Assembly (NCBI GenBank): GCA_002686085.1
Contig: NZAC01000006.1
Location: 48,036 to 112,035 of the forward strand
Source of the DNA: Roseibacillus sp.
Lineage (GTDB): Bacteria > Verrucomicrobiota > Verrucomicrobiia > Verrucomicrobiales > Akkermansiaceae
Length of the DNA stretch: 64,000 nucleotides
Reading direction: 5' to 3'
Below the pieces are notes generated by a model, which was not told where the DNA came from, ran no database searches, and saw only the letters and a program-made list of their open reading frames with translations. A program made the translations under genes and the position numbers. This document shows, piece by piece, positions 1 to 64,000 of this stretch (position 1 is the first letter of the stretch; each line of letters starts with the position of its first letter).

Positions 1-2021
1 CCCTCGGGGTTGGCCTGAGTGTGGTCGACACCTTTACCTACAGTCTCGATACAAGCCTGAATGGAGCGACTACTGTCAGCGTGACGGTCAACGGAACCAA
101 CACGGACGCTCAGATTAATATCGCCGCAGAGCAAGCCAGTGTAACCGAAGGCGACGATGCCTCATTTCTCATCACCTCCAGTCTTCAGCTTACGGCAGAT
201 GTGGAAGCGACTCTCAGCTACGCCGGCACGGCCCAGAATGGAAGTGACTTCAACGGAAGTGCTACTTTCACTCTGGCTAGCGGCAACACCGAGTTTGCCT
301 TCAGCCTCTCCACCATCGCTGACTCTCTTTATGAGGGAGCAGAAAATGTCACTGTTACCGTGGACAGCGTCAGTGGAGACGCTGTGGTTGGTGCAAACCC
401 ATCGGCCTCTGTTGCAATCGACGACTCGGATAGTCCTCCGGTCCTTACTATTGCCACCCCGGCGGGTAACACCGAGGAAGGTTCTGCCGCAGACTTCACC
501 GTCAGCGCTACCATTGCGTCCAGCGTTGCAGTGACCGTGGACCTCGCTGCCAGTGGTGACGCTGGTCCCGAAGACTACTGCAATTCTGCTACTCAATTCA
601 CCATTCCAGCCGGCCAGACTGCCACGACCTTGAGCCTCATCGCACTGGACGATGCGGTGCAAGAGGGCAACGAAGCGCTCACGCTCACGATCGCGAATCC
701 CAGCCTCGGCTCCATCGGCGCGGCTGATAGCGCGACTGCAACCCTTGCGGATGGATCTGCTGTGGTCGTCTTCAATGCCGATTTCGAAGGAATTGACGCT
801 GCATCTACCCCCGGAGGCACCCTGCGCAACGGAGACGCACCCGCTGCGGCTAATCTCGGAACTTCACCTGGTAGCTGGACCAATATTTTCACAGAAGATG
901 CAGCCGGGAGCGACCCGGGCGTCTTCCTTGAGACCGGCGCCGACGTCAAAGGTGACGGCGTAGACTTCGCTCTTCTGCTTGACCGACCAAGCACTACCAC
1001 AGACGTCACCGCGCGGTTCAACGGAGGCGTCGATCTCACCGGTTCAAACACCGGCGTGGTTTCCTTCGATCTCGCCACCCGACGGACCCAGGGCAACTCA
1101 ATCGCAAAGAGCACCACGATCCTCGGTCTTGACGCCGCTGGCAACAAGTCCTTCGAACTTTTCCTCGATGCCAACAACAATGGCGCAAACCACGAGCAGC
1201 TCTTCCACGTTGCTGGTGATGGCACCTTGACACCCATCGGCAACGTAGAGGACTTCAACAACAGCGGAAATTTCAATGAGGACCGGATGTCCAACGTGCG
1301 GATCCTGCTCACTAACACGGGATACTGTGTGCAGATTGAGAAGTATCCTCTCGGAGCCAGCCCGGCACCAGATACCACTACCAGTGAACTGCCCTACGCC
1401 GGCAGTGCTGCCTCCATTACTCAGGTCATTTTCCGGGTCTCCGGAAGTACTAACACTGGAGTGAGCGGTGGCATTTTCCTTGATAACGTACGCGCTACCG
1501 GAAATGCCCTCAGCCCTCAGGCCGCTTGGCGACTGGCCTTCTTTGGGAGCACGGACAACTCTGGCAATGGCGCCGAAGACAATGATGCCAACGGCAATGG
1601 CCTCTCTAACTTCCTGGACTTTGCCTACGGCTTTGATCCAGTAGGCGTGAGTAGCGCTGCAAATACTCTTGAAGTGGCCAACCCCGGAGCCAACGGAACC
1701 ATCACTCAACTGGGAGGCCTGACTTTCTGGCCCGACCCTGCCACTGGCGAGGTTTACATGCGCTACACCCGGAGGACCGATTACAACGCTCTTGGACTCG
1801 TCTTCACGGATCAGTTCAGCCGGGATCTCGGAACCTTCGAGAACGCGACCGAAGCGCCCACTGTCATCGCGACAGGCACTGGGGACGGAGGGGCGGCTAT
1901 TGAAGCGGTACAGCTCAAAATGCCTCTCGTCCTTCCAGACAGCGGCGGCAAGGCCCGATTCGGCCGAAACTCGGTCCAATTCGCCCCCCAAATCGAGGTC
2001 ATCCTGCCTGTTGAAAACTAA
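1..2021 (+). CDS. Large secreted Calx-beta/VCBS-type surface protein, 3' part only
   Basis: The reading frame is open to the left edge, so about 670 C-terminal residues of a longer protein are visible; the GTG at position 21 is internal. The first residues resemble the end of a VCBS/cadherin-like repeat (DTFTYSLD ... VTVNGTN). Two Calx-beta-like segments follow (acidic VTEGDDASF and NTEEGSAADF openings). A module of about 250 residues then begins at ADFEGIDA and contains KGDGVD, ATRRTQ and LPYAG. The end holds a calcium-binding-like stretch rich in Asn, Asp and Gly (GNGAEDNDANGNGLSNFLDF) and a beta-rich tail, with no PEP-CTERM or LPXTG anchor. The VCBS, Calx-beta, Calx-beta, ADFE-module order recurs in the 2402-residue protein at 7310-14518, so the two are paralogues over this part. 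Extracellular adhesion or matrix role is inferred from the domains. Confidence 0.85.
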   Translation, partial: LGVGLSVVDTFTYSLDTSLNGATTVSVTVNGTNTDAQINIAAEQASVTEGDDASFLITSSLQLTADVEATLSYAGTAQNGSDFNGSATFTLASGNTEFAFSLSTIADSLYEGAENVTVTVDSVSGDAVVGANPSASVAIDDSDSPPVLTIATPAGNTEEGSAADFTVSATIASSVAVTVDLAASGDAGPEDYCNSATQFTIPAGQTATTLSLIALDDAVQEGNEALTLTIANPSLGSIGAADSATATLADGSAVVVFNADFEGIDAASTPGGTLRNGDAPAAANLGTSPGSWTNIFTEDAAGSDPGVFLETGADVKGDGVDFALLLDRPSTTTDVTARFNGGVDLTGSNTGVVSFDLATRRTQGNSIAKSTTILGLDAAGNKSFELFLDANNNGANHEQLFHVAGDGTLTPIGNVEDFNNSGNFNEDRMSNVRILLTNTGYCVQIEKYPLGASPAPDTTTSELPYAGSAASITQVIFRVSGSTNTGVSGGIFLDNVRATGNALSPQAAWRLAFFGSTDNSGNGAEDNDANGNGLSNFLDFAYGFDPVGVSSAANTLEVANPGANGTITQLGGLTFWPDPATGEVYMRYTRRTDYNALGLVFTDQFSRDLGTFENATEAPTVIATGTGDGGAAIEAVQLKMPLVLPDSGGKARFGRNSVQFAPQIEVILPVEN

Positions 2022-2069
2022 TTCTCGACTTGAACCAAGTTTAACCGAATTCTCAAACAACCAAAGTTA

Positions 2070-2678
2070 ATGACACGCGCGCTTACAGCCTTTCTTATCG
2101 TGGGAATGACCGCAATGGCACCAGGAGCTATTCTCTGGTTTCCGCGTCAGGACATTCAAATTCCGACAACCTTCGAGGGAGTCTCGGTCGATCTTGAAAC
2201 AGGCAACTCATCGATCACCGCGGCAGGATTACCCGGGGGCGATGTGAACTTCCTTCTGGGAGGTGGCGCAGTCACCAACGATGCGGATCAGACCGCGGCT
2301 GTGCCAAGCTGGCAACCGGTGCGGACCGGAGCCAGCAACGTGGACCCCCTGCGTCAGCTCGGCATCGGTGACACCGTGGACAGCGCGTCTACTGTAGCTA
2401 CAGGATTTGGTGCTTCTGGCGATCCCAACCCCCACTTTCCTGAATTCACCCCGGACACCCCGGGCTATGTCGGCTTCTCTCTTGTCCTCGAAGACAACAC
2501 CACCGCCTACGGATGGATGAGGGTCACCCTTCAGGAAAATAACCAGTCTGGTGGCCTGATTCATGAGTGGGCCATTGAAGATAGCGGGGGCGCCATCACG
2601 GTAGGCGTTCCGGAGCCAAGCACATCCCTTTTGGCTATTCTGGCTCTCGGTGGAATCTTTCTCCGCAGGAGAAGGTAG
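2070..2678 (+). CDS. PEP-CTERM sorting-domain protein
   Basis: A 202-residue exported protein. A signal peptide covers about residues 1-20 (hydrophobic AFLIVGMTAMAPGA). The C-terminus has the exosortase sorting signal: VPEPS near residue 180, a hydrophobic helix (LLAILALGGIF), then a terminal arginine cluster. In this family the tail is recognised and processed by an exosortase, and the protein is usually delivered to the outer surface or extracellular matrix. The middle is beta-rich, contains LVLEDNTTAYGWMRVTL, and resembles the generic middle region of many PEP-CTERM proteins; no catalytic motif is visible. It starts 48 bases after the upstream Calx-beta gene on the same strand, so co-transcription is possible. 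No exosortase gene lies in this window. Confidence 0.85.
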   Translation: MTRALTAFLIVGMTAMAPGAILWFPRQDIQIPTTFEGVSVDLETGNSSITAAGLPGGDVNFLLGGGAVTNDADQTAAVPSWQPVRTGASNVDPLRQLGIGDTVDSASTVATGFGASGDPNPHFPEFTPDTPGYVGFSLVLEDNTTAYGWMRVTLQENNQSGGLIHEWAIEDSGGAITVGVPEPSTSLLAILALGGIFLRRRR

Positions 2679-2928
2679 GAGGTTCCTCAAGGTATTCAGA
2701 CGACGGTCTTCGCTGCCCGTTGCAGTAACTAGGATTCTCCCGAGAAGCTTGCGCGGCCAGACCTTTGCACACGGCACTCTCGTATCTCGTCCTGACCAAT
2801 AACCAGTTGGAGGTAACCGAAAATCTTAGGGGTTGATCCACCCCACCCTTGATGGAACGCTGGGATAACTCTTCGAAGCTATCCCCAGCTCGGGGATCCA
2901 CCCCTCCTCTCGCTCCTCGATAGACATC

Positions 2929-5900
2929 ATGATGTCCCGTTTTCTCCCGCTGCTACCAGCCCTGGCTATGCTGTCCACGGTCAGCACCCTGCCGCTCCGA
3001 GCCGACCTCGTGGCCCACTACTCCTTTGATGAGAACGTTCCCAACGACCCTGCTGTCGTAGACTCCCTTGGAAGAAACAACGGAACCTTCATTAATAGTT
3101 CTAATGTCCTGCGAGGCGTTGCCTCCCCCGATCCACTCTTGGGCACAGCCTGCGAATTCACACTCCAGAGTGGCGTCAACCTTGGAACCGACCCTGCAGT
3201 ACGCCCTAGTGACCAGTTCACCATCAGCTGGTGGATGCGCCCGGATACCCTCGATTCATTCGATCGGATCTATGAAACCATGAGCGGAACCTCCAATGCG
3301 GCCAACGGCATCAGGATCGATCTCGGTGGAGCGCCAGGAAACAGCGTGAGAGTTCTTCTCCGCGATGGGAACGGGATAACCAGCACTACTCATACCCACT
3401 CGCTGGATCTCCGCAATGACGGCACATGGTATTTTGTTGCAGTCCGATACGACTCCACAGCCGGAGAGGGCTCTGCCCTTATGATCACAGTCCTCGAGAA
3501 CGGGACAGCCCATTCTATTGAGGACATCCGCGCTGCCACCGAATCCCCCCTTTCCATTGGCACTGGCCCCATCGACCTCCACTCCAACGGCGCCTTTCTC
3601 GCAGCCGATGATGCGAACGCGTCCGGGTCGAACGATTTCGCGGGAGCCCTCGACGACTTTGCCTTCTTCCAGACTGGAGATGTTCCCGGGGTTCTCAGTG
3701 ACGAAGATCTCTCCGAGATCTGCAAATCTGGTGCCCTGAGCATCTCCCCCGATACCGCGCCTCCCGTCATCGATACCTTTGAAGCAAGCCAATCCATAGT
3801 CGATGCCGGCTCGCCCAGCGTTCTCTCCTGGAGCGTGACTAACGCTGAAAATGTCCTTCTCACACCCGGCATCGGAGTAGTATCCGCCAGCGGCTCAAGA
3901 CAAGTCGTGCCAGCAGAGACTACGGTCTATACTCTGACGGCATCACGTGAGAACCGGACTACTGCTGCGAGTATCCAGATCACCGTCGACCAGCAGTTAC
4001 TACCTCCGGTTATTAGCGAGTTCATGGCCCGGAACCAGGAAACTCTGGAAGATGGTGACGGAGACTATTCGGATTGGATTGAAATCCACAATCCCAACCT
4101 CATTCCAATTGACTTGGGAGGATACTCCCTGACAGATAGTGCCGAGGATCCTTTCCGATGGTCATTTCCCTCCGGAACAAGCATTCCAGCGGGTGGCTAT
4201 CTTATTGTCTTTGCCTCCCAACAGGAACGTGACGACTACGTTGATCCTGATGGTAACCTCCATTCCAATTTTTCCCTGAGGGCCGACGGAGAATACCTTG
4301 CTCTCGTTTCCCCAGTCTCAGGAAGCCCTGTCAGCGAATTCTCGCCCACCTACCCCGAGCAGCGGGAAGATCTCTCCTACGGCCCAGGCGGATTCTATGC
4401 AATCCCGACCCCGGGAGCTCCCAGTCAGGGATCTGGCGTGATCGACTTCGTGGCAGATACTACCTTCAGTGTGGATCGCGGGTTCTACACCGATCCCTTC
4501 AGCGTGGAAATCACCACCGCCACGCCAGGTGCAGAGATCTATTACACCACTGACGGAACCGAACCATCACCTCGAAATGGCACTCTATTCCTTGATCCAA
4601 TTCGTATCTCATCCACCACAGCCCTGCGCGCTGCGGCCTTTAAAGAAGGATACGAGCCGACCAACGTAGATACCCAGACCTACCTGTTTCTAGAAGATAT
4701 CCTGCGGCAACCCCAAAACATCACCGGTTATCCGGGTACGTGGGCGAACAAACCTGCCCATTATCAGATGGATCCCGATATTGTTACCCACCCAGTCTAC
4801 GGCCCTGAGATGGAGGAAGCGCTGAAGACCTTCCCCACTCTTTCCATTGCGATCGACCCTGCCCACATGTTTGGAAGAGCCGGGATCTATCAGAACCCCC
4901 AGAGCGAGGGCCGCTCATGGGAACGTCCTGTTTCAGCGGAGCTCATCAGCGCTGACGGATCCGAACCAGGTTTTCAAATCGATGCCGGGATGAGGCTTCA
5001 GGGAGGAAGCAGCCGTAATCCTGACATTCCCAAACATAGCCTCAGCCTTCGCTTCCGCAGGGACTACGGTGCCGGAAAATTACAATATCCACTCTTTCGC
5101 GATGCACCCTTCGGAGACACCGCCGTGGAGGAATTTGATTTCCTGCAGCTAAGAGCAGGATTCAATTTTGCCTGGACGCATCGCCACTACTATCAGGCGC
5201 GACATGCTCAGTACAATCGTGATCAGTGGGTGAATGACCTCTATCTCGCCATGGGGCAACCAGGTAGTCATGGGCGCTGGGTTCACCTCTATCTTAATGG
5301 TCTTTACTGGGGCCTCTATCATGTCCATGAGCGACCAGATGGGGATTTCATGGCCTCATATTTCGGGGGCGAGAGTGACGACTATGACGCCCTGAGTTCC
5401 GGGCAAGCTAAAAGCGGAGACACCACTGCGTGGAATACCATGATGTCCATCGCAAGGGGGAATATCACGAGCCCCTCACAATATGCCGCGATCCAGGAGT
5501 ATCTCGATATCGACTCGCTCATCGATTACATGCTCCTTAATTTTTTTGTGGGAAATACCGACTGGGATGGACACAACTGGCGCGCAGCCCGAAAGCGGGA
5601 AGCTGGTGCCGGCTACCTGATGCTCCCATGGGATTCTGAATTTGCTCTTTCTCCAAATGGCCCCGGGGTCATTAACAATCCCCAACCACTCTCCAACGCC
5701 CTGAACATCAATGTCACCGGCAGAGATGGCACCGGCCGCCCCAGCGGCCTCCACCAGGATCTCTCCGCCAACGCTGAATACAGGATGCGCTTTGCCGACA
5801 GAGTACATCGCCATCTTTTCAATGATGGAGCCCTCTCCCCGACAATCGCAGGAGCCCTCTGGCGGGCGCGCTCGGATCTCATGGATCAGGCCGTCGTAGC

Positions 5901-7188
5901 TGAGTCCGCCCGGTGGGGGGACTTCCGCTATGATACCGATTCCGGTCGCTGGCAACCTGGCGATTTTGCCCGTTACACCCGCAACCAGCATTATCGTCAA
6001 GATCAGGCATGGATTCTTCGTAGCTATATTCCTCAGCGGGGCGCAGTCCTTCTGGAGCAACTTCGAAGCCGTAACCTCTATCCCCTCACTGAGGCCCCTC
6101 GTTTCCGCCAGCATGGAGGAAGCGTCGCGGTAGGTCAGGCTCTAGCGATCAGCAATCCGAACCCGGCGGGTATTGTTTATTATACCATGGACGGGTCCGA
6201 CCCTCGTGACCCTGCCGCGGGACAGAATGGTATATCGGCAAGCGCAATTCGATATACCCGGCCGCCGGTATTCAATGAAAGCGCTCTGCTTCGGGCCCGC
6301 GTCCTTAGTGGGGGGGACTGGTCAGCCATGAACGAAGCGACCTTCTTCGCAGGAGAGCTCGCAGAACCTTCTAATCTGACCGTTTCGGAATTGATGTACA
6401 ATCCACCAGGATCCTCCGAGGACCTTGAATTTATCGAACTGGTCAATCTCTCCGGAACTGACACCATTGAGCTTGGAGGTGCGAAATTCACCGAGGGCGT
6501 GCAATTTGCCTTTCCTATCAACACCCGCCTGGCTCCAGGCGGCCGCCTTCTTCTGGTTTCTGATGAGGAGGCTTTCGTCTCTCATTACGGACTGGGGTTG
6601 CCCATTGTCGGACAATACGACGGGCTACTCGATAACAGTGGAGAGCAGCTTGTAATCGAGAATTCCACCGGAAATGTAATCCTCAATTTCACCTATAATG
6701 ACGGATCCGAATGGCCATCTGGATCTGACGGGGAGGGATACAGTCTTGTCAGTCGAGATTCAAATCTGAGTGATGCTCTGAGCTGGCGCGATAGCGACGA
6801 GCGTATGGGTAACCCCGGAGAAAGTGATAACACACGTTTCTCTGGCATACCCTCTACAGATGAAGATGGAGACGGGGTTGAATCCCTCCTTGAGTATGCA
6901 ACCGGGGGTGACGATCGCTCACCGGGAAATGATCTAGCTACCCCAGTTCTATCCGTATCTCACGATGGGCATCTTGAGATCGCCATAAAACTTAACCTCA
7001 GCGCATCCGACATCGACATCAGTCTCGAGCAAACATCTGACCTTGTCACTTGGGAACCTCTTGTGGGATTCGAACGCATTGCAATTATCCGCGACCAAGC
7101 GAAAGGCACCGCAAGCGTCGTCTACAGGGCTCTAACCCCGCAGGAATCCTCCACAAAATTCCTTCGGTTGCGGGCCATTCTCCGCTAG
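2929..7188 (+). CDS. Secreted CotH-family protein with LamG, lamin-tail and CHB_HEX_C domains
   Basis: A 1419-residue exported multidomain protein. The signal peptide is about residues 1-25; ATG codons at 2929 and 2932 are both possible starts. Domains in order: LamG/concanavalin-like (about 27-265); Ig-like (about 275-355); lamin-tail LTD (PPVISEFMARN, about 359-500); chitobiase C-terminal-like (ITTATPGAEIYYTTDGTEPS, about 506-590); CotH kinase-like (about 634-1040); second CHB_HEX_C (YYTMDGSDP, about 1055-1145); second LTD (NLTVSELMYNPPG, about 1149-1300); and a DEDGDGVESLLEYATGG tail. The CotH part keeps acidic motifs expected in an active CotH fold: NTDWDGHNWR near 877 and PWDSEF near 900. 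CotH proteins in spore formers are protein kinases; the bacterial secreted versions with LTD domains are poorly understood. Its role here is unknown; adhesion or surface-protein modification is inference. Confidence 0.85.
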   Translation: MMSRFLPLLPALAMLSTVSTLPLRADLVAHYSFDENVPNDPAVVDSLGRNNGTFINSSNVLRGVASPDPLLGTACEFTLQSGVNLGTDPAVRPSDQFTISWWMRPDTLDSFDRIYETMSGTSNAANGIRIDLGGAPGNSVRVLLRDGNGITSTTHTHSLDLRNDGTWYFVAVRYDSTAGEGSALMITVLENGTAHSIEDIRAATESPLSIGTGPIDLHSNGAFLAADDANASGSNDFAGALDDFAFFQTGDVPGVLSDEDLSEICKSGALSISPDTAPPVIDTFEASQSIVDAGSPSVLSWSVTNAENVLLTPGIGVVSASGSRQVVPAETTVYTLTASRENRTTAASIQITVDQQLLPPVISEFMARNQETLEDGDGDYSDWIEIHNPNLIPIDLGGYSLTDSAEDPFRWSFPSGTSIPAGGYLIVFASQQERDDYVDPDGNLHSNFSLRADGEYLALVSPVSGSPVSEFSPTYPEQREDLSYGPGGFYAIPTPGAPSQGSGVIDFVADTTFSVDRGFYTDPFSVEITTATPGAEIYYTTDGTEPSPRNGTLFLDPIRISSTTALRAAAFKEGYEPTNVDTQTYLFLEDILRQPQNITGYPGTWANKPAHYQMDPDIVTHPVYGPEMEEALKTFPTLSIAIDPAHMFGRAGIYQNPQSEGRSWERPVSAELISADGSEPGFQIDAGMRLQGGSSRNPDIPKHSLSLRFRRDYGAGKLQYPLFRDAPFGDTAVEEFDFLQLRAGFNFAWTHRHYYQARHAQYNRDQWVNDLYLAMGQPGSHGRWVHLYLNGLYWGLYHVHERPDGDFMASYFGGESDDYDALSSGQAKSGDTTAWNTMMSIARGNITSPSQYAAIQEYLDIDSLIDYMLLNFFVGNTDWDGHNWRAARKREAGAGYLMLPWDSEFALSPNGPGVINNPQPLSNALNINVTGRDGTGRPSGLHQDLSANAEYRMRFADRVHRHLFNDGALSPTIAGALWRARSDLMDQAVVAESARWGDFRYDTDSGRWQPGDFARYTRNQHYRQDQAWILRSYIPQRGAVLLEQLRSRNLYPLTEAPRFRQHGGSVAVGQALAISNPNPAGIVYYTMDGSDPRDPAAGQNGISASAIRYTRPPVFNESALLRARVLSGGDWSAMNEATFFAGELAEPSNLTVSELMYNPPGSSEDLEFIELVNLSGTDTIELGGAKFTEGVQFAFPINTRLAPGGRLLLVSDEEAFVSHYGLGLPIVGQYDGLLDNSGEQLVIENSTGNVILNFTYNDGSEWPSGSDGEGYSLVSRDSNLSDALSWRDSDERMGNPGESDNTRFSGIPSTDEDGDGVESLLEYATGGDDRSPGNDLATPVLSVSHDGHLEIAIKLNLSASDIDISLEQTSDLVTWEPLVGFERIAIIRDQAKGTASVVYRALTPQESSTKFLRLRAILR

Positions 7189-7265
7189 GAGCGGCAGCAT
7201 GGCCGATCCATGGGAAAGAGCGCCTACTAAAATGATTCCCATGATCTGACCGAGAGCCCCCTCTT

Positions 7266-7295
7266 CCTGTCAGGCCCGCTAGCGGGCCTGACAGG
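7266..7295. terminator. Perfect 30-bp palindrome between converging genes, probable bidirectional terminator
   Basis: The left arm CCTGTCAGGCCCGCT (7266-7280) is followed without spacer by its exact reverse complement AGCGGGCCTGACAGG (7281-7295). It lies 78 bases after the stop of the rightward CotH gene and 15 bases beyond the stop of the leftward giant gene. GC-rich stem strength and location suggest a terminator for both. Neither side has a clear run of T residues, so intrinsic termination is inferred, not certain. Confidence 0.55.
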
Positions 7296-7309
7296 CTCAA
7301 CAAGAAGGA

Positions 7310-10300
7310 TTACTCCGCAGCAGGCACCGTGACCTGCAGACGGTAGATCTTTCGTGCGGCATCAGCCGTGACATCAACCACTACATTCGTAGCACCGTCT
7401 TGGACGGCAGTGAAGCTATCTGCAGCGGGGGCTTCAGGAAGCCCGCTGCTCGAGGAGAGAACGTCATAAGTCCGCCCCGCCAGAATCGGTCCGTAAGTTA
7501 TTTCGACCTGGCCAACGCCGACAGGAACAATCTCGAAGAGGGGTCGCTCCGCACCATCGTTGGCACTTGTGCCCATGAGATACTCGGAAAGAGCGTCCCA
7601 ACTGTCATTGTCGTTGTCACTTCCAGAATCTGCCGGGTCATTGGGGTCAAGCCCGTTGGCCAGCTCGTAGCTGTCAGGAATCCCATCGCCATCAGTATCG
7701 CCAACGATCACTACCCCGGCAGAAAGTGTGATCGAACCTGTGAGCGGGCCACCACCATCTTCATCACCATCGTCTACTGTCACCGCAATGGTCACCGGCG
7801 AACTGCCGTTGGGGAGGAACTCGACGGCTGCGAGGGCTGCATTTACCTCCCGCACTGCTCCGGTGATACTCCAGACTCCGGTCACCGCGTCATAAACCAC
7901 TCCTGTTGGCTCGGTGAGGTCTCCCTCCCCGGGAGTCAGGCTCAGGGTAGCTGTAACCTCTTCAGGAGAGCTGGAAGCAAGAATCGCGAACGGGCTGGCA
8001 TCGGGTGCATGCCAGAGTAGGGCACGGCTCACGGTTCCCTCCATCGGGAAGGAGCCAACGTCATCAAAGATTCCCTCGGGATCCGTTCCCAGTCCCCCGC
8101 GGCCTCCATCAATGTTTTGTCCGACTCTGATTGAGTCGTCTCCACTCCAGTTCCCTCGCGTTCCTCGACCGGTGAGTTCGACCGTTGTCTGGCCAAACCC
8201 ATTCACGGAAAACGTGACCGTATCGAGACTGGATATCAGCGCTAGCTGGACAGGTTCATCAAGGCTCACCGGGGCACCGGTCAGGGGCACCGAGATGTTC
8301 CCGTCCGTCCAGTCCGTGTCACTAAGGCTGGACGGGACATCGTTCGGGGTGGACTCCATCTTGCTGACAAAGTGAGGGATTCCGTCGATCAGATAGATCC
8401 CGCTTCCATTCGAGGTTCCCCCGATCTCGGCGACACGCACTGTTCCAAAATCATCAAATCCTGAAGGCTGGAACGTGAGATCAATCGCAAATCCAGCATC
8501 GGTGTCCGGGTCTGGGGCCAGAAGCAGCGAATCTTCATGAACCGCCGGATAATCATACTGAGCTACCTGGGCGGTTGTTACTACCGAATCGTTCGGGTCG
8601 GTAATCTGGATGTCTCCAAGAGCAACTGGGCCCACCTCGTATTGAATATTCTGCACGAGGTTCGTTGCCGTTGGCGCCAGCTGAGGAATATACAGGACAG
8701 ATGAGTCTACCGCGATACTAGCCTCGGTCAGCGCTCCACCTGCGGCTGCATTTGCAGCGCCCTGAGCGACCGAAACAATGACCAGCCCTCCACTGCTCAT
8801 TCCGGTAACCGAGACGATGTAAGTTTCGCCAGTCCCGCTTACACTGGCAACAAGGTTACCCGTATCCGTGCTTCCAGAGAGGTCAATGTCGTCTTCCGCA
8901 AAACCTGTGACCGCTTCGCTGAAAGAGACTTCGAATTCTATCGTAGAGCTTCCAGTGGGGTCGTCCTGCCCTGCGGCCTGATTGATCGTCACCGTAGGTC
9001 CCTCGTTTACATAAAATACAAGATCATGGGTAGCCGCCTTGGGCCCTCCCGGCCCACTACTTCCCCCATCGTCAATGGTGAAGGAAATCGCCGCATTTCC
9101 GCCCGTCACCCCATCCGTTGTTGAGACCACTCCGGCCGCGAGACTCGCGTTAATCTCGTCAAGAGTTCCCACGAGGGCAAGGGAGGCTGATCCGCTACCG
9201 GTAACAACCGCAGGACCACCTGCCGCAAAAGTCACAGGCGCGTCGCCCGCGCTCTGGAAGGTCGCAGTCAGCTGACCCTGTCCAGCATCGGCATCAGCAA
9301 CCTGTAGACCGGTGAGATTGATATCGGTGGCGATGAAGCTTGCAGCAAGGGAGGTGGATTCTCCATCCCTTAACGTTTCTCCATTAAGGCTGATACTTGG
9401 GGCCCCATTCCCGGGCACTCCGCCCACTGTCAGATCGTCAACGATGATTCCGCTACTTTCTACATCGTTCAGACTCGCACTAAGGCTGAAGAGAATCGCA
9501 CTGATCTGGGTGGCGTTTCCTGCATAAGGCAGAACATCACTGACCGAATCAATGATGCCCTCGATAGGCCAGCGATCAATCGCGACCTGATAACCCTCCG
9601 AGGTCAGGGAGAGAATCAAACGGCTTTGCTCGGACTCCTCCTCAATGGAACCCGTGTTGTCGAAGTCTGCAGGGCGACCGAGAGGAGTGAGCTCACCTTC
9701 GGAGCTGACGTGATGCAGCTGCTCGTTGTTAGGTCCGCTGTTGTTCCCGCTGACGTAGAGCTCGAAGGACTTCTCGCCAGCATCGTCAAGACCAATAATT
9801 CTCCAACTCTTGGCCTCGCTAGTATTCTGGGTCCGACGATTTCCAAGATCCATCGAGATGAAGGCCGCGTTGGTTCCCGAGATGTCGGCGGGAGCCGCGA
9901 GACGGGCGGTAATGTCACCCTCACCCGGCAAGACCCGGTCCAGCACCAGAGCCTCATCAACTCCGTCTCCCTTCGAATCATCAACCTCGAGATAAATTCC
10001 TGGGATATCCCCGGAGACATTCTGCTCCGGGATATCCTCCCATGAGCCCACCGCAGTGCCTAAATTTGCAGCGAATGGGGCATCAGATCCTACTTTCGTC
10101 AAATTTGGCGTTCCGGGGTCCCCAAAGGGGTCCACGTTCTCAAAGTCGGCAAAGAAGAGGAGCGTACCTTCACCATCCGTAATCTCACTGGATGCCGAGG
10201 AGTTTCCCCCGATGGTTCCTGTGTCAACCGCCTCTAACCCTACTGTCACGGTTTCAGAAATTTCTGGAAGCCCATCGTCGAAGGGAAGAAGACTAATGCT

Positions 10301-13300
10301 CACAGACTGATTGCCGCCCGGAATTACCAGAGAAGTCTCACCGAAAAAGTCTTCCCCGTTAACTGCAGTCCCAGAGTAATTCAAGGTCACCGAACGATCG
10401 GCCTGAGAGACCACATCTGGCGACACTGTGAATTCAAAAGTGGTTCCTTCCGCTCCCTCGACCTGATTGGCCGCGATGGAAAACTCAGGCTCCGGGTCAC
10501 CGTCATTGAGGAGAACCTCGGTGACTGATGAGGCCCCAACGACAGCATTCCCACTCACACTCTCAACAGAAACGATGATATTCTCAAGATCCTCGTAGAG
10601 ATTATCAGTCAAGGTGTTGATCGTCACTTCCGCAGAGTTTGCTCCATCAGGGATCTCAACTGTGGTTGCCGCTGAAAAGTCAGCATCCACGGTAGACAGG
10701 CCACTAAAACTAAGCTCCACGCTGACAGGACCGACAACCGCCGCACTTGATTCAAGGGAAAGCGTAATAGCGTCTCCCTCTCCCACTGTATCTGGGCCTC
10801 CCGAGATCGAAATTTGAGGATCGGGGTTCGTTCCCTCTACATCAATATTTACGGTGACGACTCCGTTAGTCGTAGTGTTGAGGGTGTAGGTGAAAGAGTC
10901 ACGGGCTGAAAGCCCAACCCCGACATATCCAAAAGCTCCGTTCGGATCATAAGTGAGGCTTCCATCAGACTCGAGGGTCACGGTGGCGCCCGAAGGCAGG
11001 GCTACAGCACTACCCACCACAGGAGCGCCAGATCCTGCGAGATCTACCAGATCGGCAGAAGTAGCGGGAATTCCGGCTCCGAAGATCGCCTCATAGTTGG
11101 CGTTGATCTGGCTTGCAGAAAGGACGCTCGAATAGACCCGGACGATGGCTAGCTCCCCATCGTAACGGTCATTGGCATCATTAAAGTCGGGAATATCGAC
11201 TGTCCCATTAGAGCCAAGGTAGGGTGCTATGTTGATGTCCCCCCCGGTGGTTCCAGCCGAGCGGCCGATTCCTTCATCGTCCGTGCCGGACCAGTCGACA
11301 ATATTGGCTGCGTTCCCTGTCGTGATATTGATCGCATTCCCCTGCGAAACCAGAACCCCGTTCACGTAAAGCGAAGCGACATCCGAGACTATGTCAAACG
11401 TTCCAATCACCTGGGCGTAATCTCCGCCAGCAATCGCATTCGAGGGGATGGCGGCAACCGCCTGCGCCACCAGCGCATTGTTTCCGATGGTGAAAATCAG
11501 CTGATCGTCAATCAGGATGAGAGAGGATCCAGTTCCATTTCCTCCTGCACCCCAGATCGGCTCCGGTCCAACGTGATCATCGGGACGAATAGCGACTTCC
11601 ACCGAGAAGGAGCCCGTACTGATGTTCCCCCCATAAAGATTGTTTGCGTCATCGGGGGCAAGAATCTGGTCGCCACTACCACTCCCGGAGAGATCATAAG
11701 CCGCTGTAATTCCTACCGGAGCATTCTGCGGAGAGATCAGCACAGAGGCTGTTCCAGCTCCCTCCATGGTAAGAGCACCCCCACCGGAACCCGTGTTCGC
11801 CCAATTCGAGTTCGTGTTGGCAGCACCAGCCGCGTTCAAATTAAGGGCGGCACCTGGGGTTGCGGTCCCTGCGGCTCCCCCCACTGAATCGTTTTCGAGT
11901 ATATCGATGTTGATACTACTCTCCGCGCTGGTGGAGCCATAGTCCACGGTGGGCAGGCTGGCACCACCGGAAGTAATCGTCACAACTCCCGAAACCGTGC
12001 CAGTTCCATCGAAGACGTCGTAGATAAAACTTTCGGAGAGGATGACCCCTGGAGCCAGGCTCAGGAGGATAGCTGAGGTACTGGGGTCGTAGTCAAAGGT
12101 CCCATCCGAGGAAAGACTGACCGTAGCACCAAACTGGGACGTAAACACCAGAGGCACGAGACTGAAATCAAAGATGTCATCGGTTACCGCCCCTCCCCCG
12201 CCAAAGACCTGCTGGGTTGCCCCGCTGATGGAAAGAAGATCGGAAGAATCTACATCAGACTCGTTGGAAAGCAGGTTGAGACTACTCCCAGAACCGTTAA
12301 TGCTGACAACACTCTCGTTCGTTACGAGGGAATTATCGTTGGTTCCCGTGACAAGCACTGTAACCGTCCCGACGAAAGTCGCGCCCTGGAAATCCGCTGC
12401 CGTGTAGCTGAAACTGTCGCTCAAGGTCTCCCCGATCGCGAGAGCCTGAAGAGCTGCAGCAGCACCCGGAGTATAAGTAAAGGTCCCATCCTGGCTCACG
12501 GTAACCGTAGCCCCCTGCGCACTCAGGAAGTCGTGGCCCACTACCGTAAGATTCGTTCCCACATCGTTGGCAAGCACGCTGGTAGCGCCCTGATCAAGGG
12601 CAGATATTGCCGTATCCTCGTCTGTGCTTGCGGAGTCTGCAGCGAGGGCAGTCGAAATACCGACATTAACCACGAAGGTTCCTGCGTCGGGTCTTACTCC
12701 TCCGTCTGCCACGCTGAATTCAAACCCACCGGTCTGCGCCGAGGCTGCCGCATCGAATGTCAGCAAACCACTATTAACATCGTCCTGAGTGAAGGAGGCC
12801 CCTTGGGAAATCGGGACTCCTCCAAGCTGGAGCGTTCCACCTGTCACTGCCCCCGTGACGGTGTAAACCAGCGCCTCTGGGCCGGTGTTTGCATCGGAGG
12901 TCAGGAGATCGCTCTCTCCGCTGATCACATTCCCCACCGATTCCACAAGAATGTTGAAAGGTCCGTTCAGGCTGATCTGTGGATCAAGAGGAGGCGAAGA
13001 TATACTTCCGATATTGAGCGCCTGAAGACCAACTGTAGTCGCATTAAAAGTCGCGGGATTTCCCCCGTAGCGGGCCGAAGTGGTCTCCACTATATCACCG
13101 GCGCTCAGGGGAAGGATGGCCCCCGCCCAGCTTCCAGAGTCCCGAGCCCGATCTCCACCGGCATCATCATCACGGTTGTAGGCACCGCCGTTTCCGTAAG
13201 GAATTTTTCCCGCCAGCCCACCGCTGGGAATGGTTTGGAATCCCTGCCGGAAGATCGTTCTGACGTTCGCCCCGGCCGTGTTGAAGTTATCGGCAAAGTG

Positions 13301-14518
13301 TGAAGCGAGGAAAAGATAGTCGCCATCAAGGTTTACGGTGACTTGAGAACTGTTGATAGCAGGATCGTAGGCAAAGGAAGGGTTCGAAACCGGTAGCCCT
13401 CCTGCCAGACTGAGTGGAGTCTCAGGATTACCTTGGTTGAAATTGATATTCTGAGAAGGGCCAGAAAGAGAGAGGTAATCTCCATAGGCCGGCAGTTTGA
13501 GAATCGTTATTCCGCTGCGAGCAGCCTCGAGTGCCACAGCCGTGTTGGTGGAACCAACATTGTTATCCCGAAGAAGCTCAACCTCCAGAACGGAATTGGC
13601 AGACTCGGTCTCAACGATCATACCCAATGAGGCGGAACCGTATTCCAACAGCCCGCCCAGGCTATCACCGCTTCCCGCATAGCGTATGTAGACAACAGTT
13701 GAAGAATCCTCTACTGGGCTTCCGTCCAGAGTCAGTCGCTGTGTGATCGCCTGCCTGTGACGGTTACCACCACTGATACGCACACCTGTGTTCGCGAAGA
13801 CGAGGTAACGCCCGGGAGTGTTCAGAGTAATCTGACTCTCTCCCTCGTTGTGGCCGAAGCCCGGATCCAGCTCATCCTGAATGTCGTAGGGCACCGCAGC
13901 TGGCCCCGCAGAGGCGCTACTCATGAAGTTCTGAAAATCAAAGAGAACTCCAAGCCGCGCATAACTGAGATTATCGTCGAGCTTTACCAATTGGAGATCC
14001 GCATCTTGCTGAATGATAGTCTGTGCATTGTTATCCGTTCTCTGCGACTGGATCTCAAGCGTATCACCCTGCGCCACTTCCACGATGGCGCCACCCCTGA
14101 CGAAGTGATTATTATTCGTTCCGTCTCTCGTGTAGGTAGAGCTCGATCCGTAAACGAGAGTGTCGGTGCCATTAATGACAATCGTATTGTCGAGTCCAGA
14201 TCTGGCGCCGCCCGCTCCGTTGATGTAGCGGGTCCCATAAAGCACGAGGTGATGGCCCTCGGTCAGGCCGACCAAGCCTCCTGCCTGCAGTTCGAAACTG
14301 TCCGCAGTGTCATCAACTGTCACCGCGTCAAATCCATGGATGACGCTGGTTCCGATACCGGAGGCCAAGGTAGCTCCAGTGCCCAGAGTGTAGACTGCTC
14401 GATCTCCCGGCGTACCGGAGTCTGCTAGTTGGGCGTTCAGGGATGCCAAAGATAACACGAGCAAGAAAGTTGCGATCAGTATATTCAGTGCCTGACGAAG
14501 GCTTTGATTCAGCTGCAT
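7310..14518 (-). CDS. Giant secreted cadherin-like/VCBS, Calx-beta and LamG protein
   Basis: The protein has 2402 residues if it starts at ATG 14518; the frame is open to 14644, but this ATG opens a signal peptide (MQLNQSLRQALNILIATFLL, cut near SLNA). Approximate architecture: N-terminal beta-sandwich region to about 515; a CSPG/cadherin-like repeat 518-618; VCBS-like repeats 626-860 with TGTNDN; LamG 940-1140; VCBS end then two Calx-beta segments 1236-1449; an ADFE module 1453-1700; an Ig-like SVSFSEAVTGF segment near 1850-1945; a second LamG-like region about 1980-2170; and a DTDGDGIPDSYELANGLDPND thrombospondin-3/calcium motif near 2270. There is no PEP-CTERM tail. Residues 1190-1700 match the order of the truncated protein at the left edge. 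Codon usage appears like its neighbours. Likely a surface adhesin or matrix protein; the ligand is unknown. Confidence 0.85.
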   Translation of the reverse strand: MQLNQSLRQALNILIATFLLVLSLASLNAQLADSGTPGDRAVYTLGTGATLASGIGTSVIHGFDAVTVDDTADSFELQAGGLVGLTEGHHLVLYGTRYINGAGGARSGLDNTIVINGTDTLVYGSSSTYTRDGTNNNHFVRGGAIVEVAQGDTLEIQSQRTDNNAQTIIQQDADLQLVKLDDNLSYARLGVLFDFQNFMSSASAGPAAVPYDIQDELDPGFGHNEGESQITLNTPGRYLVFANTGVRISGGNRHRQAITQRLTLDGSPVEDSSTVVYIRYAGSGDSLGGLLEYGSASLGMIVETESANSVLEVELLRDNNVGSTNTAVALEAARSGITILKLPAYGDYLSLSGPSQNINFNQGNPETPLSLAGGLPVSNPSFAYDPAINSSQVTVNLDGDYLFLASHFADNFNTAGANVRTIFRQGFQTIPSGGLAGKIPYGNGGAYNRDDDAGGDRARDSGSWAGAILPLSAGDIVETTSARYGGNPATFNATTVGLQALNIGSISSPPLDPQISLNGPFNILVESVGNVISGESDLLTSDANTGPEALVYTVTGAVTGGTLQLGGVPISQGASFTQDDVNSGLLTFDAAASAQTGGFEFSVADGGVRPDAGTFVVNVGISTALAADSASTDEDTAISALDQGATSVLANDVGTNLTVVGHDFLSAQGATVTVSQDGTFTYTPGAAAALQALAIGETLSDSFSYTAADFQGATFVGTVTVLVTGTNDNSLVTNESVVSINGSGSSLNLLSNESDVDSSDLLSISGATQQVFGGGGAVTDDIFDFSLVPLVFTSQFGATVSLSSDGTFDYDPSTSAILLSLAPGVILSESFIYDVFDGTGTVSGVVTITSGGASLPTVDYGSTSAESSINIDILENDSVGGAAGTATPGAALNLNAAGAANTNSNWANTGSGGGALTMEGAGTASVLISPQNAPVGITAAYDLSGSGSGDQILAPDDANNLYGGNISTGSFSVEVAIRPDDHVGPEPIWGAGGNGTGSSLILIDDQLIFTIGNNALVAQAVAAIPSNAIAGGDYAQVIGTFDIVSDVASLYVNGVLVSQGNAINITTGNAANIVDWSGTDDEGIGRSAGTTGGDINIAPYLGSNGTVDIPDFNDANDRYDGELAIVRVYSSVLSASQINANYEAIFGAGIPATSADLVDLAGSGAPVVGSAVALPSGATVTLESDGSLTYDPNGAFGYVGVGLSARDSFTYTLNTTTNGVVTVNIDVEGTNPDPQISISGGPDTVGEGDAITLSLESSAAVVGPVSVELSFSGLSTVDADFSAATTVEIPDGANSAEVTINTLTDNLYEDLENIIVSVESVSGNAVVGASSVTEVLLNDGDPEPEFSIAANQVEGAEGTTFEFTVSPDVVSQADRSVTLNYSGTAVNGEDFFGETSLVIPGGNQSVSISLLPFDDGLPEISETVTVGLEAVDTGTIGGNSSASSEITDGEGTLLFFADFENVDPFGDPGTPNLTKVGSDAPFAANLGTAVGSWEDIPEQNVSGDIPGIYLEVDDSKGDGVDEALVLDRVLPGEGDITARLAAPADISGTNAAFISMDLGNRRTQNTSEAKSWRIIGLDDAGEKSFELYVSGNNSGPNNEQLHHVSSEGELTPLGRPADFDNTGSIEEESEQSRLILSLTSEGYQVAIDRWPIEGIIDSVSDVLPYAGNATQISAILFSLSASLNDVESSGIIVDDLTVGGVPGNGAPSISLNGETLRDGESTSLAASFIATDINLTGLQVADADAGQGQLTATFQSAGDAPVTFAAGGPAVVTGSGSASLALVGTLDEINASLAAGVVSTTDGVTGGNAAISFTIDDGGSSGPGGPKAATHDLVFYVNEGPTVTINQAAGQDDPTGSSTIEFEVSFSEAVTGFAEDDIDLSGSTDTGNLVASVSGTGETYIVSVTGMSSGGLVIVSVAQGAANAAAGGALTEASIAVDSSVLYIPQLAPTATNLVQNIQYEVGPVALGDIQITDPNDSVVTTAQVAQYDYPAVHEDSLLLAPDPDTDAGFAIDLTFQPSGFDDFGTVRVAEIGGTSNGSGIYLIDGIPHFVSKMESTPNDVPSSLSDTDWTDGNISVPLTGAPVSLDEPVQLALISSLDTVTFSVNGFGQTTVELTGRGTRGNWSGDDSIRVGQNIDGGRGGLGTDPEGIFDDVGSFPMEGTVSRALLWHAPDASPFAILASSSPEEVTATLSLTPGEGDLTEPTGVVYDAVTGVWSITGAVREVNAALAAVEFLPNGSSPVTIAVTVDDGDEDGGGPLTGSITLSAGVVIVGDTDGDGIPDSYELANGLDPNDPADSGSDNDNDSWDALSEYLMGTSANDGAERPLFEIVPVGVGQVEITYGPILAGRTYDVLSSSSGLPEAPAADSFTAVQDGATNVVVDVTADAARKIYRLQVTVPAAE

Positions 14519-14679
14519 TGTATTGGTAGTTTTGAGTAGAGATCCGCGCCGGAAGGTCGATTTTCGAAAGATCAACAAGCGGCGTGCGTAACAGTATGCT
14601 TGGAGTCTTTTAGGACACAAGAAAAGCGATTCTACTGCAAGCAAAGGTTCCGCGCCGCAACGAACCTCTCCAAGTGTTT

Positions 14680-14707
14680 TTGAAAGTCACTAACTACTGA
14701 CTTTCAA
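14680..14707. repeat. Perfect 10-bp inverted repeat with 8-nt loop
   Basis: TTGAAAGTCA (14680-14689), loop CTAACTAC, then TGACTTTCAA (14698-14707). It sits in the 247-bp space between the leftward prepilin-like gene (stop at 14766) and the leftward giant gene (start 14518). As RNA on the minus strand the stem is followed by AAAAAC, not U, so it is not a textbook terminator. It could be a stem in the 3' end of the upstream transcript or an operator for the giant gene. Confidence 0.5.
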
Positions 14708-14765
14708 CTGATTGCATTAAGGCTCAACTCAATGGGCCGATTCCTTCAGAAATCCATGACCCCGA

Positions 14766-17700
14766 CTATACCTCTTCGGCAGCAAGCCAACGGAATTGGA
14801 CAACTCGGAAGCGGCGCCCGAAATTACGGTTTGCTTCATTTGTCAGCTCTGCCTGCTTAAGGTGGGCAGGATCTGCTCTTTCTCCAGCAGCCTCGAGATA
14901 TTCTGGAACCCGCTGCACTACCGCCTCACACCAGGCCCGCGCACGCACCGCACCATTCTGATCAAGGGAATCGCCATACGCCCGAACCACGAACGTGTCC
15001 CCACGAGGAGTCAGCTGAGCCCCAAGACTACGCAGAATGTCTGCCTGATCCACATAGGCCGAGCTACCATACGCCACCGGACCCTCTAGTGCCTCAGGAA
15101 ATGCAGGGTCCATTCGGCTCACCTCTTCCTGAGAGAAGCTTCTGACTGGCCCGCGAAATCCCTCATTGATACTGACGTCCGGGTCATCGATGGCAGCCTG
15201 GAGAGCCCCCTTCACACTTAGCTGGCGGTCACCTCCATCCAATCTTCGATTCACGAACTCAGACAGTGACAGGAATGGCCCCCGAGCTTTCACCTGCCTG
15301 ACCATGGCCTCTGCGAGAGAATCCACTTCTTCATCCGTTAGAGACCTCCACGAAGTCCACTGCTCAACCTCGATCGGATCGGCCGGACTTCCTTCGAAGG
15401 CCTCACCATTGGCCAAGCTAGTGGCCGCAACCATCGAGCCATTAGACCTCTCCGGCGTGATTGGAGCATTGGGTTCGAGGGACTCTTCCAGCCCGAGAGT
15501 TGCCACCGCTTTGCCCCTCAAACTCGAAAACAACGCACGCCAGGCATCGACCGAAGTAGAATTGACATTGAAGGGGCCTTTGACCAGCAGATGAGAGGCC
15601 ATCGTTTCCGCCCGCTCCAATGCGGCGTCATCATCCCCAAAGAGATCCCCAAGCGAATTTTCCGTAAGTCCATCACGATATGGCACGATGCGACGGTTCG
15701 GAAATTGTCCGGATCCGAAGAATACCCTCTGGGCGAGTTGTTCAGCCGTGATCTTCTGATCCCGACCGTAGACGTCGACAAGGCGGGGTGCGATTGACGA
15801 GAAAAAGTAATCATCCCAGAGCGCCTTGTTTGCGAGATAGGAGTGGTCGACCATCGGTATGTTTTTGGGTCCGGCTGATTGGCTGTATTGACGAGTCCAC
15901 GATCCTACAGCATCGGCCGGTCCGAGATACGGGTGGGCATAGGAATTTCCAATCGCCTGAACCATGTGCGGAAACAGCCCATTGGCTCCAGTAGCAGTGG
16001 TAAACTGGTAACTGACTCGCGTCTCTCCTGCCCCCGGACCCAGATGTTCGTTCGCAAGACTGTATCCGCCAAGACGCGCATGACTCAGGGCTCCAATCGA
16101 GTGGAGCGGGGTTAGAGGCACCTCCTGCTGCACAATGTGGGTGGTGCCGTATTCCGCCGAATAGCCCCCGCCGTAATATGAGTTCACATTGTTGGGATCG
16201 ACCTGCACTGCCGCCTCAAGCACCGAGTTGATATCCTGCACCCACCAGTTCCATCCATGATGGTAAAAGGAATCATAGTCTTCACGATCGACGAACGGGC
16301 ACGCCACGATCGGCGTGGAGTGAAGAAATGGTCGGGATGCGAAACGACGCCCGTGAGCATCGCCTGCAGTACTATGATACACCTCACATCCGGCGGTGAG
16401 ACTCACAAGAAGGAAGGGGCGAGTCTGCCCAACGATCTCACGGCCCGAGATCGGTGGGAAATCAATTTCATCCACTTGTCCGGGGAAGCCTTTCCGCATC
16501 AATTCACGATGAAAATCAATTGCGGCCTGACTCTCTCTTCCTCCTGGGCCGCGCTCGTGCATCCGAGAGATCATCTGGAATTGCCGACGCATCCACTTAT
16601 TATCACCCGCACCACCTTCGCCCTGTCTCACGACGCTGGATTGCCGGAAGAAAAACTGTAATGCAGCCCCATTCGCAAGATCGACGTTTTCAGCAGCGGA
16701 GACACTGAAAGAAATCTGATCGTTCGCATCAAAGCTCAGCGCTCCACCTATTCCATCATCGTTGTTCCCCAACGGGCTATCTCTTTCCTGCTCTACATGG
16801 ACAGGATCCTGATTCCGATCGGAACGAGGAAGCTCGAGCCAGTTCGTCGGGTCCCACCCCGGATCCACTTCACGGATCGGACGATACTGATTTGTATCTT
16901 CGATCTGAGCTCCGCCCTCAGGTCCACTCGTTTGGCGAAGGGAGAATACACGTACTTCTCCCGGAGAAAATACGATAGGCTTCTGCCCTCCTACGAACAA
17001 TTCGAACCCGGTATGCCGGTCCCCGTTACCCGCACGAAACACTCCGCCACCATAGCGATCCCGGTTCGTAATCCACGAGAGGGAAGTAGGCCGGGCAGAC
17101 TCATATGATCCATTCGCTCCAACCTTCTTCCAGCGGAGAGCGATGGGCAGATTGAAAAACCGAATCTGGGTCGAGCGATCCGGACCATGATTCAGAACGA
17201 GAGGCACGTTGTAGGGATTCCAGAGGGTCACCGCCGGAGTAATCCCAATGTGCACCTTGTATCGGCTCTGATTGGGATCGTTGCGCGCGGGGCGTTGGCG
17301 CTGCGACCCAATATAACTCAGCAGAAACTGAACCTTTACCGGTACCGGCATCCGGTAGAGATTAGTATATTCCCTCTTGAACCTGGACCCTGGGGTAAAA
17401 TCTGGATTGTTGATCTGTAGCAGGTTACGCCCGAGAGGGTTCCGCGCCCTGCTTCCATCGTAATCAACCTGTTCGCGGTAAAGCTGATAATACGCAGCAA
17501 GATCCTGCAGCGGAACCCGGTCCGAATTTCTCCCGAAGCGATACAACATGAAGTCGTCACGCTGCTCTCGAAGCAGGATCGGCCTTTCAAGGAGGGCATT
17601 CAAATCCCGCTTCAAGCCGCCTTCTCTGACGTCGGCAAGCACTCCATGGGAGTAGGGTGTGACATCATGGAATGCTCTTCTCACCCCTCGTAAATCCTCG

Positions 17701-18590
17701 GTGGGCAACTCAAGAGAGCGTCGGGTGTGAATGCGCCGTAGGTCAGCCTGATCCGTGAGGTCCTCAAGCACATCGATCGAGTCATGCCCTGTCGACCCGG
17801 CGCTCATCGACCTTGCTATCCAATCAGCCTTTTGGAGCTCCCCTCCAGCATCGAATGCATCGGGCAGAATTCTCGCCTTTGTCGACTCATCAGCAATCCA
17901 CCACCCGTAGCGCCCGTCGGGACTTGAGCCACTGCCAGCCTGCGAACGAATTCCGAGTAATCCCCCCGAAACGAGATCCGTGTCAGGAGAGTCCTCACCA
18001 GCACTACCTCGGCCCATCAAGATCACTCCATTGCTATCTGCATCGGGAATCGCTTCACCGCGAAGAGGTAACGTACGAGCCGTTGCAAGTGCCTCCCTCT
18101 GTTCCCGACTCAGTGAAACAAGCCATGAGCGAAAGTGGTCTCTGCGGTTTTCCTCATACGAGGGAGCCAACCCACTATTCGACGCACCTGCGATGGTCCG
18201 GTGCTCGCTTGGTTCATCACTCCCAAAACTTTCTGATCCCGCAGACCACGCATCCCATACGCCCGTCCAGTATGGATGGGTCACCCCCTCAGCATCCGCC
18301 GAACCCGATGAAGCATCGAGAATCGAGGCCGAAGCTGAAATCCGCTGATCGGGACCCATTTGACGCTGAAGCTCTCCGACCGCCAGCATCAGGGCAAGTC
18401 GGGCGTTAGCCTGCGCCTCGGACTGAGCGTCAAGAGCACCGGTGGAACGCAATGTCACAGAGGATAAGCTTAGGAGACCTATCGCAATCACCGCCAGGAG
18501 GGCGAGCACCGCCACCGTCGCCACGAGGGAAAATCCCTTTTTTCCTGCGGTCATCCTCAGTGGAGGCCGCGATGTGGTGCTCAGATTCAT
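14766..18590 (-). CDS. Verru_Chthon cassette protein A-like prepilin-type giant protein
   Basis: About 1274 residues. The N-terminus carries a type IV prepilin-like leader ending in GKKG|FSL followed by one hydrophobic helix (VATVAVLALLAVIAIGLLSL), then a very large exported body with repeated tryptophan and asparagine-rich segments. This combination and length fit Verru_Chthon cassette protein A, known from Verrucomicrobia. Three starts are possible: GTG 18629, ATG 18590 and ATG 18554; I chose 18590 because a GAGG lies about 10 bases upstream, while 18554 would give the shortest leader (MTAGKKG). The family usually sits in a four-gene cassette (A-D); the genes on either side here are not recognisable as B, C or D, so it appears to be an orphan. 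Function is unknown; a pseudopilin-like surface or secretion role is inferred. Confidence 0.75.
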   Translation of the reverse strand: MNLSTTSRPPLRMTAGKKGFSLVATVAVLALLAVIAIGLLSLSSVTLRSTGALDAQSEAQANARLALMLAVGELQRQMGPDQRISASASILDASSGSADAEGVTHPYWTGVWDAWSAGSESFGSDEPSEHRTIAGASNSGLAPSYEENRRDHFRSWLVSLSREQREALATARTLPLRGEAIPDADSNGVILMGRGSAGEDSPDTDLVSGGLLGIRSQAGSGSSPDGRYGWWIADESTKARILPDAFDAGGELQKADWIARSMSAGSTGHDSIDVLEDLTDQADLRRIHTRRSLELPTEDLRGVRRAFHDVTPYSHGVLADVREGGLKRDLNALLERPILLREQRDDFMLYRFGRNSDRVPLQDLAAYYQLYREQVDYDGSRARNPLGRNLLQINNPDFTPGSRFKREYTNLYRMPVPVKVQFLLSYIGSQRQRPARNDPNQSRYKVHIGITPAVTLWNPYNVPLVLNHGPDRSTQIRFFNLPIALRWKKVGANGSYESARPTSLSWITNRDRYGGGVFRAGNGDRHTGFELFVGGQKPIVFSPGEVRVFSLRQTSGPEGGAQIEDTNQYRPIREVDPGWDPTNWLELPRSDRNQDPVHVEQERDSPLGNNDDGIGGALSFDANDQISFSVSAAENVDLANGAALQFFFRQSSVVRQGEGGAGDNKWMRRQFQMISRMHERGPGGRESQAAIDFHRELMRKGFPGQVDEIDFPPISGREIVGQTRPFLLVSLTAGCEVYHSTAGDAHGRRFASRPFLHSTPIVACPFVDREDYDSFYHHGWNWWVQDINSVLEAAVQVDPNNVNSYYGGGYSAEYGTTHIVQQEVPLTPLHSIGALSHARLGGYSLANEHLGPGAGETRVSYQFTTATGANGLFPHMVQAIGNSYAHPYLGPADAVGSWTRQYSQSAGPKNIPMVDHSYLANKALWDDYFFSSIAPRLVDVYGRDQKITAEQLAQRVFFGSGQFPNRRIVPYRDGLTENSLGDLFGDDDAALERAETMASHLLVKGPFNVNSTSVDAWRALFSSLRGKAVATLGLEESLEPNAPITPERSNGSMVAATSLANGEAFEGSPADPIEVEQWTSWRSLTDEEVDSLAEAMVRQVKARGPFLSLSEFVNRRLDGGDRQLSVKGALQAAIDDPDVSINEGFRGPVRSFSQEEVSRMDPAFPEALEGPVAYGSSAYVDQADILRSLGAQLTPRGDTFVVRAYGDSLDQNGAVRARAWCEAVVQRVPEYLEAAGERADPAHLKQAELTNEANRNFGRRFRVVQFRWLAAEEV

Positions 18591-18769
18591 AAGGAGAGGG
18601 CCTCTGCGTTTATGCCTAAATCCGCTCACTCGTTAGGATGATCCATGGTAAACACATTGTCAATGCGCATCTCGTCACGCCTGCGACAAATCAGGCACAT
18701 TTCAAGGAGCTCCAGAGATTATGTGACCGGCATTGACGAAGTGGGACAGACCGGGCGATATAGGCATTC

Positions 18770-19480
18770 ATGTTCGCGAAGCGACTCCCTTTCCTATCAG
18801 GCTTTCTTAGCGCCGCCGCCGGTTGGTGCCTCGTCATCTCCCCCTCCGGGGCCGAGGAAATCTCGGTCAGCTGTCTCTCTTTCCCCAAGAAGGCCCCTAC
18901 GTCGATCGAGTTGCTCGTCGGGCCGGGCAAGACGATCCCCATCACCCTCCAGAGCCACACCCTTACCGAGCCGGTAAAAGTTCCCAGACTCCAATCATGG
19001 AGATTCGGTAAAAGCGGAACAAATGCAGCGGGTGAATTCGCCTTCAAGACCTACGGACAAGTTAAACCCGGAGCAGCAAGGAACCAGCTTCTCGTGATTG
19101 TCGTCAAAGGATCCAGTCCAGCCGCTGGGCTTAATATTTTGTCCTTGGACGGAAGTCAGAAGTCATTCGGTCCCTCTCAGATGCTGTTTGTCAATCTCGC
19201 CCGGGAGCAGGTGGCAGGATTGGTAGGCGGGAAACAGTTTCGGCTGAACTCCGGCAAACATACGATCATCAAGCCGAAGGCTGACCGCGGAAACAATCTT
19301 TGCTTTGCGTCGTTGAAGTATAAACGGGCCACTAAATGGCGCACGTTCTTCTCCACTAACTGGCCAACTCTCGAGAAAGCTCGTGGTCTCGTATTCCTCT
19401 ATAACGACCCCAGGTCACAGTCCGTCAAAATGCACTCCGTTGTTGACTCTCTGATAAGAGTCCCGGTCCCCGAGCCGTAA
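18770..19480 (+). CDS. Exported hypothetical protein
   Basis: A 236-residue protein with a signal peptide (about 1-28, hydrophobic FLSGFLSAAAGWCLVISPSGA). The mature part is beta-rich and basic, with segments such as LLVIVVKG, ILSLDGSQKSFGPSQMLFVNL and a C-terminal FLYNDPRSQSVKMHSVVDSL. No family or catalytic motif was recognised. It resembles small exported proteins often seen near the prepilin-type cassettes of Verrucomicrobia, but that is memory rather than a search. It is divergent from the Verru_Chthon A-like gene (about 180 bases apart) and lies 59 bases before the ThuA-like gene on the same strand. Confidence 0.65.
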   Translation: MFAKRLPFLSGFLSAAAGWCLVISPSGAEEISVSCLSFPKKAPTSIELLVGPGKTIPITLQSHTLTEPVKVPRLQSWRFGKSGTNAAGEFAFKTYGQVKPGAARNQLLVIVVKGSSPAAGLNILSLDGSQKSFGPSQMLFVNLAREQVAGLVGGKQFRLNSGKHTIIKPKADRGNNLCFASLKYKRATKWRTFFSTNWPTLEKARGLVFLYNDPRSQSVKMHSVVDSLIRVPVPEP

Positions 19481-19539
19481 CCACCCGTGTGGTTTTCAAC
19501 AAACTCGGGCGATTCACCACGTATTCCATTACTTTGACA

Positions 19540-20259
19540 ATGAAACCGCTCCTCTACTGCCTCGCTGCCGGACTCCTCTTTTTGATCCCCTTTTCCCCGC
19601 TCTACGCCGATGACCATGAGAAGCTCAAGGTCCTTTATATGGGGGGCCGGGGGCATGACTCCCCCGGCTACGAGAAATTCCTGACCGCCTTCCTGGCCGA
19701 TCAAGGGGGATTTGACCTTGTGATTAGCAATAAGCTGGATGACCTCAGAACCGGGACCATCGAAAAGTATGATGTGGTCCTCTTTTTCGGGTCCGGCGGC
19801 GATTTCACCGATCCCGCTCAGGAAAAGGGATTTGAGAATTACCTGAAGAACGGAGGAGGGGTCGTGGGCATCCATGCTACTGACGCCTTCAAGAAGTCCG
19901 ATGTCTACTGGAAGATCTTTGGGGGTCAGTTTATTGGCCATGGAGGTGGCACCTTCCCTATCGAGTTCACTGACACCACACACCCCATCACGAAGGGGAT
20001 GAAAGGCTTCGAGATCACTGATGAGTCGTATCGGGACAAATTCCACCCTGCAACAATTGACAAACTACACCACCTCGGCCGCATCAACCGAGGCAACGAG
20101 AAGCATTCCATGATCTGGGTCCACGAATACGGCAAAGGCCGACTCTTTAGCACTGGCCTGGGGCACGACGAGAAAGCCTGGTCCAATCCGGCCTTACAGA
20201 AACTGACGCTTCGGGCCCTGCGCTGGGTAGCCCGTAAGCCGATCAAGGATCCAAAGTGA
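19540..20259 (+). CDS. ThuA-like/trehalose-utilisation-type exported protein
   Basis: 239 residues from ATG 19540; this start opens a signal peptide (MKPLLYCLAAGLLFLIPF, ending LYA). The body has the class I glutamine-amidotransferase-like ThuA fold: VLYMGGRGHDSPGYE, DVVLFFGSGGDF, GGGVVGIHATDAF, FGGQFIGHGGG, HPITKGMKGFEITDESY and a late VHEYGKGRLFSTGLGHDEKAW. Length is typical for the family. ThuA proteins are linked to trehalose or other disaccharide oxidation, but exported planctomycete and verrucomicrobial versions have no settled reaction. It sits beside a pectate lyase and a DUF1080 protein, which fits a carbohydrate-processing role. Confidence 0.85.
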   Translation: MKPLLYCLAAGLLFLIPFSPLYADDHEKLKVLYMGGRGHDSPGYEKFLTAFLADQGGFDLVISNKLDDLRTGTIEKYDVVLFFGSGGDFTDPAQEKGFENYLKNGGGVVGIHATDAFKKSDVYWKIFGGQFIGHGGGTFPIEFTDTTHPITKGMKGFEITDESYRDKFHPATIDKLHHLGRINRGNEKHSMIWVHEYGKGRLFSTGLGHDEKAWSNPALQKLTLRALRWVARKPIKDPK

Positions 20260-20271
20260 GGACCTCTCCCG

Positions 20272-21411
20272 CTAATCCCGGGCCTTCCTTCGTTCCTGGC
20301 GCCACTTTGGATACTCCGCAGCGAGAAGTCCCGCGGGCCAGCGACCCCCGATCCACCCATGGCCTATCCGGTGTGAATGACTCAATTCTGCGAGAGAGTA
20401 CTTCACGACCCCCTGCTCAATAAACATCGGCCTGTTAGTTCCGATTTCATAGTACCGCGCCCACACTGGGTCGGCCTCCAAGTCCGTGACGAGCCTTCGA
20501 TCCTTCCCCCCAGGCAGTGAGGCATCCGCTACCGTAACAACCCGCACTCCGTTGACGGCGGCCTGCCGAAACCAGTGCACTGCACCTTCCACAGCTTCGA
20601 TGACCTCCGGAGAAGGACTCTCGATCGACATGAGGTAACGAACAACGCCGACACTCTCCGCGCCAGAAATCGAAGGCAACTCGGAAATTCTGCCCTGAGC
20701 CGGGGCCAGAGTGAGCTCGTCATGCTGCTGACACCATGCGGTCAGCTGCTTTCCATCCCTGATCTGGCACCGGAGGATACAGCTGATTCCCCGCTCCACA
20801 GCCCCCATGCATTCCTTACGAAGCGGCAGGTCGATGATATCGAAGGGAGCCCTCCCCCGGGCGGCCCCATCAAGCACGGAAAGCGCTCCGATCATAGCTC
20901 CGTCGTTGAAGGTAATGAGACTCGAGTACCCGGGCCTGAGCGGATAGAACTGAGGCCATCCTCCGCTCGGATACTGGGCCTTAAGGAGATAGCGCACACC
21001 TTTGGCGAACCCCTCTCTGAAACGGGCTTCTCCGGTCGCCTTACAGACTGCCGCAAGGTAACGCATCTCGGAGTGAGTCGCCCCGTTATCAAGGGTGCAG
21101 GGAAATTTCATGGCGCGCAGCACATCCCGATGAGCCCGACGCTGTTGCTCCGTCAAATCCTCAGTGGCCGCATGCCCTGAAGGATGAATGCGATTATCGT
21201 TCTTATACCAGCCCCCAACCTCTGATTGGTAGAAGAGAACATTATCCGCAATGCGCTGCGCCTCCACCGAACCATACCAATCAGGATTCTCCCTAAGACA
21301 GTCCCGCCAACTACGATCCTGGGCCATAACTCCAGCACAGGTAGTCACGATGGCAGCCAGCGTTACAGTGACACTCCGATTCACCGCATCTTGATACATC
21401 CCCCTTATCAT
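20272..21411 (-). CDS. Pectate lyase, polysaccharide lyase family 10
   Basis: About 379 residues from ATG 21411; an ATG at 21399 is an alternative and the open frame runs to 21495. An N-terminal export signal (SVTVTLAAIVTTCAGVMA) precedes the mature enzyme. Family features visible: DNVLFYQSEVGGWYKN, DNGATHSEMRYLA, FAKGVRYLLKAQYPSGGWPQFYPLR, ITFNDGAMIGAL and, near the end, WARYYEIGTNRPMFI. PL10 enzymes cut polygalacturonate by beta-elimination using Ca2+ and an arginine base. The stop lies 12 bases from the converging ThuA-like gene. It is likely transcribed after the DUF1080 and esterase genes upstream on the same strand. The presence of a pectinase suggests access to plant or algal polysaccharide. 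Confidence 0.85.
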   Translation of the reverse strand: MIRGMYQDAVNRSVTVTLAAIVTTCAGVMAQDRSWRDCLRENPDWYGSVEAQRIADNVLFYQSEVGGWYKNDNRIHPSGHAATEDLTEQQRRAHRDVLRAMKFPCTLDNGATHSEMRYLAAVCKATGEARFREGFAKGVRYLLKAQYPSGGWPQFYPLRPGYSSLITFNDGAMIGALSVLDGAARGRAPFDIIDLPLRKECMGAVERGISCILRCQIRDGKQLTAWCQQHDELTLAPAQGRISELPSISGAESVGVVRYLMSIESPSPEVIEAVEGAVHWFRQAAVNGVRVVTVADASLPGGKDRRLVTDLEADPVWARYYEIGTNRPMFIEQGVVKYSLAELSHSHRIGHGWIGGRWPAGLLAAEYPKWRQERRKARD

Positions 21412-21519
21412 CAGCCCAGCAAACTCCCGGAGAACCAACCCGGCTCCCCGGAATCGAACTTGTAGTGCCTCCTCATTTCCCGACCTGAATTCCACTCAGG
21501 CCGCTCACCACACTTCAGA

Positions 21520-22311
21520 TTACTTTTTGATTTCGAGAACCTCAATACTCTTAAATTGAGTCGGGTGACTTTCAGCCTGAATCGAAATAGTTCCCTTTTC
21601 TAGCAGTGTCCCATCATCCAACTGAGGCAGCTTGTACTCCATGGCCAGCTCTCCATTTACGAAGTGACGAAGCCCCTCGCTGCCACGGACTTCCACTTCG
21701 CAGGTCACCCACTGATCACCACGGAAGGTCTTTGACTGGGAACTCAGGCAGTGCCGCTTATCGACCCGGTCATTGAAGACCACATGCGTCCCCGGAGTGC
21801 AGAGATTCGCGGTGGTCCGGCGGCCCTCTTCGAAGCCACCCAAGAGTTGAACCTCAATCGAAGCGGGGAAATCCTGCTTGAGGGTCATACTTTCGACAGT
21901 CTGCCCATGAAGCATCAGTCCATTGTTCCGCCGAGCCCATCCTGGCCCTCCACTCACCTGATCCCCTATGAAACGATAAACGGCGCGAATCTTGTAATGG
22001 GAGAACTCCGTTTTGTAAAAGAGGTGGCCAAAAACGCTGTTGAACTGCTCCCACTGATCATAGCTCACGGTCAGGAGTCCATCCACAACCCGAAAGGTGT
22101 TCTTGTAATTCTCTCCGGCCTTGTATCCCACAAACTTTGGAGTCCATCCCTCAAGATCTTTACCATTAAAGAGACTGATCCATTGACCCTCCGAGGACTT
22201 TGCTGCCTCCTTTTTCGGTGTCTCCGCTTTTTTTTCCTGATCCGCCCAAGTTGAGCCAAGTAGAACCCCTGCTAAACTCACTGTCAGTCCAATGCATTTG
22301 GTAGCTTTCAT
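21520..22311 (-). CDS. DUF1080 (3-keto-disaccharide hydrolase-like) exported protein
   Basis: 263 residues with a signal peptide (MKATKCIGLTVSLAGVLLG, about 1-23). The DUF1080 concanavalin-like fold is shown by WISLFNGKDLEGWTPK, FRVVDGLLTV, RAVYRFIGDQVSGG, NNGLMLHGQTVESM, SIEVQLLGG and the late GTISIQAESHPTQFKSIEVLEI. Some members hydrolyse 3-keto-glycosides made by flavin glucoside oxidases; others only bind. The gene is 108 bases upstream of the pectate lyase and 33 bases downstream of the esterase on the same strand, so a three-gene carbohydrate operon is plausible. Confidence 0.88.
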   Translation of the reverse strand: MKATKCIGLTVSLAGVLLGSTWADQEKKAETPKKEAAKSSEGQWISLFNGKDLEGWTPKFVGYKAGENYKNTFRVVDGLLTVSYDQWEQFNSVFGHLFYKTEFSHYKIRAVYRFIGDQVSGGPGWARRNNGLMLHGQTVESMTLKQDFPASIEVQLLGGFEEGRRTTANLCTPGTHVVFNDRVDKRHCLSSQSKTFRGDQWVTCEVEVRGSEGLRHFVNGELAMEYKLPQLDDGTLLEKGTISIQAESHPTQFKSIEVLEIKK

Positions 22312-22344
22312 CTGCGTTGGTCTAGCACATATCGCAGGCCTTCG

Positions 22345-23154
22345 TCATTCGCGTTTCTGTGAAAACATCCAGTCGTAAACCTCCCGAGTCGAAAATACGA
22401 TTCGACCAACACCATGTCCTTCCTCGGGGAAAACCTTGATTTTCGCCCGTTTGCCTCCTGCTCTTCGAATTGCCGTAATCATCCGCTCGGAACGCTCTGC
22501 CGGAACTACCCGGTCTTTTGCCCCCGCAAAGGCATAAACGGGAACAGTTGCGAGATTGGCAGCCCACTCCTCAAGTTCATCCGTTACTGCCTTGGGTCCG
22601 CCTCGACCAATACCCCCAACAACGGGAGCAATAGCGGCAAAATGCTTCGGATTATGCCCGCCCCAGACCCAGCACCCATATCCCCCCATACTGTTTCCTG
22701 TCAGATAAATTCGCCGCTCGTCCAACGGAAGAGTCGCCTTTAGGTGCTCCAGAAGCACATCGAGATCGGGTGGAGTCCAAGTTCCGCGACCCTTCGGAGT
22801 ATCCCTGAGGCACTGAGGAGCCACCACGAGGCATGGCCCTTTTCGAAATTTACGTATTCCAAAAACGACCCTCTGAACCTGCCCTTTTATCTTACCAATA
22901 TCGTTCCCCACTCCCCCGGCTCCATGCAGGTAAATAACGACCGGAACTTTCTTTTCCTTTTTCGCATCGACCGAGAAAAGAAGGAATTCCGGGTTCAGAT
23001 ACGTCGTCTTTTCCCGCAGCTTCGCACCCAACGAACTAACCACAGGACCGTCCTCCTGCCCGCTAAGTGGAACCACCAGTGAAAGCGCGCAGTAGCCAAA
23101 AACAAGCCGGGGTGAAATGAAACGTAAGCAACATTGTCCTAGAGAGGTAGTCAC
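22345..23154 (-). CDS. Exported alpha/beta-hydrolase (PHB-depolymerase/esterase type)
   Basis: About 269 residues from GTG 23154. The frame is open to 23337, but the upstream part overlaps the BFD gene, and only this start gives a compact signal peptide (LVFGYCALSLVVPLSG); ATG 23235 is the alternative. The esterase fold shows YLHGAGGVGND (oxyanion region), the nucleophile motif TGNSMGGYGCW, VYAFAGAKDRVVPAERS with the catalytic acid, and the histidine in FPEEGHGVGR. This arrangement matches prolyl-oligopeptidase/PHB-depolymerase-like esterases often placed in polysaccharide loci, where they remove ester groups. The substrate is not predictable. Confidence 0.8.
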   Translation of the reverse strand: MTTSLGQCCLRFISPRLVFGYCALSLVVPLSGQEDGPVVSSLGAKLREKTTYLNPEFLLFSVDAKKEKKVPVVIYLHGAGGVGNDIGKIKGQVQRVVFGIRKFRKGPCLVVAPQCLRDTPKGRGTWTPPDLDVLLEHLKATLPLDERRIYLTGNSMGGYGCWVWGGHNPKHFAAIAPVVGGIGRGGPKAVTDELEEWAANLATVPVYAFAGAKDRVVPAERSERMITAIRRAGGKRAKIKVFPEEGHGVGRIVFSTREVYDWMFSQKRE

Positions 23155-23251
23155 TCGTGCAACGTAGTCAGGTCGATAATGATTCACACTCCTATTTTCC
23201 TGCCACTTTCCGACCATCGCTGGGACCAGTTTCATATCGGGAGATTCCAGC

Positions 23252-23548
23252 CTAAGCCGCGCTGCAGTTACAAAGAACCGCCGCATACCCGCAGTGCTGA
23301 CATAACCCAAAACGCCCACAATCTGCCGGGAGTCCACTAAGAATCCGGTTAAGCTTGCACTGACATGCCCTGCACCCAGTCCCTGCTCGTGTGCACATGC
23401 TGACCTCCTCTACCGAGGAGGCACCGGTTTCGGAGATCGCCCGCCGAACATCTCCCTCAGTCACACCATGGCAATGACACACGACAAATTCGCCGCTCAC
23501 ACCAGGGGTGTTGTCCTTTTTGGTTGATTGGACCTTCAGGCAGCTCAT
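23252..23548 (-). CDS. BFD-like [2Fe-2S] ferredoxin with an extra cysteine-rich tail
   Basis: 98 residues from ATG 23548 (frame open to 23755). The BFD domain (bacterioferritin-associated ferredoxin) is clear: VCHCHGVTEGDVRRAI, then TGCRACQCKLNRIL, giving the four cluster cysteines C24, C26, C59 and C62 with the usual 32-residue spacing. BFD proteins pass electrons to bacterioferritin so that stored Fe3+ leaves as Fe2+. After the domain there is an additional tail with CGRFGLCQHCGYAAVLCNC, five more cysteines, not part of the standard fold and possibly a second metal site. It is divergent from an AraC regulator, with an inverted repeat between them, and near an iron importer, which fits iron homeostasis. 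Confidence 0.85.
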   Translation of the reverse strand: MSCLKVQSTKKDNTPGVSGEFVVCHCHGVTEGDVRRAISETGASSVEEVSMCTRAGTGCRACQCKLNRILSGLPADCGRFGLCQHCGYAAVLCNCSAA

Positions 23549-23618
23549 CCGCGCAACGATTCTTCTAAATTCAGAGGCAATTTCGGAAGTGCAGAGAAAT
23601 AATTCAATACTTTTATTG

Positions 23619-23641
23619 CTATTGAGACACAGTCTCAATAG
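23619..23641. promoter_or_regulatory. Perfect 10-bp inverted repeat, candidate operator between BFD and AraC genes
   Basis: CTATTGAGAC (23619-23628), ACA spacer, GTCTCAATAG (23632-23641). It lies 9 bases before the GTG of the AraC gene and about 70 bases before the ATG of the divergent BFD gene. Size and symmetry fit a dimer-binding site. Position over the AraC leader suggests autoregulation or control by an iron regulator; it does not match the classical Fur box closely. Confidence 0.55.
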
Positions 23642-23649
23642 AAGCAGGC

Positions 23650-24540
23650 GTGGACGGCTTAACTCCTTCTGTTCTTCATGAGATCGCTGGCTTGACCGAT
23701 GGGCAAGTCGAGCTCTTCGATGGAGAGCTAAAAGCCTCACAATCGTGGGCAGCATCCCTCCGAACGAACAGTATTTGCTTCTGCTTTAACGAATCTGGCG
23801 AAGCTCTGTTAATGGGCGAAGGCAATACTCGAATCTATTTACGCCCCCAATCTTTGAGCCTGTTCACGGTCGGAATGGAGCTACCGCCAATCGCTACACG
23901 GATCGGAGCCGGCCATCACAATTTTGTGCTCATTACCGTTCCGAGAGACCACCTGAGCACCCTCTTCGGTTCCGATTTAATTCACCTCCATCCACAGTTT
24001 CACAAGTTCATTGAAAGGCAGAACACTGCCGGCTTCGGAGTGGTTCGGCCCATGTGGTCCGACGAAAAAAGACTCATGGGATGGTTCCGGAATCCGCCCG
24101 TTCCTGAAGCCGCCAGAAACCTTTGGTATCAGTCCAAGATCGGAGAACTTTTCGCGATTCACCTCTTTGCGAGTGATAACGAATCTTTCCCGGTTCAACA
24201 CAACCGACGAAGCAATCAGTTTTCCGATCGTGCGCTCACCTACCTTCGGAAAAACTACGAGGAAACACTGGACCTTAACGTCCTCGCAGGGAAATGCGGT
24301 TGCTCCGGGCCATATCTTAGCAGGAGTGTAAAGAGAGAGACCGGTAAGACTCTTCAGCAACACCTCCGCTCGATACGGATTGATGCCGCAGCACGGATGC
24401 TCACCCAGGGAGCTAACGTGACCGAGGCAGCCTTCGCTGTGGGATATTCTTCCTTGAGCCATTTCTCAAAGGCTTTCGAAGTAGAAAAGGGGTTGCTCCC
24501 GTCGGAGTTTGTGCGCGCCGACGAACAAATGATCGGATAA
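23650..24540 (+). CDS. AraC-family transcriptional regulator
   Basis: 296 residues from GTG 23650, preceded by AGCAGG. The C-terminal 100 residues form the two AraC helix-turn-helix units: LNVLAGKCGCSGPYLSRSVK with TGKTLQQHLRSIRIDAAARML, then VTEAAFAVGYSSLSHFSKAF. The N-terminal part (about 1-180) is a sensor region without clear identity; it has a cupin-like LFTVGMELPP stretch. Placement between a BFD ferredoxin and the ferric-iron ABC genes resembles siderophore- or iron-responsive AraC regulators (PchR-like context), so control of the importer and of BFD is a reasonable inference. Confidence 0.88.
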   Translation: MDGLTPSVLHEIAGLTDGQVELFDGELKASQSWAASLRTNSICFCFNESGEALLMGEGNTRIYLRPQSLSLFTVGMELPPIATRIGAGHHNFVLITVPRDHLSTLFGSDLIHLHPQFHKFIERQNTAGFGVVRPMWSDEKRLMGWFRNPPVPEAARNLWYQSKIGELFAIHLFASDNESFPVQHNRRSNQFSDRALTYLRKNYEETLDLNVLAGKCGCSGPYLSRSVKRETGKTLQQHLRSIRIDAAARMLTQGANVTEAAFAVGYSSLSHFSKAFEVEKGLLPSEFVRADEQMIG

Positions 24541-24976
24541 CCGGCCCTTCGCAGTTCGTTTATCCCTATTGGGCTTGTCGCTTTTTCCTGTTATTAGAGC
24601 GCCTGATATCCGCCTCTAATCATCCTGCGGGTGTCTCATTTCCCTCGATTTCAATCGTCAATTGACTTTGCAATGGACAATCTATCGCTAAGTTTCGCCT
24701 TCCGATCGCGAGCGCAAATGGACCAGGAATGTCACTGTTCTAGGACATTCTCACCATTGGTGCCCGACCATGAATTATTCTAATATCGACTCCCGAATCC
24801 GAACCTCCACTGTGAGAAAAAGCGTCACGAAAAGGAAAAGCCCTGCCATGACGGAAAGGGCCAGCCTTTCCAAGGAGCGAGGAAAAACCCGATCACCCTT
24901 AAGCCAGACATCCGCGGACACCGCTTCGATTCCAAAAGTTCCTGGCAAACAGTCCTAACCCTCCACCTGATCCGAT
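24541..24976. other. 436-bp leader region of the ferric-iron ABC genes, no gene supported
   Basis: This gap separates the AraC gene from the iron-binding protein gene. It contains a 10-bp palindrome GTCAATTGAC (24657-24666) overlapping a TTGACT that could be a -35 element, and a 7-bp inverted repeat at 24727-24750. A 62-codon Lys/Arg/Ser-rich frame at 24770-24958 has no recognisable features and I do not call it. The length and repeats suggest a regulated promoter. Confidence 0.5.
24727..24750. promoter_or_regulatory. Inverted repeat, candidate operator upstream of the iron importer
   Basis: GAATGTC (24727-24733) and GACATTC (24744-24750) are exact reverse complements separated by ten bases. 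The site lies about 230 bases before the iron-binding protein start, inside the long leader region. It differs from the repeat between the BFD and AraC genes. A regulatory role is inferred only from symmetry and place. Confidence 0.3.
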
Positions 24977-25993
24977 ATGAAATACGCCACCCTCCATCTC
25001 TCGGCCATTCTCTGGCTTTCACTTTGTGCCCTTTCACAAGCCAAGGAAGTCCGTCTCTACACTCAGCGCCATTACCCCGCAGACAAAGAATTCTTTGCGC
25101 AGTTCACCAAGGACACGGGCATCGAGGTGAAAGTCATCAAGGCCGGAGCCAACGAGCTCCTCACCCGGCTTGAGTCAGAAAAAGCGGCGCCGCAGGCAGA
25201 CCTTTTTATCACTACGGATGCCGGTGCACTCGACCGCGCCGATGCCGCTGGACTGCTTGACGAGCTCGACAATAAAACCTTGGCAGACAGAATTCCTGCA
25301 GGGCTTCAAGGGAAGAACGGCACTTGGGTGCCGATCACAATGCGCGCCAGGGTGATTGTCTACTCCAAGGAGCGGGCTGGAAACAATCTTCCGAAAACAT
25401 ACGAGGATCTCGCCGACAGTCAGTGGAAGGGGCGAGTTCTGATCAGATCATCGAGCAACGCCTACAATCAATCGCTCCTCGCTTCGATTCTGGCTGCTGA
25501 AGGCCGGGATGCTGCTCTCGCGTGGGCCAAGGGAGTCACAGCCAACATGGCACGCCCGCCCCAAGGTAATGATCGTGATCAAGTCCGTAGTGTTGCACTG
25601 GGTCTTGGTGAATTAGCTGTGGTCAACACCTACTATCTCGGCTTGTTGGAGAACGCCGATGACCCCAAAGATCGAGCTGCACGGGCCGCTGTAGGAGTGA
25701 TCTTCCCGAATCAGGCAGGTCGTGGAGCTCACGTGAATGTCAGCGGAGCTGGAATCGTCAAGGGAGCCAAGAATCGTCCCCACGCCGTTGCCTTACTTGA
25801 ATTTCTGACATCCAAGAAGATCCAAGCCAGTTATCAGAAAATGACTTCTGAGTTTGCAGTCGCCGAGGGGATCAAGCCCGAACCCCTTCAGGCAAAATGG
25901 GGGACTTTCAAGCCAGACCTCACCTCTCTCCACGAACTTGCAGGACATCAGGAAGAAGCTGTGAAGATCTTTGACCTCGCAGGCTGGAAGTGA
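24977..25993 (+). CDS. fbpA: Fe(3+) ABC transporter periplasmic binding protein (FutA/FbpA type)
   Basis: 338 residues with a signal peptide (about 1-22, cut after SQA). The mature protein begins KEVRLYTQRHYPADKEFF; the RHY (residues 31-33) is the FutA-type iron-ligand motif. The paired tyrosines of VVNTYYLG (near 218) are the other usual ligands. AGANELLTRLESEK, QADLFITTDAGAL and the C-terminal GAKNRPHAVALLEFLTSKK are family hallmarks. It binds free or chelated ferric iron in the periplasm and gives it to the permease gene that follows 12 bases later. Confidence 0.92.
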   Translation: MKYATLHLSAILWLSLCALSQAKEVRLYTQRHYPADKEFFAQFTKDTGIEVKVIKAGANELLTRLESEKAAPQADLFITTDAGALDRADAAGLLDELDNKTLADRIPAGLQGKNGTWVPITMRARVIVYSKERAGNNLPKTYEDLADSQWKGRVLIRSSSNAYNQSLLASILAAEGRDAALAWAKGVTANMARPPQGNDRDQVRSVALGLGELAVVNTYYLGLLENADDPKDRAARAAVGVIFPNQAGRGAHVNVSGAGIVKGAKNRPHAVALLEFLTSKKIQASYQKMTSEFAVAEGIKPEPLQAKWGTFKPDLTSLHELAGHQEEAVKIFDLAGWK

Positions 25994-26005
25994 GATCTAG
26001 ACCGG

Positions 26006-27694
26006 GTGCAAAAACCCCCGAAAGCGGGCTCCGATGCCTTGGTTCGCTCCCGGAGTGGGCAAATCTGTGGTAGTCTACTGAGTTGGCGAATACTCGCTTG
26101 GCTCTGTGCCCTCACCCTTTTTGCCCCGGTTGTATGCGTCCTTTGGGAAGCGATTGTACCGGGCCACGGTAGTGACGCAGGGTCGTGGGACCATGTGCGA
26201 GCCAACCTGCTATGGCCCGCGATCCGCGATACTGCCATTCTGGTTGCAGGCGTCTGCCTGTTCTCCGGTCTTCTTGGGGTCCCTGCGGCTTGGTGCATCT
26301 CCACCCTGCAGTTTCGGGGTCGGGGACTTCTCTCCGTTCTTCTGGTCCTTCCGCTCGCAGTTCCTCCCTATGTTGCCGCGTTCGCATCAACTGAGGCCCG
26401 TGAAGCTTTCATTCCAACTCTCGCCCAGATTCGACAGGAAATGGGTGTTGATGCCTTTCTCATGATCGAGCTGATTCACCGTTTTGCGTGGCTCATCCTC
26501 ATCTTTTCAGCGGTCCTCTATCCTTATGTTTTCCTTGCCTGCCGGTCCGCCTTTTCGGGTTCCTCGCGGCGCCTTGCGGAGGCCAGCCGGGCACTGGGTT
26601 CCGGTGGATGGGCAACCTTCCGGAAAATTAACCTCCCTCTTGCGCGCCCTGCTCTTGTCGCGGGGCTCTTCCTTGTCGCAATGGAGGTGATAAACGACTA
26701 CGGGGCAGTACATCACCTCGGCATTAACACCATGACGGTGACGATTTTTCGCACATGGTTCAGCCTTGGTGAACTCGAGACCGCCCGTAGACTGGCTGGA
26801 TGGATGCTTCTGGGAATTTTCACTCTTGTCTTACTTGAGCAGTGGCAGCGAGGACGCCGCGGATTTGTGTCAGGCCAGGAAGGAATCCCACCTCGGCCTA
26901 AGTGCGGTGTGATGGGATCCATTATATGCTGGCTCGTCTGCTTGATTCCCGTGGTTCTCGGCCTCCTTGTTCCCCTTTTAATCCTTGTTCAGTGGTGGAG
27001 AGCGTCCACGATGCCAGATGCCGCCCCGGAAATTTTTGCAGCCGCGCGCAACAGCCTCTTTCTCGGCGTTGGGGTAACCCTAGCCTGCCTGCTCCTCGGC
27101 CTTGTCATCGCAGGGGTCGCCCGATTCACCAAGCGCCGGAGCGATCGGCTGATGGCCCACGGTTCAGGGATCGCAGGCTACGCCTCACCGGGGGCTGTGA
27201 TGGCAGCCGGAGTGTTCGCATTAGCCGCGGCACTGCGGGCATGGTTTCCCCCGGAAAGCTGGCTCGGAGCACGACTACTCTCTGACTCCCTGCTCTGGCT
27301 TGGTTTTGGCCTGACCGCGCGCTACATCGCCATTGCCATTCAAATGGCAAAACAGTCGCAATCTCTTATCCCGCTCGTCAATGATAGCGCATCGAGCACC
27401 TTAGGCAGGAGCCCTCTCCAGAGCTTCATCTCGATTCATCTCCCTCTGATGCGGCCCGCGCTTGCAGGGGCAGCCATCCTCATCTTCGTTGACGTCTGCA
27501 AAGAGCTCCCACTCTGCCTCATGCTCCGGACCTTCGATTTTGAAACCCTTGGAACCTGGACCTGGGGTCTCGCTGACCAAGGGCAGATCTGGGCCACCGC
27601 CGCGCCCTCTCTGGTGTTAATTCTCACCTGCCTTCTGGGGCTCACCCTCGTGGAAATGTTCGGCTGGCGCCACCAGAGGCGACGCCAGCCGTAG
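26006..27694 (+). CDS. fbpB: Fe(3+) ABC transporter permease (FbpB type)
   Basis: 562 residues from GTG 26006. It is a double-length permease: two halves each with about six hydrophobic segments. The first coupling helix area is ASRALGSGGWATFRKINLPLARPALVAG (EAA motif); the second is near STLGRSPLQSFISIHLPLMRPALAGA. Total length and duplicated EAA loops match FbpB/SfuB-type iron permeases, in which one chain makes the whole channel. It is 12 bases after the binding protein, so the two are co-transcribed. Confidence 0.9.
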   Translation: MQKPPKAGSDALVRSRSGQICGSLLSWRILAWLCALTLFAPVVCVLWEAIVPGHGSDAGSWDHVRANLLWPAIRDTAILVAGVCLFSGLLGVPAAWCISTLQFRGRGLLSVLLVLPLAVPPYVAAFASTEAREAFIPTLAQIRQEMGVDAFLMIELIHRFAWLILIFSAVLYPYVFLACRSAFSGSSRRLAEASRALGSGGWATFRKINLPLARPALVAGLFLVAMEVINDYGAVHHLGINTMTVTIFRTWFSLGELETARRLAGWMLLGIFTLVLLEQWQRGRRGFVSGQEGIPPRPKCGVMGSIICWLVCLIPVVLGLLVPLLILVQWWRASTMPDAAPEIFAAARNSLFLGVGVTLACLLLGLVIAGVARFTKRRSDRLMAHGSGIAGYASPGAVMAAGVFALAAALRAWFPPESWLGARLLSDSLLWLGFGLTARYIAIAIQMAKQSQSLIPLVNDSASSTLGRSPLQSFISIHLPLMRPALAGAAILIFVDVCKELPLCLMLRTFDFETLGTWTWGLADQGQIWATAAPSLVLILTCLLGLTLVEMFGWRHQRRRQP

Positions 27695-27873
27695 GTCATG
27701 TGAGTCAGACGAGCACCTCACCAAAGTGCGGCGCTCACTTTCAAAGCTAGACGATCGGCTCTGTCCCGACTATCGTTCCAAGCACCCGGAACTGACGCCT
27801 CCTTGTCCCAGGAAAGATCAAAGATCCACGTGGGCCTTGCCATTTCCCGTTCACCATCTACAGCGAGCACAGC

Positions 27874-28860
27874 GTGAGCGCACAACTTATCCTAGAAAGC
27901 CTGAGCTTCTCCTATCCCGGCAGCAAGCAGCGCGCCTTGGAAGACGCGACATTAGCAATCAAAGAGGGAGAGCTACTTTCTCTTCTGGGTAAAAGTGGCA
28001 GCGGGAAATCAACGCTCCTCCGCCTTGTCGCGGGACTGGACCGTCCATCCAGCGGATCGATAACGCTCGGTCAGGAAACGTTAGCTGGAGCAAATACCTT
28101 TATCCGCCCTGAGCGCCGCCAGATTGGCCTCGTTCCTCAGGGGTGCGATCTGTTTCCTCATTTAAACGTTACTCGTAATATCGCCTATGGAATCCGCCAT
28201 TGGTCTCGCGTTGAACGAAGTTTAAGGATCGATGAACTTCTTGAGCAGGTTGGCCTTGTGGGATTTGGAAAACGGCTGCCTCACGAGCTCTCTGGAGGGG
28301 AGACTCAGCGTATTGCCCTCGCCCGGGCCCTCGCCCCAAAGCCCAGACTTCTCCTGTTGGATGAACCCTTCAGTAATCTTGATGTCGAGCTTCGGGAAAC
28401 ACTGCGCACGCTCACAGCGGATTTGCTGCGTGCCCAGAGCACCACCGCAATATTTGTTACTCATCATAGCGACGATGCCTTTTCGATTTCCGACCAAATC
28501 GCCGTGATGCAGGGCGGCCACATTCTGCAGTCCGCTCCGGCAAGAGAGATCTGGCATGCGCCTGCGTCACCAACGGTAGCTGCTCTCTTTGGCACAATCA
28601 ATATGCTACCTCCATGTGCGGATGACAGGTCTCGCCCATCTTTCGCGCGTCCTGACCAACTCGTCCTCGATTCTGACATTAGCAGGTGTTTCGCTGAGGG
28701 AACGATCCGCAGGGTTGAATTCCTCGGAGCCGTTCAGCGAGTAACCTTGGATCTGGGCACCTCCGAGGAGCCTCTCAGCGTTGACACTCCTTCAGGAGAA
28801 TCTCTCAAAGAAGGAGAAACGATGGGAGTTCGCTGGCGAGCGGAGCCACCTAACGGTTGA
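27874..28860 (+). CDS. fbpC: Fe(3+) ABC transporter ATP-binding protein (FbpC type)
   Basis: 328 residues from GTG 27874. Walker A is LGKSGSGKST (about 38-47), the Q-loop region reads QIGLVPQGCDLFPH, the signature is LSGGETQRIALARAL (about 139), Walker B is LLLLDEP, and the switch histidine is in FVTHHSDDA. The last 100 residues form a TOBE-like regulatory domain (FARPDQLVLD ... GVRWRAEP). It supplies energy for the permease upstream. A 179-bp gap separates it from the permease, unusual for an ABC operon; it holds a 6-bp stem (AAAGTG/CACTTT, 27723-27741) but no convincing gene. Confidence 0.92.
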   Translation: MSAQLILESLSFSYPGSKQRALEDATLAIKEGELLSLLGKSGSGKSTLLRLVAGLDRPSSGSITLGQETLAGANTFIRPERRQIGLVPQGCDLFPHLNVTRNIAYGIRHWSRVERSLRIDELLEQVGLVGFGKRLPHELSGGETQRIALARALAPKPRLLLLDEPFSNLDVELRETLRTLTADLLRAQSTTAIFVTHHSDDAFSISDQIAVMQGGHILQSAPAREIWHAPASPTVAALFGTINMLPPCADDRSRPSFARPDQLVLDSDISRCFAEGTIRRVEFLGAVQRVTLDLGTSEEPLSVDTPSGESLKEGETMGVRWRAEPPNG

Positions 28861-29569
28861 TTACCCCGGGACGCAGCGGCCTTTCTCCCACCTGTGAAAG
28901 TTCTTGGGAACCCCATTGATCATCCCTGCGATCTCCCGCCAAAAGAATATCGTTATTAATCACGATAGCGTCGCATCCTCCTGCAGCTGCGATTCTCCGT
29001 TTGCTCCCATCGCGATCCTGAAACGCCGGCTTTATCTCGATCTTGGCCTCGAACCCGGACGTTACGATCTGAGCCGCAATCTTACCCCCATCCACATCTC
29101 CGGTAACCTTCGTAGTTGTAGACCCCTTCCTTCCGCTGGGCTCAATATGCCCCCACTCATCGAGCCATGAGCCTGCCCCTCTGGCAACCAGCTCTCTTGC
29201 CGGCACTACAATATCGCCGAACGCGGAGATGATGCGCTCAACAATTTCAAGATTCCTTGGAGTTTCCCTTGGTTGAATAGAAATGCCGAATCCGTAATCA
29301 ACAAAGTCGAATTCAAAGACAGGAGGGCGGCGAGACCCAAGAGAGAAAAGATAAACCGACTGAATGCGCTCCGGACACAAGGCCAATCCACTTCGTGTAT
29401 CGCGGATCATCCGGCAGCCTCTTCCCCGCTCGCTTCCAAAAATACCAAAATTGGTTTCCCGCACAAAGGACAAGCCTCTACTCCGAACAACAAGGTGCAT
29501 TGGATCAAAGTGTAAGAACTGGTTAATAAGAGCCTCGTGGCAATTTCGAAGTCGGAGCGGCTGATCCAT
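28850..29569 (-). CDS. Hypothetical protein, uncertain
   Basis: A 239-codon frame that converges with and overlaps the ATP-binding gene by 11 bases. No family was recognised. The second half has protein-like composition (FVDYGFGISIQPRETPRNLEIVERI, KIAAQIVTSGFEAKIEIKPAF), and no competing long frame exists on either strand in 28861-29570, which supports coding. The first 60 residues look less convincing. In another frame of the same strand, near 29440-29480, a short CPLCGKPILVF zinc-ribbon-like stretch appears before a stop, so a frameshifted or decayed gene is possible. An internal ATG (MIRDTRSG) may be the real start. Confidence 0.4.
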   Translation of the reverse strand: MDQPLRLRNCHEALINQFLHFDPMHLVVRSRGLSFVRETNFGIFGSERGRGCRMIRDTRSGLALCPERIQSVYLFSLGSRRPPVFEFDFVDYGFGISIQPRETPRNLEIVERIISAFGDIVVPARELVARGAGSWLDEWGHIEPSGRKGSTTTKVTGDVDGGKIAAQIVTSGFEAKIEIKPAFQDRDGSKRRIAAAGGCDAIVINNDILLAGDRRDDQWGSQELSQVGERPLRPGVINR

Positions 29570-29718
29570 ATCTCATTTTTACCTTAATCGCCTGGGATCT
29601 GGCTCAACGGTAAATGACTAAAGATTAACGATCACTTTGCCCTGTGGCCGATGTGGACAACTCAACATCAACCCTGCTCTTTCAACCATCATCATGCAGT
29701 TTACCGGAACTGACCCGT

Positions 29719-30978
29719 CTAGGTTCCCACTGCAATCAGCTCCTTCCCGACGCGAAGAACGAATCGATTACCCGCAACTGCAAACCCGTAGACCTTGTCA
29801 TCCTCAGCGACTTGGATGGAATTTTGCGAAAGAATCTGAGGCTTATCACCTTCCGCACCCAAAACCACGGTTTCGCCGTTTTTGCAGAAACAGTAGACAC
29901 GGTCTCCCGCTGCGACTGGAGAGGCCCAACAGCCATCCGGAAGCCGGTATTCCCAAAGCTGTTTACCATTAGAGAGGGACTGCGCCTGCAGGGTTCCCGC
30001 CCTGTTTATGAAATACACTATACCACGATAGAGCAGCGGCGAACTGAAGCTGGAGGTGGCTGATTCGGCGCGCCAAGCCACGTGAGTTTTTGCAATATTC
30101 CCCTCTCCGCCAAGCTTGACCGCGAGGCACTGCCGCGGACTAGATGAACCAATCACGACAATACTTCCATCACTGCTCGGCGATGCGACGGTGTTTCTTT
30201 TTATATTTTCCAACCACCAAATTCGCTTGCCATTCTTCAGGTCATATCCCTCCAGCGCCCCGTTAGAGCTGATCACAATTTGTGCTTCGTCCCCTCGATC
30301 GAGATAGAGCGGCGTTGTCCATGACACTCTGGACTCCCTCTCAGTTTTCCACACTGTCTTACCGGTTTTCCGGTCAACGCAAAGAAGGTAGGACGGTCCG
30401 TCATGATCAATGAGAAGAAGAAGCCGCTTCGGAGCTCCCACCAGGGAGGATCCCACTCCATGCCCTCCCTCAAATTGTCCAAACTCCTTGGTGAGCTTCC
30501 GATTCCACCGTTCCCTCCCTTCATGATCGAAGGCAAACAGGTCCCCACTCTCATAGAAGCAATACACTCCGAGGGGGCCCGCTACAGGAGTAGGAGCTCC
30601 CTGTGAGATCATCTTGGTTACCTTCTCGACTTTCTCAGAAGCCTCCATCCGCTGCCTCCACAATCGCTTCCCCGAAGTGAGGTTAAAACACTCCATATAT
30701 AGATGCTCCTTATTTTCACCTCCCGTGCTGGTGACGTAAACCCGATCACCCCATGTTACCGGACTTGACTGGCCAAACCCTTCCAGTGAAACCCGCCAGG
30801 CAACTCCCTCCTTCTCGCTCCACTTAAGGGGGAGTTTCTCGTCGTATGTGATGCTGTTGCCCTCTCCTCGAAATCCTGGCCACGAATTCAACTCCTCGCC
30901 AAGAGCTGGACTGGATTCAGAGAGCTCACTGAAACCTACGCAGAGGGCCATGAGAGAAAGAACAGTTGTGGTGCGCAT
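29719..30978 (-). CDS. Exported PQQ-type beta-propeller repeat protein
   Basis: 419 residues from ATG 30978, which opens a signal peptide (MRTTTVLSLMALCVGFSEL). The typical beginning WPGFRGEGNS and repeated blades LYMECFNLTSGKRLWRQRM, LLCVDRKTGKTVWKTERES, LEGYDLKNGKRIWWLENIK and LQAQSLSNGKQLWEYRLPDG mark a PQQ-like (BamB-like) beta-propeller. The repeats carry the GK.lW motifs, but cofactor binding is not implied: most verrucomicrobial and planctomycete members have no known dehydrogenase activity. Likely periplasmic. It is preceded by the hypothetical gene at 31057-31803 on the same strand. Confidence 0.88.
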   Translation of the reverse strand: MRTTTVLSLMALCVGFSELSESSPALGEELNSWPGFRGEGNSITYDEKLPLKWSEKEGVAWRVSLEGFGQSSPVTWGDRVYVTSTGGENKEHLYMECFNLTSGKRLWRQRMEASEKVEKVTKMISQGAPTPVAGPLGVYCFYESGDLFAFDHEGRERWNRKLTKEFGQFEGGHGVGSSLVGAPKRLLLLIDHDGPSYLLCVDRKTGKTVWKTERESRVSWTTPLYLDRGDEAQIVISSNGALEGYDLKNGKRIWWLENIKRNTVASPSSDGSIVVIGSSSPRQCLAVKLGGEGNIAKTHVAWRAESATSSFSSPLLYRGIVYFINRAGTLQAQSLSNGKQLWEYRLPDGCWASPVAAGDRVYCFCKNGETVVLGAEGDKPQILSQNSIQVAEDDKVYGFAVAGNRFVLRVGKELIAVGT

Positions 30979-31056
30979 GGCCTGATGGTTTTCTACTATG
31001 GTTAGAGATGTCGAGTGTATCTTTTGGGCTACATCTATCTTAACCGTCACTCCCGT

Positions 31057-31803
31057 TTATCTCCCTGATCCTGCGCGCTTTGCCATTGAGCTCCATAGCG
31101 CATAGAGCTCACTCCCCTCCTGTGAAACAGAAAGCAGAAGATCCCCATAGGAATGATAGCACTCAATGACCGAGCATCTAGTTTGCTCGATAGTGTCGAT
31201 CCGTGCCACCGCACGGAAAAACTCCGATAGATCAAGAGTCAGGTTTGACCGGGAAGCGCCAAGGGACATCTTGCCCCCATCTTGCCCGTGATTGAGCGGA
31301 TAAAAATGAGTGCTGAAGCGAAAAAGCTCTCCCTCAACATCTATCCGGAGACCATTCTCACTGAGGCTAGCGACCGACAAAAGCTCATAGAGCGGGTGGC
31401 TTTTTCCGTCCTGTCGTGTCTTGCGGCGTCGTTCATTGCAGCACTTACAAAGTTTTCGAGAAGTGCGATCATTGCTCTCCGTAATATCCCCAGATGAATG
31501 AATCTGGACGACGTTCCGCGAAAGCTCAGAAATTGCCTCCTCTGCCCATGCCGGAGCGTCCACAAAGACCTTCTCTCCACCACTGGATGAGGTAATGGCC
31601 ACCCGCACCACCCCTGCGTGAACAGGATGACGCCGGACTATCACGCCCGCGACTTCATAATCACTGATCGTCAGTCCAAGCTCTGGAAAGCTGAGTCCCG
31701 ATTCCTCCAAGAGCACCATCGGACACCTGCTGAGCCATGTGTAAGATATTTCGCGATTGATTACCTGGACCCAACAGAACGGAAGTTTCTCAAAAAAATC
31801 CAC
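31057..31803 (-). CDS. Hypothetical protein
   Basis: The frame has 248 codons; an internal ATG at 31719 (MVLLEESGLSFPEL, 220 residues) is a likely start because the preceding part is poorly protein-like. Content includes VIVRRHPVHAGVVRVAITSSSGGEKVFVDAPAWAEEAISEL, a basic CKCCNERRRK segment, and a beta-rich end (LTLDLSEFFRAVARIDTIEQTRCSVIECYHSYGDLLL). No family, signal peptide or membrane segment was seen. It ends 78 bases before the PQQ-type propeller gene. An opposite-strand frame at 31618-31950 competes over part of it. Confidence 0.5.
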   Translation of the reverse strand: MDFFEKLPFCWVQVINREISYTWLSRCPMVLLEESGLSFPELGLTISDYEVAGVIVRRHPVHAGVVRVAITSSSGGEKVFVDAPAWAEEAISELSRNVVQIHSSGDITESNDRTSRKLCKCCNERRRKTRQDGKSHPLYELLSVASLSENGLRIDVEGELFRFSTHFYPLNHGQDGGKMSLGASRSNLTLDLSEFFRAVARIDTIEQTRCSVIECYHSYGDLLLSVSQEGSELYALWSSMAKRAGSGR

Positions 31804-31965
31804 TATCGAACTGAGCTCCTAAGGCAATTCCCAGACCTCCTCGGAGAGGGCGCCGATGATGCTTTTGGCGTTGGGATACATCACCTCAGAGGAAAGCACC
31901 CACTCTACCTTTACGCTAGCGGTCCCTTGCCCCTTTGTGATGCCCGATGAGCTTTACCCCCGATC

Positions 31966-32592
31966 TCATATGCTCCATGACCGGCGCCTCACTCCTAGCC
32001 CGAACCAAAAAGCCAATGCGAGAAGTCCGAAAGATGTGGGCTCAGGCACTACCGTAAAGGCCAGTGAATATTCAACCACGGTGGGGTTAGTCTCCTGAAG
32101 CCAGAAAGCGTGTTCCCCAGCTTCAAGGGAAGTCTCACTCACCTCCCCGAAAATATCCTGACGCAACCCCAGGAGCAGATTCCCCGCATCCGCTGCAAAA
32201 ATGACATATCCATCGATATCGCCAAAACCTTGTCCCATAAATTCCGGACCTTCCCCGTAGGCAAGAAAGGACCCACTCCCTGGATTTCCTCCGTCCGAGA
32301 AAGAGTAACTGTCCACTGTAATTGCTACAACCTCAAGGCCGTCCGGGACAATAATGGCAAGGTAATCAGCGTCGCTCCCATTGGTCGCGCCAAGATCACC
32401 GGTCTGTCCCATCCGCCCTGCGATGATATTATCACCCAGCGAAACTGTCAGCAATTGGGGAGCACTGAAGTCGCCAGAAAGGTCCCCGTCAGACGCTTCC
32501 GACCACAGGACCGCGCCGTCTCCGCTCGGAGAGGCTGCCCAGTAGAGGCCAAGGAAGACCAAAGCCTGTAAAAGGTGTGATTTGGGTGACAT
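31966..32592 (-). CDS. PEP-CTERM sorting-domain protein
   Basis: 208 residues from ATG 32592 (a TTG 15 bases upstream is also in frame). A signal peptide (SHLLQALVFLGLYWAASPS) is followed by a beta-rich acidic middle (SFSDGGNPGSGSFLAYGEG, GDIDGYVIFAADAGN). The end is an exosortase signal: VVPEPTS, a hydrophobic helix (FGLLALAFWFGLG) and VRRR. It is the second PEP-CTERM protein in the window and, like the first, has no enzyme motif. Confidence 0.88.
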   Translation of the reverse strand: MSPKSHLLQALVFLGLYWAASPSGDGAVLWSEASDGDLSGDFSAPQLLTVSLGDNIIAGRMGQTGDLGATNGSDADYLAIIVPDGLEVVAITVDSYSFSDGGNPGSGSFLAYGEGPEFMGQGFGDIDGYVIFAADAGNLLLGLRQDIFGEVSETSLEAGEHAFWLQETNPTVVEYSLAFTVVPEPTSFGLLALAFWFGLGVRRRSWSI

Positions 32593-32681
32593 TAAATTCG
32601 TCGGCAAGGAGCTTGTTGGGAGCGTTGTATATCCTAGCAGAGCTTAGTCAGTAGCGCTAACGCTTTCTCATTATCACTTCC

Positions 32682-34061
32682 CTACAGGCTCTCCAAAAAA
32701 GACAGCAGAGCCGAACGCTCTTCTCTGGTAGAATTGAGGAAACGCTCTCTCGAATTTCCAGCTTCGCCTCCGTGCCAGAGAATTGCCTCGGTGAGATTGC
32801 GGGCGCGACCATCGTGAAGCAGTGTCGTATGACCATTAACCCGCTCTTGCAGACCGATTCCCCAGAGTGGTGGAGTGCGCCACTCCTGCCCGCTTGCTTC
32901 AAAATCTTCCCGCCCGTCAGCGAGGCCCGCTCCCATGTCATGGAGAAGGAGATCCGTGTAAGGCCGGATAGTCTGGTTGCGCAATTCGGCGAGCTGATGA
33001 AAATCTCCCGTCTTGAGCTCCGGGGTATGACAGGATGCACATTTCATTGCCGCGAAGAGCCTCTGGCCCTGCCTTACAGCCGGGTCACTCACATCGCGGC
33101 GTGCTGGAGGCGCAAGTGTTTGAAGGTAGGCCGTCACCCGCTGCAGGATTTTGGCTGTTAGTTCGGGCTGTTCATCATTCGGCATGCTCACGAACTTGTG
33201 AAGCTCGGCGTAGGAAGTTGTGTGATTTTCATCAGGGAACAGGGGCGACGTTATCCCTAGATCTCCAACGAAAGCTCCTGCTGTCTGTTGACGGAGGGAG
33301 GGCTGGTTCGCCTTCCACCCAAAGCGGCCTGTGACGAGCTTTTTCCCTTCATAATCCCACACCATGTTCACTTTCCCTGAAATTCCGTCACCGTCCAGGT
33401 CGTTTGGATCGGCCTGAGCTCTCAGGGTCTCGTCGTCTACCGCCGCCAGCAATCCTAGCCCGTGAACTGCTGGAGCTACCCGTGGACTGAATTTTGTATC
33501 TGGACTAAGGGGACCAGCGCCCAGATCAACGATGTCATAAGTTGGCCGCCGGAGGCTGAAAGGTTCCCCATCGGGGAATGTTCCGCCTACTTCTTCATAC
33601 CGAACTTGGACGTGCCCTTCTGGCTTCAGGCCCGGAAGGGCTCTCTCGCTCAATTGCAGTCCGTAGGCCGGATCCGGAACCGGCCCGCCCGTGTTGAGAC
33701 GACCCGGAAGGCTGATTCTCATCACCAGCCCGAGAGAAATTTCCCCTTTCTTAGGCGGCGCAGCTCGCCCGTCACGCACATGGCATGCCGAACAGGAGCG
33801 GGCGTTGAAGAGATGGCCCAGCCCATCCCTCGAAGTAGTAGACGCCGGGGACGCAACCCAGTTCTGGTTAAAAAAAGAATTTCCGACGGTGTGTTGCCGT
33901 CTTGTCAGTCGGCTGATGTTTGCAAGAGGACGGGCAAATGCTTTGTCGTTGGTGACAAAAACCGTGGTATCACCTCCACTCAACCGATCGTCACTCCATG
34001 CAATCGAGGCCGTAAGGAGCCAGATCAGTGCATGAAAAGTCGACCGAAGTGCATATATCAT
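32682..34061 (-). CDS. Di-heme oxidoreductase (DUF1111, thiol oxidoreductase-like)
   Basis: 459 residues with a signal peptide (about 1-22). Two c-type heme sites are visible: CSACH (90-94) and CASCH (near 340). GNSFFNQNWV, RDGLGHLFN and the end stretch TPPLWGIGLQERVNGHTTLLHDGRARNLTEAILWHGGEA are DHOR hallmarks. Such proteins are regularly paired with imelysins in iron-acquisition operons, where redox of iron has been proposed. The start overlaps the imelysin stop by 4 bases (ATGA at 34058-34061), so translation is coupled. It is a periplasmic electron-transfer protein with unknown substrate. Confidence 0.92.
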   Translation of the reverse strand: MIYALRSTFHALIWLLTASIAWSDDRLSGGDTTVFVTNDKAFARPLANISRLTRRQHTVGNSFFNQNWVASPASTTSRDGLGHLFNARSCSACHVRDGRAAPPKKGEISLGLVMRISLPGRLNTGGPVPDPAYGLQLSERALPGLKPEGHVQVRYEEVGGTFPDGEPFSLRRPTYDIVDLGAGPLSPDTKFSPRVAPAVHGLGLLAAVDDETLRAQADPNDLDGDGISGKVNMVWDYEGKKLVTGRFGWKANQPSLRQQTAGAFVGDLGITSPLFPDENHTTSYAELHKFVSMPNDEQPELTAKILQRVTAYLQTLAPPARRDVSDPAVRQGQRLFAAMKCASCHTPELKTGDFHQLAELRNQTIRPYTDLLLHDMGAGLADGREDFEASGQEWRTPPLWGIGLQERVNGHTTLLHDGRARNLTEAILWHGGEAGNSRERFLNSTREERSALLSFLESL

Positions 34062-35257
34062 CCTTCTTCTTCGCTAATAGGCACACCAAAGCCCATCTCC
34101 TCAGCCATGGCAACGAGAAGTTTGGCCTGCTCCTCCAGTGTCTCAATCGTGTGGAGGATTGCTTTCCGTCCGGGCGCGTCATCCTCCCCGAGGATTGCCT
34201 GATCAAATGGAACTGGAATCGCTTTCGCGGCTGCAACAGAATCCTCGATCTTGGAGCCAAGCTGCCCGGCAAGTTCGGGCTTAAGGCTCTGAGCGAGAAC
34301 CTGCAGTCCAGGTCCGCTCAGCTCTTTGTAGGAACCGGTCCATACGTTGTGGATTCCAACGAGGTCGTAGACCATGTCATTGTGGGTGGTATCGGAAAAG
34401 CAAGAGTGTTCGTCCTCCTGCGCTTGGGTGTCGTAAGCCACGTTCAAGCGCTCAGCAGCCATTTCGAACCCGCTAAGCATTGACATACCGGTCATTATCT
34501 TTTCGAGAGCCTTACTGGTGGGCAGCTTCAGGAACTCTCCCCGATAGTTGTCTTTTTCGGGCACCCATTCAGCAACGAGTCCCTCGAGCTTCTCCACTAC
34601 AAGGTTGGTGACAGCCCGCAGATAGTCTCCGCGCCTGTCTGCGTTGTCCGCGGTCGTGTAATCGGTGAAAGGCCGTTCTCCCGGACCTTCTGCAGAAAAG
34701 TCCTGACCCCAGAGAAGGAATTCGATAGCATGATAGCCGCAGCTGATGTTGGCCTCTCCATCTTTTTCGTTCAAAGACTCTATAAGAGCCGCGTCAATGT
34801 TCGGGAATTCGGCCGCATTATTCACGACACCTGAACCCGCATTTCCCTCCACGTAGTCAATGTAGGCCTCATCCATCGGCCATGCATTTAGGAGTCCCTC
34901 CGGTCCATCCTCGTCATCAATAGGGCCCTCGTAAAATCGAAAGACTTCCGTCTGCAGGTAAGGCAGTCGCGCTGCCGTCCACGAGTCCCGGGCCTTCTGC
35001 ATGAGTTCCGCTGTCGGCTCGGCGAGGAAGGCATTGACGGCACCCTGCATCGCCTTCGCGGAAGCGAACGCGTCGGTATAGGTCGCTGAAACGAGGTTAG
35101 CGTAATGCTCAACAACCTCGGCTTCCGTCACCGCTTGATCGTTTACGGGTGCTTTGCCATTAGCGCCAGCCTGATCATCGGATCCGGATTCTGCCTGTTT
35201 GCAGGACACAAGGGCAGCCGCCAGAGCAATAACAAGAGGAAGGGACGTTCGATACAT
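34058..35257 (-). CDS. Imelysin-family lipoprotein (iron-regulated)
   Basis: 399 residues from ATG 35257. It has a lipoprotein signal (MYRTSLPLVIALAAALVSC, cysteine at about 19). The imelysin GxHxxE motif is present in CGYHAIEFLLWGQDFS, and the repeats of the two four-helix bundles are seen (DAYIDYVE-like and HNDMVYDLVGIHNVWTGSY). Imelysins of the EfeO/IrpA/algal-protein group bind iron or act as iron-regulated surface proteins. The gene is first in a two-gene operon with the di-heme oxidoreductase and lies about 200 bases from the divergent YHS-like gene. It is likely iron-controlled, though no Fur box was recognised. Confidence 0.92.
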   Translation of the reverse strand: MYRTSLPLVIALAAALVSCKQAESGSDDQAGANGKAPVNDQAVTEAEVVEHYANLVSATYTDAFASAKAMQGAVNAFLAEPTAELMQKARDSWTAARLPYLQTEVFRFYEGPIDDEDGPEGLLNAWPMDEAYIDYVEGNAGSGVVNNAAEFPNIDAALIESLNEKDGEANISCGYHAIEFLLWGQDFSAEGPGERPFTDYTTADNADRRGDYLRAVTNLVVEKLEGLVAEWVPEKDNYRGEFLKLPTSKALEKIMTGMSMLSGFEMAAERLNVAYDTQAQEDEHSCFSDTTHNDMVYDLVGIHNVWTGSYKELSGPGLQVLAQSLKPELAGQLGSKIEDSVAAAKAIPVPFDQAILGEDDAPGRKAILHTIETLEEQAKLLVAMAEEMGFGVPISEEEG

Positions 35258-35470
35258 GGGATAATAATGACACACTTTCGCTTGTCGTCTGCTCTCCAGT
35301 TGTACCAGTTTAGCGCGAAATTGTCCCTATATCTTCCGGAGCTCTGGAGCGAAATCGATGCAAAAAGCGACAAACTTCAGTGTTTGACCGAATAATCAAT
35401 GGTTGGTACACGTATAACACATAGGGCGGACCGAAAATAACCCGCCCCAGAAACCTTAACTCCTGACTGA

Positions 35471-35971
35471 ATGATGAAAGAAAAACTCCTCGGCCTATTT
35501 GCCCTTATGTCCCTCGGCCTCAGCCCTCTGGCCCTCGCGGATAACAAGCTGTGTCCGATTATGATCGAAGACGAGACCTACGAGGATGAAGTCGTCGAGT
35601 TCGAGGGAAAGAAAGTGCTCTTCTGCTGCGGAACCTGTATCAAACTGTGGAATCAGTCTCCAAAATACTATATTAAGGTGATGGGTGAGCTTCTTCCTCA
35701 GTTCAAGGGCATGGAGAAAGAGCTCGGCTTGGACGAGATCAAGGTCCTCCCGCAGAAGTTCTGTCCCGTCTACCCTGATCGCATCGTCACTCCGGAATCT
35801 CCAACTGTTGATGTCCAAGGAGAGAAGGTTTACCTCTTCAGCAAGGCCGCAGTTCGTCGCTGGAGCCGGAAGCCGGAGGATTCCTTGAAGAAGGCTCTGG
35901 CGGCCGGGTTGCTTCCTCAAATCGAGGGCAACGCCAAGGTGGCTGGCAAAACTAACGAAGTCTCCAAGTAG
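35471..35971 (+). CDS. Exported YHS/TRASH-like cysteine protein
   Basis: 166 residues, signal peptide about 1-23 (ATG codons at 35471 and 35474). A TRASH/YHS-like metal-binding domain is visible: LCPIM (C28), then KVLFCCGTCIKLW (C52, C53, C56), then QSPKYYIKVM. A second, weaker unit begins FCPVYPDRIVTPES (C98) and has SKAAVRRWSRKPEDSLKKALA but lacks the cysteine pair. YHS/TRASH domains bind copper or other soft metals. It is divergent from the imelysin gene across 213 bases, so shared control with iron genes is possible. Function is inferred as periplasmic metal sensing or delivery. Confidence 0.8.
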   Translation: MMKEKLLGLFALMSLGLSPLALADNKLCPIMIEDETYEDEVVEFEGKKVLFCCGTCIKLWNQSPKYYIKVMGELLPQFKGMEKELGLDEIKVLPQKFCPVYPDRIVTPESPTVDVQGEKVYLFSKAAVRRWSRKPEDSLKKALAAGLLPQIEGNAKVAGKTNEVSK

Positions 35972-36068
35972 ACTCGAATCCCTCTAATTCACGCCACTCC
36001 TACCCGGAGCCCTAGGACAACTGGGAGTCAAATAATCCCAAGTCGCCGGCAGCATTAACATGCCCTGC

Positions 36069-36188
36069 GATGGTAGGATTCTCCCGCACCGAAAGGCTCC
36101 GGTTGAGTGACGTAAGACACGAGACTAGGAGCCATTCAGCGTACCACTGGCACACTGGTCGCACATCATTCCATTCAGAGAACCTGCC
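36069..36188 (+). promoter_or_regulatory. Possible cobalamin-riboswitch-like leader upstream of the YdeP-type gene
   Basis: In the 373-bp gap before the molybdopterin gene, pieces resembling a cobalamin riboswitch occur in the right order: GATGGTAGG (36069-36077), CCCGCACCG (36083-36091), CCACTGG (36144-36150) and a B12-box-like CAGAGAACCTGCC (36176-36188; the family has CAGNNNACCTGCC). GGTAGG can pair with CCTGCC with one G-U. The GGGAA and GGTG elements of the usual core are absent and the span is short. I treat it as a candidate only. The rest of the gap (36189-36344) shows no gene. Confidence 0.3.
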
Positions 36189-36344
36189 TCTGAAAACCCC
36201 CATGCCGGTAATGGTGGCACACCCAGGAAGCTCCCTGCAACCAGACCGTTAGGTCAGACCATCGCTGGAGCTCTCCGGCCGTAGCTCGTGATCCGATCGG
36301 CGATCGCTCCAGCGGCAGAGCTTTATCCAGCGAGTGCGAGAAAA

Positions 36345-38615
36345 ATGGCCTCCGACCAACCACCCAGGGTTTCTGCCCCCAAGGACAAGGCCGCCGGAGC
36401 AGCAGCTGTTGCCTCCTCCCTCAACCACGTTCTTCGTTCGGCAGGGGCAACCCAGGGGACTAGGGCACTCCTCGGGCTTAATCAGGTTGATGGTTTTGAT
36501 TGCCCCTCCTGCGCATGGCCCGACCCGGACGATCATCGGACCAAGACGGAGTTCTGCGAAAATGGAGCCAAGGCAATTGCCTCTGAGGCAACTCTGCGCC
36601 GAGTCGACCGGGAATTTTTTGCCCGCTACTCGGTCACTGAGCTGCGTGAGCAGTCAGACTACTGGCACGATCAACGTGGGCGATTGACCGAACCATTCGT
36701 TCTCCGGGAGAATGCCACCCATTACGAACCCATTTCATGGGATGATGCACTCACCCTGATTGCTAACGAGCTCAATTCTCTCCCCTCCCCGGATCAAGGG
36801 ATCTTTTACACCTCGGGCCGTGCAAGCAATGAGGCTGCCTTTCTGTATCAACTTTTTGTCCGGCATTTTGGCACTAACAACCTTCCAGATTGCTCGAACA
36901 TGTGCCACGAATCCTCCGGAGCGGCCCTGAAAGCATCCGTTGGTATTGGAAAGGGCACCGTCACCCTTGATGATTTCTACGAGGCGGACACCATTCTCTG
37001 TATTGGCCAGAATCCCGGCACCAATCACCCCCGTATGCTTTCGGCCCTTGAAACAGCGGTCGAGAATGGAGCCCAGATCGTTGCCATCAACCCACTCAGG
37101 GAGGCTGGACTTCTCGGCTTCGCTCACCCTCAGAAAATAAGCGGCCTCTTGAATAAAGCGACTCCCCTCGCCTCTCAATATCTGCAGGTACGAATCAACG
37201 GAGATTTCGCTCTGCTCCGGGCCCTTGGCAAAGAATTATTCCTCCGCGAAAATGCCCGGCCGGGGACTGTGATCGATCACCCATTTATCGCCCGGAATAC
37301 CCGCGATATTGATGCCTACCGTAACATCTGCGAAGCGGCATCTTGGGATGATCTGACCGATAAATGCTCCATCCCCCGTGCGGAGATCGAAAAACTCGCC
37401 GATACAATTCTGCGTGGAGAAAAAAAACTCATTACCTGCTGGGCGATGGGCCTGACCCAACACCGTAACGCGGTAGCCACGATCCGGGAAATCGCGAACC
37501 TCCACCTTTTACTTGGCGCTATCGGTAGACCAGGCGCTGGGCTCTGTCCCGTTCGGGGACACTCTAACGTGCAGGGAGATCGCACCATGGGAATTTTCGA
37601 AAGAATGCCGGAAGCCTTCCTTGCCGCTCTCGACAGAGAATTCGATATCAGATGTCCGAGGGAGCACGGCCATGACACCGTCAACGCCATCCTGTCCATG
37701 CACCAGAACCCCGGGCAGGTGTTCCTCGCCCTCGGAGGAAATTTTCTCCAGGCCGCACCGGATACGAATTTCACCTCTACCGCTCTGGAGAATTGTCGCC
37801 TGACCGCTCACATTGCCACCAAGCTCAACCGCTCGCACCTTCACACGGGCAACATCGGCCTGATCCTCCCCTGTCTGGGACGCTCAGAGCATGACGAACA
37901 GAAATCCGGCCCTCAATTTGTCACATGTGAAAACTCCATGGGAGTTGTCCAAAGGTCTCGGGGCACGCTTGAACCAGCCTCCCCTGCATTACGATCTGAA
38001 GCATACATCATTTCCCGCCTGGCCGAGGCTACTCTCGCTGAGCGAACTTCTGTTGACTGGGAGCGGTTTCGTGACAACTACGATCACATCCGGGAAACCA
38101 TCGAACGCGTGGTGCCCGGATTCGAAAGTTACAACGAGCGAGCGAGGAAAGATGGGGGCTTCTATCTGCCCAACGGAGCGAAAGAGCGAAGCTGGGACAC
38201 TCCAGATGGAAAGGCCTGTTTCTCCGCAGCGGCCTTCGAGCAATTCGAGGTCAGCGAGGGGCGCCTCATTCTGCAGACCCTGCGCAGCCACGATCAGTTC
38301 AACACCACGGTTTATGGTCTCAACGATCGCTATCGGGGGGTTGGACTCGGGCGCCGGGTTCTCTTCATGAATCCAGACGATATGAAGGACAGGAACATTG
38401 CGCCAGTAAGTCTCATTGATATCACCAGTCACTGGCAGGAAGAGCAGCGCACCGTGCAGTCCTTCTACGCCATCCCTTACGACATTCCCCGCGGCAGCGC
38501 TGCTGCATATTTTCCTGAAGCCAATCCACTTGTCCCCATCGACTCCACTGCCCTGGAGTCTAATACCCCGACCAGCAAAGCCGTCGAAATTTCGGTGCAG
38601 GCCTCCTCTCGCTAA
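36345..38615 (+). CDS. FdhF/YdeP-family molybdopterin oxidoreductase
   Basis: 756 residues from ATG 36345, with GAGAAAA just upstream; an in-frame extension runs to 36288. The YdeP-type beginning GFDCPSCAWPD (a cysteine pair) is followed by molybdopterin-guanine-dinucleotide binding segments: GIFYTSGRASNEAAFLYQLF, DCSNMCHESSGAALKASVG, IGQNPGTNHPRML, AINPLREAG, GRPGAGLCPVRGHSNVQGDR and NTTVYGLNDRYRGVG. No signal peptide, so it is cytoplasmic. YdeP-family enzymes are formate-dehydrogenase relatives with unknown substrate, sometimes linked to acid resistance. It is flanked by no FdhD or accessory genes here. Confidence 0.9.
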   Translation: MASDQPPRVSAPKDKAAGAAAVASSLNHVLRSAGATQGTRALLGLNQVDGFDCPSCAWPDPDDHRTKTEFCENGAKAIASEATLRRVDREFFARYSVTELREQSDYWHDQRGRLTEPFVLRENATHYEPISWDDALTLIANELNSLPSPDQGIFYTSGRASNEAAFLYQLFVRHFGTNNLPDCSNMCHESSGAALKASVGIGKGTVTLDDFYEADTILCIGQNPGTNHPRMLSALETAVENGAQIVAINPLREAGLLGFAHPQKISGLLNKATPLASQYLQVRINGDFALLRALGKELFLRENARPGTVIDHPFIARNTRDIDAYRNICEAASWDDLTDKCSIPRAEIEKLADTILRGEKKLITCWAMGLTQHRNAVATIREIANLHLLLGAIGRPGAGLCPVRGHSNVQGDRTMGIFERMPEAFLAALDREFDIRCPREHGHDTVNAILSMHQNPGQVFLALGGNFLQAAPDTNFTSTALENCRLTAHIATKLNRSHLHTGNIGLILPCLGRSEHDEQKSGPQFVTCENSMGVVQRSRGTLEPASPALRSEAYIISRLAEATLAERTSVDWERFRDNYDHIRETIERVVPGFESYNERARKDGGFYLPNGAKERSWDTPDGKACFSAAAFEQFEVSEGRLILQTLRSHDQFNTTVYGLNDRYRGVGLGRRVLFMNPDDMKDRNIAPVSLIDITSHWQEEQRTVQSFYAIPYDIPRGSAAAYFPEANPLVPIDSTALESNTPTSKAVEISVQASSR

Positions 38616-38629
38616 TTACCCTCGACCTG

Positions 38630-40471
38630 TCATTTAAGGCGTATCGCACGAGAACCTGCACCCACCTCAGCCTTCTCCAGAATGACAGTAGAAGGCTCAT
38701 TCTTTCCGGCCTTAACCGTGAAGGACCTCCCTTTGGGTGCACCCGGATTGAAGGTCTTTCCATGAGCCCTCACGGTGTAAAGAATCTCACCGGAGAGATC
38801 ATCAATGAGCTGGACTACAGGATTCTCCACATCGAAGGTCATCTCCCCGAGTTTACCCCACGAGGGAGGGTCGTAATTATCAAACTGCGAGATCGTCCGG
38901 GGCCATCCCGCATACTGCTTGGTCGCAGGATCAGTGATGTCAACATTTCGAGGCCAGCACTCCATGGTAATCTCCCGCTTCTTTGTATTCAGCCTGACAA
39001 CGCCAAACCCGGCAGAACGGGTATTGAGAAGCTTTCCAGCTGGCTTCTTCTCTGGGTTAGCAGCGGCATAGTTCGTGACCTTGTTTGCAAAGCCATCGAG
39101 GTGATCCCCGGTGTAGTCGGGAGCACCAGTCTCACGGTTCGCCCCGGGTTTAAGTGGCTCCCACCACCGCAGGTATAAATTAGCGATTGAGGGCACACAA
39201 AACGACCAGATGGCATCTCGATGATTCTCCAGCCCATGGTGAAAAATCGTCGCGAGGTGCTGATCTCCGGCACAATGGAAGGCAAAGCCCTTCCGCAGTG
39301 CCGAAAGAGCTCGGCTCCGACCCGACTGAGGCCAACCGTTTGAGTCCATATCGGCATGAAGTCGTCCATTGGCACCGCCATGAATATGCGCTCCTCCACA
39401 GAAAATTGTAGCCGAGAGAGCGACCTTCATCTCCGTGTTGGTCCAATCCTGTGACCAGCGGTCGAGGAACTTCAGTTGGCGCTGACCCAGCAGGATAGCC
39501 CCATCCACATCAACGCTTGCAGGATCATATTCCGGATTACGGATATGGTCTGGTCGAGGACCCTGCTTGGGAACGCGTCCGGCGGGGCCGGTCTTAAATT
39601 TACGATCCTCGAGGATGGCAAAATCCACATTCCCCCAGTTCAGGTTGGTAAACCAGACTCCGATACCCTGCCCAATCTTGTGGGGATCCACGGGATCAGG
39701 AAAATGACTGGTCTGAGCTCTCTCGACCTCCTGAACATAAACCCCCGGCCGGGCGTATCCCCCGTCCGATGCACCTCCGAGAGTCGATACCTTGCCACTC
39801 TCTCCCCAGAGATTAGGCTGCCCGGCATCGTGATCGTCGGGCAGGCAAAGAGTTGGCCGGTCCTTGATGATCTCGCCAAAATCCCGACCAAACTTCAGCC
39901 ATCCTGCATAATGCTTGAAGTGATCGTAAACCTGGTCTCCGGCGAAGAAGAGCACATCAGCGTCAATTCTCTTCACGTTTTCGATGATATCCTTCCTCGA
40001 AATATCTCCACCATGAGCTGGGTGGATGGAATTCCCCGTAAAAGCAGCCACCACTACTTCACCCTTATCCACCGGGTTCTTCCGGATCGTTCCTGTGTAG
40101 GTCGCACCCGCTTCGTGAATAACACGGTATTCGTGCGCCTTGGAATCGTTCCATTTTTCCACCCTGAACGGAGCCGTCCATCCGGGTTCAATGGCCTTGG
40201 TGCGAGCAACTTCGACCCATTCGCCCTCCTTCTTGATCTCAAGACGCACAATCCGGCTGTCGCCCGCAGCGAGGGGATAAAGCTGAGCAGTCAGCTTCAG
40301 AATATTGTCATGAACCGTATACAGGGCGAAGCAGATGAGGTCCTTTTTCGCAACCTTGGGAACAGAGAGCACAGCCCGTCCCTTTCTCTTTTGATTTTTT
40401 TGCTGGGAGACCGCGACACCGGCGATCAGGACGACGAGAGCGGAAATTGTGAGCCATTTAATAAACTTCAT
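38630..40471 (-). CDS. PhoD-like alkaline phosphatase/metallophosphatase
   Basis: 613 residues with a signal peptide (about 1-22). PhoD-like metallophosphatase motifs: VVAAFTGNSIHP, DADVLFFAGDQVYDHF, LPDDHDAGQPN and, later, HCAGDQHLATIFHHGLENH. Other family members cleave phosphomono- or diesters at the cell surface with Ca2+/Fe3+. An N-terminal beta domain (about 40-150) precedes the catalytic part, as in PhoD. It is exported and probably releases phosphate from organic matter. The stop is 15 bases from the converging YdeP gene. Confidence 0.82.
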   Translation of the reverse strand: MKFIKWLTISALVVLIAGVAVSQQKNQKRKGRAVLSVPKVAKKDLICFALYTVHDNILKLTAQLYPLAAGDSRIVRLEIKKEGEWVEVARTKAIEPGWTAPFRVEKWNDSKAHEYRVIHEAGATYTGTIRKNPVDKGEVVVAAFTGNSIHPAHGGDISRKDIIENVKRIDADVLFFAGDQVYDHFKHYAGWLKFGRDFGEIIKDRPTLCLPDDHDAGQPNLWGESGKVSTLGGASDGGYARPGVYVQEVERAQTSHFPDPVDPHKIGQGIGVWFTNLNWGNVDFAILEDRKFKTGPAGRVPKQGPRPDHIRNPEYDPASVDVDGAILLGQRQLKFLDRWSQDWTNTEMKVALSATIFCGGAHIHGGANGRLHADMDSNGWPQSGRSRALSALRKGFAFHCAGDQHLATIFHHGLENHRDAIWSFCVPSIANLYLRWWEPLKPGANRETGAPDYTGDHLDGFANKVTNYAAANPEKKPAGKLLNTRSAGFGVVRLNTKKREITMECWPRNVDITDPATKQYAGWPRTISQFDNYDPPSWGKLGEMTFDVENPVVQLIDDLSGEILYTVRAHGKTFNPGAPKGRSFTVKAGKNEPSTVILEKAEVGAGSRAIRLK

Positions 40472-40489
40472 CTGAGTGCGTGTTGAATT

Positions 40490-41428
40490 TCAATCGATCG
40501 GTGATCTCGTGATCTTGCCCGGACCGGCCGTCTGGCAGCCATCCGGCCCGATCTCAGTTTTAGAATCTCCTGCTACCGTCTCAAGCTCATCCGATCGACG
40601 CCAGACAAGAAAAAGATAAAGGGGGATGACATAATGCGGCGCCCTGAGGACAGCCTCGTGAATAAATTGATCCGCACCCCAGTAATTGAGGCTGAGAGAC
40701 ATTCCTGCCACCGGCCGTGCGATAGCAGTCAATAACCCCCAAATGGCGGCATAAAGAGCGCAGGACCGGCGCGAAACCTTGAGAAAGATTCCAACACACA
40801 CGACAAAATCGAGTATTCCTGCCCACCAGAGCAGGCTGGTTGCCGTCTCATGCTCCACCCCCAGAATCTCCGTTGTCATCGCCTGAAAAGTTGCCGGCAT
40901 AGGCCAGAGATTCAGCGCGTAGCACCCGTGACCGATAAATGTCATCATCATTGCCACCATGGCAGCCGCGATTGTCACCCGATGCCGTGCTCCCATATGC
41001 AATGCCAGAACCAGCAACACTGGAGCAAGAACCTGACCGCCATGCTCCACCAACATTGGAATCTGGGACTGCGCGCCTACGAAACGAGCGTAAGCAAGAA
41101 TCCCCAGAAGGGCTCCTCCGCCCAGCAAGCCCATCATCTGGAGATAGGATTTCTTTCGGACGGTTACAGTGAGTATCGTAGCCCCAAGGTAAAACCAGCT
41201 CGTGAAACCAATCAACCGCTGAACGAGTCCATCATTAGCTCCCGTACCAACAAACTCATCCCAGTCAATTCCCACACGCTCTGCCAGCGCCTGACTTGAT
41301 TCCTGCCACAGCAACACTCCATAGGGCCCTTCCCAGTAGAAATGGACCCACGTCCATCCTGCAAGGCAGAGGAAAGCTCCAACACGCAGGAGAAGCACCA
41401 GATGGCTGTTAGCTTTCAACGGTTTCAC
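40490..41428 (-). CDS. Polytopic membrane protein, unknown function
   Basis: 312 residues from GTG 41428. At least seven hydrophobic segments: LVLLLRVGAFLCLAGWTWV, LIGFTSWFYLGATILTVTV, LLGGGALLGILAYARF, VLAPVLLVLALHM, AAAMVAMMMTFIGHGCYAL, LLWWAGILDFVVCVGIF and HYVIPLYLFLVW. A conserved-looking FIGHGCYALNLWP with a histidine may be functional, but no family was recognised. The gene lies 18 bases upstream of the PhoD-like gene on the same strand, so co-expression with a phosphatase is possible. Confidence 0.75.
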   Translation of the reverse strand: MKPLKANSHLVLLLRVGAFLCLAGWTWVHFYWEGPYGVLLWQESSQALAERVGIDWDEFVGTGANDGLVQRLIGFTSWFYLGATILTVTVRKKSYLQMMGLLGGGALLGILAYARFVGAQSQIPMLVEHGGQVLAPVLLVLALHMGARHRVTIAAAMVAMMMTFIGHGCYALNLWPMPATFQAMTTEILGVEHETATSLLWWAGILDFVVCVGIFLKVSRRSCALYAAIWGLLTAIARPVAGMSLSLNYWGADQFIHEAVLRAPHYVIPLYLFLVWRRSDELETVAGDSKTEIGPDGCQTAGPGKITRSPID

Positions 41429-41576
41429 TATCGTACCTCTCTGAAGAAATCTTGGTTCTGACTCTGCTTTATATCTAGATTCTCCGGGAGAAAAAAATAA
41501 CTACGAGTGGTTGTAATCCAGCGCTACCGACATTGTGGGTTTACATTCCCCCAGCGCTGAACATGATCCGTTGATC

Positions 41577-42647
41577 ATGAAATATCTGGTTTGCTCCGCC
41601 TTTACCCTGATCCTCTCCCTTTCCGTTTCGGTTGCGGCCCCGGTAGGAAAATACCCCTCTCTTCCGAGCAAGGTTCTCTCCAACTATACGCCCAGCAGCG
41701 TCGATTCCCATGACTCGGCAACAATGGCCAATCGGGCTAACGCCTTCCTCTCCTCGCTCGACAAGAAACTCCGGGCCCAGGCAGCCCTTTCCTCTGACAG
41801 CCCTGAGAAAGCGAAGTGGACCAACGTCCCGCCCCGCGGCCCCCAGGGAGGAGTTCGACTTGGCGACCTTAATGAAAAGCAATTGAAGAGCGCTTGCGAC
41901 CTCCTTGCCGCAGTTCTCAGCCCGCAAGGCTATGGGAAAGCCCGTAACATCCCTCTTGCCGATGACCGCCTCCTCCGTAATGGCCAACGTCGTCCCGGTT
42001 TCGGAGCGGAGGACTACTGGCTGGCGATCTTTGGCGAGCCATCTCAGGACAAGCCATGGGCTCTCCAGTTTGATGGACATCACATCGCGATCAATCTGGC
42101 TTTCCACGGCAAGCGTATGTCGATGTCGCCAACCTTCATTGGAACCCAGCCCCGGGAGTTTCAACTCGCAGGCAAGAAGATTGTGCCTATGGAGAACGAG
42201 GCCCCGACAGGCCTGGCACTTTTCGAGGCGCTTGACGCATCCCAGAAGAAACAGGCTACCATCCGCCCAAAACGGGCCAATCTGGTGGCGGCAGCTGGCA
42301 AGGATGGATTTGTTCCTGATCCCCTAGGATTACCCTGCAAGAACCTCAAGGACAAGCAACGTGCAATTCTGATGAACGTCCTGAAATCGTATGTCGGCGA
42401 TCTCCCAGGTGCGCATGCCAAATACCGAATGGAGGAACTTCAAGCTGAGATAGACCAGATGAACTTTGCCTGGTGGGGCCCTGGGGAAAAAGGCGGTGAC
42501 TTTTCCTACCGCATTCAGGGACCCAGCGTGATTGTCGAATACGCCGGTCAGGATCTTGGGGGGGATCCCCACAATCATCTGCATTCAATGTATCGGGATC
42601 CAACTAATGAATACGGGGCCCGGCTCGGAAAGAAGGCAAAGAATTAA
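41577..42647 (+). CDS. DUF3500-family exported protein
   Basis: 356 residues from ATG 41577 (MKYLVCSAFTLILSLSVSVAA signal peptide; frame open to 41535). DUF3500 features: TNVPPRGPQGGVRLGDLNEKQ, LSPQGYGKARNIPLADD, GAEDYWLAIFGEPSQDKPWALQFDGHHIAINLAF and the late SVIVEYAGQD ... DPHNHLHSMYRDPTNEYG. The family has no established reaction; histidines in FDGHH and PHNHLH suggest a metal site. It is divergent from the membrane protein gene across 148 bases. Confidence 0.88.
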   Translation: MKYLVCSAFTLILSLSVSVAAPVGKYPSLPSKVLSNYTPSSVDSHDSATMANRANAFLSSLDKKLRAQAALSSDSPEKAKWTNVPPRGPQGGVRLGDLNEKQLKSACDLLAAVLSPQGYGKARNIPLADDRLLRNGQRRPGFGAEDYWLAIFGEPSQDKPWALQFDGHHIAINLAFHGKRMSMSPTFIGTQPREFQLAGKKIVPMENEAPTGLALFEALDASQKKQATIRPKRANLVAAAGKDGFVPDPLGLPCKNLKDKQRAILMNVLKSYVGDLPGAHAKYRMEELQAEIDQMNFAWWGPGEKGGDFSYRIQGPSVIVEYAGQDLGGDPHNHLHSMYRDPTNEYGARLGKKAKN

Positions 42648-42782
42648 TCTTATTCCTAAAGGGCTCCGGCATACCGCAGAGAAACTCTGTCAGTTCGCGC
42701 CTTCTCAGTTCTGAATACCACGCAGAAAAGTGGATCTCAACGCTTGAGCAGCGCCACCGATACCATAAAACAAACCTTACCC

Positions 42783-43709
42783 ATGAAAGTTACTATCCTC
42801 GGAGGAGGCGGAAGGGTTGGATCCAATGCTGCATTCTGCCTGCAGTGTGCGGGAATCGTATCCGAAATCCAGCTTCTCGACGCCAACAGGAAAATGGCGG
42901 AGGGCGAAGCACTGGATCTGGTGCATGGAGCGTCATCACTTGCAGACCAGCGAATTTATGAGGGAGACTATGACCGTGCCCGGGACTCTGACATCTTTGT
43001 CATTACGGCCGGTCTGCGCCGGAAACCTGACGAGAGTCGTCTTGATCTCATTAATCGCAACGTCGGTCTCTTTTCAGAGGTAATCGGAAGCATTAAGGCG
43101 GCCGGCATGAAGGATAACGCCATCGTCTTCGTCGTCTCAAACCCTGTCGACATCTTGACGCATCTCGCAGCCAGCTTTCTGGACCTGCCTCCAGGACGGG
43201 TGATCGGGCTGGGTACAATGCTCGACACTGCTCGGTTTCGCTCCCTGATCGCGTCCGAACTCGACCTCGCTCCAACGCAGGTCAGAGCTCTCATCCTTGG
43301 CGAGCATGGAGATACCATGCTTCCCTTGTGGTCCTCAGCCACCGTCGGCGGTCTGCCTCTTACGGAAGTGGAAGGATGTGACGCAAATTTTCAGAGGGGA
43401 ATCTTTGAGCGCACCAAGAAAAGTGGAGCGGAGGTCATCAGCCGCAAAGGTGGCGCCGGCTGGGCAGTCGGAGCAACGATGGCCGAGGTCATTCACTCCA
43501 TCGCTCTCGATCGAAAGCAGCTTCTGCCAGTTTCTTCACTTCAGAACGGGGCCTACGGCCTCAAGGATGTCTGCCTCAGTGTCCCCTCCGTGGTGGGTCG
43601 TTCCGGGGTTGAGAAGCACCTTGAGCTGAAGCTGTGGCCCAAAGAAGAGCAAGCGCTCAAGGCCTCTGCCAAAGCCCTTCAAACGATGCTTGCTTCCGTG
43701 GCTGGCTGA
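42783..43709 (+). CDS. Malate/lactate dehydrogenase family enzyme
   Basis: 308 residues from ATG 42783 (frame open to 42744). Nucleotide-binding LGGGGRVGSNA, acidic LLDANRK, substrate loop AGLRRKPDESRLDLINRN, NPVDILTHL and catalytic histidine in LGEHGDTM are present. The loop residue equivalent to lactate dehydrogenase Gln102 reads as arginine, which points to malate rather than lactate, while the nearby ESRLDL is lactate-dehydrogenase-like. Specificity is therefore probable malate, not certain. Interconverts malate and oxaloacetate with NAD(H) in the cytoplasm. Confidence 0.88.
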   Translation: MKVTILGGGGRVGSNAAFCLQCAGIVSEIQLLDANRKMAEGEALDLVHGASSLADQRIYEGDYDRARDSDIFVITAGLRRKPDESRLDLINRNVGLFSEVIGSIKAAGMKDNAIVFVVSNPVDILTHLAASFLDLPPGRVIGLGTMLDTARFRSLIASELDLAPTQVRALILGEHGDTMLPLWSSATVGGLPLTEVEGCDANFQRGIFERTKKSGAEVISRKGGAGWAVGATMAEVIHSIALDRKQLLPVSSLQNGAYGLKDVCLSVPSVVGRSGVEKHLELKLWPKEEQALKASAKALQTMLASVAG

Positions 43710-43859
43710 CAGTGCAAGTGGAATATCACTCCATTTTGGACCGCGGTCACTAATTAGGGCTAGACTGCGCTCAAAATCGGCGGAACCTTCCGAGCGGTCT
43801 ACGCTTAAGAGGCTCATGGCAGCGACGTCAAAATCTCCAGCTGACCCGCACTACTCGAT

Positions 43860-45185
43860 ATGAAACTCCCTACCATCCTCGCTCTTTTCGCCCTCACGAT
43901 CACGGCAATAGCCCATCCCGACCACAAGTTGCGTCACTGGGAGCAAGCCAGTCCCGACCCAGATCGAATCATCCTGACGTGGACGGGAAGCACCGCGACC
44001 AGCCAATCCGTCACTTGGCGGACCGATACTTCCGTGAAGGAGGCCTCAGCAGAAATCGCGCTTGCCCTCCCGAAGGCGCGGTTCGACGAAGGCGCGAAAA
44101 GCTACAAGGCCCGAACCGAGAAGCTCGAACTTGTTGATCCCGCCAAGGTGGTCGTTCACTACCACTCTGTTGAATTCTCGGAGCTAAAGCCAGATACCCT
44201 CTACGCTTACAGAGTTGGCAGCGGGGATCGCTGGAGTGAATGGATTCAGTTTCGCACCGCCAAGGCAGAGATCGCCCCATTCTCCTTCCTCTACTTTGGA
44301 GACGCCCAGAATTCCATTTTGTCCTTCTGGTCGCGCATTATCAGGGCGGCCTACAAAAAAGCTCCTCATGCCGCTTTCTCGATCCATGCGGGCGATCTTG
44401 TCAATACTGCCCACAAAGACCGGGAATGGGCTGAATGGTTCAAAGCGGGAGGGTGGATTCACTCTTCAGTGCCCTCCATCCCTGTTTCGGGAAATCATGA
44501 ATACACCAACCTTAAGGTCGACGGAGTGGATAAGGGGAAGCAGCTGGCCATCCAATGGCGGTCGCAGTTCTCTCTCCCACCTGCAAGTGATCTGCCCGAT
44601 TCTCTGGCAGAGACCGTATACACTCTCACCTACCAGGGAGCGCGGATTATCGCGCTAAACTCCAACCGCGAGATTGAAGCCCAAGCCAAGTGGCTTGAAA
44701 AGGTTCTCTCTGAAAACACCAGCAAGTGGACGATCGTAACCATGCACCACCCCATGTTCTCGTCAGGAGCTGGGAGGGACAATTCTAAGAATCGAAAGGT
44801 CCTCAAACCGATTATCGATAAGTACAAGGTCGACCTCCTCCTGCAGGGCCATGATCACACCTATGCCCGTGGGCACACTCCTGTGCGCATGAGTGATACT
44901 GTAAACAACAAAATCAAATCACTGTACGTAAACTCGGTTAGCGGACCAAAAATGTATGATTTCCGTAAAGACGGATGGAACACCTATAAGCCAGACGGAG
45001 TCCTCCTCGCGAGAAAGGCGGTTAAGACTCCGTTCTTCCAGGTGATTGATGTTGAGGGTGAGTGGCTGACTTACCGCGCCTTCATGGCCAACGGTCAACT
45101 CTACGATGCCGTTCGCCTTCACAAGCTCGCTGACGGAACCAAGGAGATGCATCCTTGGAAAGACGACCTCGGGAAGGAAAGGTAA
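43860..45185 (+). CDS. Exported purple-acid-phosphatase-like metallophosphoesterase
   Basis: 441 residues with a signal peptide (about 1-18). An N-terminal fibronectin-like domain (RIILTWTGSTATSQSVTWRT, about 35-140) precedes the metallophosphoesterase: FLYFGDAQN, SIHAGDLV, PVSGNHEY, MHHPMFSSGAG and LLLQGHDHTYARGH, which together give the family's metal ligands (Asp, Asn, His). Purple acid phosphatases hydrolyse phosphomonoesters with an Fe-containing dinuclear centre. Together with the PhoD-like enzyme it indicates organic-phosphate scavenging. Confidence 0.88.
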   Translation: MKLPTILALFALTITAIAHPDHKLRHWEQASPDPDRIILTWTGSTATSQSVTWRTDTSVKEASAEIALALPKARFDEGAKSYKARTEKLELVDPAKVVVHYHSVEFSELKPDTLYAYRVGSGDRWSEWIQFRTAKAEIAPFSFLYFGDAQNSILSFWSRIIRAAYKKAPHAAFSIHAGDLVNTAHKDREWAEWFKAGGWIHSSVPSIPVSGNHEYTNLKVDGVDKGKQLAIQWRSQFSLPPASDLPDSLAETVYTLTYQGARIIALNSNREIEAQAKWLEKVLSENTSKWTIVTMHHPMFSSGAGRDNSKNRKVLKPIIDKYKVDLLLQGHDHTYARGHTPVRMSDTVNNKIKSLYVNSVSGPKMYDFRKDGWNTYKPDGVLLARKAVKTPFFQVIDVEGEWLTYRAFMANGQLYDAVRLHKLADGTKEMHPWKDDLGKER

Positions 45186-45266
45186 CCTACGAACACAAAG
45201 GGGGAGCTAAGACTCTGTGACAAATTTTGCAGAGGAATTACCAAACCTGGCCGCATAGCTACCGTA

Positions 45267-46931
45267 TTACCGGTTCTTCAGATAGCCCCGCGCGATGAAT
45301 TCTCCCAGTTGCACAATACCAGCTGTGGTAATAACCAGCATCTTTTCCTGTGGCGGCAGATCAAAGGCTTTCAGGTGAAAAATGTTCGGGCTCCCTGAGG
45401 CGATCCCTGCCATGTTCCCCACCACATCCAGCTTGTTGAGGTTTTCCACATCGGTCGGGGGCTGCTGGCTTACAAACCATCTCAGTCCGGGCCGCTTCAG
45501 GTCCTTCCGGCTCTGCTCAATGATACCCTGCACCCGCGCAGCCGCCTCTTTCCGGTAGGGATGAAAGGACATGTCATTCTCACCCATGTGATAAAAGACA
45601 CCCTCGACTTCCACTTCATGTCCCTTTGCCGACAGTTCGCTTATTGAGTCCTCTACGAATTGGATGAACTTCGGATAAATATGCCGGCTCTTCGCCATGC
45701 TACCTTCCGGAGTCCAGTCGATGATTTGCGAGCCACTGTGGGTAAACTTGGCGATGGCGACGTTGCCCTCGATGGATCCCGCAATTTTCCGAGCAAAACT
45801 CAACTCCGGACCGAAGGTATCGTAGTAACCGGTATACCCGAGTGGCTCCCATCCTCTTGAGCGGTAATAGCCACCACCGAGATTATATCTGTAGGCAATC
45901 AGGGGATTGTCCTTGAGCAGCGCCGCGCCCCCTTTGAGCGCCTCCAGCTCCTGCACGAAGGCACGTTCTCCCTCCATGTTACGGTGCCCCGCAAGAATGA
46001 AGAGCTTCACCGCACTACCCTTTTTATAAGGCCATTTTTTCAGAGGGCGGGGCGACCTGACTGTCAGGCCAATCGTGCGCAGATAGGCAGCGGCATAGTT
46101 TTCCCCATGCTGCAGTTGCCCAAGGGTCCCATAGTGGTAGTGCAACCCGACCGGACGGCCAATCTCCGCCCCCACATGTGAGGTGGGTACATACTCCGCC
46201 CGAACATCGCTCGACGTGACCTCTCGCTGCCCAAGGCTGATGGCATACATACGGGGTCGCAGATCCATTCCCCAGATCGTCTTGGTGCATAACTCCCCAA
46301 TGTAGAACTTGAGATCCGGAGCCCTTAGGTCCCGGCGCCAGCTCGCGAGAAAGTTCTTCAGATTCCGGCCATAGGATTCCATGTAATCTCCGTTAAACAT
46401 ATCGTTCTCCCCCTGGTGCCACATGAACCCCTCGAGACGATGCTTGATCCCCTTCTCATCTAGCCCGGCCAGAGCCTGCCGGATAGCCTCAAGCGCGAGC
46501 GGATACATTTTAAAACCGATAGGATCATCTGGATTCCAATCTCCTCCGAGATGAGTCCCCCCGGCGGCCACCTTGATGATGCCAACAGGAGCTTGAATAT
46601 GTCTGGTTATCTTCCGGGCAAAACTCAGTTCCGGCCCGACCACTTTATTGACAGGCTGAAGTGCCACCCATCCCTCTGATCGCCTTTTGTTCTCCCGGCC
46701 GATACAATAGTTGAACAGGACCTTCTCCTGCGGATTTTCCAGTCCGGCATATGGCGGAAAGCGCTTGATGTCTCCCACTTTAGAATCAGAACCCACCATG
46801 TTGGATTGGCCTGCGAAAATGAAAACCCGCATGGTCTCGTGATCCTCATTATCCTGACCTGATACCGACAGCGCTGGAGACCAAAGAAGGAGGCCGCAGG
46901 CCAGAACAGAGAGGAAGCAGGGTCTCTTCAT
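45267..46931 (-). CDS. Tandem SASA (sialate O-acetylesterase-type) protein, second copy with altered catalytic residue
   Basis: 554 residues from ATG 46931 (signal peptide ending near SVSG; frame open to 47036). Two SASA domains follow. The first (about 34-310) has the active-site FAGQSNMVG with nucleophile Ser43 and HQGEND. The second (about 311-550) starts ILAGHRNMEG, in which the serine is replaced by Arg317, although HMGEND is kept. The first domain should be an active carbohydrate esterase; the second is probably non-hydrolytic and may bind sugar or hold structure. It is exported and likely deacetylates polysaccharide. The tRNA-Leu gene begins beyond its 5' end. Confidence 0.9.
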   Translation of the reverse strand: MKRPCFLSVLACGLLLWSPALSVSGQDNEDHETMRVFIFAGQSNMVGSDSKVGDIKRFPPYAGLENPQEKVLFNYCIGRENKRRSEGWVALQPVNKVVGPELSFARKITRHIQAPVGIIKVAAGGTHLGGDWNPDDPIGFKMYPLALEAIRQALAGLDEKGIKHRLEGFMWHQGENDMFNGDYMESYGRNLKNFLASWRRDLRAPDLKFYIGELCTKTIWGMDLRPRMYAISLGQREVTSSDVRAEYVPTSHVGAEIGRPVGLHYHYGTLGQLQHGENYAAAYLRTIGLTVRSPRPLKKWPYKKGSAVKLFILAGHRNMEGERAFVQELEALKGGAALLKDNPLIAYRYNLGGGYYRSRGWEPLGYTGYYDTFGPELSFARKIAGSIEGNVAIAKFTHSGSQIIDWTPEGSMAKSRHIYPKFIQFVEDSISELSAKGHEVEVEGVFYHMGENDMSFHPYRKEAAARVQGIIEQSRKDLKRPGLRWFVSQQPPTDVENLNKLDVVGNMAGIASGSPNIFHLKAFDLPPQEKMLVITTAGIVQLGEFIARGYLKNR

Positions 46932-46995
46932 TCTTCCCAAGATCCATACGACAGGCCGGGAGCCAAGGCCTTTAGGAGGAAAAATAGTTTTAAAG

Positions 46996-47083
46996 TGGTG
47001 CGCACGAGAGGACTCGAACCTCCACGAGTTATTCACTCACTAGAACCTGAATCTAGCGCGTCTACCAATTCCGCCACGTGCGC
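46996..47083 (-). tRNA. tRNA-Leu (CAG)
   Basis: On the minus strand the sequence begins GCGCACGTGGCGGAATTGG and ends CTCGTGCGCACCA. The 7-bp acceptor arms GCGCACG and CGTGCGC pair perfectly. The anticodon arm CTAGA-TTCAGGT-TCTAG gives anticodon CAG, which reads CUG codons. A long variable arm (GAGTGAATAACTC) marks a class II leucine tRNA, the T arm contains GGTTCGAGTCC, and CCA is encoded (46996-46998, after discriminator A at 46999). 88 nucleotides. Confidence 0.96.
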
Positions 47084-47206
47084 CCGGAAATCGGGGCGGC
47101 AGAAAAGCACCCACACGTTGAGATTGCAATGCCTTTTGCACAATCCTCGCGCTCGGCGCCGTTTCATCATTGCAAACTTCTCTGAAGAGCCAACCATCTC
47201 CCTGCA

Positions 47207-50047
47207 ATGAAGAAGCCAATCCCCTTCCTTTCTCTCCTCCTGATCTTGGGAGGAAGCGCCTTTCTCCCCGCAAATGAGGCCCAGCCAGCCAAATGGCCCC
47301 AAGAAGACAGCGATATCGCGGTCGATCCAAAGGTCGAGTTTGGAACCTTGAAAAACGGGATGCGTTTTGCAATCCGCAGAAACGCCGAGCCCCCGGGGCG
47401 AGTCTCTCTGCGGCTCCACGTAGCTGCGGGCTCCCTCAACGAAGCGGATGATCAGCGCGGATTAGCACACTTCCTAGAGCATATGCTCTTCAATGGCAGC
47501 AGGAACTTCCCGGATGTTGAGAATCTTCTTGGGCAGATGCAGCGGCTCGGTATCGCCTTCGGATCGCACGCCAACGCCTATACGTCATTCGACGAGACCG
47601 TTTACATGCTCGACCTTCCGAATACTGAGGAAGAAACCCTGAAGCTCGGTTTCGACGTCATGAGGGATTTTGGCGATGGAGCTTTACTCTCGTCTGAGGA
47701 AATCGAGAAGGAGCGCGGAGTCATTCTCTCTGAGAAGCGATCGAGAGACTCCGTTGAAATGCGTCTTATGGAGCAGCAGTTCAGCTTCCTTCTTCCCGAT
47801 TCTCTCATTGCTCATCGCTTTCCAATCGGAACCGAAAAGGTAATTAAGGAAGCCCAGCGCGAGCGCTTTACCTCTTTTTACGAGGATTACTATACCCCAA
47901 ACAGCATGACCTTCATCGTGGTGGGTGACATTGATCCGATGGTCTACAAAAAACGGATTATCGACACATTTTCATCCATGAAGAATCCAGACCAACCAGG
48001 AACCGCGCCAGAAATGGGCACGATCCCGAAGGGTTTCAAATTTCAAGCCGCCGTTTTCTCCGACAAGGAGGTCAAGAGTGACGATCTCGCACTAGGGTTC
48101 GTCCAAGCCTACAAGACCACTCCCGATAGTGTCTCAAACCGAATCAAGCGATACCCTCTCAGCGTTGCAAACTCAATCATTGGCCGCCGATTCGACATCC
48201 TCGCCAAGAAGGAGGGATCTCCAATCTCCTCTGGAAGCGCAGGGAGGTTCGAGTGGTTCAACGCCATAGAATTTGGTTCGATAGATGTTACCGCGGTAGA
48301 GGGCAAATGGAAGGAGGCCATTCCTGTAATGGAGCAGGAACTGAGACGTGCCCTGCAATTTGGCTTCACCGCAACGGAGTTGGACGAAACGAAGGCAGAA
48401 ATCATCAATCAAGCAGAGCAGGCCGTTCAAAGAGCCGACACCCGGCAGTCCTCCTCTTTGGCCATGGGCCTTGTCAACAGCATCAACTCTAACCGGGTCT
48501 TCACCAGTCCAGCTGAGTCCCTCCGCATTACGAAGATGGCCGTTGAGGCCCTCACCCCAGAGAAATGCCACGAGGCACTCCGCAATTTCTGGAAAGACCG
48601 GGACCTTACAATCACGCTTACCTCAAAAAGCGCGCCCAAAGATGGAGCCAGCGTTCTAACGGCCCTCTATAAGGAAAGTCAGGCTGTGAAGGTTGATCCG
48701 CCGGAGAAAAAAGCCGAGGTCTCCTTTGCTTACACCGAGTTTGGCGATCCTGGAACGGTAACGTCCAGACGCGAGATCAAAGATCTTGGAATCACCCAGT
48801 TAATTCTCTCGAACAATGTAAGAATAAATCTCAAGACCACGGACTTCGAAAAAAACTCGATCAGTGTGCATGGCCGCTTCGGAAACGGCAAGCTGACTCA
48901 ACCTGTCGACAAGCCAAGTCTGGATATGTTTTCGACGGTTCTCCTCAATGCCGGAGGACTAGGGAAGCACAGCAGTGACGACCTCAAAAGAATCTCCGCA
49001 GGACGGAACGTGAGTGCCAGCCTTGGAGTCGACGAAGATGCCTTTACTGTCGATGGCCGCACAACTCAGGAAGATCTCGAAATGCAGCTCCAGCTTGTTT
49101 GCGCAAGGATTACCGATCCTGGATACAGGGAGGAGGCTACTCGGCAGTTTCGTAAGATGCTGCCCATGATGAGCTCGCAGCTGAAATTCACAATCAGTGG
49201 AGCAATGGCCGAAATGCAGGAATGGTCGCGCGGAGGCGATGGCCGCTTCGCTAAGCCGGATGCCGAGGTGCTCGCAAAATACACAGCTTCTGATGTCAAA
49301 GAATGGGTCAACGAGGAATTCGAAAAGGCCTACCTCGAAATAAGCCTCGTTGGGGATTTCGATGTAGAGAAAACAATCCCGCTTCTTCTTAAAACAGTGG
49401 GTGCACTCCCTGATAGATCCAGCACCAAACCAGCCCTGAGTAAGGAGCGAGAAATCCAGACTCCCTCTCTGCCGGCTACCAAGAAATTCACCTATACCTC
49501 TAAAATTCCTCAGGCAGCATCTGTTGTCGGGTGGAAGATTCCACCAGTGCGAGAAGATATTGGGGAACTGCGACGCCTGAATGTCCTTGCCACGATTCTT
49601 GATGACCGATTGAGAACCAAACTGCGGGAGGAACTCGGAGCAACCTATAGCCCACAGGCTCATGCGAGCGCGAGCATGGTCTTTGACTACGGCAACCTGA
49701 TGGCGATGTCGATCGGCGCACCCGAAGACGTAGAAAAAGTCACGGGACTGATTCACGAAATGGGACTCCAGCTCGGCTCCGAGGGGGTTACCCAGGATGA
49801 ACTGGACCGGGCGCTGAAACCAATTCTGTCCAATCTAGAGAAAACCCTCAGGGATAATGGTTACTGGCTCAACACCGTCATGGCCCAATCCCAATCCGAA
49901 CCCTACCGACTCGACTGGGCGCGCGAACGTGATGCGGACTATGCCTCTATCACCCTTGAAGAGATCAACGCTCTGGCCAAAAAGCACCTCGCAAAAGCCA
50001 ATGCAGCTCAAATGGCCATTCTTCCCGAAAAGGCTCCCGACCAGTAG
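47207..50047 (+). CDS. M16-family zinc peptidase (insulinase/pitrilysin type)
   Basis: 946 residues with a signal peptide (about 1-22). The inverted zinc motif HFLEH is at residues 88-92 (GLAHFLEHMLFNGS), with the distal glutamate in EEIEKERGVILSE near 166-170. The protein is double-length: two M16 pairs, with a second active-like half starting around residue 500 that lacks HxxEH. GDFD/ALPDRSS and the late LDDRLRTKLREELGATYSP are typical of these proteins. Periplasmic or membrane-associated oligopeptide degradation is expected. It ends in a compact stem-loop. Confidence 0.92.
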   Translation: MKKPIPFLSLLLILGGSAFLPANEAQPAKWPQEDSDIAVDPKVEFGTLKNGMRFAIRRNAEPPGRVSLRLHVAAGSLNEADDQRGLAHFLEHMLFNGSRNFPDVENLLGQMQRLGIAFGSHANAYTSFDETVYMLDLPNTEEETLKLGFDVMRDFGDGALLSSEEIEKERGVILSEKRSRDSVEMRLMEQQFSFLLPDSLIAHRFPIGTEKVIKEAQRERFTSFYEDYYTPNSMTFIVVGDIDPMVYKKRIIDTFSSMKNPDQPGTAPEMGTIPKGFKFQAAVFSDKEVKSDDLALGFVQAYKTTPDSVSNRIKRYPLSVANSIIGRRFDILAKKEGSPISSGSAGRFEWFNAIEFGSIDVTAVEGKWKEAIPVMEQELRRALQFGFTATELDETKAEIINQAEQAVQRADTRQSSSLAMGLVNSINSNRVFTSPAESLRITKMAVEALTPEKCHEALRNFWKDRDLTITLTSKSAPKDGASVLTALYKESQAVKVDPPEKKAEVSFAYTEFGDPGTVTSRREIKDLGITQLILSNNVRINLKTTDFEKNSISVHGRFGNGKLTQPVDKPSLDMFSTVLLNAGGLGKHSSDDLKRISAGRNVSASLGVDEDAFTVDGRTTQEDLEMQLQLVCARITDPGYREEATRQFRKMLPMMSSQLKFTISGAMAEMQEWSRGGDGRFAKPDAEVLAKYTASDVKEWVNEEFEKAYLEISLVGDFDVEKTIPLLLKTVGALPDRSSTKPALSKEREIQTPSLPATKKFTYTSKIPQAASVVGWKIPPVREDIGELRRLNVLATILDDRLRTKLREELGATYSPQAHASASMVFDYGNLMAMSIGAPEDVEKVTGLIHEMGLQLGSEGVTQDELDRALKPILSNLEKTLRDNGYWLNTVMAQSQSEPYRLDWARERDADYASITLEEINALAKKHLAKANAAQMAILPEKAPDQ

Positions 50048-50064
50048 ACCCCGTCTTTGGGGTC
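50047..50064. terminator. Stem-loop overlapping the M16 peptidase stop, probable bidirectional terminator
   Basis: GACCCC (50047-50052), loop GTCTTT, GGGGTC (50059-50064), then AATCTT. It begins on the last base of the stop codon and sits 5 bases before the end of the converging ilvD gene. The stem is only 6 bp and the T-run is short, so termination is inferred. Confidence 0.5.
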
Positions 50065-50068
50065 AATC

Positions 50069-51772
50069 TTAGAGATTCTTGTCCGTCACTGCCCCCTCAC
50101 TGGCAGAGGTGACAGAGGCCGCATACTTCGCCAATACTCCTCGGCGATAGTGGGGCTCCGGGCGGGTCCACTCCGCTCTTCGTTTTTCCATTTCCCCTTC
50201 ATCGAGATCCACAGTGATCTGGTTGGCAACCGCATCAATCGTAATCTGATCACCCTCCACGAGTAGACCTATTGGCCCACCCTCGTATGCCTCCGGAGTA
50301 ATATGACCAACTACAAATCCGTGACTGCCTCCGGAGAACCGTCCGTCTGTAATCAGAGCGACACTGTCCCCAAGACCCCTGCCCATGACAGCCGCAGTGG
50401 GCCCAAGCATTTCCCGCATCCCCGGCCCTCCCTTGGGTCCCTCACGGCGAATAACGATCACATCCCCAGCAACAATATCCCCATCAAGGATAGCTTTCAT
50501 TGCACCTTCCTCAGAATCAAAAACCCGGGCACGCCCGACAAAGGCTTGCCCTTCCTTTCCTGAAATCTTGGCCACCGCTCCCCCGGGAGCAATATTCCCG
50601 TAAAGAATTCGGAGGTGACTGTCGGCCTTGATAGGGTTGTCAAGTGGCCGAATAATCACCTGGTCTTCAGGATATTCGAGGTCTGAATTGGCCAAGTTCT
50701 CGGCCATCGTCCGACCGGTTACGGTGAGGCAATCGCCATGCAGCAATCCTCCCTTGAGAAGCATCTTCATCAGAGGGACCGTACCTCCAATATCCACAAG
50801 AGGAGCCATCTCGAATTTACCGCTTGGTTTGAGATCGGCTAAAACTGGCACCCGTTTCCCAATCTCGGTAAAATCATCAATACTTAATTCCACCTCGGCT
50901 GCATGAGCCATCGCAAGAAGGTGTAAAACCGCATTGGTGGAACCACCCAGGGCAATGACAAGGGTGATTGCATTCTCAAAGGCTTTCCGGGTCATGATGT
51001 GACGCGGCGTAATTCCCTTCTCCAGCATCATGAGAACAGCCGCACCCGCATCGAAGCAATCCCTCATCTTGTCTTCTCCCACAGCGGTCTGGGCCGAGCT
51101 GTTGGGAAGACTCATCCCTAATGCCTCAATCGCACTTGCCATCGTGTTTGCTGTATACATTCCGCCGCAGGATCCTGCCCCGGGAATCGCACTCTCCTCT
51201 ACCGCCTGCAGATCGGCATCGGTATATTCACCACTCGCATGTTTTCCGACCGCCTCAAACACCGAGACAATATCCAGAGACTTTTCTTCTCCCTGCACCA
51301 TTGAGCATCCCGGGAGGATGGTTCCCCCATAGACAAAAATTGACGGTCTGTTGAGGCGTGCCATGGCCATTACGCATGCAGGCATGTTCTTATCGCAGCC
51401 ACCAATAGTGATCACCCCGTCCATTCCTTCGCATCCCGCCACGGTCTCGATGGAATCCGCGATCACTTCGCGACTGACAAGGGAATATTTCATCCCTTCG
51501 GTTCCCATCGAGATCCCGTCCGAAATCGTGATCGTATTGAATATCATGGCTTTTCCTCCTGCTGCATCAGCACCCTTGGCTGCTTCCCGAGCAAGACGAT
51601 CAATATGCATATTGCACGGAGTGACTTGACTCCAAGTAGAGGCCACGCCGACGAGAGATTTTCCAAAGTCCTCTTTTTTGAAGCCCACTGGATAGAGCAT
51701 GGCACGGCTTGGGGCTCGGTCGGGACCATCGAGCACAACGGAGGAGTGCTTTCTGCTGGGTTTGTCGGTCAT
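50069..51772 (-). CDS. ilvD: Dihydroxy-acid dehydratase
   Basis: 567 residues, normal length for IlvD. The enzyme dehydrates 2,3-dihydroxy-isovalerate and -methylvalerate to 2-oxo acids in valine, leucine and isoleucine synthesis. The iron-sulfur cysteines are seen in [28 protein letters not shown] and [14 protein letters not shown]. Late motifs [20 protein letters not shown] are also diagnostic. Cytoplasmic. It is divergent from serA over 222 bases that I could not assign to any leader, and no other ilv genes are visible. Confidence 0.96.
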
Positions 51773-51994
51773 TAGCGGGACTCTTCCAGACCTCGCACCG
51801 GGGTCAAGCGAGGAGGAGCTCAGGAGTGAACAAACTCATACCCTGGCGTCCGGGGTAAACAGACCACGGGCGCTTACGAGGCCTCCCTGATCGTAAATCC
51901 ACCGCACCACCCTCCCAGAGACCGGCTGACAGGCTGGAAGAGCCCTCCTGCCCTTGCCTTTCTCTCTCGTCTGGCATAAATCCAACGCAAACAA

Positions 51995-53605
51995 ATGGCC
52001 AGTCACCGTGTCCTCGTCGCGGATCCCATCAGTGAGCATGGGGTCACCCTCCTGAACGACCACCCCGACATTACTGCCGACTTTATTCCCGATCTCGGTT
52101 CTCAGCCCGATAAACTGCTGGAGATTATCGGGGATTACGACGCTCTAATCGTTCGTTCCCAGACCAAGCCCAACGCCGAGGTTATCGCTCGTGCATCCCG
52201 GCTCCGCGCAATCGGGAGAGCTGGAGTAGGGGTTGATAACATCGATCGGGAAGCGGCAAGCGCTCATGGGGTCATCGTCATGAATACCCCAACTGGCAAT
52301 ACTGTATCCACGGCCGAACATGCCTTTGCCCTCATGCTTGCAACTGCCCGCAATATTGCCCCAGCACATGCTGGTGTCCTTGCCGGGGATTTCAAGAATT
52401 CCCGAAAGGCATTTTCTGGCATTGAAATGAACGGCAAGCGTCTTGCTGTAATCGGAATGGGGCGGATTGGGAGCGAGTTTGTAAAAAGGGCGCAGGGGTT
52501 CAACATGAAGGTCGTCGCTTTTGACCCCTTCCTGACGCAGGCGAGAGCCGATGAACTGAAGATCGAACTGGCAGATTCGCCGGATGCAGTCCTCGACGGA
52601 GCAGATGTCGTTACACTCCATGTGCCTCTAACTGATGATACCCGACACATCATTAATGCCGAGCGACTGGCCCTTATGAACAAGGGTGGACTGATTGTAA
52701 ATTGCGCACGGGGCGGGCTCATCGATGAGAACGCACTCAAGGCTGCGATCGATACAGGGCACATTGCCGGTTGCGCTCTGGACGTCTACGAGAACGAACC
52801 TCCGTCCCCAGATCACCCCCTGTTTGCCTGCGAAAAGCACGTCGCATTTACCCCACACCTTGGAGCCTCTACTGCGGAAGCCCAGGAAAACGTTGGAATC
52901 CAGGTTGCGGAACAGATCCGGGACTTTCTGACAACCGGGGAGATACGGAATGCCATCAACATGCCATCCCTCGATGCCGCCGCCCTGGCTCAGCTCGGAC
53001 CTTATCTGAATCTTGCGACTGCGCTTGGCAAAGTGCTCGCCAAGCTGGGACCAGCAAGCCCTGATTCCCTGAGGGTCTCTTACCATGGAGCTCTCGCCGA
53101 GCAGGACACTGGACTAGTCTCTCGCCATGTTCTCACCGCACTCCTCTCTGCAGCATGTAACGAAGGACAGGTGAATATCGTGAATGCTCCAGCCGTAGCA
53201 AAATCCATGGGACTCGACCTCACGGAGTCTACAATTAGTGCGGCTACAGAATTTTCGGAGCTCCTCGTGGCGGAACTGACGAAGGGTAATGCCAAGTTTC
53301 GCCTCGCTGGTACTATCATAGGGAGAACCCCTCGGATCGTGGAAATCGATCGCACATTCGTCGATACGAATATCGAGGGACACTTCCTGATAGTTTCCAA
53401 CGATGACAGGCCAGGAATCGTCGGGGCTATCGGCTCCACCCTCGGAGAGGCCGAGGTCAACATCGCCAACATGTCTCTTGCTCGCAACAAGCAGGACGGG
53501 AGTGCCCTCACCATCATTGAAATCGACCAACCACTTGCCCCTGAGGTGATGGATACGCTCAGAGGAGTGGGTGGGATCCTTTCTGTCACAGGCGTCACCC
53601 TGTGA
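51995..53605 (+). CDS. serA: D-3-phosphoglycerate dehydrogenase, long form
   Basis: 536 residues, first step of serine synthesis. It has the N-terminal nucleotide-binding/substrate core (LIVRSQTKPNAEVI, GRAGVGVDNIDREAA, AVIGMGRIGSEFVKRAQGF, NCARGGLIDENAL, FTPHLGASTAEAQENVG), an intervening ASB-type domain (about 320-455) and a C-terminal ACT domain (HFLIVSNDDRPGIVGAIGS) that usually mediates serine feedback inhibition. This is the bacterial/human long form. It is divergent from ilvD. Confidence 0.96.
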   Translation: MASHRVLVADPISEHGVTLLNDHPDITADFIPDLGSQPDKLLEIIGDYDALIVRSQTKPNAEVIARASRLRAIGRAGVGVDNIDREAASAHGVIVMNTPTGNTVSTAEHAFALMLATARNIAPAHAGVLAGDFKNSRKAFSGIEMNGKRLAVIGMGRIGSEFVKRAQGFNMKVVAFDPFLTQARADELKIELADSPDAVLDGADVVTLHVPLTDDTRHIINAERLALMNKGGLIVNCARGGLIDENALKAAIDTGHIAGCALDVYENEPPSPDHPLFACEKHVAFTPHLGASTAEAQENVGIQVAEQIRDFLTTGEIRNAINMPSLDAAALAQLGPYLNLATALGKVLAKLGPASPDSLRVSYHGALAEQDTGLVSRHVLTALLSAACNEGQVNIVNAPAVAKSMGLDLTESTISAATEFSELLVAELTKGNAKFRLAGTIIGRTPRIVEIDRTFVDTNIEGHFLIVSNDDRPGIVGAIGSTLGEAEVNIANMSLARNKQDGSALTIIEIDQPLAPEVMDTLRGVGGILSVTGVTL

Positions 53606-53632
53606 TAACCAGCACCTGTTCCTGATCCCGAG

Positions 53633-54091
53633 CTAACGCCGGTTAAACCTTGCCACCTCTCGTTCGGCCTCTCTCATTTCAGCCCGCTTTTTCAGGTCGT
53701 GTCTCTGGTCGGTATGGCTTTTGCCCTTCCCCAGCCCGAACTCGACTTTGACCCGACTTCCTTTGAAATACAGCCGGAGGCAGGGAAGAGTGTATCCCTT
53801 CTCGTCGGTTGACTGAGCGAGCTTGAGGATCTCATTCTTGTGAAGAAGTAATCGACGAGGACGTTTCGGTGCATGCTGAAAATACTCGCCTGCTGCCTGC
53901 CATGGCTGAATATCACATCCATACAGAAAGGCTTCCCTGCGCTCGATGCGGACGAAAGCATCGGAGATGTTTACCTTGCCCTCTCTGATGGACTTGACCT
54001 CTGTGCCCCTGAGCTGAATCCCTGCCTCGTGGACCTCTGAAATAGAATAGTCGCGGCGTGCCTTCTTATTTCTGGCAACATCTCGACTCAT
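53633..54091 (-). CDS. smpB: SsrA-binding protein
   Basis: 152 residues, normal SmpB length. Motifs: NKKARRDYSISEVHEAGIQLRGTEVKSIREGKVNISDAFVRIE, RRLLLHKNEILKL and the basic C-terminus GLGKGKSHTDQRHDLKKR. SmpB with tmRNA rescues stalled ribosomes. No tmRNA gene was recognised in this window. It lies 36 bases after the rpoZ gene on the same strand. Confidence 0.96.
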   Translation of the reverse strand: MSRDVARNKKARRDYSISEVHEAGIQLRGTEVKSIREGKVNISDAFVRIERREAFLYGCDIQPWQAAGEYFQHAPKRPRRLLLHKNEILKLAQSTDEKGYTLPCLRLYFKGSRVKVEFGLGKGKSHTDQRHDLKKRAEMREAEREVARFNRR

Positions 54092-54127
54092 GATCCGGAC
54101 TCCACCGCAGGCAAGCCTGCCTGGTCA

Positions 54128-54397
54128 CTAACCATTTGATTCCTCGGCAAGCTTGACCTTGCCCTCGATAATTTCGGTCAGCGCAATATCTGCAGCTCCC
54201 ATACTTGGCACAGTATCAATTAGGGGAGCCCGCCCGGTGTTCAGTTGTTGAACCCGCTTGGAAACCATATTGATGAGAATCTGCGGATCGGTGACGAGTT
54301 CTGCTGCCTGCTCTACGAGATCACTTTTCATGGGTCTACCGGAAAATTCAGGTACCGGCTTCGGCTGCTCGAAGGGAATTACGTTATCAGCCTCCAT
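54128..54397 (-). CDS. rpoZ: RNA polymerase omega subunit
   Basis: 89 residues from ATG 54397 (frame open to 54463); ATG 54331 (MKSDLVEQ) is an alternative. The omega-type core reads LINMVSKRVQQLNTGRAPLI and ends ADIALTEIIEGKVKL, equivalent to the R.R.L and AL.EI..G parts of RpoZ. Omega helps assembly of beta-prime. Position next to smpB supports a housekeeping role. Short and weakly conserved, so the call is probable. Confidence 0.75.
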   Translation of the reverse strand: MEADNVIPFEQPKPVPEFSGRPMKSDLVEQAAELVTDPQILINMVSKRVQQLNTGRAPLIDTVPSMGAADIALTEIIEGKVKLAEESNG

Positions 54398-54664
54398 CAG
54401 CACGTTCTGGTTTTTACATTGGGGAGAAATATATTCTCCCGCTCGGGACGCTGGAAAGACCACACTTCAAGCCTTCATTCAAGAAATTTTGCTCGGATTA
54501 GCTGTTTGGCACCATAATCAGCCTCTAACGGACCTGCAGAACATTACCTCTCCCCAATAACGAGGCTCCCCGGAACAACCCGGACAGCTAGACAGGAAAA
54601 ATAGAATATCACACAAACTTGATCAGGAAATCCAAGCCGGCAGGCTCCCACGAACCCACTCCAG

Positions 54665-55054
54665 TCACAGAAGCTTGATGCCAAAGGGCTTGAGAATCGC
54701 AACCAATCCGAAAAAGAGAACCACCGTGAGGACACAGTTGACTGCGAGCGCTATTCCAAAGCCCCACCCGTTACGTAACATCCATGGAAGGACAAGGAAC
54801 ATGGGGAGGGTTGGCAGCACGAACCAGAAGGTGCCCTCGGCATGATTGGCTATCCGCTCGGGATCCTGTTTTTCCAGACGCATCCAGATCATCGCCAGCA
54901 GGGAGGTGAGGGGCAGCGCAATCAGGAGGGCCGAAAGACGGTCGCTGAAGACCTGAATCTTGGTCACAAAGAGGACCACGAGAGCCGTGAGGATGAGCTT
55001 CGTGATATCCAGCCCGGAAAAACTGATAACCTTCTCCCAAGGAATTTTGCTCAT
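54665..55054 (-). CDS. DUF3147-family membrane protein
   Basis: 129 residues from ATG 55054 (frame open to 55114). Four hydrophobic segments (DITKLILTALVVLFVTKI, LSALLIALPLTSLLAMIWM, FVLPTLPMFLVLPWML and ALAVNCVLTVVLFFGLV) match DUF3147, a small integral membrane family of unknown function. It is divergent from the lipoprotein gene. Confidence 0.8.
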   Translation of the reverse strand: MSKIPWEKVISFSGLDITKLILTALVVLFVTKIQVFSDRLSALLIALPLTSLLAMIWMRLEKQDPERIANHAEGTFWFVLPTLPMFLVLPWMLRNGWGFGIALAVNCVLTVVLFFGLVAILKPFGIKLL

Positions 55055-55108
55055 CTGGTATACGGCTTGCGGTTGATGAAGCCCGACCTTGCACATTATA
55101 AACCCGTC

Positions 55109-55978
55109 ATGCAAGAGCTCAGCTTTACACTAGCCATCAGCCTGCTCGTCATCTCCTGCTCTCCCGACCAGACAACCTACGAGAACCCGGCGCAGAATAG
55201 CTCAGGGATACCCCGACTTCAGAAGGATCTGGCCCGGAATTATCCCGCAGGCGTCACCCTAAACGGTGCCCAGCGAAAGTCTGTGGGCATGAAAATATGG
55301 CAGAATGAATCGGGAGGCAAGATAAGCGGACTAACCCACTGGAACGAGGGAGAAGAGTTCCCTTCCCTCGGAATTGGGCACTTCATCTGGTATCCCGCCA
55401 GGTTCAACGGACGTTGGACTGAGACTTGGCCTGAGTTCGTGAAGTTCGCACAGAACAAGGGCGTGCGGGGCATTCCTTCCCCTGCCCTCCTTCCCGACTG
55501 CCCCTGGAATAACCGAGTGGTGTTTCAGCGCGACTTTAACGGAAAGGCCCTCACAGCGCTTCGTAGCTGGCTCGTATCCAACATCGATGTTCAGACCGAA
55601 TTCATCATGGCCAAGTCACGGGCCGCCCTGCCGCAGATCATGGCAGCTGCCCCTGCAAGTCAGCGGACACGCATCGAGGCCAACTATGGAAAGGTTGCTA
55701 CGACGCCCAATGGCATCTACGCCTTGATTGATTACGTGAATTTCAAGGGTGATGGAACCAATCCCAGAGAGCGATACAAAGGGCAGGGTTGGGGTCTCAT
55801 GTGGGTTCTCGCGGAAATGCGACCGGTTCCACGCGGTCAGGCTGCGGCCCGGGAATTCGCAGCTGCAGCCAAGCGGTGCCTGGATCGCCGGGTTCAAAAC
55901 TCTCCCCCCGACAGAGGAGAACAACGTTGGACAGCTGGCTGGCACAATCGCTGTAATACCTATGCTGCTCCCTTCTGA
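55109..55978 (+). CDS. Conserved lipoprotein, lysozyme-like fold possible
   Basis: 289 residues from ATG 55109 (frame open to 54842, overlapping the DUF3147 gene). Lipobox LLVISC with cysteine at about residue 14. The conserved-looking core KIWQNESGGKISGLTHWNEGEEFPSLGIGHF includes a glutamate and a G.GH arrangement as in lysozyme-type glycosidases, followed by DYVNFKGDGTNPRERYKGQGWGLMWVLAEM. No confident family was assigned; peptidoglycan cleavage is inference. Its end lies 75 bases before ndk. Confidence 0.75.
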   Translation: MQELSFTLAISLLVISCSPDQTTYENPAQNSSGIPRLQKDLARNYPAGVTLNGAQRKSVGMKIWQNESGGKISGLTHWNEGEEFPSLGIGHFIWYPARFNGRWTETWPEFVKFAQNKGVRGIPSPALLPDCPWNNRVVFQRDFNGKALTALRSWLVSNIDVQTEFIMAKSRAALPQIMAAAPASQRTRIEANYGKVATTPNGIYALIDYVNFKGDGTNPRERYKGQGWGLMWVLAEMRPVPRGQAAAREFAAAAKRCLDRRVQNSPPDRGEQRWTAGWHNRCNTYAAPF

Positions 55979-56053
55979 AACCGCGGTTCTTCTCAATCTC
56001 CTGTCTCTTCCCTTTGACTTGACCCTCCCTCCCCGCGATGCAAGCTGCCGCTG

Positions 56054-56488
56054 ATGGCTACTGAAACTACTCTTGTTCTCTTCAAACCTGACGGCATCCA
56101 GCAGGGTCTCTCGGGTGTTGTCCTGGATCGCTTTCTTAAAGAGGGGTTCCGTATTCGCGGCCTCAAGATGCTTGAAGCCAGCGATGAACTCATCAACGAG
56201 CACTATTCTCACATCGTACAGTTTGACTTCTTCCCTGCGATTCAAGCCTTCATGCAGGAAACCCCGATTATCGCCCTCGCGCTGGAAGCCGATGACGGCA
56301 TTAGCAGAGCACGGAAGCTTCTTGGACCCACCGACTCCAAGGAGGCGGAAGCGGGAACGATCCGTGGTGATTATGGCTGTAAGGATGAATCTTCCAAAAC
56401 GCGGAATATCTGCCACGCCTCTGATAGTCCCGAGGCCGCTGAAGCCGAGCTTCAACGGTTTTTCAACGAAGGAGAAATCTTCGCCTGA
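56054..56488 (+). CDS. ndk: Nucleoside diphosphate kinase
   Basis: 144 residues, typical Ndk length. It transfers gamma-phosphate between nucleoside tri- and diphosphates through a phosphohistidine. ETTLVLFKPDGIQQGLSG and the active-site NICHASDSPE are visible; the usual NxxHGSDS has Ala for Gly, a substitution also seen in other bacteria. GTIRGDYG is also present. Cytoplasmic. Confidence 0.96.
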   Translation: MATETTLVLFKPDGIQQGLSGVVLDRFLKEGFRIRGLKMLEASDELINEHYSHIVQFDFFPAIQAFMQETPIIALALEADDGISRARKLLGPTDSKEAEAGTIRGDYGCKDESSKTRNICHASDSPEAAEAELQRFFNEGEIFA

Positions 56489-56548
56489 ATGCAGCGGTAA
56501 CCTGCCGGCATGTTCGGCAGGCAATGAACCTCGTGATCTGCGGGGACA

Positions 56549-57100
56549 TTAACCCTTGCGAAGCACCACCAGGAAAGGGCCTATATCCGTTCCGGCTAAC
56601 CCGTGGGTATCCATCATGGCTCCCCCCAAAGCTAGTTTGTGGGCAGCCTCCAGTACGGCTCTGCCTTCCTCCTGCCCACCCGGGTGACCACGATAACATG
56701 CGACCGTAAGAATACCCTCTGCCCGAATCACTTCCCAGGCCCGCTCTAGGCCAATCACGGTTTCCTCCCATCCAGTGCGGATTTGATGATTCCCACCTGG
56801 AAGGTATCCTAAATTAAACATCACGGCAGCGACCGGATTAATGACATAGTCACCTAGTCTCACATGGCTCTCCCGGATAAGAGAGACCCTGTTGCTCGGA
56901 ACACCGGACGCCTCAAGATTAGCTCGAGTGGAAATCAAGGCTTCCTCTTGGATATCAAAGGCGAACACCCGCCCGCCAGCACCAACAAGTTTCGCCAAGA
57001 ATACGGTATCATGTCCGTTCCCCGCAGTGGCATCAACAACCTCCTCTCCCTCTTTTACCGCTGCTCGCACAGCTTCATGCGCTCTCTCGGTAATTCGCAT
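56549..57100 (-). CDS. Class I SAM-dependent methyltransferase (YtqB/rRNA methylase type)
   Basis: 183 residues from ATG 57100 (frame open to 57127). SAM-binding VVDATAGNGHDTVFLAKLVG, AFDIQEEAL, then VMFNLGYLPGGNH and late VACYRGHPGGQEEG fit the putative rRNA methylase family PF06962. The start lies 10 bases downstream of the DAO-type gene's stop, so they are co-transcribed. The target is unknown; some relatives modify tRNA wobble uridine. Confidence 0.88.
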   Translation of the reverse strand: MRITERAHEAVRAAVKEGEEVVDATAGNGHDTVFLAKLVGAGGRVFAFDIQEEALISTRANLEASGVPSNRVSLIRESHVRLGDYVINPVAAVMFNLGYLPGGNHQIRTGWEETVIGLERAWEVIRAEGILTVACYRGHPGGQEEGRAVLEAAHKLALGGAMMDTHGLAGTDIGPFLVVLRKG

Positions 57101-57110
57101 CGTTATGATT

Positions 57111-58118
57111 CTACCCCACGAAGGCATCTATATTCAAATCCTCTTCAATCTCACGATTCTCGCAGAGGAAGGCCGCCAGTCGATCTGCTACTCCCGGTGC
57201 ATAAAGCACGCCCTTTGAACCCAGACCATTAAAGACGAAAAGGTTCTCATTCTCCGGATGAGAGCCGATCACCGGACGACTCTGTCGGATAATCGGACGA
57301 ATACCCGCTACATGCTCGACCGTCTCAAAGGAAAGAGCCGTAAATGAGCGCACTAGGTTCTCAACCTGAAGCCGGCCGGAAGTCGTTACCGAATCTGTTA
57401 GATCATCCCAGCTGTAGGTAGACCCAACCCGGAAGAGACCTTGCCCAAGAGGAATCATCCAGCCATTCCGGCTGAGAACACGATTCTCGGGTTGCCCAGG
57501 AATTCGAACGGTCAGAATTTCACCCTTTGCCCTGCGCTCGGGAAGAAACCCGAATGGCTCCGAGCCAAGGCCTGCTGCTCCGGCGCACATGATAGTGGGC
57601 TTCTCAACCTCCAGGCCACTGGCAAGATCAACCTCTCCAGTCTCCAGGAGACCGGAATCCCGAAAGAATATACCGGAGGATTCGAGAAAACGTCTAGTAT
57701 CGAGACGGCCACCACCTTTCCAGATAACCCCACCGTAGGGTGCCTCACAGGGACAATCCTTCCCCTCGAGAAATGCTCCTGTCCAAGGCTGTAACAGCTC
57801 GTGCTTGCGGTCAAACATTCGGCGCTCCTCTGCGCCGGCAAAAAGACGCAAGATCGGAATCTCATAGAAGAACTGTTCACCGAGAACACCTTCCACCTCT
57901 CGATAAAAACCCAGAGCCTCATCAAGAAATTCAGAAAGGCGCCAGCTAGGATTCAGACTTCGCCCAGTTACCGGGGTGAGGAGCCCAGCTGAGATTGCAG
58001 AAGCGCTCCGCCCCTCCCCAAGGTGGAGCAATCGAAACTTTTTCCCCCGGCTCCAAAGGCGCCACGCGAGACACGTTCCAGCCAAGCCCTGTCCAACGAT
58101 AGTAAGTTGTCCTTGCAT
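57111..58118 (-). CDS. FAD-dependent oxidoreductase, DAO (ThiO/MnmC-like) family
   Basis: 335 residues. The FAD-binding GQGLAGTCLAW (GxGxxG) is at the N-terminus, and the late GIRPIIRQSRPVIGSHPENENLFVFNGLGSKGVLYAPG segment is characteristic of D-amino-acid-oxidase-like proteins such as ThiO and MnmC. No other thiamine or tRNA-modification partner is present except the neighbouring methyltransferase. A tRNA wobble-uridine role is a tempting but unproven link because some PF06962 enzymes act on the same base as MnmC. Confidence 0.86.
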   Translation of the reverse strand: MQGQLTIVGQGLAGTCLAWRLWSRGKKFRLLHLGEGRSASAISAGLLTPVTGRSLNPSWRLSEFLDEALGFYREVEGVLGEQFFYEIPILRLFAGAEERRMFDRKHELLQPWTGAFLEGKDCPCEAPYGGVIWKGGGRLDTRRFLESSGIFFRDSGLLETGEVDLASGLEVEKPTIMCAGAAGLGSEPFGFLPERRAKGEILTVRIPGQPENRVLSRNGWMIPLGQGLFRVGSTYSWDDLTDSVTTSGRLQVENLVRSFTALSFETVEHVAGIRPIIRQSRPVIGSHPENENLFVFNGLGSKGVLYAPGVADRLAAFLCENREIEEDLNIDAFVG

Positions 58119-58158
58119 GGAGCCTTGTTCCTTTACTTAAACCCTCGTCAATCCTCCC

Positions 58159-59931
58159 TTACGTGAGAGGCCAGACCAACGGAATAAGTAGACAGGCAAT
58201 AATTCCTACAAGAATATTAAGGGGCAACCCAAAGAATACAAAGTCCCGGTAATTGTAGCCTCCGGGTCCATAGACAAGAAGATTCGTCTGATATCCCATA
58301 GGCGTGGCCATTGCGGTGGAGGCCGCGAAGGCAACTGCCATGATAAAAGGTTCCGGATGACATCCTAGCTTGGTGGCAAGCTCAATCCCCAATGGCGCAC
58401 AGAGAACAGCTGCGGGCTTATTCAAAATTAAAAGGCTCAATGCTGCCGCCATGAAATAAAACACCCATAACGTCACGTGTGGGCCCCACCCTCCAGTAGC
58501 CGTGTAGAGCTGCCCTGCCGCTATCTCAAGAGCACCGGTCCTATCCATGGCAGTGCCTAGCGCGATCATTCCCGCAATCAGGACCAGAACCGACCAGTCG
58601 ATAGAGCTGTAGGCATCCCGAGCAGTAAGTACTCCCGACAACACAAGAAATGCGGCTCCTCCGAGCGCCAGCACGCTGATCGGGGCAAGGCCAGTGGCAG
58701 CAAGCAGAACCACCATGAGAATCGTTCCCAGAGCCAGAGGAGCTTTATGGGGCTCAACGACCTCATCATGGACACCCTCCAGCAAGATGAACTCATTCTT
58801 TCTCCTTAAACTCTCCAGCGCATCGGACGTACCCCGGACGAGTAGAATATCGCCCATCCTGAGTTCGAGGTCAGCAATTTCACGCTGATGGTGCCGCCCA
58901 CGCCGCTGCAAAGCGAATACCGAAACATCAAAGCGCTGGCGCAGCCCGAGTTCTCGACAACTCTGACCAATGAGAGGCGACTCCGGCGCAACCATCAGTT
59001 CAAAGAGCGTCATTTCTACCCGTTTCACCTCAGAGCCATCGTCCTGGAGATCAGGTGCGATACTGATGGAGTGCTGCCTGTCGAGCTCGAGAATCTTGTT
59101 AAGTTCACCGCGGATCAGAAGAATATCGCCTTCATGAAGAAGCATCTCTGACTCCAGACGCTGGACACGATCACCTCGGATGAGTTCGGCCACCTTGATC
59201 CCCGCTGATGCAAGCGGTGTGTCCGCAAGGTTCTTTCCGATCAGATCTGAATCCAATCCTATGCTCACCTGTGTGATATATTCCTTGGCCTCATCCGCTG
59301 ACAGAGTTGAGGCAATCGTCGTATGATTGGGTAGGAGGCGCCATGAAAACAGAAGCAGATAGGCCATCCCTACCAAAACGATAACGATGCCTACCCCTGT
59401 GAACTCAAACATCCCTACGCCGAACCCGATCTCGGCAGCATAGGAAGCGATAAGGATATTTGACGAGGTCCCAATCAAAGTGCAGCTGCCGCCCAGCATT
59501 GAAGCAAACGAGATCGGCATGAGAAACTTGGATGGACTTGCCCCAAGACGCGCGCAAACGGTCAGCACTGCCGGTATAAAGACAACTACTACAGGGGTGT
59601 TGTTGATGAAGGCGGACATGAAGCATACCGCACATAGGGCCATCACCATGAAACGCATCGGGCTGCCGCGTGAAAAATCCGCTAATTTTGCTCCCAGGGC
59701 TCGAACCAGACCGCTTCTCATCAGAGCGGCACTCAGGACAAACATTGCCGCAATGGTCACCAGCGCTTCATTACTGAATCCAAGAAGAAGATCCTTCGGC
59801 TTCAAGATGCCAAGAGCACCTAAAACGACGATAATCAAGACCCCCACAATATCTGTCCTGACCCGATCGGTGACAAATAATACGACCGTGAGCAACAGCA
59901 TCACGTATACCACTATTACTTCCCAAGTCAT
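58159..59931 (-). CDS. SLC13-type permease with two TrkA-C domains
   Basis: 590 residues from ATG 59931 (frame open to 59973). Membrane segments flank a soluble middle: N-terminal transporter half (about 1-205, containing FINNTPVVVVFIPAV), two TrkA-C (RCK-C) regulatory domains (about 215-295 and 310-395), then the second half with LNKPAAVLCAPLGIEL. The paired NTP/NKP motifs of the DASS/CitM superfamily are visible. These proteins import dicarboxylates, sulfate or other anions with Na+. The substrate is unknown. Confidence 0.9.
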   Translation of the reverse strand: MTWEVIVVYVMLLLTVVLFVTDRVRTDIVGVLIIVVLGALGILKPKDLLLGFSNEALVTIAAMFVLSAALMRSGLVRALGAKLADFSRGSPMRFMVMALCAVCFMSAFINNTPVVVVFIPAVLTVCARLGASPSKFLMPISFASMLGGSCTLIGTSSNILIASYAAEIGFGVGMFEFTGVGIVIVLVGMAYLLLFSWRLLPNHTTIASTLSADEAKEYITQVSIGLDSDLIGKNLADTPLASAGIKVAELIRGDRVQRLESEMLLHEGDILLIRGELNKILELDRQHSISIAPDLQDDGSEVKRVEMTLFELMVAPESPLIGQSCRELGLRQRFDVSVFALQRRGRHHQREIADLELRMGDILLVRGTSDALESLRRKNEFILLEGVHDEVVEPHKAPLALGTILMVVLLAATGLAPISVLALGGAAFLVLSGVLTARDAYSSIDWSVLVLIAGMIALGTAMDRTGALEIAAGQLYTATGGWGPHVTLWVFYFMAAALSLLILNKPAAVLCAPLGIELATKLGCHPEPFIMAVAFAASTAMATPMGYQTNLLVYGPGGYNYRDFVFFGLPLNILVGIIACLLIPLVWPLT

Positions 59932-60018
59932 TCGTGCGCCACTAGGAATGCACCGCCTGTCGTGAGTGGTCAATCTGAACCGCAGCTCACCGCATCACGA
60001 TCTGGAACAGGAGCCTTG

Positions 60019-60816
60019 CTAGAGCGTGAAATTGGGGCTCTGCCTGAGGAAGCTCCGAGGATTTTCGTAAATCACTTTTTCGACAAGCTCACCAGCGTGT
60101 TGGCGCTTCTTCATCTCCAAGGCACATTTGATGACGGCCAGAGGATCAGAAATTCCCCAGTCACATGCCGAATTCATCCAAATGCGCTCCATCCCAAATG
60201 TCTCAAGAATGTCGATGGCCCTACCTGGCGTACATTTTGACTCAGGATACAGCGTCATCCCCGCCCAGAAGCCCGCATCAAGAGCAATGGCCGCAGTATG
60301 CTCTTCGACATGGTCAATAACCACACGATCAGGATTGACCTGAGCGTTTTTCAAAGCGTCCACAATCAAACGCGTCCCCTTGAGCTTGTCCTCAAGGTGA
60401 GGGGTATGAACGAGGATGGGGAGATCTCGCTCCTTTGCGAGAGCGATGTGCTCCTCTAGAATCGTATGCTCGTTTTTCGTATTCTTGTTCAGGCCAATCT
60501 CTCCAATCCCGAGCACGGTAGGCTTATCAAGGAATTCCGGGATGATCGACAAGACCTCTCTTCCAAAAACAACATCATCGCTTTCCTTCGGATTGATACA
60601 GAGCCAGGTAAAATGCGGAATTCCAAATTTTGCAGCTCGGGCAGGTTCATACTGAGTTAACTGACGGAAATAATCCTTGAACCCCTCTACTGATCCTCTG
60701 TCGTATCCCGCCCAGAAAGCAGGTTCACAAAGAGCCTCACATCCGGCCTGCGCAATAGACTGGTAGTCGTCTGTGGTCCGACTGACCATATGAGCGTGCG
60801 GTTCGATATAACGCAT
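60019..60816 (-). CDS. TatD-family metal-dependent hydrolase (EboB-like)
   Basis: 265 residues. The metal site is visible: EPHAH (His7, His9), LGIGEIGLNKN (Glu), LVHTPH (His), VIDHVEEH (His) and NSACDWGISD (Asp). Length fits the TatD/EboB group. EboB proteins are TatD-type members of the Ebo metabolite-trafficking cluster. It follows the small gene at 60858-61124 after 41 bases on the same strand, and the two are divergent from EboE/EboC-like genes, which supports the Ebo assignment. The substrate is unknown. Confidence 0.85.
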   Translation of the reverse strand: MRYIEPHAHMVSRTTDDYQSIAQAGCEALCEPAFWAGYDRGSVEGFKDYFRQLTQYEPARAAKFGIPHFTWLCINPKESDDVVFGREVLSIIPEFLDKPTVLGIGEIGLNKNTKNEHTILEEHIALAKERDLPILVHTPHLEDKLKGTRLIVDALKNAQVNPDRVVIDHVEEHTAAIALDAGFWAGMTLYPESKCTPGRAIDILETFGMERIWMNSACDWGISDPLAVIKCALEMKKRQHAGELVEKVIYENPRSFLRQSPNFTL

Positions 60817-60857
60817 GATATTCTCGGGTGTGCAGATGAATGTTGAGGTGCTACGCC

Positions 60858-61124
60858 CTAGTCTTGGGGTGCACCGTAAGCAAACTGGATCGTGGAGCTT
60901 TCCACCGGCTCTGTTGAATGATCGGAGAGTGATTCCAGAACCGCCTTGGCGCGGGGTTGATCTCCCGGATTCAACATCGCCTCCATAGCCTTGAGAAAGC
61001 CGGAATGGCGAAAGTCACTTTCTCCTTCATGACGATCGAGCCGGTCAAGAAACGCGGCAATGTCGATCAACTTGTAGCGAGCATCCATGAAATAGAGGTC
61101 GAGGATGTCTGTCTTGCTGGGCAT
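60858..61124 (-). CDS. Small conserved protein upstream of the TatD-like gene
   Basis: 88 residues from ATG 61124; the frame runs to 61409 but the earlier part lacks protein features. A helical acidic protein: KTDILDLYFMDARYKLIDIAAFLDRLDRHEGE, then SGFLKAMEAMLNPGDQPRAKAVLESL. No signal peptide. It occupies the place that EboA holds in classical clusters but is much shorter, and I do not assert homology. It ends 41 bases before the TatD-like gene, so it is probably co-transcribed. It could be a partner of the hydrolase. Confidence 0.65.
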   Translation of the reverse strand: MPSKTDILDLYFMDARYKLIDIAAFLDRLDRHEGESDFRHSGFLKAMEAMLNPGDQPRAKAVLESLSDHSTEPVESSTIQFAYGAPQD

Positions 61125-61221
61125 GCGGGGAATGTAGCCACCCGGAAAAGAATTCTGAAGGAGTAATTTGGCATAAAATCTACTGGCCCATTCTCGTTTC
61201 CCGGGGAATACAGGTCCGGGC

Positions 61222-61545
61222 ATGGGAGAACGCGACTTGGGAACACAACCTTTTGACCTTCTGATGGAGGCTTGGGGGCTCACGAACACGAACTTGGTTG
61301 AAACCTCACCGGAGCAGCTCACCCACAAGCAGGTTAGGCGCGCACGGTCAGGACGCCAGCTGACCCTCAAGATGATGATGAAAATCAACCGGACCTTCAA
61401 TATCGCCATCTGGTCGAAGCTCGATAATGAGCAAAAGGAAAAGTTTATCGAATATGGACATCGAGATCTCTTCTCCTATGCCAAGGGCCATGACAGCGGA
61501 TCCCCGGACCCCAATAAAGAACTGGCCGCAGAGATTCGGGGTTGA
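61222..61545 (+). CDS. Small HTH-like conserved protein, divergent to the TatD pair
   Basis: 107 residues from ATG 61222. The middle, PEQLTHKQVRRARSGRQLTLKMMMKINRTFNIAIW, resembles a Cro/XRE-type helix-turn-helix (LT.KQV..AR.GR.LT), followed by EQKEKFIEYGHRDLFSYAKGHD. It is divergent from the 88-residue gene (97 bases apart) and 93 bases before the EboE-like gene. It may be a local regulator; DNA binding is inferred from the pattern only. Confidence 0.65.
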   Translation: MGERDLGTQPFDLLMEAWGLTNTNLVETSPEQLTHKQVRRARSGRQLTLKMMMKINRTFNIAIWSKLDNEQKEKFIEYGHRDLFSYAKGHDSGSPDPNKELAAEIRG

Positions 61546-61638
61546 CCACGGCTCCCGCCAAGCTTCACTCGGCCTTCAACTCGTACTTTTATGAACCTTT
61601 TCTCATAAAGAGAATCTTGTCATCACTTCGTTCGTATC

Positions 61639-62784
61639 GTGCATCTTGATCACAACCACCACCTTTCCTACTGTACGAATATCCATCCTGCTGAAACGTG
61701 GGTGGAAACTCTGGGGGCACTGCAGGAGCACACCTTGAAGGTCAGGGACGAAGTGAGTCCGGACAAACCCTATGCGATCGGACTTCGCCTCTCTGCAGAC
61801 GCAGCCAGAGAACTTCTGGAGGGCGACAACCTTCCATCCTTCAAGGCCTGGCTCTCTGAACACGACTGCTATGTTTTCACTATCAACGGATTCCCCTACG
61901 GATCTTTCCACGGGACCCGTGTGAAGGAGAACGTCTATCGACCCGACTGGTCCTCACCAGACCGCCTGCTCTATACCAACAACCTGTTCGATATTATTGC
62001 TCAACTGGCACCCGAGGGCGTGGAGGGATCCGTTTCAACCCTGCCAGGTTCATTCAAATCCTTCGAAGCTGATGAGTCTGCCATCTTCGAGCATCTCGAG
62101 GCCTGCGCGCGACATATCGAGCTACTGGCAGAGCGCACTGGACGGGATCTGCACCTCGGGCTGGAACCAGAGCCTCTCGGCCACTTTGAACACACCCGGG
62201 ACACTGTTTCCTTTTTTGATCGCTTGCTGGATAGCTCTGACGATCCAGAACTCCTTCTCCGTAGAATTGGGATTAATTATGACACCTGCCATTTCGCCGT
62301 AGAGTTCAATGACTGTCACACGGCCCTCGATACCTTTCGGAAGGCCGGATTACGCATTTCCAAGGTTCACCTTTCCAACGCGCTGGCATTCGATCTCGAC
62401 ACCCCCAGTGCTCTTGAGGCGATCGCTCAATTTCACGAACCCACCTACCTGCATCAGCTGATAACCTCTGGAAACGGAACCAATCTGTATTTTACGGACC
62501 TTCCGGAAGCCCTTGCGGAGCTCAGAGACCCTGCATTCGGCTCTCAAGGACAGCAAGAAGCTCGGGTTCACTTTCACATACCGCTGTATGCCGAGCCAGA
62601 ACCGCCCCTCCGGTCAACCAAAGATCACGTCGGCGATCTCCTTGATTACCGCAAATCCCATCCGGAATTCTGCTCTCACTTCGAAATAGAAACCTACACC
62701 TGGGGCGTCCTTCCCGGAGACCTTCAGAAACCAATCGTTAGGCAGATTGCTGAAGAATACCGATGGGTATTTTCTCAACTATAA
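61639..62784 (+). CDS. eboE: EboE-like TIM-barrel metabolite-traffic protein
   Basis: 381 residues from GTG 61639. The beginning HLDHNHHLSYCTNIHPAETW, then GLRLSADAARELLEG, INGFPYGSFHGTRVKENVYRPDW and the barrel core DLHLGLEPEPLG, RRIGINYDTCHFAVEF and KVHLSNAL match EboE, a xylose-isomerase/sugar-phosphate-isomerase-like family. Known Ebo systems link it to movement or processing of a metabolite before export; its reaction is not settled. The gene is 27 bases before the EboC-like prenyltransferase, so one operon is likely. Confidence 0.88.
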   Translation: MHLDHNHHLSYCTNIHPAETWVETLGALQEHTLKVRDEVSPDKPYAIGLRLSADAARELLEGDNLPSFKAWLSEHDCYVFTINGFPYGSFHGTRVKENVYRPDWSSPDRLLYTNNLFDIIAQLAPEGVEGSVSTLPGSFKSFEADESAIFEHLEACARHIELLAERTGRDLHLGLEPEPLGHFEHTRDTVSFFDRLLDSSDDPELLLRRIGINYDTCHFAVEFNDCHTALDTFRKAGLRISKVHLSNALAFDLDTPSALEAIAQFHEPTYLHQLITSGNGTNLYFTDLPEALAELRDPAFGSQGQQEARVHFHIPLYAEPEPPLRSTKDHVGDLLDYRKSHPEFCSHFEIETYTWGVLPGDLQKPIVRQIAEEYRWVFSQL

Positions 62785-62811
62785 CTGCGGCCAAACTGGT
62801 CCTCCTGCCCC

Positions 62812-63804
62812 ATGAGAGAAAAGAGCCAGCGTATTCTTGATCTCCTTGCCATTGGGCGAGTGTCCAATCTCCCTACTGTCTGGTCGAACGGGCTCACAGG
62901 GTTTTTGGTGGCAAGATGCTTCCACGAAGCACCGGAGGATCTGACCAGGGAAATTGGCCTTATCGCTCTTCTCCTGGGATCCACCAGCTGCGCCTACCTC
63001 TTCGGCACCTTCCTGAACGACTGGAAGGATGCCTCGTTTGACGAGCAATACCGCCCCGAGCGTGCGATTCCAAGTGGACGCTGGTCACGCCGTGCGATTG
63101 GCAGTATCGCACTCGTCCTCTCAATCCTCGCTACGGCCTGTCTTATACCCCTCAGCCTCTCCTCTACCATTGTCCCTCTTCTCGGAACCGCGCTTCTTAT
63201 CAGCATCGTCTGCTATACCGTTCTGCATAAGAAAACCCCGACGGCAATTATTCCGATGGGACTCTGCCGGGGCCTCCTCTATCCGCTTGGATTTTTCACC
63301 GCTGCAAGCTCGTCTCCCGGACTGGCTCATTCTATTCAGCCTCTTCCCATAATCATTCTTATCGGCGTAGGATCTCTCGTCTATGTGGCCGGACTTACCC
63401 TTGCAGCCCGTTACGAAAGTGGACCCGCCGGAGGGACTATTCCCCGACTCACCCTGCGCCTTCTTCTTTTCGCCTGCCTTCTCACTCACAACTGGTGGTG
63501 GATCAGCGGACAATCCGGAGACCTTGGAGGAACTTCTGCCTTCCTCTCTGCCCTCCCGGCTCTCGCCGTATTTGTTCTCTGGACCGCTCGCAGCCTCTCC
63601 GTTCTTCGAAAATCTGTTCCGGAATTTGTCTCGCGCTCACTCGCAGGCATCTGCCTCGTGGATCTGCTGGCGTTTCCAGGAATCACGATCATGTTGCAGG
63701 CATCCAACACTTCAGTAATTTCCTGCCCCACCCTTCTCCCCTGCCTGCCATTATCATGTATGGTTCTATCTCTGGTTCTCCAGCGAGTTGCACCTGCAAC
63801 CTGA
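62812..63804 (+). CDS. eboC: UbiA-family prenyltransferase (EboC-like)
   Basis: 330 residues with about eight hydrophobic segments. The catalytic aspartate motif is complete: N69-D70-W-K-D73-A-S-F-D77, in FLNDWKDASFD, followed by QYRPERAIPSGRWS as in UbiA proteins. N26 in VWSNGLTG is also typical. EboC is the UbiA member of the Ebo cluster and should attach or transfer a prenyl group, or form a lipid-linked intermediate, at the membrane. It sits between EboE and a probable exporter, giving the order expected of a membrane-metabolite pathway. Confidence 0.9.
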   Translation: MREKSQRILDLLAIGRVSNLPTVWSNGLTGFLVARCFHEAPEDLTREIGLIALLLGSTSCAYLFGTFLNDWKDASFDEQYRPERAIPSGRWSRRAIGSIALVLSILATACLIPLSLSSTIVPLLGTALLISIVCYTVLHKKTPTAIIPMGLCRGLLYPLGFFTAASSSPGLAHSIQPLPIIILIGVGSLVYVAGLTLAARYESGPAGGTIPRLTLRLLLFACLLTHNWWWISGQSGDLGGTSAFLSALPALAVFVLWTARSLSVLRKSVPEFVSRSLAGICLVDLLAFPGITIMLQASNTSVISCPTLLPCLPLSCMVLSLVLQRVAPAT

Positions 63805-63856
63805 GTCCCCGTGGAGAAACCAATAGGCATGCCTCACCTTTAATCCCGGTTTGACG

Positions 63857-64000
63857 ATGCACCCCGACAGCAGCGACAGGGGCAAGACCTCCCTGCACCT
63901 TTCCGAGCGGTATTCCCATTTCCTGCTCAGGCGAAAAAATTGGTTCCTAGCTCTTCTTGCTATCGCAACCCTCCTCGCCGCTGCCGGACTGACTCAACTC
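63857..64000 (+). CDS. Start of a membrane protein, probably MMPL/RND-type exporter (truncated by window)
   Basis: 48 residues are visible from ATG 63857. A polar start (HPDSSDRGKTSLHLSERYSHF) precedes LLRRKNWFLALLAIATLLAAAGL, a short N-terminal tail and first transmembrane segment like those of MMPL/RND-type transporters. It starts 52 bases after the EboC-like gene on the same strand. An exporter here would fit an Ebo-type export function. With only the N-terminus visible this is uncertain. Confidence 0.45.
   Translation, partial: MHPDSSDRGKTSLHLSERYSHFLLRRKNWFLALLAIATLLAAAGLTQL

Follow-up and report, generated by a model that had tools for sequence, protein, structure and literature searches.

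A predicted complete EboG-type ebo gene set, split over at least two loci, in a marine Roseibacillus-like member of the Akkermansiaceae

The genome of a marine, Roseibacillus-like member of the Akkermansiaceae is predicted from sequence to encode the complete EboG-type set of ebo proteins (EboG, EboB, EboE, EboC, EboD, and EboF), with the genes distributed over two or more loci. The ebo pathway presumably yields a lipid-like molecule with which metabolites are helped across the inner membrane. We regard the identity of the module, taken over all six proteins, as close to certain. The whole explanation, in which this complete EboG-type module would make a prenylated carrier-like molecule for metabolite movement, has in our estimate a probability of about 0.5. 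The distribution of the scattered genes among related genomes supports one jointly inherited module in Verrucomicrobiota.

The window, that is, the whole stretch of 64,000 nucleotides that was analysed (G000:C6:48036-112035), comes from a genome of 73 contigs. The locus lies at its right end and contains the following features.

58159..59973, minus strand: CitMHS/DASS-like transporter gene (PF03600, 310 bits), directly downstream of eboB
60019..60816, minus strand: eboB, TatD-family metal-dependent hydrolase, 265 aa (BLASTP and metal ligands)
60858..61124, minus strand: eboG, small helical protein, 88 aa, the substitute for EboA (BLASTP, profile, and neighbourhood)
61125..61221, no strand: divergent intergenic region of 97 bp between eboG and the small plus-strand gene, presumed promoter region (from coordinates)
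61222..61545, plus strand: small conserved protein, 107 aa, possibly an XRE-like DNA-binding protein, head-to-head with eboG
61639..62784, plus strand: eboE, xylose-isomerase-like TIM barrel, 381 aa, GTG start (NF035939)
62812..63804, plus strand: eboC, UbiA-family membrane prenyltransferase, 330 aa, 27 bp after eboE
63851..64000, plus strand: start portion of an MMPL/RND transporter gene, which runs past the window to L005:9202

The sequence-only reading of this stretch had proposed an ebo system of verrucomicrobial type with EboB, EboC, and EboE, and in this it was right: by sequence comparison, the four genes are eboB, eboG, eboE, and eboC of the known ebo pathway. The EboE-like TIM barrel was confirmed by the NCBIfam equivalog model NF035939, on which it scored 432.6 bits (cut-off 250). 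Its residues E176, D215, H218, H272, E349, and E351 were invariant in nine EboEs, and its identity was 97% to Akkermansiaceae bacterium UBA5689 and 88-92% to several Roseibacillus MAGs. The TatD-like hydrolase with metal-site residues was also present (PF01026, 37.9 bits), and the ligands HAH (H7, H9), E106, H137/H140, H169, and D219 were invariant in 12 EboBs. In BLASTP searches it was 54-55% identical, over its length, to EboB of two annotated Deinococcus ebo clusters and 41-43% identical to EboB of EboA-type clusters.

Both of the small conserved proteins that had been noticed exist and are kept in related genomes. They had been taken as the system's own; the 107-aa protein is indeed conserved, but the other is EboG, a known alternative to EboA described in the study that defined the EboG type (PMC5133447). 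EboG was 37-40% identical to Deinococcus EboG (BLASTP, E 7e-10 to 8e-10) and gave profile scores of 58-75 bits. Its counterpart in both Deinococcus clusters is the small protein between eboD and eboB, and in nearly all relatives eboG lies directly upstream of eboB. The AF2 model of EboG consists of helices (pLDDT 83.5), and a comparison of this model with the PDB returned no structural match. That EboG might be a hidden EboA was considered and rejected (hhalign probability 0.2%), in agreement with PMC5133447. A search for EboA in the host genome found none; in the phylum sample, it occurred in 7 of 388 genomes, all within two distant families.

The UbiA-type enzyme (PF01040, 54.8 bits) carries the complete NDxxDxxxD motif that had been claimed for it, here as NDWKDASFD. 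The motif was invariant in 15 EboCs, and the EboC of the presumed-Akkermansia genome G113 keeps NDRVDARWD. A tree of EboC with reference EboCs and a UbiA outgroup had long branches and groupings without resolution. Because this tree was uninformative, a reference-only profile built solely from non-verrucomicrobial EboCs was used instead; the host EboC scored 131 bits with it, while the three other UbiA proteins of the host scored 34, 26, and 19 bits. On the NCBIfam model NF035940 the protein reached 84 bits, below the cut-off of 250. However, this cut-off is likewise missed (80-107 bits) by EboCs from annotated ebo clusters of Deinococcus, Azospirillum, and Ketogulonicigenium, and thus it is not defining for ebo. 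For both EboE and EboC, the ebo models scored higher than unrelated families, a comparison that the sequence-only reading had put forward as one that could refute it. The nearest solved structure to EboC is digeranylgeranylglyceryl phosphate synthase (6m31).

The same reading had suggested that eboD and eboF be looked for to the right, and there it was mistaken: the remaining 12.8 kb of the contig contain neither, but hold the MMPL/RND gene, a lipoprotein gene, recN (minus strand), and unrelated genes. When the whole genome was searched for phosphodiesterases and sugar-phosphate cyclases, the two turned up side by side on contig C62 (eboD at C62:6526-7686, eboF at C62:7713-9068). Their products are the genome's top EboF-type match and its second protein resembling DHQ synthase, 47-55% identical to reference EboFs and 43-48% identical to reference EboDs, respectively. 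In a tree, EboD fell in the reference EboD clade, apart from AroB, with a support of 100/100, and a separate aroB is located on C59. The genome therefore has no single ebo cluster or operon; eboG-eboB and eboE-eboC are on C6, and eboD-eboF on C62. Separated and unclustered ebo genes have already been reported, and clustering is typical rather than defining (PMC5133447).

We then consider whether such scattered genes are inherited together. Profile searches covered 55 related genomes of determined EboE status, 35 positive and 20 negative. EboB, EboG, and EboF were each present in 35/35 EboE-positive and 0/20 EboE-negative genomes. The same held for EboD at E < 1e-138; the EboE-negative genomes had AroB-level matches only, near 1e-45. 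EboC was found in 34 of the 35 positive genomes, with weak matches in 2 of the 20 negative ones. Phylum-wide, at a looser threshold of 1e-40, EboF was detected in 151 of 157 EboE-positive and 33 of 231 EboE-negative genomes, and part of the matches in EboE-negative genomes may be paralogues. Six closed genomes of the group g2, taken to be Akkermansia, have their ebo genes at five places (GB, C, D, E, and F), and elsewhere partial clusters persist (BCE+DF, GB+EC+DF, and GB+CDE+F). The co-occurrence in the 55 genomes is not a set of independent events. Ten ebo-less genomes of g2 form one clade in the AroB tree, which points to a single joint loss from five places rather than to ten separate losses. 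The ebo genes are thus kept together though scattered, and this supports, at the level of gene content, one shared pathway with EboG as a core component there.

The result gives a clean ebo gene set for the Akkermansiaceae and relatives (G, B, C, D, E, and F, no EboA). The type strain of Akkermansia muciniphila is taken to carry this set; this identification, which is supported by family placement, is presumptive. As a cultured gut bacterium, this presumed carrier would be a tractable place for testing ebo function. In the open-access literature searched, no paper linked ebo with Akkermansia or other Verrucomicrobiota. Nor did we find there a report of the scattered yet jointly inherited module in presumed Akkermansia and relatives.

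The order of the genes in the window had been read as two divergent arms, and this was borne out; gene order was found to be conserved in related genomes, so that the second condition which that reading had named as refuting was not fulfilled by the data. The order CitMHS(-), eboB(-), eboG(-), small gene(+), eboE(+), eboC(+) recurred in 12 independent Roseibacillus-like contigs (L020, L022-L031, and L037), and a chance layout or assembly artefact was rejected on this ground. The CitMHS gene is cut or absent where a contig ends, and L030 and L031 have inserts before eboE. In sister lineages (e.g., L033-L035, L038-L043, L080, and L087), the small gene(-), eboG(+), and eboB(+) lie upstream of eboE, so that eboG-eboB-eboE are colinear. 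Other families of the class have G-B-E-C-D (L112, L119, and L126), and Deinococcus clusters have eboG-eboB-eboE-eboC, matching the verrucomicrobial G-B-E-C. The divergent arms are explained most simply by a single inversion, within the Roseibacillus-like lineage, of the segment that holds the small gene, eboG, and eboB. We did not find this inversion reported in the literature searched.

Of 80 loci, 24 contained the small 107-aa gene, which faces eboG head-to-head whichever way the block is turned. That this arrangement survives the inversion may point to some connection with eboG. The protein had no match in Pfam. Its AF2 model (pLDDT 83.5) retrieved mostly HTH repressors in Foldseek, but these matches were weak (E >= 0.7), and an XRE-like regulator is only a suggestion from the modelled fold. 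No sigma-70-like site above chance was detected in the 97-bp region next to eboG, nor any promoter or terminator signal above chance at the locus. The CitMHS/DASS-like gene adjoins eboB in Roseibacillus-like loci only and is probably a lineage-specific neighbour outside ebo.

Compared with known systems, the host module belongs to the EboG-type ebo system. The Deinococcus clusters of this type (NZ_CP097151.1 and NZ_CP140100.1) have the same six proteins, with EboG for EboA, and their order G-B-E-C is that of the inferred ancestral verrucomicrobial arrangement. The host differs from Deinococcus in the inversion of eboG-eboB with respect to eboE-eboC, in the location of eboD-eboF on a different contig, and in having the locus flanked by an additional small gene and an MMPL gene. 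In the EboA-type ABCDEF clusters of Bacteroidota and Cyanobacteria (Aureibacter NZ_AP025306.1 and Nostoc punctiforme), B, C, D, E, and F are homologous, whereas the host genome is without EboA and its EboG is not detectably related to EboA; nor was a connection to scytonemin genes noticed. The unclustered ebo genes of three Planctomycetes (PMC5133447) are a precedent for the scatter; in contrast to these, partial clusters (GB, EC, and DF) exist here, and samples ranging from 55 to 388 genomes were used to test joint inheritance.

As for what the module does, we propose a mechanism to which we give somewhat less than an even chance. EboD, which has been placed near the sedoheptulose-7-phosphate cyclases (PMC5133447), would form a cyclitol from a sugar phosphate, for which sedoheptulose 7-phosphate is the probable candidate. 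EboF, a phosphodiesterase of the alkaline phosphatase superfamily, and the metal enzymes EboB and EboE would trim or rearrange intermediates, EboC would prenylate the product in the inner membrane, and the small helical protein EboG may play an accessory part or help in assembly. Either this prenylated molecule, acting like a carrier, or the complex making it would be needed for a cytosolic metabolite to reach the periplasm. This last step is proposed by analogy with Nostoc, where ebo deletions leave the scytonemin monomer trapped in the cytoplasm (PMC6282210). The transport function of ebo has been demonstrated in a cyanobacterium only (PMC6282210). In vitro, an EboC homologue farnesylates quinoline acids such as 8-hydroxyquinoline-2-carboxylic acid (PMC9235831). 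These substrates are not cyclitols, an observation that speaks against the cyclitol scheme.

The main rival of the carrier model is that the ebo product is itself a secreted metabolite, a bioactive prenylated cyclitol or aromatic acid, for example a defence compound, and that the effect on traffic is a cyanobacterial side effect. The enzyme content resembles a biosynthetic pathway, the study that defined the EboG type made the case for an isoprenoid-cyclitol product (PMC5133447), the quinoline acids prenylated by the EboC homologue fit (PMC9235831), and Pseudomonas edb/ebo mutants are edible to nematodes (PMC6282210). However, every single ebo deletion in Nostoc blocks the export of another pathway's product, which a stand-alone metabolite does not explain, and the genes are retained widely in the phylum, mostly as single copies, a pattern closer to that of housekeeping or cofactor genes. 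We consider this rival possible, a little behind the proposed mechanism. It is hardly credible, on the other hand, that these are ordinary sugar and lipid enzymes (a TatD nuclease, a sugar isomerase, and a housekeeping prenyltransferase) merely resembling ebo. Such a view could draw on matches to general Pfam families only and on an EboC under its NCBIfam cut-off, but it is contradicted by the tests run: an equivalog model gave EboE 433 bits, the host EboB and that of Deinococcus share 54-55% identity, the genome also carries eboG, eboD, and eboF, and the six genes co-occur strictly.

Returning to the ebo module, one may ask whether the transporter behind eboC belongs to it. The start of a multispan transporter had been seen at the window's edge; the full gene (L005:6887-9202) encodes a 771-aa MMPL/RND protein (PF03176, 99.7 bits, cut-off 20.5) with sterol-sensing and Patched domains. 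It shares the MMPL fold family with HpnN/HAE3-type lipid transporters, which also have the sterol-sensing domain, but it scores below the curated cut-offs (HAE3, 189 vs. 352 bits; HpnN, 122 vs. 752 bits). Its start lies about 46 bp beyond eboC, in the same orientation, and the two genes are probably co-transcribed. Followed by a lipoprotein gene (L005:9294-10034), the MMPL gene might form an extended ebo-export operon of the Roseibacillus-like lineage, with the MMPL protein, and possibly the lipoprotein, as a pump for the ebo product or cargo. The sterol-sensing and Patched domains would suit a lipid cargo. The MMPL gene comes next after eboC in 10 of the 24 loci that could be tested, and these are all Roseibacillus-like; the gene is missing in four members of the same lineage and in all 10 other testable loci. 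We therefore consider the export-pump reading unlikely, and the role of the MMPL protein in ebo is a guess. The earlier idea that an RND/MMPL pump might stand in for other export steps was not supported, with the gene confined to one lineage and absent from four of its members. Equally doubtful is the wider picture in which A. muciniphila and many Verrucomicrobiota make a product of the EboG type (a carrier or metabolite that is probably prenylated and cyclitol-like) by means of genes that are scattered but form one module, and the marine Roseibacillus-like branch exports it via the MMPL protein after eboC.

The MMPL gene was rejected as a general or core part of ebo, being lineage-specific, and in other genera the genes downstream of eboC have no transporter family in common. 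The lipoprotein was likewise rejected as a core part, since it is missing from the Ebo-positive g2 (presumed Akkermansia) and often unlinked. Its family adjoins eboE or eboC in some other genomes, and it adjoins recN as often as ebo.

The EboC family departs from typical UbiA enzymes in the second half of the protein (gene at 62812-63804 of the window), where those enzymes carry a second Asp-rich motif. No aspartate was invariant there across EboC family proteins, references included; an A...E pair (A199, E202) was invariant in that region. EboA was detected in 7 of 388 genomes of the phylum sample, confined to two distant families (f40 and f81), and all seven were also EboE-positive.

The surroundings and arrangement of the ebo genes in this genome and its relatives include the following features.

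Window 61222-61545: 107-aa protein of no known family, head-to-head with eboG
L005:9294-10034 (locus running past the window end): lipoprotein with LASC lipobox and hydrophobic C-terminal stretch
L100:9065-9472 (contig C62): 135-aa hydrophobic protein, its start overlapping the eboF stop
L030:6552-10000 and L031:4332-10000 (two relatives): inserts between the small gene and eboE
G244:C174:6061-7098 (one relative): second eboG-eboB pair
G113:C1, at 23311, 345282, 477962, 789895 and 1181345 (L199-L203): ebo loci

The head-to-head placement of the 107-aa protein gene with eboG was kept through inversion, and its product is possibly an XRE-like DNA-binding protein. The inserts in the two relatives span 3.4 and 5.7 kb and contain large ORFs (e.g., 1793 aa). 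In G113, taken to be Akkermansia muciniphila ATCC BAA-835, five separate places on one chromosome hold eboE, eboC, eboF, eboD, and eboG-eboB.

A family was sought for the 135-aa hydrophobic protein, and none was found. The lipoprotein family is present in non-Akkermansia Akkermansiaceae, adjoining eboE or eboC in some genomes and recN in others. The second eboG-eboB pair of G244 is more divergent than the first.

Genome-wide, the alkaline-phosphatase-like phosphodiesterase model PF01663 gave 61 matches in the Roseibacillus genome, mostly weak; these are probably sulfatases, in line with a marine polysaccharide degrader.
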